A stretch of 22,986 bases of DNA from a virus, in the IMG/VR virus record IMGVR_UViG_3300043444_000162, positions 1-22,986 of that record; one strand, written 5' to 3'. Position numbers and translations under genes: made by a program. Positions 1-22,986 of this stretch are shown here, in pieces (positions within the stretch are counted from its first letter, which is position 1; each line of letters starts with the position of its first letter). The notes beneath the pieces are model-generated. The model did no database searches. It was given only the letters and a program-made list of their open reading frames with translations, and was not told the origin of the DNA.

Positions 1-417
1 AACTGCTTTAACCCAAATTAAATAACTGTTGTATATTTCTTCAATAGTCATTATTTCTTTGGACTCAATAAACTTTTGTTGATAATGTAATTGATCCAAG
101 GAAATAAAATTCCATGGGTACTCAGAGTCAAATGTTTCTGGAACTTCCCACAATCTACACCCGATAGTTGGTTTTGTTGTTGCGTTGAACACACAAATCA
201 TGTTTGGTATTCTACCGAGAGTTCGTATTAACTCGCTACTGTTAGAAACGAACATAACTCTATGTGATGTATTATCAATTAACGCATGAAATGGAATAGA
301 TAAATCTGTAGCATGTGCCTTATTCAGTTTCATTGGATGTGTGAATATTTCATTCATCACTGAAACTGATTTTACATGTTGTTTCAGTGGATCTTTTTCT
401 CGGATCCACTGCTTCAT
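1..417 (-). CDS. Unknown protein, C-terminus cut by window edge
   Basis: An open frame starts at the ATG ending at 417 (MKQWIREKDP) and stays open for 139 codons to the first base of the window, so the C-terminus lies outside. I do not recognise it. The visible part is soluble, with no signal peptide or membrane segment; it has a Trp/Pro-rich stretch (LWEVPETF) and an acidic end. It begins 13 bp after the symporter stop codon and so is probably the next gene of the operon that starts with ahpC. The first residues (MKQW) resemble the start of the oxygenase-like protein at 1856-2539, but I see no wider similarity. It could be another host-derived metabolic gene or a phage gene. Confidence 0.7.
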   Translation of the reverse strand, partial: MKQWIREKDPLKQHVKSVSVMNEIFTHPMKLNKAHATDLSIPFHALIDNTSHRVMFVSNSSELIRTLGRIPNMICVFNATTKPTIGCRLWEVPETFDSEYPWNFISLDQLHYQQKFIESKEIMTIEEIYNSYLIWVKAV

Positions 418-430
418 TAACGATAAATGG

Positions 431-1852
431 TTATGCTTTATCATTAGTGAATCTACTAACAATTAAACTGAATATTGTTGGTATGATTAGACACCCGAAA
501 AATCCCATCAGTGCGATGTCATTAATTTTATTCAATGATGCATAAGCGTAAATTGGAAATCCAACAAACAGAGAGATTAAGATTCCAGTTACCATGGCTT
601 TAGCATTCTGTAACTGCGGTTTCACTAACGCAATGATTGATGGCACGATAAATGTCATACAGATACAACCAGTCAAGAAACCGAAGTAGAGAATGTTAAC
701 ACCTGGGATGTTAACTAATACCCATGCCAATAGAACAACGCCAACTACACCGAATCTACTGTAGTCAATTAACTTTGATTCTTGTAGATTTTTACTGAAC
801 TGTGGAACGATGTCGTTACTAATTAAAGTAGTTACGCTTGTGATTTGACTATCAATGATAGAAGTCAGAGCAGTCAACAACATAAACACAACAAGCATCA
901 ATGCCCATGGATCTAACATCTGAGCAATTACCGCTACGTTAGTGAGCTGCAAGTTTGCTGGGGTTATACCCATACCAGCTGCAACAAAACCAAGAGTCGC
1001 GAACATAGCTGGAGCGATAAAGAAAATCGCAGCTGCCAACGCATAAGTCACACGAATCTTACTTGGGTTAATAACAAACGCACGTTGCCAGAAGCTGTTA
1101 TCTGCCCATGGTAAACTGAAGTGACGGAACAAGAAGTAGATACCAGTTGACCAGAAAAACGCAAGTGCTTCTGCCGATGCGAATAGGTCACCATACTTAC
1201 CATTGGCTCCTGTCATACCTTTTTGAATCACATCCCAACCAGCGATTGACCAAACCTGAGGAACAATGATTAACGCAGTACCAACCACGACAATCATCTT
1301 AAAGATCTCAGTGATGTTGGTAGAACGAAGTCCTCTGAAGATTGAGAATAATACAGCTGAAACAATCAAGAATGCTGCTGCCAGATTCATATCTAATCCA
1401 CTTAGAGATTGAATCAACTTACTACCAGCATAAATGTTCAAACTTAACGCAACGATTGCGATAAGAATAAACGCTAAGTTGTATGTGTTGTGAGCAACGC
1501 TACCATAATTTAATTTGATATGCTCAGAGAATGTAAACCCAGTTGGATACATCTCACGAATCTTATGCGCAGCAAATCCGAACAAGAATAGTGTCAATGT
1601 GTTCATCACTAGAATCCAAAAGAACCCTGTGAATCCAAACTGATAACTTAATTGTGGTGCCAAGAACAGAGCAGTTGCCCATGTCCATGCTGCCGAGATA
1701 CTAAAGGCACCTCTGATTGTTTCGAACTTACGATTAGCCAATAAGAATGACTCTTTGGTTTTATCCAAAGTTCCACTAAACAACCAAATGAAACCACTAC
1801 ACAGTATAAAGTATACTGCCATTAATCCTGTAATAGAACTCAAGTCTAACAT
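431..1852 (-). CDS. Sodium:solute symporter (SSS) family, DUR3-like
   Basis: A 473-residue, strongly hydrophobic inner-membrane protein with about 12-13 membrane segments, the usual size for the SSS family (LeuT fold, Na+ or H+ coupled uptake). Three stretches recall the urea/polyamine DUR3 branch: SAAWTWATALFLAPQLSYQF (53-72), FRGLRST (172-178, the family's GGLRA-type motif) and ADNSFWQRAF (250-259). The substrate cannot be read from sequence; urea, a polyamine or another small organic solute are possible. It starts 3 bp after the stop of 1856-2539, so it is translated with the oxygenase and antioxidant genes upstream. A complete solute carrier is unusual in a tailed phage and was presumably taken from a host. 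The family call is confident; the substrate is not. Confidence 0.85.
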   Translation of the reverse strand: MLDLSSITGLMAVYFILCSGFIWLFSGTLDKTKESFLLANRKFETIRGAFSISAAWTWATALFLAPQLSYQFGFTGFFWILVMNTLTLFLFGFAAHKIREMYPTGFTFSEHIKLNYGSVAHNTYNLAFILIAIVALSLNIYAGSKLIQSLSGLDMNLAAAFLIVSAVLFSIFRGLRSTNITEIFKMIVVVGTALIIVPQVWSIAGWDVIQKGMTGANGKYGDLFASAEALAFFWSTGIYFLFRHFSLPWADNSFWQRAFVINPSKIRVTYALAAAIFFIAPAMFATLGFVAAGMGITPANLQLTNVAVIAQMLDPWALMLVVFMLLTALTSIIDSQITSVTTLISNDIVPQFSKNLQESKLIDYSRFGVVGVVLLAWVLVNIPGVNILYFGFLTGCICMTFIVPSIIALVKPQLQNAKAMVTGILISLFVGFPIYAYASLNKINDIALMGFFGCLIIPTIFSLIVSRFTNDKA

Positions 1853-1855
1853 ATT

Positions 1856-2539
1856 TTATTCCCTATCAATTTTCTCGCCAGTTACGACGAGGATATAATT
1901 AGTATGATATCCAACATTGGAAGTATAATGCGGAATACTTTGATGCTCCCATGTAAAAGTATCACCCTTCTTCCAATTTATAGAAGTTGTGCCGAAGCTA
2001 AAATTCTGACCAAGTTGCTGGTCAGTTAAAAACGTAATGAAAATGTCATGCGCATGTTGATCACGAACTTTCTCATAAACAACTTCTTCATCTAGAGTCC
2101 ACTTTTGATAACGCTGACGATCCATATGAACAACAAAGTATTGTCCTGGCTTTTCAATTTGAATTCTGGTAGAGACAGTTTCTGGTTTTAATTTATAAAA
2201 CTCAGCAAACTTTTTATTGATTTCTTCGGTGTGTTCACCGAAGTTAGTTGTATAGCTGTGACCATGACCAGACATTAAATCTGCATACTCAAGCAACCAT
2301 GTTCTAAAATCATTCTCACTAACATCACCATTTGTGCTAGCTGCTGTTCTTGCGATGTAATCTTTATTGAAGAACACGTTCTCGAACTTGGTTGGAATTG
2401 AACCATCATCTATTCCAGAAACTACTGAATCAAAATGATCACCAAGAACATCAGATACGTTTTCTAGTTTATAAACTCTTTTATCCCAGTCCCAATTTCT
2501 AACCTGATTTTTTAATTGATAATCCACCCATTGTTTCAT
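1856..2539 (-). CDS. Putative double-stranded beta-helix oxygenase-like protein
   Basis: A 227-residue soluble protein. The C-terminal half has the rhythm of a cupin/2OG-Fe(II) oxygenase barrel: HMD at 138-140 would be the HxD iron motif, a KGDTF turn follows (191-195), and HQSIPHYTSNVGYHTNYILV (199-218) carries candidate distal histidines (199, 204, 212) followed by a hydrophobic strand. I do not see the Arg usually placed about ten residues after the distal His, so 2OG dependence is uncertain. It resembles phage proteins labelled aspartyl/asparaginyl hydroxylase-like. It lies 17 bp after a clearer 2OG oxygenase and 3 bp before the symporter. The substrate is unknown; a metal-independent cupin is an alternative. 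Confidence 0.6.
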   Translation of the reverse strand: MKQWVDYQLKNQVRNWDWDKRVYKLENVSDVLGDHFDSVVSGIDDGSIPTKFENVFFNKDYIARTAASTNGDVSENDFRTWLLEYADLMSGHGHSYTTNFGEHTEEINKKFAEFYKLKPETVSTRIQIEKPGQYFVVHMDRQRYQKWTLDEEVVYEKVRDQHAHDIFITFLTDQQLGQNFSFGTTSINWKKGDTFTWEHQSIPHYTSNVGYHTNYILVVTGEKIDRE

Positions 2540-2556
2540 ACTATTCTCCAGATTTA

Positions 2557-3132
2557 TTATTTTTGCGAGTAAATGTTTGTCGCCAAACTAATTCTAGTTT
2601 GTTCGCTTCTATTTATCTCGACCATATGCATAACATATGCTGGAAATAATATCAATTTTCCTTCTTCTGGAACTACTCGTTTATACTTTATACCAGATAC
2701 GTTACCTTCTCGTAACCATTCCCAATTAACTCCACCTCTTGGATCCACCATAAGTAAATCACCACAATTCTTTGGAGATTTTATATAATATGAACATGCT
2801 AATAATGTTCCACCATGATCATGCAACGCTAATGATTGACCAGGAGATTGACGATTAACCCAACCTCTTGTTAATGTTGGAACAAATTTAAAAAATGGTG
2901 GAAAATATTCAGAAGCATTTTGAATTGCTGAAGATAAAATCTTTTCCTTTAACGCAGTTATACATGGTGTTTTATAGTCCCATATATTGAATGCGTATGG
3001 ATTAGACGGAGGGACACATTTGGAAATTTCAACTAATAATTCATTATTGAAATTCGAATCAAACCCTGTCTGAATTTCCCAGACAGGGGTTACCCACCAC
3101 TCATGTTTAGTGACAGTCACTGAATTATCCAT
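2557..3132 (-). CDS. 2OG-Fe(II) oxygenase superfamily protein
   Basis: A 191-residue soluble protein with the layout of phage-type 2OG-Fe(II) oxygenases (TIGR02466-like). The proximal iron site is HDH at 104-106, followed by CSYYIKSP and DLLMVDPRGG. The distal His169 is followed by Arg180 and Ser182 (HMVEINRSEQTRISL), matching the canonical distal His then RxS motif that holds 2-oxoglutarate. The expected reaction is O2- and 2OG-dependent hydroxylation; the substrate (protein, nucleotide or small molecule) is unknown. The start overlaps the end of ahpD by 8 nt, placing it in the ahpC-aldolase-ahpD operon. Such enzymes are frequent in T4-like marine phages. Confidence 0.8.
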   Translation of the reverse strand: MDNSVTVTKHEWWVTPVWEIQTGFDSNFNNELLVEISKCVPPSNPYAFNIWDYKTPCITALKEKILSSAIQNASEYFPPFFKFVPTLTRGWVNRQSPGQSLALHDHGGTLLACSYYIKSPKNCGDLLMVDPRGGVNWEWLREGNVSGIKYKRVVPEEGKLILFPAYVMHMVEINRSEQTRISLATNIYSQK

Positions 3133-3631
3133 TTAAAACTTTTGCAACACTGTTCATTACTGCAGCAATGCGACCAATGTCACGTAGTTGCTCAACAGTG
3201 TATCCTTCTTTCTTCAAAGTCTCGTAGTGTGCCTTCACGCAGAAGTGACACTTGCCAACGATACTTGCAGCAAGAGAGAATGCTTCAAAGTTTGCCTTTG
3301 TAGTTCCACCATGAGATGCAATCGCATTCATGCGTAACTGTGCAGGTAGCCCAGCCAATGAAGGATCGTCTGCCATCTCGACATACGGATACCATACGTT
3401 GTTCTGTGCCATAATACTTGCAGCAGTCATAGCTGAGTCAGCAAACATTGGAGCATCTGCCAACATCACTGATAGAACTTTACCGTTACCAGTTGCAGCC
3501 AATGCAGCTACGGCACAACCCATAGCAACATCGGCATCTAATGTGCTACGCAAAAGAATAGCGTCAAGATTTAACTTGGTGTCCTTTGCGTAGTCTGGCA
3601 ACGCTTCTTTAATTGTTTCGTTAAAACTCAT
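3125..3631 (-). CDS. ahpD: Alkyl hydroperoxide reductase AhpD-like
   Basis: A 168-residue protein of the all-helical AhpD/CMD family, close in length to mycobacterial AhpD. The active site is intact: CHFCVKAHYETL gives Cys128, Cys131 and His135, and Glu116 lies 12 residues before Cys128, the same spacing as Glu118/Cys130/Cys133/His137 in the M. tuberculosis enzyme. AhpD is a thiol reductase that re-reduces AhpC, linking peroxide removal to lipoamide and NADH. The AhpC partner is encoded 636 bp upstream in the same operon, separated only by the aldolase. The gene starts 1 bp after the aldolase stop. A paired AhpC/AhpD system is not standard phage equipment and implies protection against peroxide during infection. 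Confidence 0.88.
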   Translation of the reverse strand: MSFNETIKEALPDYAKDTKLNLDAILLRSTLDADVAMGCAVAALAATGNGKVLSVMLADAPMFADSAMTAASIMAQNNVWYPYVEMADDPSLAGLPAQLRMNAIASHGGTTKANFEAFSLAASIVGKCHFCVKAHYETLKKEGYTVEQLRDIGRIAAVMNSVAKVLNG

Positions 3632-3632
3632 T

Positions 3633-4268
3633 TTAGTATTTTCCTGATGATAGTACGATTTGACAAATATGTTCTAATCGTTCAATATGTTCGAATGCTC
3701 TCCATGGGCTAGTATCAATAGCAACTACCCCATGACCTTTGATGCCTACGATATCGTAGGCGACATTACCCTCAGAATCTAACTCCAACTTTTCAAAACA
3801 TTGGTCTGCCAACTCTTGACTTATTGGAGGAACATCACCGACATTCGGTGCTACTTTAGTATAACGACTTAATTCTGGGAAATCGTTGGCTAAACTGCCT
3901 AACTCGATACCACGATGCATAGCAGCAACACAGTAAGTAGGATGAAAGTGCATAACTACACGAACATCATTACTATGTTGCCCCATTCTTTTTTGAAGAC
4001 CAAAGTGTAGTGGAATCTCACCACTTGGTTTTAACATGGCACTAATATCTGTATAAGGTAAGTCTACCCAATTCCATCGTTCAACTGGCTGAAACATTAT
4101 ACCAATCTTTTTAAATTGGTCTGGTTGCATTGTTTGCTTACGAACACCACTTGGTGTGATGTAAAAGTGATCACGATCGTGGTGTCTGATACTCACATTA
4201 CCGTCACGACTAGTAATCCAGTTGCGACGGTATGCTTCAACCATCGTATCGCAGATGGTTTCTAACAT
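3633..4268 (-). CDS. Class II aldolase/adducin family protein
   Basis: A 211-residue protein with the zinc aldolase/epimerase fold. Visible signatures are SRDGNVSIR (20-28), YITPSGVRK (37-44), SGEIPLHF (82-89, catalytic Glu84), VVMHFHPTY (104-112, zinc His107 and His109) and GIKGHGVVAID (175-185, third zinc ligand His179). Relatives include L-fuculose-phosphate aldolase, ribulose-phosphate 4-epimerase and methylthioribulose-phosphate dehydratase; I cannot choose among them. Its ATG overlaps the ahpC stop codon by one base (TAATG), so it is translationally coupled between ahpC and ahpD. Its link to the peroxide genes is unclear; it may act on a sugar phosphate or a methionine-salvage intermediate. 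Confidence 0.85.
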   Translation of the reverse strand: MLETICDTMVEAYRRNWITSRDGNVSIRHHDRDHFYITPSGVRKQTMQPDQFKKIGIMFQPVERWNWVDLPYTDISAMLKPSGEIPLHFGLQKRMGQHSNDVRVVMHFHPTYCVAAMHRGIELGSLANDFPELSRYTKVAPNVGDVPPISQELADQCFEKLELDSEGNVAYDIVGIKGHGVVAIDTSPWRAFEHIERLEHICQIVLSSGKY

Positions 4269-4810
4269 TATAGAGTATCTCCACCAACAGTGCGGTTACA
4301 TGCACATAACTCACCAGTCTGAAGTGCGTCAAGAATACGCAAAGTTTCTTCAGGTGAACGACCCACGTTTAAATTGTTAACAGTAACATGCTGAATAACA
4401 TTATCTGGATCAACGATAAATGTCGCACGAAGTGCAGCACCAGCTGGCGCATAGAACACACCAAGTTGCTCAATTAAAGATTTGTCCCAGTCACGTGATG
4501 TATCTGCGAACTGAATGTGTTTGATTTTTTGTAGATCGCTATGGGCTTTCTGCCATGCCACTTTACAGAACTCATTGTCTGTGCTACCAGTCAATAGAAC
4601 TGCGTCACGATCTGCGAAGTCTTGGAACAACTTATCATACGCTACGATTTCAGTAGGACATACGAATGTAAAGTCTTTAGGGTAGTAGACAATAACTTTC
4701 CACTTACCTTCAAATGATTTCTCTGTAATATCGAAGAATGCATCTTCTGGTTGTCCTGGACGAACACCAGTTACTACGAATGATTCTAATTTGTCTCCAA
4801 CTGTTTTCAT
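4268..4810 (-). CDS. ahpC: Peroxiredoxin AhpC
   Basis: A 180-residue 2-Cys peroxiredoxin. The peroxidatic Cys51 sits in FTFVCPTE (47-54) with Thr48, the C-terminal resolving region is ELCACNRT (Cys169 and Cys171), and Arg128 is in the expected position. The ELCAC ending is like mycobacterial AhpC, the form that works with AhpD rather than AhpF, which agrees with the ahpD gene downstream. It reduces H2O2, alkyl hydroperoxides and peroxynitrite in the cytoplasm. It is the first gene of its operon: a near-consensus promoter lies at 4838-4866 and AGGAAA precedes the ATG by several bases. Full length with no missing catalytic residue, so probably active. Confidence 0.93.
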   Translation of the reverse strand: MKTVGDKLESFVVTGVRPGQPEDAFFDITEKSFEGKWKVIVYYPKDFTFVCPTEIVAYDKLFQDFADRDAVLLTGSTDNEFCKVAWQKAHSDLQKIKHIQFADTSRDWDKSLIEQLGVFYAPAGAALRATFIVDPDNVIQHVTVNNLNVGRSPEETLRILDALQTGELCACNRTVGGDTL

Positions 4811-4837
4811 TTTGTTTTCCTTTTAATGAATGTTTAC

Positions 4838-4866
4838 ATTATACTTAGTCAGAAAATCAGTGTAAA
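4838..4866 (-). promoter_or_regulatory. Sigma70-type promoter of the ahpC operon
   Basis: On the minus strand, TTTACA (4861-4866) and TATAAT (4838-4843) are separated by exactly 17 bp, one mismatch from the bacterial consensus. Transcription would start near 4831, giving a short leader before the ahpC ATG at 4810. The -35 element lies in the loop of the inverted repeat at 4853-4876. Confidence 0.75.
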
Positions 4867-4876
4867 CCCTGATTTT
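4853..4876 (-). terminator. Inverted repeat between dCMP deaminase and ahpC
   Basis: A perfect 8-bp stem, AAAATCAG / CTGATTTT, encloses an 8-nt loop. It lies 25 bp after the dCMP deaminase stop codon and could act as a weak terminator for that transcript, although the T-run is only four bases and belongs to the stem. The loop holds most of the -35 hexamer of the ahpC promoter, so it could instead be an operator. The function is inferred. Confidence 0.4.
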
Positions 4877-4900
4877 AATTCATAACATTTTTCAATGACG

Positions 4901-5335
4901 TTAATTGATTTTTTCAATATCGATATTGCAAGACTTTAGGAAATTTATTCCTATCTCATCGCGATAAGAATTTCTATAATAGACTTTGTTTATACCAGCA
5001 CCGTAGATTAGTTTAGCACAACTAATGCAAGGAGCATGAGTACAAAATAAACTGGCATCATTGCCTGATTCGCCATCACGTGCCAACTTGATAATAGCAT
5101 TCGCTTCAGCATGAATTACCTCATCTTTCGTTTTAGTCACAACACCACCATCTTCGTGAACCTCAATGATTTCTTCACATTCATTAGTCCAACCAGCTGG
5201 CATTCCATTATATCCGATAGAGATAATACGATTATCTTTTACAACTACCGAACCTACCTTCAATCGTTTCGCACTGGATAGCTGAGCAAATCTCTCAGCT
5301 GTATCCATAAATGCATCAACCCACTTCTGTTTCAT
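4901..5335 (-). CDS. cd: dCMP deaminase (T4 gene cd type)
   Basis: A 144-residue zinc deaminase that converts dCMP to dUMP, feeding dTMP synthesis. Zinc and catalytic residues are intact: HAE at 75-77 (His75 ligand, Glu77 proton shuttle) and CTHAPCISC (Cys103 and Cys106 ligands). GYNGMPAGW (41-49) is the usual substrate-loop signature. I chose the ATG at 5333-5335 because GGGGAA precedes it at normal distance; an ATG four codons upstream (5347) would lie deeper inside the previous gene. The start overlaps the end of the Api92-like gene by 20 nt. Together with nrdB at the right edge it belongs to the phage deoxynucleotide supply set. Confidence 0.93.
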   Translation of the reverse strand: MKQKWVDAFMDTAERFAQLSSAKRLKVGSVVVKDNRIISIGYNGMPAGWTNECEEIIEVHEDGGVVTKTKDEVIHAEANAIIKLARDGESGNDASLFCTHAPCISCAKLIYGAGINKVYYRNSYRDEIGINFLKSCNIDIEKIN

Positions 5336-5813
5336 CAAATTCCCCATTAGCTACGCATTCGTCATGATAGTCTAATAGACCAGCGTAATTTTCAATATCT
5401 TCAGGGAGTTCTTCAATGCTAGATCTATCACTCATATCGTACTCGTAGTATTCATCACCATCTTCTGTTGTGAATTTACCACAGAATCCCATACCACCCT
5501 CATGATAATATGCACTTACATCCCAATCAGAATCTAGTAAAAATTCATATAAGGTTGTTGGTGGAGACCATGCCGAATCAAACGAAATCCAAATTTCATT
5601 ATCATCACGACCCCAATCATGGACACTAGCGTCCCACTTAGTTCCCCAATTGCTGACATTCCAATCATACCAATCTTCTTCTTTGTCAGCTGGAATTGGT
5701 CTGAGTGAATTAAAAACTCTTGGATCTTCTTTCAATAACTCTTGTTCAAGAGCATCGATTTTAGTTTTGTCTGAATGACGTAGGGTTACTAAATTATCGC
5801 ACCAATTTGGCAT
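5316..5813 (-). CDS. Api92-like phage protein (DUF1281 type)
   Basis: A 165-residue, very acidic soluble protein. It begins MPNWCDNLVTL, the hallmark start of the Api92-like family with a ferredoxin-like fold, and contains the typical aromatic core with WISFDSAWSPPTTLYEFL (about 75-92), followed by a Tyr/Gly-rich stretch (YYHEGGMGFCGKF). Members are common in phages and plasmids; I know of no established function. It is the first gene after the strong promoter at 5845-5873 and so should be made early. The Asp/Glu-rich C-terminal tail (after about 115) could mimic DNA charge, but this is speculation. Confidence 0.8.
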   Translation of the reverse strand: MPNWCDNLVTLRHSDKTKIDALEQELLKEDPRVFNSLRPIPADKEEDWYDWNVSNWGTKWDASVHDWGRDDNEIWISFDSAWSPPTTLYEFLLDSDWDVSAYYHEGGMGFCGKFTTEDGDEYYEYDMSDRSSIEELPEDIENYAGLLDYHDECVANGEFDETEVG

Positions 5814-5844
5814 ATCAAATCCTTCTCATAATGTTCATAATATA

Positions 5845-5873
5845 ATTATACCCTACCTTTTTAATTTTGTCAA
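5845..5873 (-). promoter_or_regulatory. Perfect sigma70 promoter, copy A
   Basis: On the minus strand, TTGACA (5868-5873), 17 bp, then TATAAT (5845-5850): both hexamers match the consensus exactly. The flanking bases GCTTGACAAA and TAGGGTATAATTATATTAT are identical to the promoter at 8385-8413. It lies in the 81-bp gap upstream of the Api92-like gene. A short ACCCT/AGGGT repeat brackets the spacer. Confidence 0.88.
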
Positions 5874-5894
5874 GCAGGGTAGTTTTTCTTGCAA

Positions 5895-6362
5895 CTAAGA
5901 CTTCGCTCCACTCACTGGAGCCTGTTCTTTTTTTGTTTCTTTCTTCTCCTTAACAACTGGAGCTGGAATTGATGGGAAGTTTTCAGCAACAAGTTTATGT
6001 GTAATCTTTGGATATAGCTTAGTCAACTTTTGATCTTTAAGAGCAAGAAGCATCTTAGCTTCACTTGGGTGAAGATTTTCCAATAATTGGATAAACAATG
6101 TTTCTCTACGAACAGGGTTCAGGTCTTGACGACAGAACACATAAAGTTTGCGTGCTTCCATAAATAAATTAGCAGGACTCATACCGATAGGTGCTGCGTC
6201 TTGTTTAAATGGTGGTTCGCCATCTGGCAATACAAATTTTTTCGCTGGGTCGAAAGCATGTTCGAAAATTAAACGCAACGCTCCATTGTCTTTATACTTG
6301 ACAATAGTTGATGCATCTTCATTAATTTCTGTTAGAATTTCAGTAATAAGTTTAGTAGCCAT
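5895..6362 (-). CDS. Conserved phage protein, DUF6433 type
   Basis: A 155-residue soluble protein matching a family I recognise from cyanophages, pelagiphages and other T4-like phages: KDNGALRLIFEHAFDP (24-39), PDGEPPFKQDAAPIGMSPAN (46-65) and the segment ending HPSEAKMLLALKDQKLTKLY. The C-terminal tail after about 135 is Lys/Glu-rich and probably disordered. No biochemical function is known to me. It starts immediately after the RNase H stop codon, and the conserved neighbourhood suggests a role in replication or DNA processing, which is inference only. Confidence 0.85.
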   Translation of the reverse strand: MATKLITEILTEINEDASTIVKYKDNGALRLIFEHAFDPAKKFVLPDGEPPFKQDAAPIGMSPANLFMEARKLYVFCRQDLNPVRRETLFIQLLENLHPSEAKMLLALKDQKLTKLYPKITHKLVAENFPSIPAPVVKEKKETKKEQAPVSGAKS

Positions 6363-7253
6363 TTAAAAATCCTCTAGTTCGTCTAATAGCAAACGACATT
6401 TCTTTTCAATCAAATAGTTCATAATTGACATCTTGTCGCCAGTTGGTTTATTGTTTACATATGTATCTATAATTTCTGCAGAAACATCTTCAGGAATATG
6501 ATCAAAGTCAATTAGCTTAACGTTCCTATGCCAGTTTCTACGTTCATCATCGTTCTTGCATGCATCGTAGCCGAGTTCTAGAAACTCTTGAAGACGTTTA
6601 GCTGATACAGGTTTTTGTCTCTCACCAATAACAAATACATCATCCTTGCTTAGAATGTTAGGAATACCATCATCACCAGCTTTAACGATGTGAGTAATCT
6701 TTTTCTCATATAGTTCTTTAGCGTTGGCTTTAATTTGTTTCTTCTGCATCGGAGACCACTGAGTCACATTACCATATTTCTGTAATTGAATGAAGTCGCC
6801 ATCAGAAGAAAGAATCAAAACCTTTTGTGGTTCTTCCATCAAACCTTCTTGAACCAAATCATTTTCTTGTGTATGTTTTGCAAGAACAGCAATAACATCA
6901 TCTGCTTCAGCACGGTCTAGATGAATGACTTTATATGGGAAGTGCTTGGCTAAATCGTCACGCATCTCGGATAAGGTGTCAAAGATAAGTGTCCAATTTA
7001 AATCTGAAGCATCACGTGCCTTCTTACGATTGGCTTTATAATGTGGAAAGATTTCCCTACGCCAATACTTACGTCCATCACAGCAGATAACTAAATCGCC
7101 ATACTCTTTACCATATTTCTTTTTATATGATTTAAGAGTAGACAGAGTTACATGACGGATAAGGTTCTTCACCTCTGAGTCAGTACCCTTTAACTCACGT
7201 TGGAATGATAGAATGTTGCTAAGAGCAACCTGAGAGTAATCAACCAAAATCAT
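6363..7253 (-). CDS. rnh: RNase H / 5'-3' exonuclease (T4 rnh-like, FEN-1 family)
   Basis: A 296-residue nuclease that removes RNA primers and flaps from lagging strands. Metal-binding acidic residues of the FEN/T4 RNase H family are visible: LVDYSQ (Asp5), CCDGRKYWRR (Asp59), AEADDVIA (Glu116, Asp118, Asp119), LSSDGDFIQL (Asp151, Asp153) and KAGDDGIPN (Asp194, Asp195, in the helical-hairpin DNA-binding part). YWRREIFPHYKANRKKAR matches the basic bridge region of T4 RNase H. The length is close to T4 Rnh (about 305). The start overlaps the stop of the 367-residue gene upstream by one base, so the two are translationally coupled. Confidence 0.92.
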   Translation of the reverse strand: MILVDYSQVALSNILSFQRELKGTDSEVKNLIRHVTLSTLKSYKKKYGKEYGDLVICCDGRKYWRREIFPHYKANRKKARDASDLNWTLIFDTLSEMRDDLAKHFPYKVIHLDRAEADDVIAVLAKHTQENDLVQEGLMEEPQKVLILSSDGDFIQLQKYGNVTQWSPMQKKQIKANAKELYEKKITHIVKAGDDGIPNILSKDDVFVIGERQKPVSAKRLQEFLELGYDACKNDDERRNWHRNVKLIDFDHIPEDVSAEIIDTYVNNKPTGDKMSIMNYLIEKKCRLLLDELEDF

Positions 7254-8356
7254 TAGAATGCTCCTAGCAAAATTGTTTCTTCATTGAAGCGACCATTCGG
7301 TGTCGCTGGTTTAGTTGTTAGAGCTTTCACTGCATTATTCAATGCACGCTTGCCGAGAGACAATCCCTTAAAGAATTCTTCTGGTTTACGCAATGTCCAC
7401 TGTTTTGATTCTTTGATATCGATACCGATAATGGTAGTACCCTTAACAGATACAGTTGAACCATTCTCACCTTTGTATACACCAATACGACGATACTTGG
7501 TGTTATAGAACCAAACCTCACTCGAACCGATAATATTTGTAAGAGCAATAGACTTAAGACCAAGTTCGGCGAACTCACGCTGAAATTTCATCTTAGAAAC
7601 TGCCTTAGTAGGTGTAACTTCTTTACGCTTACGAGGTGCACGATTAGCCTTGGCAGACTGAACCTGTTGTTGACAATCAGCGATGATACTATCGACAAAC
7701 TCTGCGAATTTCTTTAGCTCACGTTTACTGAAGTTTGAATAACCTTCAACAAGTTGTTCATCATCACCAGCGATTGCTTCATGCAACTCTTTAGACAAAC
7801 CAACATAAAATTCACCAATACGTTTAGCGATCGGTGCTGCAACCTGATTAGATGCAAGATAATTTTTTGTTGAGAAGTCAGATTTCTTGTTGATAGTAAA
7901 GTCGTCAAGAGCACCCTCGATCTCACCAGCGAGTTCGTGTGCCTTTTCTTCCATACGATCCTGAATAGAAACTGTAGGTGTAGTGTCAACCACAACATCT
8001 GCTTTCTTTTTCTTGAAGGATTTATTGGATAGTTCCGTGATTTTGTTTTCCATCCACTGCTCATCACGGATATCTAGATATTGCTCACGCATCTTGAGAC
8101 GACAAATCACACCGAGTTGTCTAACATCCCAATCTGGTGCTTCGTTGAAATGCGAAACTAATGCTTTACGATTAGTCTTTGTTAGATACGAGTTGACCCA
8201 GCTTCGTTTAGCTTTGTCTTCTTCGTTGTTGTTATACCAACACAATGCCTTAGACAATGAACATTGGTAGTCTTCAATGCTAGTCGTTGGTTCATCACCC
8301 TTACCAGCTTTCAAAATTGCGTGTGCTTTTGCGTTACGTTTTGCAGTATTACTCAT
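7253..8356 (-). CDS. Uncharacterised phage protein coupled to RNase H
   Basis: A 367-residue soluble protein of unknown function. The N-terminal part (1-110) is basic and helical and includes a Trp-rich DEQWMENKITEL stretch. A long helical middle (130-240) ends in a basic segment RAPRKRK (about 243-249). The C-terminal part (265-345) has short beta-strands, such as EVWFYNTKYRRIGVYKG and TTIIGID, that could form a small beta-domain. It has a GGAGG ribosome site about 10 bases before the ATG and follows directly after promoter copy B, so it is probably strongly expressed. Coupling to RNase H and DUF6433 suggests a DNA-metabolism role; I recognise similar proteins in marine T4-like phages but no assigned activity. 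Confidence 0.85.
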   Translation of the reverse strand: MSNTAKRNAKAHAILKAGKGDEPTTSIEDYQCSLSKALCWYNNNEEDKAKRSWVNSYLTKTNRKALVSHFNEAPDWDVRQLGVICRLKMREQYLDIRDEQWMENKITELSNKSFKKKKADVVVDTTPTVSIQDRMEEKAHELAGEIEGALDDFTINKKSDFSTKNYLASNQVAAPIAKRIGEFYVGLSKELHEAIAGDDEQLVEGYSNFSKRELKKFAEFVDSIIADCQQQVQSAKANRAPRKRKEVTPTKAVSKMKFQREFAELGLKSIALTNIIGSSEVWFYNTKYRRIGVYKGENGSTVSVKGTTIIGIDIKESKQWTLRKPEEFFKGLSLGKRALNNAVKALTTKPATPNGRFNEETILLGAF

Positions 8357-8384
8357 AGGTTCACAACCTCCATTTAATAATATA

Positions 8385-8413
8385 ATTATACCCTATTATT
8401 GAATATTTGTCAA
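8385..8413 (-). promoter_or_regulatory. Perfect sigma70 promoter, copy B
   Basis: On the minus strand, TTGACA (8408-8413), 17 bp, TATAAT (8385-8390). It shares GCTTGACAAA and TAGGGTATAATTATATTAT with copy A at 5845-5873. It sits in the 60-bp gap between the hydrolase gene and the 367-residue gene. The expected start point is near 8378, about 20 bases before the ATG. Confidence 0.88.
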
Positions 8414-8416
8414 GCA

Positions 8417-9112
8417 TTATTTTAGTACCGCACAGACGTCCTCGCAGAGCTGTTTTCGACCAGCTTCCAGTAAAATCCAGTGAGAATTCTTGTAAAATTT
8501 ACTTTTTAGAGTAGAGAATCTATTGTGCATTTCTGGTTTAGAAGATTCCGTAAACGCTACCAATGTGCTACACTTAATTTTCCTGTGTAGTCTCCAATCA
8601 GTATAATAATCAAAGTGTGTTTTGGAAAATTTCTTTGGAAATCTAGAAACGCTGAAAGAATCGCCTAGTGATTCTATGTAGGAATTCATAGCAGAATCAG
8701 ACATATATGTATTAGATTTCACTACATCATACACATCTGTAGTTTCATATAATAATGTATCTTCAGTTTCTATTTTATTAATTGGAATACCAGAGAATGG
8801 ATCTAATAAAATTAAACTATTGATTTTGTTTGATAGAGCAATATCAATTGCTGGTAAACATCCATAACTATAACCCATAACATTTTTTATGTTATACGTT
8901 TTTATTAGTTCCTCACAAATAGTAATGACATCATTATGATTAGTTTCTGGTATATCAAATGTTATTGTTTCTATACCAGAAGAATTCAACAAATCACAGA
9001 AACTATCTTCATCAAAATCTAAGTCGAACATGGATTTAGTTTTCCATGTTCCACCCATGATATAAAGAAGATTGCTTTTTACGTCACTCGGTTTTTTGTG
9101 GTGTATTTGCAC
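8417..9112 (-). CDS. Alpha/beta hydrolase fold protein
   Basis: A 231-residue protein with an alpha/beta hydrolase pattern: a first strand and oxyanion turn LLYIMGGTW (15-23), the nucleophile elbow GYSYG (80-84, Ser82), the following strand SLILLDPFSG (99-108) with Asp104, and a late His211 in NSHWILLEAG that could complete the triad. Family members are esterases, thioesterases or lipases; the substrate is unknown. The start lies 29 nt inside the dsbA-like gene, so it is coupled to it. It is more AT-rich and less like standard T4-type genes than its neighbours, suggesting later acquisition. A role in host lipid or thioester metabolism is possible but unsupported. Confidence 0.7.
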   Translation of the reverse strand: MQIHHKKPSDVKSNLLYIMGGTWKTKSMFDLDFDEDSFCDLLNSSGIETITFDIPETNHNDVITICEELIKTYNIKNVMGYSYGCLPAIDIALSNKINSLILLDPFSGIPINKIETEDTLLYETTDVYDVVKSNTYMSDSAMNSYIESLGDSFSVSRFPKKFSKTHFDYYTDWRLHRKIKCSTLVAFTESSKPEMHNRFSTLKSKFYKNSHWILLEAGRKQLCEDVCAVLK

Positions 9113-9356
9113 TTGTCACTTCTTCATACATCTCAACGAATTCTTCATGTTCAGCAACAGCCTGTGATAGATTCTGCTTATGATAAACTTTGGCCATCTT
9201 ATTAACTGTCTTACGTGAGATTTGATAATTATCAGAAACATCTTTAACGATATCTTTAATCAAGTCACGCTCTGCTTCGATACGTGTCATAGAGTTGCTG
9301 ATTTCACGAATAGCACCGAAAACTTTTTTACGATCTTCTACTGAACTAATACTCAT
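9084..9356 (-). CDS. dsbA: DsbA-like dsDNA-binding transcription regulator
   Basis: A 90-residue helical protein resembling T4 DsbA, the small protein that binds double-stranded DNA near late promoters (not the periplasmic disulfide enzyme of the same name). The diagnostic part is the C-terminal half, with LIKDIV (32-37) and KVYHKQN followed by EHEEFVEMYEEV, matching T4's ALYHKDN ... EEVVELYDTV pattern. Its length is almost identical to T4 DsbA. Its presence supports a T4-type late transcription programme, relevant to the right half of the window where I find no sigma70 promoters. The 3' end overlaps the hydrolase start. Confidence 0.82.
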   Translation of the reverse strand: MSISSVEDRKKVFGAIREISNSMTRIEAERDLIKDIVKDVSDNYQISRKTVNKMAKVYHKQNLSQAVAEHEEFVEMYEEVTSANTPQKTE

Positions 9357-9359
9357 AAT

Positions 9360-9566
9360 TTAATCTTTCTTTGTTGAAACTGTTGCGCGAAACAAACCAG
9401 CCAAAACAACAGCAGCTAGCCATGTCTCGAATGTGTATGCGATTGCGAGGGAAGGGAATAAAACATTTAGTGCCCAGATATAGGCTAGTGGAAATAGCAA
9501 GAAAATAACAATAACTGCCACAACAACTCCAATCAAACCAGCACTTTTAAACAAACTCATCAACAT
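9360..9566 (-). CDS. Small phage membrane protein
   Basis: A 68-residue protein with two predicted membrane segments: about 8-30 (GLIGVVVAVIVIFLLFPLAY) and about 45-60 (TFETWLAAVVLAGLF). The string LAYIWALNVLF ... IAYTFETW is one I recognise from small membrane proteins of T4-like cyanophages. The function is unknown. GGAG lies 7 bases before the first ATG, supporting the start at 9566. It lies 2 bp after the previous gene. Confidence 0.75.
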   Translation of the reverse strand: MLMSLFKSAGLIGVVVAVIVIFLLFPLAYIWALNVLFPSLAIAYTFETWLAAVVLAGLFRATVSTKKD

Positions 9567-9568
9567 AA

Positions 9569-9859
9569 TTAAACTCCATCAACTGAAATTACAGACTCGA
9601 AACGGAAAGATCTCCATTCTTGCTTTTCTGTATCAAAGACCCGAACTGAGGATCCAGCAGTGCTGGCACTTTGCGTTTCGGTAGTACTCTTTGGTCGCTT
9701 ATCTTCTGGGATTTTTGACTCGACAAGAGTGCAGAACATTTTTCTTTCGGTACCATCTGCTTTTGTGAAGCAGACATTAACGATGTCAGTGCGCAACTTT
9801 TGGAAGACTGATTCTCTGAAGTCATTATATTCCTTATCGCTGTTGAAAATTCTGGTCAT
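9569..9859 (-). CDS. DUF2693-like phage protein
   Basis: A 96-residue soluble protein. The first half carries VCFTKADGTERKMFCTL, the KKDGTxRxMxCTL motif of the DUF2693-type phage family, and the second half carries SVRVFDTEKQEWRSFRFESV, the matching VxDxExxxWRSFR strand pair. Together these suggest a small beta-rich fold. The function is unknown. I chose the ATG at 9857-9859; a TTG two codons upstream is the only alternative in that stretch. The start overlaps the previous gene by 26 nt. Confidence 0.78.
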   Translation of the reverse strand: MTRIFNSDKEYNDFRESVFQKLRTDIVNVCFTKADGTERKMFCTLVESKIPEDKRPKSTTETQSASTAGSSVRVFDTEKQEWRSFRFESVISVDGV

Positions 9860-10082
9860 TTGCAAATCTTTCTTTCAATTCATTAAGTAGTGGCTCAAAA
9901 AAATCTTTAAACTCTTTGCTAGAGTAAAAAGTAGTAAATCCATTATCAGTAATAACTTTACCAGTAGGTAGGTCTGTAAGTTTTTGTGTAATGGTCAATT
10001 CAATTATATCATAAGAGTGTTCTTTGACCAAAATGGTTTTATGTAAACCATCACGATATAATTCAGTTTGAAAATTCAGCAT
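9834..10082 (-). CDS. Small hypothetical phage protein
   Basis: An 82-residue soluble protein that I do not recognise. The pattern is strand-rich in the first half (TELYRDGLHKTILVKEHSYD, then IIELTITQKL), with a helix at the end (FKDFFEPLLNELKERF). I chose the ATG at 10080-10082, preceded by AAAGG at suitable spacing; a GTG two codons earlier is possible. Both ends overlap neighbours, as in the rest of this compact block. Confidence 0.65.
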   Translation of the reverse strand: MLNFQTELYRDGLHKTILVKEHSYDIIELTITQKLTDLPTGKVITDNGFTTFYSSKEFKDFFEPLLNELKERFANDQNFQQR

Positions 10083-10215
10083 AATCACCTTTCTTATGTT
10101 TAACCTTGCGAGTGAATTGCATCTTGGATTCTACAACACGCATACGATATTTCGGTGTGCGTAGATCCTTAGCAACTAAATTCCTAGGTTTAATAGTATT
10201 ATACTGCGTTTTCAT
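10063..10215 (-). CDS. Small basic phage protein (RNxxAK type)
   Basis: A 50-residue, highly basic protein (MKTQYNTIKPRNLVAKDLRT at the start, FTRKVKHKK near the end). It resembles tiny basic proteins found throughout T4-like cyanophages, which share an RNP(L/V)AK motif, a central basic helix and a YxRKxKHK ending. A nucleic-acid or ribosome interaction is plausible but unproven. The 3' end overlaps the next gene by 20 nt in another frame. The perfect -10 hexamer at 10198-10203 lies inside its codons 5-6, so that promoter can only serve genes further downstream or a shorter product. Confidence 0.65.
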   Translation of the reverse strand: MKTQYNTIKPRNLVAKDLRTPKYRMRVVESKMQFTRKVKHKKGDYAEFSN

Positions 10216-10226
10216 TTTATTGTCAA
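10198..10226 (-). promoter_or_regulatory. Perfect sigma70 promoter, partly inside a small gene
   Basis: On the minus strand, TTGACA (10221-10226), 17 bp, TATAAT (10198-10203), an exact consensus match. The start point would fall near 10191, inside the 50-residue basic gene, so the transcript would carry the genes from 10082 leftward (DUF2693-like, membrane protein, DsbA, hydrolase). Confidence 0.7.
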
Positions 10227-10382
10227 TTATTCTTTATCTTTAACTTTTGCTAATTTAGCACGAGACTCAGAACACTCAGCGTCAATCATCATACGCTTGT
10301 ATGAGTTTCTAAATTCTTGTGGCATTAATGCAAGAACACGTTTAGTACTCTTACTCAATCTAAAATTCTTATCAGTTTTCAT
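10227..10382 (-). CDS. Small conserved phage protein
   Basis: A 51-residue protein (MKTDKNFRLSKSTKRVLALM at the start; YKRMMIDAECSES in the middle). It matches a class of tiny T4-like phage proteins with an FRLSxxTKRxLA start and a KRMMIDAE helix. The function is unknown. Its ATG overlaps the end of the phosphatase gene by 11 nt and its stop codon touches the -35 box of the downstream promoter. Confidence 0.68.
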   Translation of the reverse strand: MKTDKNFRLSKSTKRVLALMPQEFRNSYKRMMIDAECSESRAKLAKVKDKE

Positions 10383-10794
10383 ATGTCAATCCAAGTTCTT
10401 TCATTAGTTTATGTTTAACACGTAGGTTGGGTTGGCGATATCGATCGGTTGCAGTAAATCCAACCATAGTAGCTACCTCAACTACAGCACCACTACGACA
10501 AATTCCAGCATGGCAGTGAACAATTACGTTCATACTATGTGCCAGAGCTTTATTTAGTAGTTGCACAATTTGAGTTGCTTGTTCATCGCTAATCATAGCT
10601 TCTTCTGGGAATGCATCACCATCTTCTGCATCAAGAAACTCAAAACAGTGCACTTCTTTGTAAGTTCTTTTTGTTGGACAGAACTCAGTAGCTGGATCCT
10701 GAATACGAATGAGCATGACATTTTCTCCTAGGTCGCTGTGGAACCCGAGATGAATATCACTCATACTTACATTTTCAATCCAACGAATCATCAA
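10372..10794 (-). CDS. Dual-specificity / tyrosine phosphatase-like protein
   Basis: A 140-residue protein with the cysteine-phosphatase signature HC-x5-R: VHCHAGICRSG at 92-102, nucleophile Cys94 and Arg100, followed by the Ser101 expected after Arg. The WPD-loop Asp may be Asp57 or Asp60, in LDAEDGDAF. Length and motif fit a compact dual-specificity phosphatase. Similar genes occur in T4-like marine phages. The substrate is unknown: host phosphoproteins, or a small phosphorylated molecule. The start overlaps the end of the MazG-like gene by 20 nt. Confidence 0.82.
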   Translation of the reverse strand: MMIRWIENVSMSDIHLGFHSDLGENVMLIRIQDPATEFCPTKRTYKEVHCFEFLDAEDGDAFPEEAMISDEQATQIVQLLNKALAHSMNVIVHCHAGICRSGAVVEVATMVGFTATDRYRQPNLRVKHKLMKELGLTYEN

Positions 10795-11050
10795 TACTAC
10801 TCCATGTTTTCAATTTAAGTTTCTTTGCACCTGCTGCAAGAGAAACAATACCCCAATCAATCAACCCACGTTCTGACATCATTTGTAACATACACATCAG
10901 GTCGCCGATTTCTTCTTCAAGTCTTTCTTTGTTAGTTCGTTCATTGTGGACAGCATCCATACCGAAACGAAAAACTTTACTAATTGCCTGCGTAACTTCT
11001 GCACATTCTTCTTGTGCGATCAACATAATTTCACGTTCACTACTATTCAT
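10775..11050 (-). CDS. MazG-like nucleotide pyrophosphohydrolase
   Basis: A 91-residue all-alpha protein with the MazG metal motif: QEECAEV (Glu14, Glu15, Glu18) and EEEIGDL (Glu47, Asp50), the EExxE...ExxD pattern that binds Mg2+ and cleaves nucleoside triphosphates to monophosphates. Phage MazG homologues have been proposed to alter host nucleotide or ppGpp pools; the substrate here is not determined. The length is that of a single MazG domain. It starts at the stop of the HTH-like gene (TAATG-type overlap) and overlaps the phosphatase downstream. Confidence 0.82.
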   Translation of the reverse strand: MNSSEREIMLIAQEECAEVTQAISKVFRFGMDAVHNERTNKERLEEEIGDLMCMLQMMSERGLIDWGIVSLAAGAKKLKLKTWSSIDDSLD

Positions 11051-11226
11051 TAATATTCCCCATAATCATAACTATCTTGGTTTTGCTTTTCTAGCTCGTA
11101 GCGTTCTTCGATTGCATATTCTGCCCACTCGATAGGAACATTTAGAGTCGCTGCAATAAATTTGGCACTCATACCCTGTTCAACTAACTCTTGTATATCG
11201 AAAACAATTCTACCCATGTTACTCAT
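11050..11226 (-). CDS. Small HTH-like phage protein
   Basis: A 58-residue protein. GMSAKFIAATLNVPIEWAEYAI (about 18-39) reads as a helix-turn-helix of the kind that senses DNA or forms a small regulator, and the tail is acidic and Tyr-rich (DSYDYGEY). I recognise similar MGRIxxxxQELxxxG phage proteins, none with a proven role. The ATG at 11224-11226 is chosen because GGGAGG lies 4-5 bases before it; an upstream ATG would lie inside the preceding gene without such a site. It overlaps that gene by 8 nt. Confidence 0.72.
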   Translation of the reverse strand: MSNMGRIVFDIQELVEQGMSAKFIAATLNVPIEWAEYAIEERYELEKQNQDSYDYGEY

Positions 11227-11377
11227 ATTTCCTCCCGAGAGAACTCGCACCAGAATTCATTATCAACAGACCAACGATGGCAATTGAAACTAAACTCAAT
11301 AGGGATGCTTCTGGATTTGCATCCATACCACCGACAGCACCAAAAACTACCAAAAGACCAACAATAAAACGAATCAT
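11219..11377 (-). CDS. Small phage membrane protein, first gene of block
   Basis: A 52-residue protein, MIRFIVGLLVVFGAVGGMDA then SLLSLVSIAIVGLLIM: two hydrophobic segments joined by a short polar turn. The MIRFIxGLLxVFGAVGGMDA start is one I recognise from marine T4-like phages. Its function is unknown. It is the first gene after the promoter at 11408-11436, and AAGGAT lies about 5 bases before the ATG. Confidence 0.72.
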   Translation of the reverse strand: MIRFIVGLLVVFGAVGGMDANPEASLLSLVSIAIVGLLIMNSGASSLGRKYE

Positions 11378-11407
11378 AATATATCCTTAATCAACTCTTA
11401 CACCGTA

Positions 11408-11436
11408 AGTATACTCCCATGTCAAATAAATGTCAA
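11408..11436 (-). promoter_or_regulatory. Sigma70-type promoter
   Basis: On the minus strand, TTGACA (11431-11436), 17 bp, TATACT (11408-11413), one mismatch in the -10. It lies directly after the terminator at 11450-11474 and starts the small-gene block running left to 8417. Confidence 0.82.
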
Positions 11437-11449
11437 CCCCTGTAAATGA

Positions 11450-11474
11450 AAAACCCTACTATTAGTAGGGTTTT
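11450..11474 (-). terminator. Strong intrinsic terminator, probably bidirectional
   Basis: A perfect 11-bp stem AAAACCCTACT / AGTAGGGTTTT with a 3-base loop, followed on the minus strand by a T-run (TTTTTC). It ends the transcript carrying the CHASE2 cyclase and small membrane ORF and isolates it from the next promoter. The A-run on the other side means it could also work from the plus strand, where no gene is seen. Confidence 0.88.
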
Positions 11475-11496
11475 GTGAGTCCTTGGCTGTAGGGAG

Positions 11497-11751
11497 TTAT
11501 TTGTTATATATGTAATATACGGTATGTAACAAGTCTAAGAACCCCCACACAAAACAAAATGTAAGAAAACTTAACAGAATCATTGCAAGAAACAATTCTG
11601 TTCCGTCAAGCTCATACCAGTTCTTTACTTGCTTGTTGCGTGATAAACTCCGTTCCAGTTCGGAGGAAGTCCCTCTTCCATTCTTTGCAACATTAGTTGG
11701 TAGTACTGGTTTAGTTCTGGTGTTTTCTTTTTCGAAATTAAATCCTGACAT
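11497..11751 (-). CDS. Possible small membrane protein overlapping the cyclase 3' end
   Basis: An 84-residue frame starting MSGFNFEKEN, with a polar N-terminal half (Arg/Ser/Lys-rich) and one hydrophobic segment at the C-terminus (LFLAMILLSFLTFCFVWGFL). The first 127 nt overlap the end of the cyclase gene in another frame; the remaining 128 nt lie in the gap before the terminator and would otherwise be empty. GAAGAAAT precedes the ATG. A shorter version from an internal Met would be 28 residues and lie outside the cyclase. I do not recognise it; it may be a real overlapping gene or an open-frame accident. Confidence 0.42.
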   Translation of the reverse strand: MSGFNFEKENTRTKPVLPTNVAKNGRGTSSELERSLSRNKQVKNWYELDGTELFLAMILLSFLTFCFVWGFLDLLHTVYYIYNK

Positions 11752-13640
11752 AATTTCTTCGCCCTCGTCCAATCGCCAGAGTAATAAGCATCTAGATACA
11801 TTTGATGTAGATAGTCTACCTTTGCGATTGCGTAAATGTGAAGTCCAATTGTTTTACCTTTTACTGCGATACAATCAAGTTGTGCTACATCATAAACATG
11901 TTTCACTCGCTCTGCTGTTTCTGGACCAATTACCAACAGAACTCCATAACCTTTTGTTTGTCCCTCAAGACGTGCTGCAGTTGAAACGCTATCACCAAGT
12001 ACGTCATAACCATAACGATCGTTGGCACCAATGTTACCGATTAATGTTGGACCAGTGTTCACACCAGCACCCATACCTACTGGTGGACGACCTTCTGCTT
12101 GAAGTTCTTTATTGAACTCTTCAATTGCATCAATCATTTCAAGAGCAGTCTTAACTGCAGTAATTGCGTGTTCATTATCATCAACAGGTGCGTTGTGAAC
12201 ATGTAACGAAGCATCACCGATAAACTTAATTATACATCCACCATTTTTAATAACTGGTTTTGATAATGCATCCATATAACGATTCATAACTGCAGTTAAA
12301 CCTTGTACGTCAGCACCGAAAGATTCACCAAGTGTAGTGAAGCCACGAAGATCTGTCATGACAATAGACAAATCACGCTTTTCACCTTTTAATCTTTCTG
12401 CTGCTCCTTCAGGATCTTCTGCCAATTGATTAACAATGACGGGAGATACGTATCCTCCAAACTGTTTTTTGATTTGCAATTTCGCACGCAGCTCGACAAG
12501 GAATTTGACAACGTATCCATGGAAGCTGCAGACGCCAATGGTAAGAATCGGGAACACAGCATCAAGTAGATAAGCTGATCGAACAAAGAGTTGGAAACCA
12601 CCCCAATAGGTGACGAATCCCAAAGCGATCGCAAAGATGTATCCATGTTTATACCTTGTTAAGTAGATTGAAATAATCACTGATACAATCATAAACAAAA
12701 GTTCTGCTGGCATTGCCCAGAACGGACGACTGATATTTGTTCCTGATACTACAGTTTCTAATACCGCAGCCTGTAAGTAATGAGGATAAACTGCTCCGAC
12801 TGATGTAGCGACAGGATTGTTAAGACCCTTTGCGGTAAGACCAACGATGACGATTCCACCATCGAAGCTCTTGGGTAATTTTGATGCAGAATGCTCGATT
12901 GGGTTTGACGACCAATCAACCCAAACTCTACCGAGTTCGTCTGTTGTGATTTTTCCAAATTTAGGAATTCGTACTGCTTCGATGTTTCCTTCTGATACTT
13001 TAATTTGGAAGGATGGATCTCCAGATGCGACTCGCAATGTTTCAAGACCAATGCTTGGATACAAGTTTCCGTTGGCTTGAACAACCATTGGTACTCGTCT
13101 TGTGACGCCATCGATTTCTGGGAGGGTATTAACAATGCCAATACCAGCAGCACTATTATTAAACTCTTTAATATTAGGTTCAATATTTCCATAATTCACA
13201 CCTGCGTTTTCACCACCGATCACCGAAACACCTGGACGAAATGGCGGATAATTATTTTTAATGTTATCAGTAGTTGCGGTATGTGGAAGAACTACTGGAA
13301 CTTCCTTCATTAAATTACTTAACTGAACATCTTGACCAAAACGATCACGCTCAGGCATATAGATGTTAAAGACAACCAACCCAGCACCAGCATTATACAA
13401 ATTACTAATGAGTTCGGCATATTGTCCACGAGGGAACGGGAACTGTCCTTTTTCTCGAATATAGGCATCGTCAATGTTTACGACATGCACCTGTTGAGAT
13501 GTTGTCGCACCTTTACTTGTTATTAGTTGATCGAAATAACGAAGTCTGACAGACTCAATGAATGATGGGTCTGCCATTCTCAATAAGATTAAAAACACTA
13601 GAGTTACTAGTGCTGTCCATGGACTAAGAAGTTTTTTCAT
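11625..13640 (-). CDS. CHASE2-domain class III adenylate/guanylate cyclase
   Basis: A 671-residue membrane signalling enzyme. Order: N-terminal membrane anchor (about 8-22), extracytoplasmic CHASE2 sensor domain (about 30-300, with VHVVNIDDAYI, FPFPRGQYAELI and GGIVIVGLTA), three membrane segments (about 310-380), a short linker (GGYVSPVIV), class III cyclase domain (about 420-605) and a C-terminal helical tail. Catalytic residues seen: metal Asp430 (TDLRGFT) and Asp476 (IKFIGDA), purine-site Lys472 and Asp546 (YDVLGD), transition-state Arg557 (AARLE). The transition-state Asn of the usual GDxVNxA motif is replaced by Ser553 (GDSVSTA), so activity may be reduced or altered. It would make cAMP or cGMP in response to a periplasmic signal. 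It overlaps the preceding gene by 17 nt. CHASE2 cyclases next to FecR proteins occur in bacteria; in a phage this is unusual. Confidence 0.9.
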   Translation of the reverse strand: MKKLLSPWTALVTLVFLILLRMADPSFIESVRLRYFDQLITSKGATTSQQVHVVNIDDAYIREKGQFPFPRGQYAELISNLYNAGAGLVVFNIYMPERDRFGQDVQLSNLMKEVPVVLPHTATTDNIKNNYPPFRPGVSVIGGENAGVNYGNIEPNIKEFNNSAAGIGIVNTLPEIDGVTRRVPMVVQANGNLYPSIGLETLRVASGDPSFQIKVSEGNIEAVRIPKFGKITTDELGRVWVDWSSNPIEHSASKLPKSFDGGIVIVGLTAKGLNNPVATSVGAVYPHYLQAAVLETVVSGTNISRPFWAMPAELLFMIVSVIISIYLTRYKHGYIFAIALGFVTYWGGFQLFVRSAYLLDAVFPILTIGVCSFHGYVVKFLVELRAKLQIKKQFGGYVSPVIVNQLAEDPEGAAERLKGEKRDLSIVMTDLRGFTTLGESFGADVQGLTAVMNRYMDALSKPVIKNGGCIIKFIGDASLHVHNAPVDDNEHAITAVKTALEMIDAIEEFNKELQAEGRPPVGMGAGVNTGPTLIGNIGANDRYGYDVLGDSVSTAARLEGQTKGYGVLLVIGPETAERVKHVYDVAQLDCIAVKGKTIGLHIYAIAKVDYLHQMYLDAYYSGDWTRAKKLCQDLISKKKTPELNQYYQLMLQRMEEGLPPNWNGVYHATSK

Positions 13641-14259
13641 ACATCACCGTATTAGTATCGCCGAGTGCCCACTTTGATTCGTTTTCAACTGACCATCTTT
13701 TTGTAGCTACTTTGAAGTCTGGCATCTTTAGTTCTTTTGGATTGCTGCTTGGCTCTAAAATAATAAGACGATTATTAGGCTGAGCAGCATACTGACCATT
13801 GTCGCACTGAATAAAGTTATAAGACTTATGGTCTTCGATATCTTCACTAAATCCAGTATCAAGAATATTAAAATCAGGAGAAGCAGAATCCACAGTAAAG
13901 AGATAAGTACCATACATCCACTCTCCATTTTTAAGTTTAAATTTACAACGCATTGATTGTAGTTGTGCTTTCTTAATAACAGTTATATCATAAGAAAGAC
14001 AATCCCATAGTTGAAGATAATCTAATGGTAATGGTTCACCTTTGATCGGTTTCCAACAATAGGCATGTAGAGGTAACTTATCATATAATGCACCGTATTG
14101 ATTTAGATATGATTCAATACGAAATGCCTGACCACGTAATGACTTTATACTTATCCACCAACATGGTTCTAATTCACCATGTCCTTTCTCGAAGTCGTAG
14201 AGAAATTCTCTACGAACAAAACATTTTACTGCTGGTAAATTTGCAACTATATGCGACAT
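13624..14259 (-). CDS. Conserved hypothetical phage protein
   Basis: A 211-residue soluble protein of unknown function that I recognise as a recurrent type in T4-like marine phages: NLPAVKCFVRREFLYDFEKG (7-26), then GELEPCWWISIKSLRGQAFR, YGALYDKLPLHAYCW (55-69), YLQLWDCLSYDI (81-92) and a C-terminal YAAQPNNRLIILE. The many aromatic residues and alternating pattern suggest a beta-rich fold. It starts at the stop of the small gene upstream (1-nt overlap) and runs 17 nt into the cyclase. Because homologues exist in phages without curli genes (from memory), it is probably phage backbone rather than part of the curli-like cassette. Confidence 0.75.
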   Translation of the reverse strand: MSHIVANLPAVKCFVRREFLYDFEKGHGELEPCWWISIKSLRGQAFRIESYLNQYGALYDKLPLHAYCWKPIKGEPLPLDYLQLWDCLSYDITVIKKAQLQSMRCKFKLKNGEWMYGTYLFTVDSASPDFNILDTGFSEDIEDHKSYNFIQCDNGQYAAQPNNRLIILEPSSNPKELKMPDFKVATKRWSVENESKWALGDTNTVMYEKTS

Positions 14260-14498
14260 TAGATAGCACTGGCTAAAATTTGCGCCATTTGAACGATGTA
14301 TCTGCAGGCTACTTCATCATTAGCCAATTCTTGTTGTGCTCTAATGTCTGCAATTTCAGTAACTAGGAATTGATATTCTTCATCAGTCAATTCACCAGTG
14401 GATCTTTTATCTGTTAAAACTAATAACTCATTTGCTAACTGTGCAGCTGAACCACCAAGACCAGCCTGCTCTCTTAAACTTTCCAGATATTCGTTCAT
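14259..14498 (-). CDS. Small helical phage protein
   Basis: A 79-residue helical protein: GLGGSAAQLANELLVL (12-27), TGELTDEEYQFLVTEIADI (about 34-52) and LANDEVACRYIVQMAQIL (about 56-73). The middle segment looks like the short helix-hairpin (SHOCT-like) used for oligomerisation. I chose the ATG at 14496-14498 because it overlaps the lipoprotein stop codon as ATGA and has GAGG just before it; the alternative ATG four codons upstream lacks these. The function is unknown. Similar proteins appear in marine T4-like phages next to the lipoprotein and the 211-residue gene. Confidence 0.68.
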   Translation of the reverse strand: MNEYLESLREQAGLGGSAAQLANELLVLTDKRSTGELTDEEYQFLVTEIADIRAQQELANDEVACRYIVQMAQILASAI

Positions 14499-14836
14499 CT
14501 TCCTCTCCATGCATCAGCAATTACATTAATACGAGTCTTGTTTATTTTAATAACAGATTCGCAAAATGATTTGTTGTTAGAATTTTTAGCTTTCACTACT
14601 GCTTCTTGTAGCTTACCTATCGCATCAGCCTGTGGGTCTTTACGTAGAGAAGCGTATACCTTTAATCTTTCAATTTTATATTCAGCATCTGTCCAATTTT
14701 TGTCATCGCAATTTAATTTATCAACTGCGATTTTAACTTCTACTAAGTTATTAAACATTGATGAGTCATGTGGTCTTGGTAAAATAAAAGAACAACCACT
14801 AAGTGTTACGAATAAAAGTGCTGCGATAATTTTCAT
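14495..14836 (-). CDS. Small lipoprotein
   Basis: A 113-residue protein with a lipoprotein signal: a hydrophobic start, then LSGC with lipidated Cys15. The mature part is polar and helical, with motifs I recall from phage lipoproteins (PRPHDSSMFNNLV, SLRKDPQADAIGKLQEAV and RINVIADAWRGR), and two further Cys (about 43 and 97) that could pair. The location is the outer or inner membrane facing the periplasm. A role in lysis (outer-membrane spanin component), surface change or superinfection exclusion is possible; none is shown. It sits 5 bp after the FecR gene and is coupled to the next gene by ATGA. Confidence 0.75.
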   Translation of the reverse strand: MKIIAALLFVTLSGCSFILPRPHDSSMFNNLVEVKIAVDKLNCDDKNWTDAEYKIERLKVYASLRKDPQADAIGKLQEAVVKAKNSNNKSFCESVIKINKTRINVIADAWRGR

Positions 14837-14841
14837 ATTAC

Positions 14842-15936
14842 CTACTTTTGTATTATGTTAATAGTAGTACTACCACCCTTATTGACCTGTTGATATGCAA
14901 CAGATCCATCCTGATTTATATTTATTGTCTTATCAGATTCTTTATCAATTGTTATTTGTGCTACATGACTACTTATTCGATATAAAACTAGCTTATCATT
15001 ATCATCAATGCCATATTTCAACCCAGACGCTTCGCTATATCCAGGAAGCATGGTTTTCTGTTCTAGCATAGATTCCTGACTAGCAGCCAACGCTTTATTA
15101 CTTTCATCTAATAAATTTGTCAGTAAATCTACATCTAACAAATTAATATCTAGAGAATTAAACTTTAGATTATCCTCATCTAATTTTGAATACTTCAACA
15201 GATCTTTATCTAAAAAGTTTACGTCTAATGCTGTCTTTGTTTCTGACTTATATTTCTCATCATCTATTTCTTTTGGTGGAGAAACGATAAGCATATTATT
15301 GATATTTGCTTGATCAATTGAAATTATAACTGGTTTTGATGGTGGTTGATTTCTATCAGCCACGAATGTTGTTTGGTATGCAGTGTCCATATATACGGAG
15401 CCACTGTCAGTAGATACCTCAATGGCACCTGTCACACATGCTTTATTATCACATGATGGTAATAACATAATCAATGAACGACCTAATTCATCAACAGTCA
15501 TAGAAAAGTCTGTTCCTCGCACAGCAACTGTTGCTGTTGGAGTTTTAATATCTACCGATTGGGGATTCGTTTTTGCGATCTGACCACTAGCGTAACGAGC
15601 AGTGCCCATTACAACTTTCATAGCAAGTTTACCAGAACCTTTTTTCGGATCATACACGAAGTCATCTATCACGAGTTTTGATTGCTCTGTGATATTGACT
15701 GTCGTGTTATCCTCAAAAGTTAGTTTGGCTTTAGCCTTTGCTGTAACAACAGTATCATTCATCTCAACTCCAGTTCCTATTTTACTAGGGATGGAGTTTT
15801 TATTTCTTACTATTTCAGTTGGACCAGTTTGCTCAGAAACTTTACCTACTGCTGCAAAATTAGTTTGACTGATTAATAGTAATATTGTTAGAGTTGCCAG
15901 TTGAATTAACTGTGATGCTCTGTGGTAATGTGCCAC
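14842..15936 (-). CDS. FecR-domain secreted protein with curlin-like C-terminal tail
   Basis: A 364-residue protein with a signal peptide (about 1-28, ending TNFA). The FecR domain spans about 30-200; its hallmark is KTPTATVAVRGTDFSM (131-146). No anti-sigma N-terminal domain or membrane anchor is present, so this is not a classical FecR sigma regulator but a free periplasmic or exported form. Next come a repetitive Leu/Asp segment with LD pairs every 7-12 residues (about 237-280) and a tail at about 323-363 containing QITIDKESDK, ININ-Q-DG and STTINIIQ, which has the alternating I/N/Q pattern of curlin repeats. The start lies 77 nt inside the curlin gene; no other Met gives a signal peptide. 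It could be a curli-type co-substrate, nucleator or regulator. Confidence 0.82.
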   Translation of the reverse strand: MAHYHRASQLIQLATLTILLLISQTNFAAVGKVSEQTGPTEIVRNKNSIPSKIGTGVEMNDTVVTAKAKAKLTFEDNTTVNITEQSKLVIDDFVYDPKKGSGKLAMKVVMGTARYASGQIAKTNPQSVDIKTPTATVAVRGTDFSMTVDELGRSLIMLLPSCDNKACVTGAIEVSTDSGSVYMDTAYQTTFVADRNQPPSKPVIISIDQANINNMLIVSPPKEIDDEKYKSETKTALDVNFLDKDLLKYSKLDEDNLKFNSLDINLLDVDLLTNLLDESNKALAASQESMLEQKTMLPGYSEASGLKYGIDDNDKLVLYRISSHVAQITIDKESDKTININQDGSVAYQQVNKGGSTTINIIQK

Positions 15937-16483
15937 TCTGTGTCACTCCAATATTATTTGTGTCGCCAGTAGCTGTAATAATAGCACTTGTAACTCCAGT
16001 ATTAGTTGAAGTATGAGTAATAGTATTTGTACTACCAGTTACATTAATCTCACTATAATGATTCGCACCAGCACCAAGGTTCTGGGTTATAATGTTATCA
16101 TCGCCTGATACAACTTGTTTAATAGTAGAACCAGAGCAACCAGCAGTTGATGTAGTTCCGCAGTCGATAGTTTGAATATTACCACTACCTGTTGTGTCTA
16201 CGATTACGCTAGCAGAAGCACCATTGACGACCATGGCCAATTCATTATTACTTCCAATTTGATCAATGGTAACAGTATTAGATCCACCACCAATAAAAAC
16301 TGGTGTTAAAGAATCACCCACTTTATTGCCACTACCATCTTGAGTAATACTGATAGTTGATGAGTCACCAACCTGTTCTACATAAATTTCATTAGCATAA
16401 ACAAAGGATGAAGCTGTCACGCATAACAAAGCAGTGAGTACTTTTCTCGACAACCCACGAACGTCTGTCTTACTTGTTTTCAT
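15860..16483 (-). CDS. Curlin-repeat protein (CsgA/CsgB-like amyloid candidate)
   Basis: A 207-residue exported protein: signal peptide 1-30 (ending FVYA), then a Ser/Thr/Asn/Gly/Gln-rich mature part made of degenerate curlin-type repeats, such as IYVEQVGDSSTISITQDGSG, NTVTIDQIGSNN, STIKQVVSGDDNIITQN, NNIGVTQSG and NNITINQS. The alternating I-x-I-x-Q pattern with GN/GS turns is that of the CsgA/CsgB beta-solenoid, though the repeats are less regular than in E. coli CsgA. Two Cys (108 and 116) may form a small loop. It lies directly after csgG (14-nt overlap), with an AAGGAAAT ribosome site for the ATG at 16481-16483; a longer N-terminus is not needed. It is the expected substrate of the CsgG/CsgF pore. 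Subunit or nucleator cannot be told apart. Confidence 0.82.
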   Translation of the reverse strand: MKTSKTDVRGLSRKVLTALLCVTASSFVYANEIYVEQVGDSSTISITQDGSGNKVGDSLTPVFIGGGSNTVTIDQIGSNNELAMVVNGASASVIVDTTGSGNIQTIDCGTTSTAGCSGSTIKQVVSGDDNIITQNLGAGANHYSEINVTGSTNTITHTSTNTGVTSAIITATGDTNNIGVTQSGTLPQSITVNSTGNSNNITINQSN

Positions 16484-17279
16484 CTTCTTTGATTTCCTTG
16501 TTTGGTTTTGGTTTAAATTTCCAAATACCTTTCTTTTCTCCTTCAATAATCATTTCATAAACAGCCTGTTCAATTGCTACACGAACAGCGTAAGTAGTTG
16601 GTTCATTCAATGCTGTTCCACTTTCAAGTTCTAAAGACTTAGTACCTTGATCTACAAATTTGAACACACCTACTGTATGAGCAGTACTATAAATTGTTTT
16701 AGATACTGCTGTACTTAACAAAATCTCTCCGCTACTCACACTTACCAAGCGTAGAGATATAACAACTTCATCGACACGATATTGCTCACTGCCACCGATA
16801 CCTAAAAATCTGGCACCATTACCACCAGATCGTATATTACTATCATAACCAATAATCCCACCTTCAACCATAACACCTGCAACAGTTAATGGTTTAAGTG
16901 GTTTGGCATCTTTTCCTTCGTATACTTCTCTTTGGTTTCTAATTAACTGTCGTTCTTTAACTAAGTTATCAAGACCAACACGTTCAACTACCTTAAACCA
17001 ATTCTTACTATCTTGTAGTGATTTAATTAAAAATGTTTCACCACCCTGTGTAACTGCTTTACTAAACAAAGCCATCTTTTCACTTGGTTTATTTTGTCCA
17101 GTTTTATCAGCAAATCCATAAACAGCGATGGCAATTTTTGGACCATCTAGTTCTGGTAGTTTCTCAATGACACTTTCACGTGGTGTTAATTTAACTGGTT
17201 CTTCTTGTGAGAAGTTCATGCGCATGTTTGCGCATCCAGTCAAAACTAACACCAACAATAATGAGATTGATAACTTCAT
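16470..17279 (-). CDS. csgG: Curli secretion pore CsgG
   Basis: A 269-residue lipoprotein with lipobox LTGC (Cys16). It matches E. coli CsgG along its length: AVYGFADKTGQNKPS (52-66), VERVGLDNLVKERQLIRNQR, LTVAGVMVEGGIIGYDSN (131-148), SGGNGARFLGIGGSEQY (151-167), RLVSVSSGEIL (177-187), SKTIYS (193-198) and GVFKFVD (204-210). CsgG forms a nonameric outer-membrane pore that exports curlin subunits. The constriction loop differs: the Phe56 equivalent is kept (Phe72 in ALFSKAV) but Asn55 aligns with Leu and Tyr51 is not conserved. The start overlaps the stop of the beta-barrel gene by one base (TAATG). The C-terminal tail is Lys/Glu-rich and shorter than in E. coli. csgF is upstream; csgE is not seen in this window. 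Confidence 0.93.
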   Translation of the reverse strand: MKLSISLLLVLVLTGCANMRMNFSQEEPVKLTPRESVIEKLPELDGPKIAIAVYGFADKTGQNKPSEKMALFSKAVTQGGETFLIKSLQDSKNWFKVVERVGLDNLVKERQLIRNQREVYEGKDAKPLKPLTVAGVMVEGGIIGYDSNIRSGGNGARFLGIGGSEQYRVDEVVISLRLVSVSSGEILLSTAVSKTIYSTAHTVGVFKFVDQGTKSLELESGTALNEPTTYAVRVAIEQAVYEMIIEGEKKGIWKFKPKPNKEIKEDENK

Positions 17280-19297
17280 TAGAATTTAACTTTTACATTT
17301 AACCCAAGAGTGTTGCTTGTTGTTGAATTTAACCAACTCTTCCCAGCATAAACGTAATAAGTCACATCGCCATCTGCTTTAGAAAGAATTAGGTTTGCTT
17401 CAGTTATTCCGTTTGATGTTTTAGCAACTTCAGTTAAAACTTTTCCACCCAATACGTCTGCTGAATATTGAACACCATATTCTCCGATAGTTTGAGTATT
17501 TGAGTTTCCGATAATAGTTTGAGCTGACTGAATGCTACCAGCTTCAACCTTAGTTGGAGTTGAGTTGTTTAAAATAGTGGCACCAACGAATGGTCTAAAT
17601 CCATAAACTTCTGGAGAAAGAACCTTAGTGCTCAACCATGTTGATTGTGATGCGTTAGAATAACTGTTTGAGAATGGACCGATAGTTCTGCTATAATTAT
17701 TTTTAATGTTAGTATGCCCAACATCATTCTGAACAGTAATTCCTTCTTCTGAATTGTAATCAGCAAAAGCACCGAAGTGGTAACCATCTAAACTAGCACC
17801 AGTAGTATCAAGACCAGTTAGCTTACCATTGATTTTATTAATCTGACCACCAACAATCAAGTTTTTATCAATGTCAGTTTCATATGAAAGACCAACGACA
17901 GAAGTGTTTGCAGAATAACCATTCTGCCCATTGAATTTAGTGCCAGTAACATTTATTGCAATTCTACCTTTATCATCGGCAACACCATTTCTAGCATTCT
18001 GACGATTTAAGTTTCTGTATAAACCAGTCTTGATTATATCAAACTGTTCAGCCTGATCAGCACGACCAGAGAAACTATCATTGGCGACGCTAGTATCAAC
18101 TACGTTAAACAATTCAGTAGTAGTTGTAGTTGAACCACGTGTAGTAGTTGTAGTAGAATCACTATAAGATGTTGTTGTGATAGGAGTAGTTGCTGTTGTT
18201 CTAATCCATGGTGTTGTCACATTTGTAGTAGTTGTTCTAGCGATAGTCTGAAGACCAGAAGATTTACTAGCTTCATGGTGAGCAAGAGAACCAGTAATAA
18301 CTGGTAATGAAGAATCAACTGCAGTTGATACTAATACTTCATTAGTAACTGATGTGCCAGTGATAGTTGGAGATGCTGGCGCAGAAGCAGCCGATGTTGC
18401 TGAACCAATATCTGTTAAAGTTCCACTGAAAGAACTTGTTCCTGCTGTACCACCACCCGCACCACCATCAATCGCAGTAGAAGCAGAAGCAAACGCAGAT
18501 GGTCCGAAGATATAAGCGTAACGATAAGTTACGATATCGCCAATTGCTAAACTGCTTGATAGGAAAGAAATACCGATTGTGTAGTCGCCACGAACTACAT
18601 CATGACCACTCGTATTATCGTAGTAGTCTTGTGGGTTGCTTGACCACATAGGACTTATACTAGTATTCGAGCCAGTAGCCTGAGTTGTGTATAAACCAAG
18701 AGCATATCTTGAAGTTAATGCTTCAGAGAATACCACATTCTGTCTTGGAATAACACCATAGCCACGCACGTTGTCAGTAGAAGAACTATCTCCTGTTGCT
18801 GCACGAGCATCTGGGTCAATGAAACGAGCAAAGTATAATTGATCCATCGCAATCTTAGCTTCGATTCTTGTTGCGATGTCTAGATATTGTTTACCAGAAC
18901 CTAAAGCATAGGTATGTTGTAAATCAAAATTAGAATGATTGACTGCCCAAACAGCAGATGAAGAAGTTGGAGTTCCAACCCACGCACCACCTGGCACTTG
19001 AGTAACATATGCGTTGTTATTGTGATAGTTTGTTCCAACACCACCATTAACGATACGAACTGCCCATCCTTCAAATGGAGAACCAGGAGTTAGATAATCG
19101 TAAGATGTATTGAATGTTCCAGTTCCTGTTGAATCGTATAACAATCCAGGAGAAGTATTACCACCAGAACCTAAAGTTCCTGTAGTGGCATTAACACCAG
19201 CTTTAACGTATTCGTTTACTAGAATTACGTTTTGTGCCATTGTTGCAGTAGATAATAATGTAGCTACAACGGAAGCAATAAATTTCTTCTTAAACAT
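17279..19297 (-). CDS. Large secreted protein with C-terminal outer-membrane beta-barrel
   Basis: A 672-residue exported protein: signal peptide 1-21 (TATMA|QN), an aromatic and Gly/Ser-rich beta domain (about 22-270), a Gly/Ala/Ser linker (about 275-310), a Thr-rich low-complexity tract (about 354-394), then a region from about 440 to 672 with amphipathic strands ending NTLGLNVKVKF. A terminal Phe is the usual BamA-recognised outer-membrane barrel signature, and the whole has an autotransporter-like passenger-plus-barrel layout. I cannot identify the family. The Thr tract may be a flexible or modified surface linker. It lies between csgF and csgG with a 9-bp gap and a one-base overlap, so it is translated with the pore. 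It may be a surface adhesin, an exclusion factor or a co-factor of the curli-like assembly. Confidence 0.75.
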   Translation of the reverse strand: MFKKKFIASVVATLLSTATMAQNVILVNEYVKAGVNATTGTLGSGGNTSPGLLYDSTGTGTFNTSYDYLTPGSPFEGWAVRIVNGGVGTNYHNNNAYVTQVPGGAWVGTPTSSSAVWAVNHSNFDLQHTYALGSGKQYLDIATRIEAKIAMDQLYFARFIDPDARAATGDSSSTDNVRGYGVIPRQNVVFSEALTSRYALGLYTTQATGSNTSISPMWSSNPQDYYDNTSGHDVVRGDYTIGISFLSSSLAIGDIVTYRYAYIFGPSAFASASTAIDGGAGGGTAGTSSFSGTLTDIGSATSAASAPASPTITGTSVTNEVLVSTAVDSSLPVITGSLAHHEASKSSGLQTIARTTTTNVTTPWIRTTATTPITTTSYSDSTTTTTRGSTTTTTELFNVVDTSVANDSFSGRADQAEQFDIIKTGLYRNLNRQNARNGVADDKGRIAINVTGTKFNGQNGYSANTSVVGLSYETDIDKNLIVGGQINKINGKLTGLDTTGASLDGYHFGAFADYNSEEGITVQNDVGHTNIKNNYSRTIGPFSNSYSNASQSTWLSTKVLSPEVYGFRPFVGATILNNSTPTKVEAGSIQSAQTIIGNSNTQTIGEYGVQYSADVLGGKVLTEVAKTSNGITEANLILSKADGDVTYYVYAGKSWLNSTTSNTLGLNVKVKF

Positions 19298-19306
19298 AGT
19301 CTTTCC

Positions 19307-19753
19307 TTAAAATGCAAAACTAGCTATGGGTACAGTGATATCAGTTCTATTACCATTGGTCTCAATAATAGTAAGAGTCACATCTGTGCCAGTTTTCACC
19401 CAAGAAATATTAGTTCCTTGAAAATCCATTGTTCCTGACGTCGCACCAGCATCAGCAAACATTGCGTCTGCCAATTGTTTTGAAAGCTGTGCGTATATAC
19501 GAGATTCAACGTTGACCAAAAACTTCGCTAAGTTTGTATTCTTAGCATCACGTTCTGCTTTATCGGCTGATGCCTTAGCTTCGTCTTTTAGTTTTTGTTT
19601 TCTTTGTGCTTCTAACTGTTCGATAGTTAGAATGTGTGATGAATAGCCTATACCCGAAAATGCAGGACTATTAAATTGATGCACGAGTTCCGCAGCATAG
19701 ATATTACTTGCTATCAGACTCGCTATTAGAAGACTTCTCTTTAGAAATGTCAT
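19307..19753 (-). CDS. csgF: Curli assembly factor CsgF
   Basis: A 148-residue exported protein. The signal peptide is 1-20 (MTFLKRSLLIASLIASNIYA). The mature N-terminus ELVHQFNSPAFSGIG (22-36) matches the E. coli CsgF segment TFQFRNPNFGG that inserts into the CsgG pore. Then comes a Lys/Ala/Glu-rich helix (about 45-75), longer and more charged than the E. coli neck, and a C-terminal head with FLVNVESRIYAQLSKQLADA and TLTIIETNGNRTDITVPI, matching the CsgF NVTDRKTGQTSTIQV strands. It anchors and nucleates curli fibres at the pore. I chose the ATG at 19751-19753 because it gives a clean signal peptide; an upstream in-frame Met adds a polar basic extension. It overlaps the upstream membrane gene by 50 nt. 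Confidence 0.85.
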   Translation of the reverse strand: MTFLKRSLLIASLIASNIYAAELVHQFNSPAFSGIGYSSHILTIEQLEAQRKQKLKDEAKASADKAERDAKNTNLAKFLVNVESRIYAQLSKQLADAMFADAGATSGTMDFQGTNISWVKTGTDVTLTIIETNGNRTDITVPIASFAF

Positions 19754-19991
19754 CGTTTTCTTTTTGATTGCGTAACGACAAAATGACATTCACTTTCTGG
19801 TTCAAACGGATAAGGTCGTTATCCAACATTCTAATTCGATCAATAAGATCGACCAGAACTTTACTAGCTTCACTTGTTACTGGTTTAATTTCAGTAGTTA
19901 CCCACTGCCAAACATAGTAAATGAAGTATCCCAACCCAAACGCTGCTACTATTGGGAAACCGAATTTGTTAATTAATGCTGCTATATCCAT
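19704..19991 (-). CDS. Small membrane protein, paralogue 2 (holin-like layout)
   Basis: A 95-residue protein with one membrane segment near the N-terminus (KFGFPIVAAFGLGYFIYYVW, about 9-28), then a helical region with MLDNDLIRLNQKVNVIL (about 54-70) and a charged Lys/Asp/Ser tail. It is similar to the protein at 20048-20323: both have a xxGFPIxAAxxxGYF membrane motif followed by an NxDxIRxxxKV helix. This layout (one TM, amphipathic helix, charged tail) fits pinholin/BhlA-like or small scaffold proteins, but the family is not established. I chose the ATG at 19989-19991; a GTG two codons upstream is possible. The 3' end overlaps csgF. Confidence 0.7.
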   Translation of the reverse strand: MDIAALINKFGFPIVAAFGLGYFIYYVWQWVTTEIKPVTSEASKVLVDLIDRIRMLDNDLIRLNQKVNVILSLRNQKENDDISKEKSSNSESDSK

Positions 19992-20055
19992 GGCCACACT
20001 CTTTACATGGTTGATTTTTTGGAGTCAACGCTCCACAATATTTACATTCAGTCAC
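19969..20055 (-). CDS. 28-residue Cys4 zinc-ribbon ORF, GTG start
   Basis: A short frame starting at a GTG that overlaps the stop of the 91-residue gene upstream. It reads MTECKYCGALTPKNQPCKEC then GHGYSSIN: two CxxC pairs nine residues apart, the pattern of a rubredoxin-like zinc knuckle. The stop codon lies inside the next gene, so it bridges the two membrane-protein paralogues. The Cys4 pattern in a gap of about 60 bp with no other content argues for a real product, but length and start codon leave doubt. Confidence 0.48.
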   Translation of the reverse strand: MTECKYCGALTPKNQPCKECGHGYSSIN

Positions 20056-20323
20056 GTCGTGCATCAGACTGCTCCGCTCTTGCTATTCTATCTAAATCTG
20101 GGGGAATGCCTAAGGCATGGCTAACTTTAGTATCGATCCTAATTACATCGTGGTTCATTGCAGCGACTCTTTTATCGAGAGCCATAATTATCCCCTGCAT
20201 AGACTTAACAGATGATGTTACACCAGCAAGAATAAACTTTAGGGTAAGAAATACGAAATATCCGCCAGCAATAGCTGCGGCAATTGGAAAGCCAACTTCG
20301 GCTACGAGTTTGAAAAATTCCAT
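20048..20323 (-). CDS. Small membrane protein, paralogue 1 (holin-like layout)
   Basis: A 91-residue protein with a membrane segment at about 10-33 (VGFPIAAAIAGGYFVFLTLK), a helical middle with MNHDVIRIDTKVSHALGI (about 56-73) and a charged end. It is a paralogue of the protein at 19704-19991 (shared GFPI.AA...GYF and D.IR...KV). It is the first gene after the 47-bp gap downstream of the 2OG oxygenase and heads the run into csgF. Candidate roles are a holin or pinholin, or a membrane partner of the secretion cassette. The gap at 20324-20370 holds no consensus sigma70 promoter; a TATAAATT sequence at 20385-20392 resembles a T4-type late promoter. Confidence 0.72.
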   Translation of the reverse strand: MEFFKLVAEVGFPIAAAIAGGYFVFLTLKFILAGVTSSVKSMQGIIMALDKRVAAMNHDVIRIDTKVSHALGIPPDLDRIARAEQSDARRD

Positions 20324-20370
20324 TCTAAATCCACTTGTTGTTATAATTATAGGACTACAAGTATTTAGGC

Positions 20371-20916
20371 TTAGAGGAAGTTGTAATTTATAATAATTCT
20401 TGGGTTTTTTGTTGGAGGTTGTCCAGCATGGTAATTGTCCCCAGAAAACAACACCATTCTTCCACGCTTAGATTCTACCTTTTTAGTCACATAAAATGAC
20501 TTATCAAAGAATAACGTGTAGGCATCAGAATCATTCGCATAATATAAAGCTACCATATGTGGGGTGTAACTATCCACGTGTGGAGTATTATATTGGTTTT
20601 CTTCTCTGGACTGTGGTAACTGCAGATTAGCTTTAATTCTAATCAGTTTATGTATTGGTGTATTAGTTCTCAAGCAGAATTGCTCAAGAATTGTTGCTCC
20701 GATTGGATATTGCGGGGAGTTTGGTTTATCTATGAATAAGAAGTTGGTTAGCTGAACACCTTCTATTGTGTTAGAATCAGCGTACTTATTATAGACGTCA
20801 GACGTCACACTGGCATAATTATCTGCTGTAGATAGATACCATGGTATCGTTGTCAGTTGACTTTCGAATTGGGATACTTCATCATCACTAAAAACATTAT
20901 CAAATACAGTAATCAT
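20371..20916 (-). CDS. 2OG-Fe(II) oxygenase, prolyl 4-hydroxylase-like
   Basis: A 181-residue soluble protein beginning ITVFDNVFSDDEVSQFES, the usual start of this phage family. The iron site is PHVDSYTPH (His113, Asp115) with distal His163 (SGDNYHAGQPP) and the 2OG-binding Arg173 (KNPRIIINYNF), ten residues later. It probably hydroxylates a protein or small-molecule substrate using O2 and 2-oxoglutarate; the target is unknown. Such enzymes are widespread in T4-like marine phages. It overlaps the preceding gene by 4 nt (ATGA type). Confidence 0.85.
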   Translation of the reverse strand: MITVFDNVFSDDEVSQFESQLTTIPWYLSTADNYASVTSDVYNKYADSNTIEGVQLTNFLFIDKPNSPQYPIGATILEQFCLRTNTPIHKLIRIKANLQLPQSREENQYNTPHVDSYTPHMVALYYANDSDAYTLFFDKSFYVTKKVESKRGRMVLFSGDNYHAGQPPTKNPRIIINYNFL

Positions 20917-21890
20917 CGTAGTGGCTGGCGAGGTGGTTTCTCTGGGAGGTGTTCAACATGAGCCATATCTCCAACCATAATTCCATCTTCTAATTCTATA
21001 ATGTGTTTGGTTGTTGCATGATGGTGAGTTTCAACCTTAGCTTCTTTTGGTTTGAAGAAGTCTTTTATTATACTTTTAGATTCTTCTGGAAGTGGAGTTG
21101 GTGGTATTGTTATTGGTTCAGGAGTTTCTGGTTGAATTAACTCCTGGTCTCGTTTCATATTCCAGTTAGCAGCAACTAACATTAATACTGCCAATGGGTC
21201 AAATACTATAACAATCATAATAATAACCCAGCGAACTGCCTTTTCTAAGACATCTTCCTCTGGGTTATCACCGTATATTAATGCTGCGATGTATTTGATC
21301 GGACCGACTTCGGCTTCGACTTTGCGGACTTCGCTGGCGATTGGCGCACGCTCTTCGTTGAGTTTTGCGATCTTGGCTTGCGTTTGACCGATTTCGTTGA
21401 GGATTCTGGCTCGGTCTTTTTGCTGTCCTCTACGGATGGCAATTGCTCGATCGGCTCCTGCGGAGTCGGTCGTTCTACTGATGGTTTGATCAACCTGCTG
21501 ATCCAATTGGTTAAGTTCTTTACGAGCTGCATTTAGGTTCTCCTTTTCTGTTTTAATCTTTTCTTCAATTAATGATAATTTGGCAGCGATGTCTCCTGTT
21601 GGAACTGCCTGGTCTAAGTGTGCCTTTGATAAGTAACCAAAAATACCCATAGATGTCAATAACATTAATATAATTAGTGCAGTTGTGAAGTAAACCTTCA
21701 TCAACTTTGGAATTTCATTCCAAGAACGATACAACCATGAAGCCACAACCAACTTGGCAGCTTCGAGTAAAGATCCCATTATGAAAATGGGAATGACTGC
21801 AGCAGCGAAAATCGCCAGCAGTCCCATAACTGAGTAGTAAGCAGCACAGGCTGATAAAGCCAACGCTGTTATGAATAGTAGTTTTGTCAT
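20913..21890 (-). CDS. Membrane protein with long coiled coil
   Basis: A 325-residue protein. Two N-terminal membrane segments (about 3-45), a third (about 68-88), a charged coiled-coil region (about 105-200, rich in Glu/Lys/Gln/Arg), a fourth segment (about 218-242, with FDPLAVLMLVAAN), then a Pro-rich tail with a His cluster (THHHATTKH). SLLEAAKLVVASWLYRSW and FDPLAVLMLVAANWN are motifs I recognise from large membrane proteins of T4-like marine phages. The function is unknown; the topology suggests a periplasmic coiled coil held by membrane helices. It overlaps the GIY-YIG gene by 4 nt. Confidence 0.8.
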   Translation of the reverse strand: MTKLLFITALALSACAAYYSVMGLLAIFAAAVIPIFIMGSLLEAAKLVVASWLYRSWNEIPKLMKVYFTTALIILMLLTSMGIFGYLSKAHLDQAVPTGDIAAKLSLIEEKIKTEKENLNAARKELNQLDQQVDQTISRTTDSAGADRAIAIRRGQQKDRARILNEIGQTQAKIAKLNEERAPIASEVRKVEAEVGPIKYIAALIYGDNPEEDVLEKAVRWVIIMIVIVFDPLAVLMLVAANWNMKRDQELIQPETPEPITIPPTPLPEESKSIIKDFFKPKEAKVETHHHATTKHIIELEDGIMVGDMAHVEHLPEKPPRQPLR

Positions 21891-22312
21891 AGTTTGTTTT
21901 TAATATGAGAACCGTGAACTCTTACAGATATTTGTCCATTGTAATAGTCATCAGATTCCAATACCTTTCTTCCAAACTGCTCACGTGCTTCTATGTATGA
22001 GCATTCAGCCTTAGATTTACAGTAGAACAGAATCTCTCTAACAAAGTTATCTTTGCCGAGTAATTCTATATCTTTGTTTAATTCTATAGAAGAGCCATAA
22101 TATTCCATCCAATCAGAATCAATCTTTGATTTGATTTTCTTTTTCTTTTTTGTGCCATTCTTTAAGACCACTGTTTTAGTACTGGTCTTTGAGAACTTGG
22201 CTAGTTTCTTACCGATGTATTTTCTGTTGTTGGTTTTGTTCGTAATTAAATAAACAAAACCAACACAGTCTTCTGGTAGTTCTTCAACGATTAAATTATT
22301 ATAAGTCCACAT
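21887..22312 (-). CDS. GIY-YIG-like nuclease
   Basis: A 141-residue basic protein with a GIY-YIG core: GFVYLITN (18-25, the GIY strand, with FVY in place of GIY), KYIGKK (31-36, the YIG part), and SYIEAREQF (105-113), whose Glu108 or Glu111 would be the metal ligand, then NGQISVRV. A Lys-rich insertion (about 50-65) could contact DNA. Homologues in T4-like phages are annotated as Seg-like or freestanding nucleases. No flanking repeat or intron is seen, so it may be a domesticated endonuclease rather than a mobile one. It starts 29 bp after the zinc-ribbon gene. Confidence 0.7.
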   Translation of the reverse strand: MWTYNNLIVEELPEDCVGFVYLITNKTNNRKYIGKKLAKFSKTSTKTVVLKNGTKKKKKIKSKIDSDWMEYYGSSIELNKDIELLGKDNFVREILFYCKSKAECSYIEAREQFGRKVLESDDYYNGQISVRVHGSHIKNKL

Positions 22313-22338
22313 TAGAATAAAAGTCAGTGTTAACCAAC

Positions 22339-22346
22339 TATTTATT
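22339..22346 (-). promoter_or_regulatory. Candidate T4-type late promoter
   Basis: AATAAATA on the minus strand matches the NATAAATA late-promoter motif described for T4-like cyanophages (T4: TATAAATA). It overlaps the stop of the zinc-ribbon gene and lies 27 bp before the nuclease ATG. An identical octamer occurs at 14919-14926, 83 bp before the lipoprotein gene. In AT-rich DNA such octamers arise by chance, so this is weak. Confidence 0.25.
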
Positions 22347-22491
22347 CTTCCTCTGTGAAGTCCTCTTCTTCATAGATATCTGCAGAGCACAAAGGGCAAT
22401 ACACGATATCTTCATACTGAGTATCAGTACCTTTGATAACTATCTTACCTTCTGCTCCACAAGATTCGCATTCAAATACTTTAGTTGTCAT
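22342..22491 (-). CDS. Small zinc-ribbon protein
   Basis: A 49-residue protein: FECESCGAEGKIVI, then VYCPLCSADIYEEED. Two CxxC pairs (about residues 7/10 and 32/35) form a classic zinc ribbon, followed by an acidic tail. Very similar tiny proteins follow nrdB in other T4-like marine phages. It may bind nucleic acid or support the reductase; no function is proven. Its ATG overlaps the nrdB stop codon as ATGA, so it is translationally coupled to nrdB. Confidence 0.78.
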   Translation of the reverse strand: MTTKVFECESCGAEGKIVIKGTDTQYEDIVYCPLCSADIYEEEDFTEEE

Positions 22492-22986
22492 GCTGCTTTA
22501 CCCCATACGTCATCCCAGCTACCAGACAACGCACCCTTAGCGTAATCTGTAACACGATTCTCAAAGAAGTTACCATGTACTGGGGCATTAATCATTTCCT
22601 CAACCCATGGTAGAGGATTCTTCTTAACCTTAAAGATACCTTTCATACCAAGAGAAATTAAACGACGATCTGCAATGTAGCGAATGTATTGTTTAACATC
22701 TTCTGATTTAAGATCTCTCATCTCACCTTTGGCGTAGCAAAGGTCAATGAACTTATCTTCAAGTTCTACCATCTTTTCAGCGATAGAATAGATTTTACTC
22801 TTCAAAGAATCATTCCAGATTTCTGGATTTTCTTTGATGTATTCTTTAAACAACTTAATCATGTTCTCAGCATGCATGGTTTCATCAACGATAGACCATG
22901 TAACAATCTGACCCATTCCCTTCATCAAACCATGACGAGGAAAATTAAGAAGCATAATGAAAGAACTAAAAAGCTGCATACCTTCG
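22488..22986 (-). CDS. nrdB: Ribonucleotide reductase small subunit NrdB, C-terminal part
   Basis: The frame is open to the right edge, so the N-terminal part lies outside the window; about 165 residues are visible. The sequence EGMQLFSSFIMLLNFPRHGL then MGQIVTWSIVDETMHAENMI is the class Ia small-subunit core, with a Glu and a His (DETMHAE) that ligate the diiron centre. The end has NPLPWVEEMI and a C-terminal part with FFENRVTDYAKGAL, the region near the large-subunit-binding tail. The enzyme reduces ribonucleoside diphosphates for phage DNA synthesis. It is coupled to the zinc-ribbon gene by ATGA. Confidence 0.93.
   Translation of the reverse strand, partial: EGMQLFSSFIMLLNFPRHGLMKGMGQIVTWSIVDETMHAENMIKLFKEYIKENPEIWNDSLKSKIYSIAEKMVELEDKFIDLCYAKGEMRDLKSEDVKQYIRYIADRRLISLGMKGIFKVKKNPLPWVEEMINAPVHGNFFENRVTDYAKGALSGSWDDVWGKAA

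Follow-up and report, generated by a model that had tools for sequence, protein, structure and literature searches.

The stretch of viral DNA analysed here (22,986 bases; the window) encodes an intact receptor-type class III cyclase that ends a curli/FecR operon and whose catalytic domain, judged from trees and alignments, is one of two modules that phages have repeatedly exchanged under the same sensor. In the window's version, which we call the S-type, a serine stands in place of the usual transition-state asparagine. Our preferred reading, to which we give as a whole a probability of about 0.62, is that this receptor cyclase with its exchangeable S-type module is active, uses ATP, responds to the envelope and directs its product at the host. 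An earlier note on the same DNA had pointed to the cyclase as a phage-encoded second-messenger source, and made no mention of the altered, exchangeable catalytic domain or of Ser553.

An intact CHASE2 receptor cyclase in a T4-type phage

The cyclase gene (P0001 in the ORF list) is an uninterrupted frame on the minus strand that starts at 13640 and ends at 11625 (Table 1). The earlier note's description of a complete 671-residue gene is borne out by the frame and by both of its domains, the strand being minus. The Guanylate_cyc match (PF00211) scores 65.4 bits against a curated cut-off of 21.9, and the CHASE2 match likewise lies far above its cut-off. The layout is that of CHASE2 receptor cyclases, with an N-terminal helix, CHASE2, three helices and an output domain. 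Of membrane helices the earlier note had counted three; three do follow CHASE2, but another precedes it, giving four in total. An AlphaFold2 model built from a 22-sequence alignment (mean pLDDT 86.6, pTM 0.58) predicts that all parts are folded, that the last membrane helix extends towards the catalytic domain as far as residue 394, and that the protein ends in a three-helix tail, helical at residues 610-655. The solved structures closest to the catalytic domain are 6fht, 2w01 (Cya2), 3r5g (CyaB) and 1wc1 (CyaC), and the catalytic part of the predicted model matches CyaB, CyaC and Cya2 with Foldseek TMt values of 0.82-0.88.

Each of the best 80 IMG/VR relatives gives a single uninterrupted tblastn segment, and the lone broken copy among those examined is L085, in a bin labelled 'Flavobacteriaceae'. 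The gene is thus intact in these related phages, whereas the earlier note had named a gene broken in most of them as a refuting result. A chance ORF was rejected on the strength of the Pfam matches, dN/dS and the 80 unbroken relatives, and a decayed gene because one broken copy alone was seen.

The window belongs to a T4-type phage, with genes for T4 RNase H, a SegE-like GIY-YIG endonuclease and NrdB. It is distant from cultured relatives, its gp32-region protein being about 30% identical to those of phages such as BUCT-ZZ01, phiN3/phiM12, Cr30 and Moby, and the 22,986-base record is probably a fragment. In the window the T4 late promoter TATAAATA has zero matches, Rfam gives none, and sigma-70-like promoters are as numerous as in shuffled sequence. 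Among the other genes, a minus-strand set at 431-4810 (sodium:solute symporter, PF00474; 2OG-Fe(II) oxygenase-like; AhpD/CMD-like; class II aldolase; AhpC peroxiredoxin) is unusual for a phage, and adjoining dual-specificity-phosphatase-like and MazG-like genes lie downstream of the cyclase at 10372-11050.

Table 1. Features of the curli/FecR/cyclase cluster in the window, with the evidence for each
Feature	Position	Strand	Evidence
CsgF	19307..19789	-	PF10614, E 1e-15
Presumed outer-membrane barrel of 672 aa, encoded between csgF and csgG	17279..19297	-	no Pfam match
CsgG, curli outer-membrane pore	16470..17279	-	PF03783, E 4e-56; 51% identical to HTVC008M CsgG
Curlin-repeat (CsgA/B-like) protein	15860..16546	-	PF07012, E 1.5e-7; weak NCBIfam CsgA/CsgB matches
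FecR-domain protein, N-terminal signal-like stretch	14842..15936	-	PF04773, E 3e-11; phrog_37870, E 2e-96
113-aa lipoprotein-like protein, LSGC motif	14495..14836	-	sequence; weak phrog_1754 match; homologues in L008, L009, L011, L012, L019
83-aa protein, no family	14259..14510	-	homologues beside or near the cyclase in L008-L012, L019
211-aa gene between the 83-aa gene and the cyclase	13624..14259	-	phrog_3704, E 3e-81, labelled 'ferredoxin' there
CHASE2-class III cyclase gene, 671 aa	11625..13640	-	ORF; Pfam; phrog_35576, E 8e-245; AlphaFold2 model
First membrane helix, residues 7-23, before CHASE2	about 13572-13622	-	hydropathy; model
CHASE2 domain, residues 13-324	12669..13604	-	Pfam PF05226, E 3e-37; hydropathy; model
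Three more membrane helices, residues 309-327, 334-355, 362-about 382	12495..12716	-	hydropathy; AlphaFold2 model
Class III cyclase catalytic domain, residues 421-597, S-type module	11850..12380	-	PF00211, E 7e-18; structure matches
His480 and His482, diagnostic of S-type	12195..12203	-	the other phage class, like almost every cellular homologue sampled, has Ala/Trp
Asp546, second base-specifying residue	12003..12005	-	Thr in the other phage class
Ser553 for the transition-state Asn	11982..11984	-	sequence alignment

The cyclase ends a phage curli cluster

A phage type VIII secretion (T8SS, curli) cluster ends with the cyclase. Its genes share the minus strand, each touching or overlapping the next, and run in the order CsgF, an outer-membrane-protein-like gene, CsgG, curlin, FecR, three small genes and the cyclase. 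All components of a phage T8SS-FecR-cyclase cluster (CsgF, CsgG, curlin, FecR and cyclase) are therefore present. No CsgE, CsgC or CsgD was identified with Pfam among the window's cluster genes, and pelagiphage clusters are likewise without them (PMC9599517). As read from its genes, the cluster is a putative functional curli secretion system. The C-terminal part of the 672-residue protein shares 27-29% identity with proteins from Synechococcus phages DSL-LC02/LC03, one of them annotated as an autotransporter barrel; the gene also occurs in a minority of relatives (L008, L009, L017, L020-L022) and is absent in HTVC008M and Melnitz. This protein may be carried as an additional surface passenger, or may partner the curli pore in the outer membrane. 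By eye, the C-terminal end of the FecR protein (14842-15936) resembles curlin repeats (ININQDG...QQVNKGG...INIIQ). The 211-residue gene, which overlaps the cyclase start by 17 bases, immediately precedes the cyclase in L052 and L056 as in the window, lies elsewhere in L002 and is missing at that place in L008 and L009, a variable placement suggesting that it moves in and out of the operon. CsgG was also seen in a 1.5-kb 'Salmonella phage' record (OR851715.1), where it is probably host DNA.

The earlier note had treated the CHASE2 cyclase and FecR as a pair that travelled together, and had asked for FecR linkage elsewhere. We sampled IMG/VR loci by DNA pattern, independently of the best 80 relatives and requiring at least 3.5 kb of upstream sequence. 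Among the matches listed, FecR lies within 8 kb of the cyclase in 70 of 77 phage loci, and curlin, CsgG and CsgF were found in 72, 65 and 57 of the 77, respectively, so that the linkage is indeed present in phages. In the best 80 relatives the cyclase adjoins FecR-curli genes wherever the DNA suffices, with few exceptions (for example L053 and L077). In four loci (L049, L054, L055 and L067) the cyclase is on the opposite strand and faces the FecR-curli genes; the unit is thus not always one operon. Linkage has also been published in bacteria. S. meliloti cyaD1 (SMc02176) lies near the FecR-domain gene SMc02177, adjacent by locus number (PMC5498481), and PMC9239204 describes CHASE2-cyclase genes clustered with FecR genes in Campylobacterota. 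However, the scanned neighbours of four near cellular homologues with flanks (L088, L093, L100 and L102) contained no Pfam FecR match, so the linkage is not general and a donor is not shown by it. The pairing consequently holds for phages and for the published bacterial cases, while the idea that the pair travelled as such gives way to a larger curli (T8SS) cluster of which both genes are part. Phage-type curli/FecR/cyclase clusters or cyclases were also seen in MAGs (L084 and L098 in Rhodobacteraceae Water_Bin34, L087 in a Pirellulales bin, L085 and L086 in Flavobacteriaceae bins); these are probably phage contigs binned with bacteria.

Two catalytic classes and an altered active site

In alignments of the matches listed, the phage homologues fall mainly into two classes without intermediates. 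The canonical phage class reads KYIGDAQMAFW...YTCLGDxVNLASR, with Thr546 and the transition-state Asn553, while the window's class reads KFIGDASLHVH...YDVLGDSVSTAAR and has Ser553 in place of that Asn. We take position 553 to correspond to Asn1025 of mammalian IIC2. The window's cyclase keeps both metal-binding residues of class III enzymes, Asp430 and Asp476, and has the ATP-specifying Lys472 with Asp546, but in place of the usual transition-state Asn-Arg pair it has Ser553 with Arg557. Class III enzymes that use ATP classically combine Lys with Asp, and Lys with Thr is found in ATP-using enzymes too. The earlier note's 'cAMP/cGMP source' can accordingly be narrowed, as the base-setting residues point to ATP and not GTP, and a guanylate cyclase is not favoured.

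To delimit the classes, two IMG/VR pattern scans, with the 'HxH' and 'AFW' stretches, together covered at least 237 loci. At nine key positions at least 113 fully covered sequences read DKDHHDSRK and at least 108 read DKDAWTNRK; among the matches listed, partly covered sequences agree with one class or the other at their visible catalytic positions, with one deviating at the last position. Mixed active sites occurred in 0 of the at least 237 loci. Because positions 546 and 553 lie outside the search patterns, their perfect linkage to 480 and 482 is a result of the scans. The cyclase of isolate HTVC008M is of a third type (Lys/Ser/Asn), near cellular domains, and the isolates thus differ, HTVC008M having Asn and Melnitz being S-type.

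The loss of the transition-state Asn in all S-type sequences among the matches listed, together with two further changes adjoining the second metal ligand (His480 and His482), could mean that the S-type is a pseudo-enzyme, which would bind ATP and dimerise, barely turn over, and serve as a sensor or dominant-negative partner. Asn and Arg are reported to be essential for catalysis by mammalian cyclase (Yan et al. 1997, as cited in PMC4215837). Yet Mycobacterium avium Ma1120 has Ala at the Asn position and is active, and restoring the Asn drastically lowers its activity (PMC4215837); given this Ala-Arg exception, the label 'canonical cyclase' falls for the S-type and class III membership stays. 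Moreover, both metal Asp residues, Lys472, Arg557 and Lys594 are unchanged in all fully covered S-type sequences, and Ser553 is strictly conserved in every S-type sequence, among the matches listed; its codons are TCN in 22 cases and AGY in 4. Between the window and L001 and L002 the catalytic domain has a dN of about 0.02 at a dS of 0.43-0.48, whereas CHASE2 has a dN of 0.10-0.17 and so evolves faster. By these rates the S-type catalytic domain is under strong purifying selection, against what a pseudo-enzyme would suggest. The presence of one cyclase per phage checked also leaves no phage-encoded active partner for it to inhibit. We therefore consider a pseudo-enzyme unlikely, and favour an active ATP-using S-type cyclase with altered catalysis.

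Exchange of catalytic modules under one sensor

In an alignment of 75 sequences the Ser/Asn state changes 12 times on the tree of CHASE2 (residues 1-330), at least 10 of these changes being forced by well supported branches, and once on the cyclase-domain tree. Enlarging the set to 201 sequences (FastTree) gives 29 changes on the CHASE2 tree, of which at least 16 are forced, against one on that of the cyclase domain. The class also changes 24 times on the FecR tree, 21 times on that of CsgG and 17 times on that of CsgF. The clearest example is the window and L008. Their DNA agrees at 89.9% of positions across 8.1 kb on the upstream side and at 91.3% across 2.2 kb on the downstream side, with 92% protein identity in CHASE2 and 87-98% in the other cluster proteins. 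Their catalytic domains, in contrast, are 55% identical as protein and about 60% as DNA (50-67% over most of it). Identity breaks between residues 391 and 411, which places the left junction of the exchange near the conserved linker there, and does not recover before the stop. Between L037 and L052 it is back after residue 600, indicating that both single-module and module-plus-tail exchanges occur. L004 (10001-12013) and L048 (5136-7154) have a CHASE2 dN of 0.001 and a C-terminal tail dN of 0.27; the tail is, by this comparison, a third exchangeable module. Overall these sequence comparisons indicate that the catalytic module is repeatedly exchanged among phages by recombination under the same sensor.

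Shuffling is not confined to the catalytic module. The class changes 15 times on the tree of residues 601 onward (the tail) and 26 times on that of residues 301-400, which includes linker, and L004 and L048 differ mainly in the tail, all of which would fit two functionally equivalent alleles caught in a background of high recombination. Neutral crossovers inside the domain should, however, produce mixed sites, and their absence from the at least 237 loci argues against free neutral exchange; we regard equivalent alleles as an unlikely account. The repeated exchange of two fixed active sites suggests instead that they are non-equivalent, and the base-contacting position 546 differs between the classes. 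The S-type might then make another product, with swaps changing the message, matching host receptors or dodging cyclic-nucleotide-sensing defences. This we find quite improbable, as Lys472/Asp546 is the classical ATP pair and Lys/Thr also occurs in ATP users, the best PADLOC PycC match (E 3e-16) does not exceed that to cyclases in general, and the scan showed no Pycsar effector. Finally, most of the sequences are metagenomic contigs, but an assembly artefact is scarcely credible: L008 and L009, one virus recovered in two separate assemblies, agree at 99.99% over 12 kb, which argues against chimeras; exchange partners have since diverged by a dS of 0.4-0.5 on both sides; isolates differ in type too, Melnitz having the S-type and HTVC008M an Asn; and 29 changes are spread across 201 sequences.

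Origin of the S-type module

The earlier note had proposed a phylogeny to find the donor. We searched samples of 385 and 398 genomes (about 780 Pseudomonadota) with an S-type profile. The best 58 cellular matches without exception carry Asn553 and Ala480, with Ser or Thr at position 546, and score 180-227 bits compared with 383-393 for phage-type loci. No cellular donor of the S-type was found among these genomes, and none in 84,980 species genomes screened with two sequence patterns outside the active site, which returned 25 loci. The S-type loci in bacterial bins (L084, L087 and L098) sit in phage-type curli clusters and are taken for phage contigs. In a tree that also holds 67 cellular domains, the S-type and canonical modules of phages group together to the exclusion of these (support 99), so that the phylogeny sets the phage modules apart, shows no donor and suggests that the S-type probably arose among phages. 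The S-type is probably derived from the canonical phage module, although long branches and incomplete sampling leave room for an unsampled donor.

Proposed mechanism and output

We propose that CHASE2, from the periplasm, controls a homodimer of the catalytic domain in the cytoplasm, which it would restrain or trigger in response to the envelope, FecR or the curli machinery; candidate signals are curli assembly, FecR and the osmotic state of the envelope. Consistent with a controlling sensor, deletion of CHASE2 makes S. meliloti CyaD1 produce cAMP constitutively (PMC5498481). The FecR protein there is not required for signal perception (PMC5498481), so FecR and cyclase need not act together. 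Ser553 would work because the neighbouring site is remodelled, with His480 and His482 on the strand after metal ligand Asp476. From Lys472 and Asp546, the product would be cAMP. Twelve related phage records, most possibly fragments, contain exactly one cyclase each and no cNMP-binding domain (PF00027), and the product therefore presumably acts on the host, where cAMP receptors would be its targets. The phage would probably gain by retuning transcription or the surface of the cell it infects after its curli system has been installed. A Pycsar defence system was rejected, as PADLOC PycC matches only through the shared cyclase domain and the scanned neighbours have no defence matches.

Phages might swap modules to obtain a different output or to escape a host countermeasure, or the exchange might be neutral. 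We tentatively suggest, at somewhat less than even odds, that the two modules are non-equivalent and interchangeable, that they are swapped as a unit to alter the strength or kind of the second messenger, and that the S-type was born among phages with a remodelled site (His480, His482, Asp546 and Ser553).

Comparison with known systems

The pelagiphage T8SS with FecR and adenylate cyclase was published in 2022, including its inter-family transfer and probable alphaproteobacterial origin (PMC9599517), and phage CsgF/CsgG are treated in PMC7029224 and PMC9004378. Given this cluster and the bacterial CHASE2-FecR pairs, the finding as worded in the earlier note is largely known. HTVC008M (NC_020484) and Melnitz (MZ577098) have the order CsgF, CsgG, curlin, FecR, a second curlin-position gene and cyclase, with CsgF, CsgG, curlin, FecR and cyclase following one another as in the window, and their cyclases are 35% and 38% identical, respectively, to the window's. 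Compared with the pelagiphages, the window represents another T4-type group and adds the 672-residue barrel-like gene and the three small genes before the cyclase. The text of PMC9599517 does not treat the active site, catalytic residues, two classes or module exchange, and we found no earlier report of two modules or their exchange in the open-access literature.

The S. meliloti system CyaD1-SMc02177(FecR)-Clr resembles the window in placing a CHASE2 receptor cyclase, which makes cAMP, near a FecR-domain protein; it differs in being bacterial, in having no curli genes described and in encoding the receptor Clr nearby, whereas the phage records are without a cNMP receptor (PMC5498481). Campylobacterota similarly have a CHASE2 cyclase whose gene is grouped with that of an outer membrane protein with a FecR domain (PMC9239204), but that cluster includes a cAMP phosphodiesterase and a TPR protein, and the passages on it do not mention curli genes. 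Ma1120 (PMC4215837; PDB 4wp3) is like the S-type in its natural replacement of the Asn with the base-specifying Lys and Asp kept; it differs in having Ala instead of Ser, and the sequence match is marginal (E 7e-4).

The new element is thus the pair of exchangeable catalytic modules, one with a non-canonical active site whose catalytic meaning is predicted. While the cyclase and FecR of phage curli clusters were known and their function unexplained, the swapped modules turn this into a testable question, namely how the outputs differ and why the phages change modules. The S-type would also be a natural test of whether the 'essential' transition-state Asn of class III cyclases is dispensable once the residues around it have changed too, and cultured phages exist for both sides of the comparison, Melnitz with the S-type and HTVC008M with an Asn-type enzyme.
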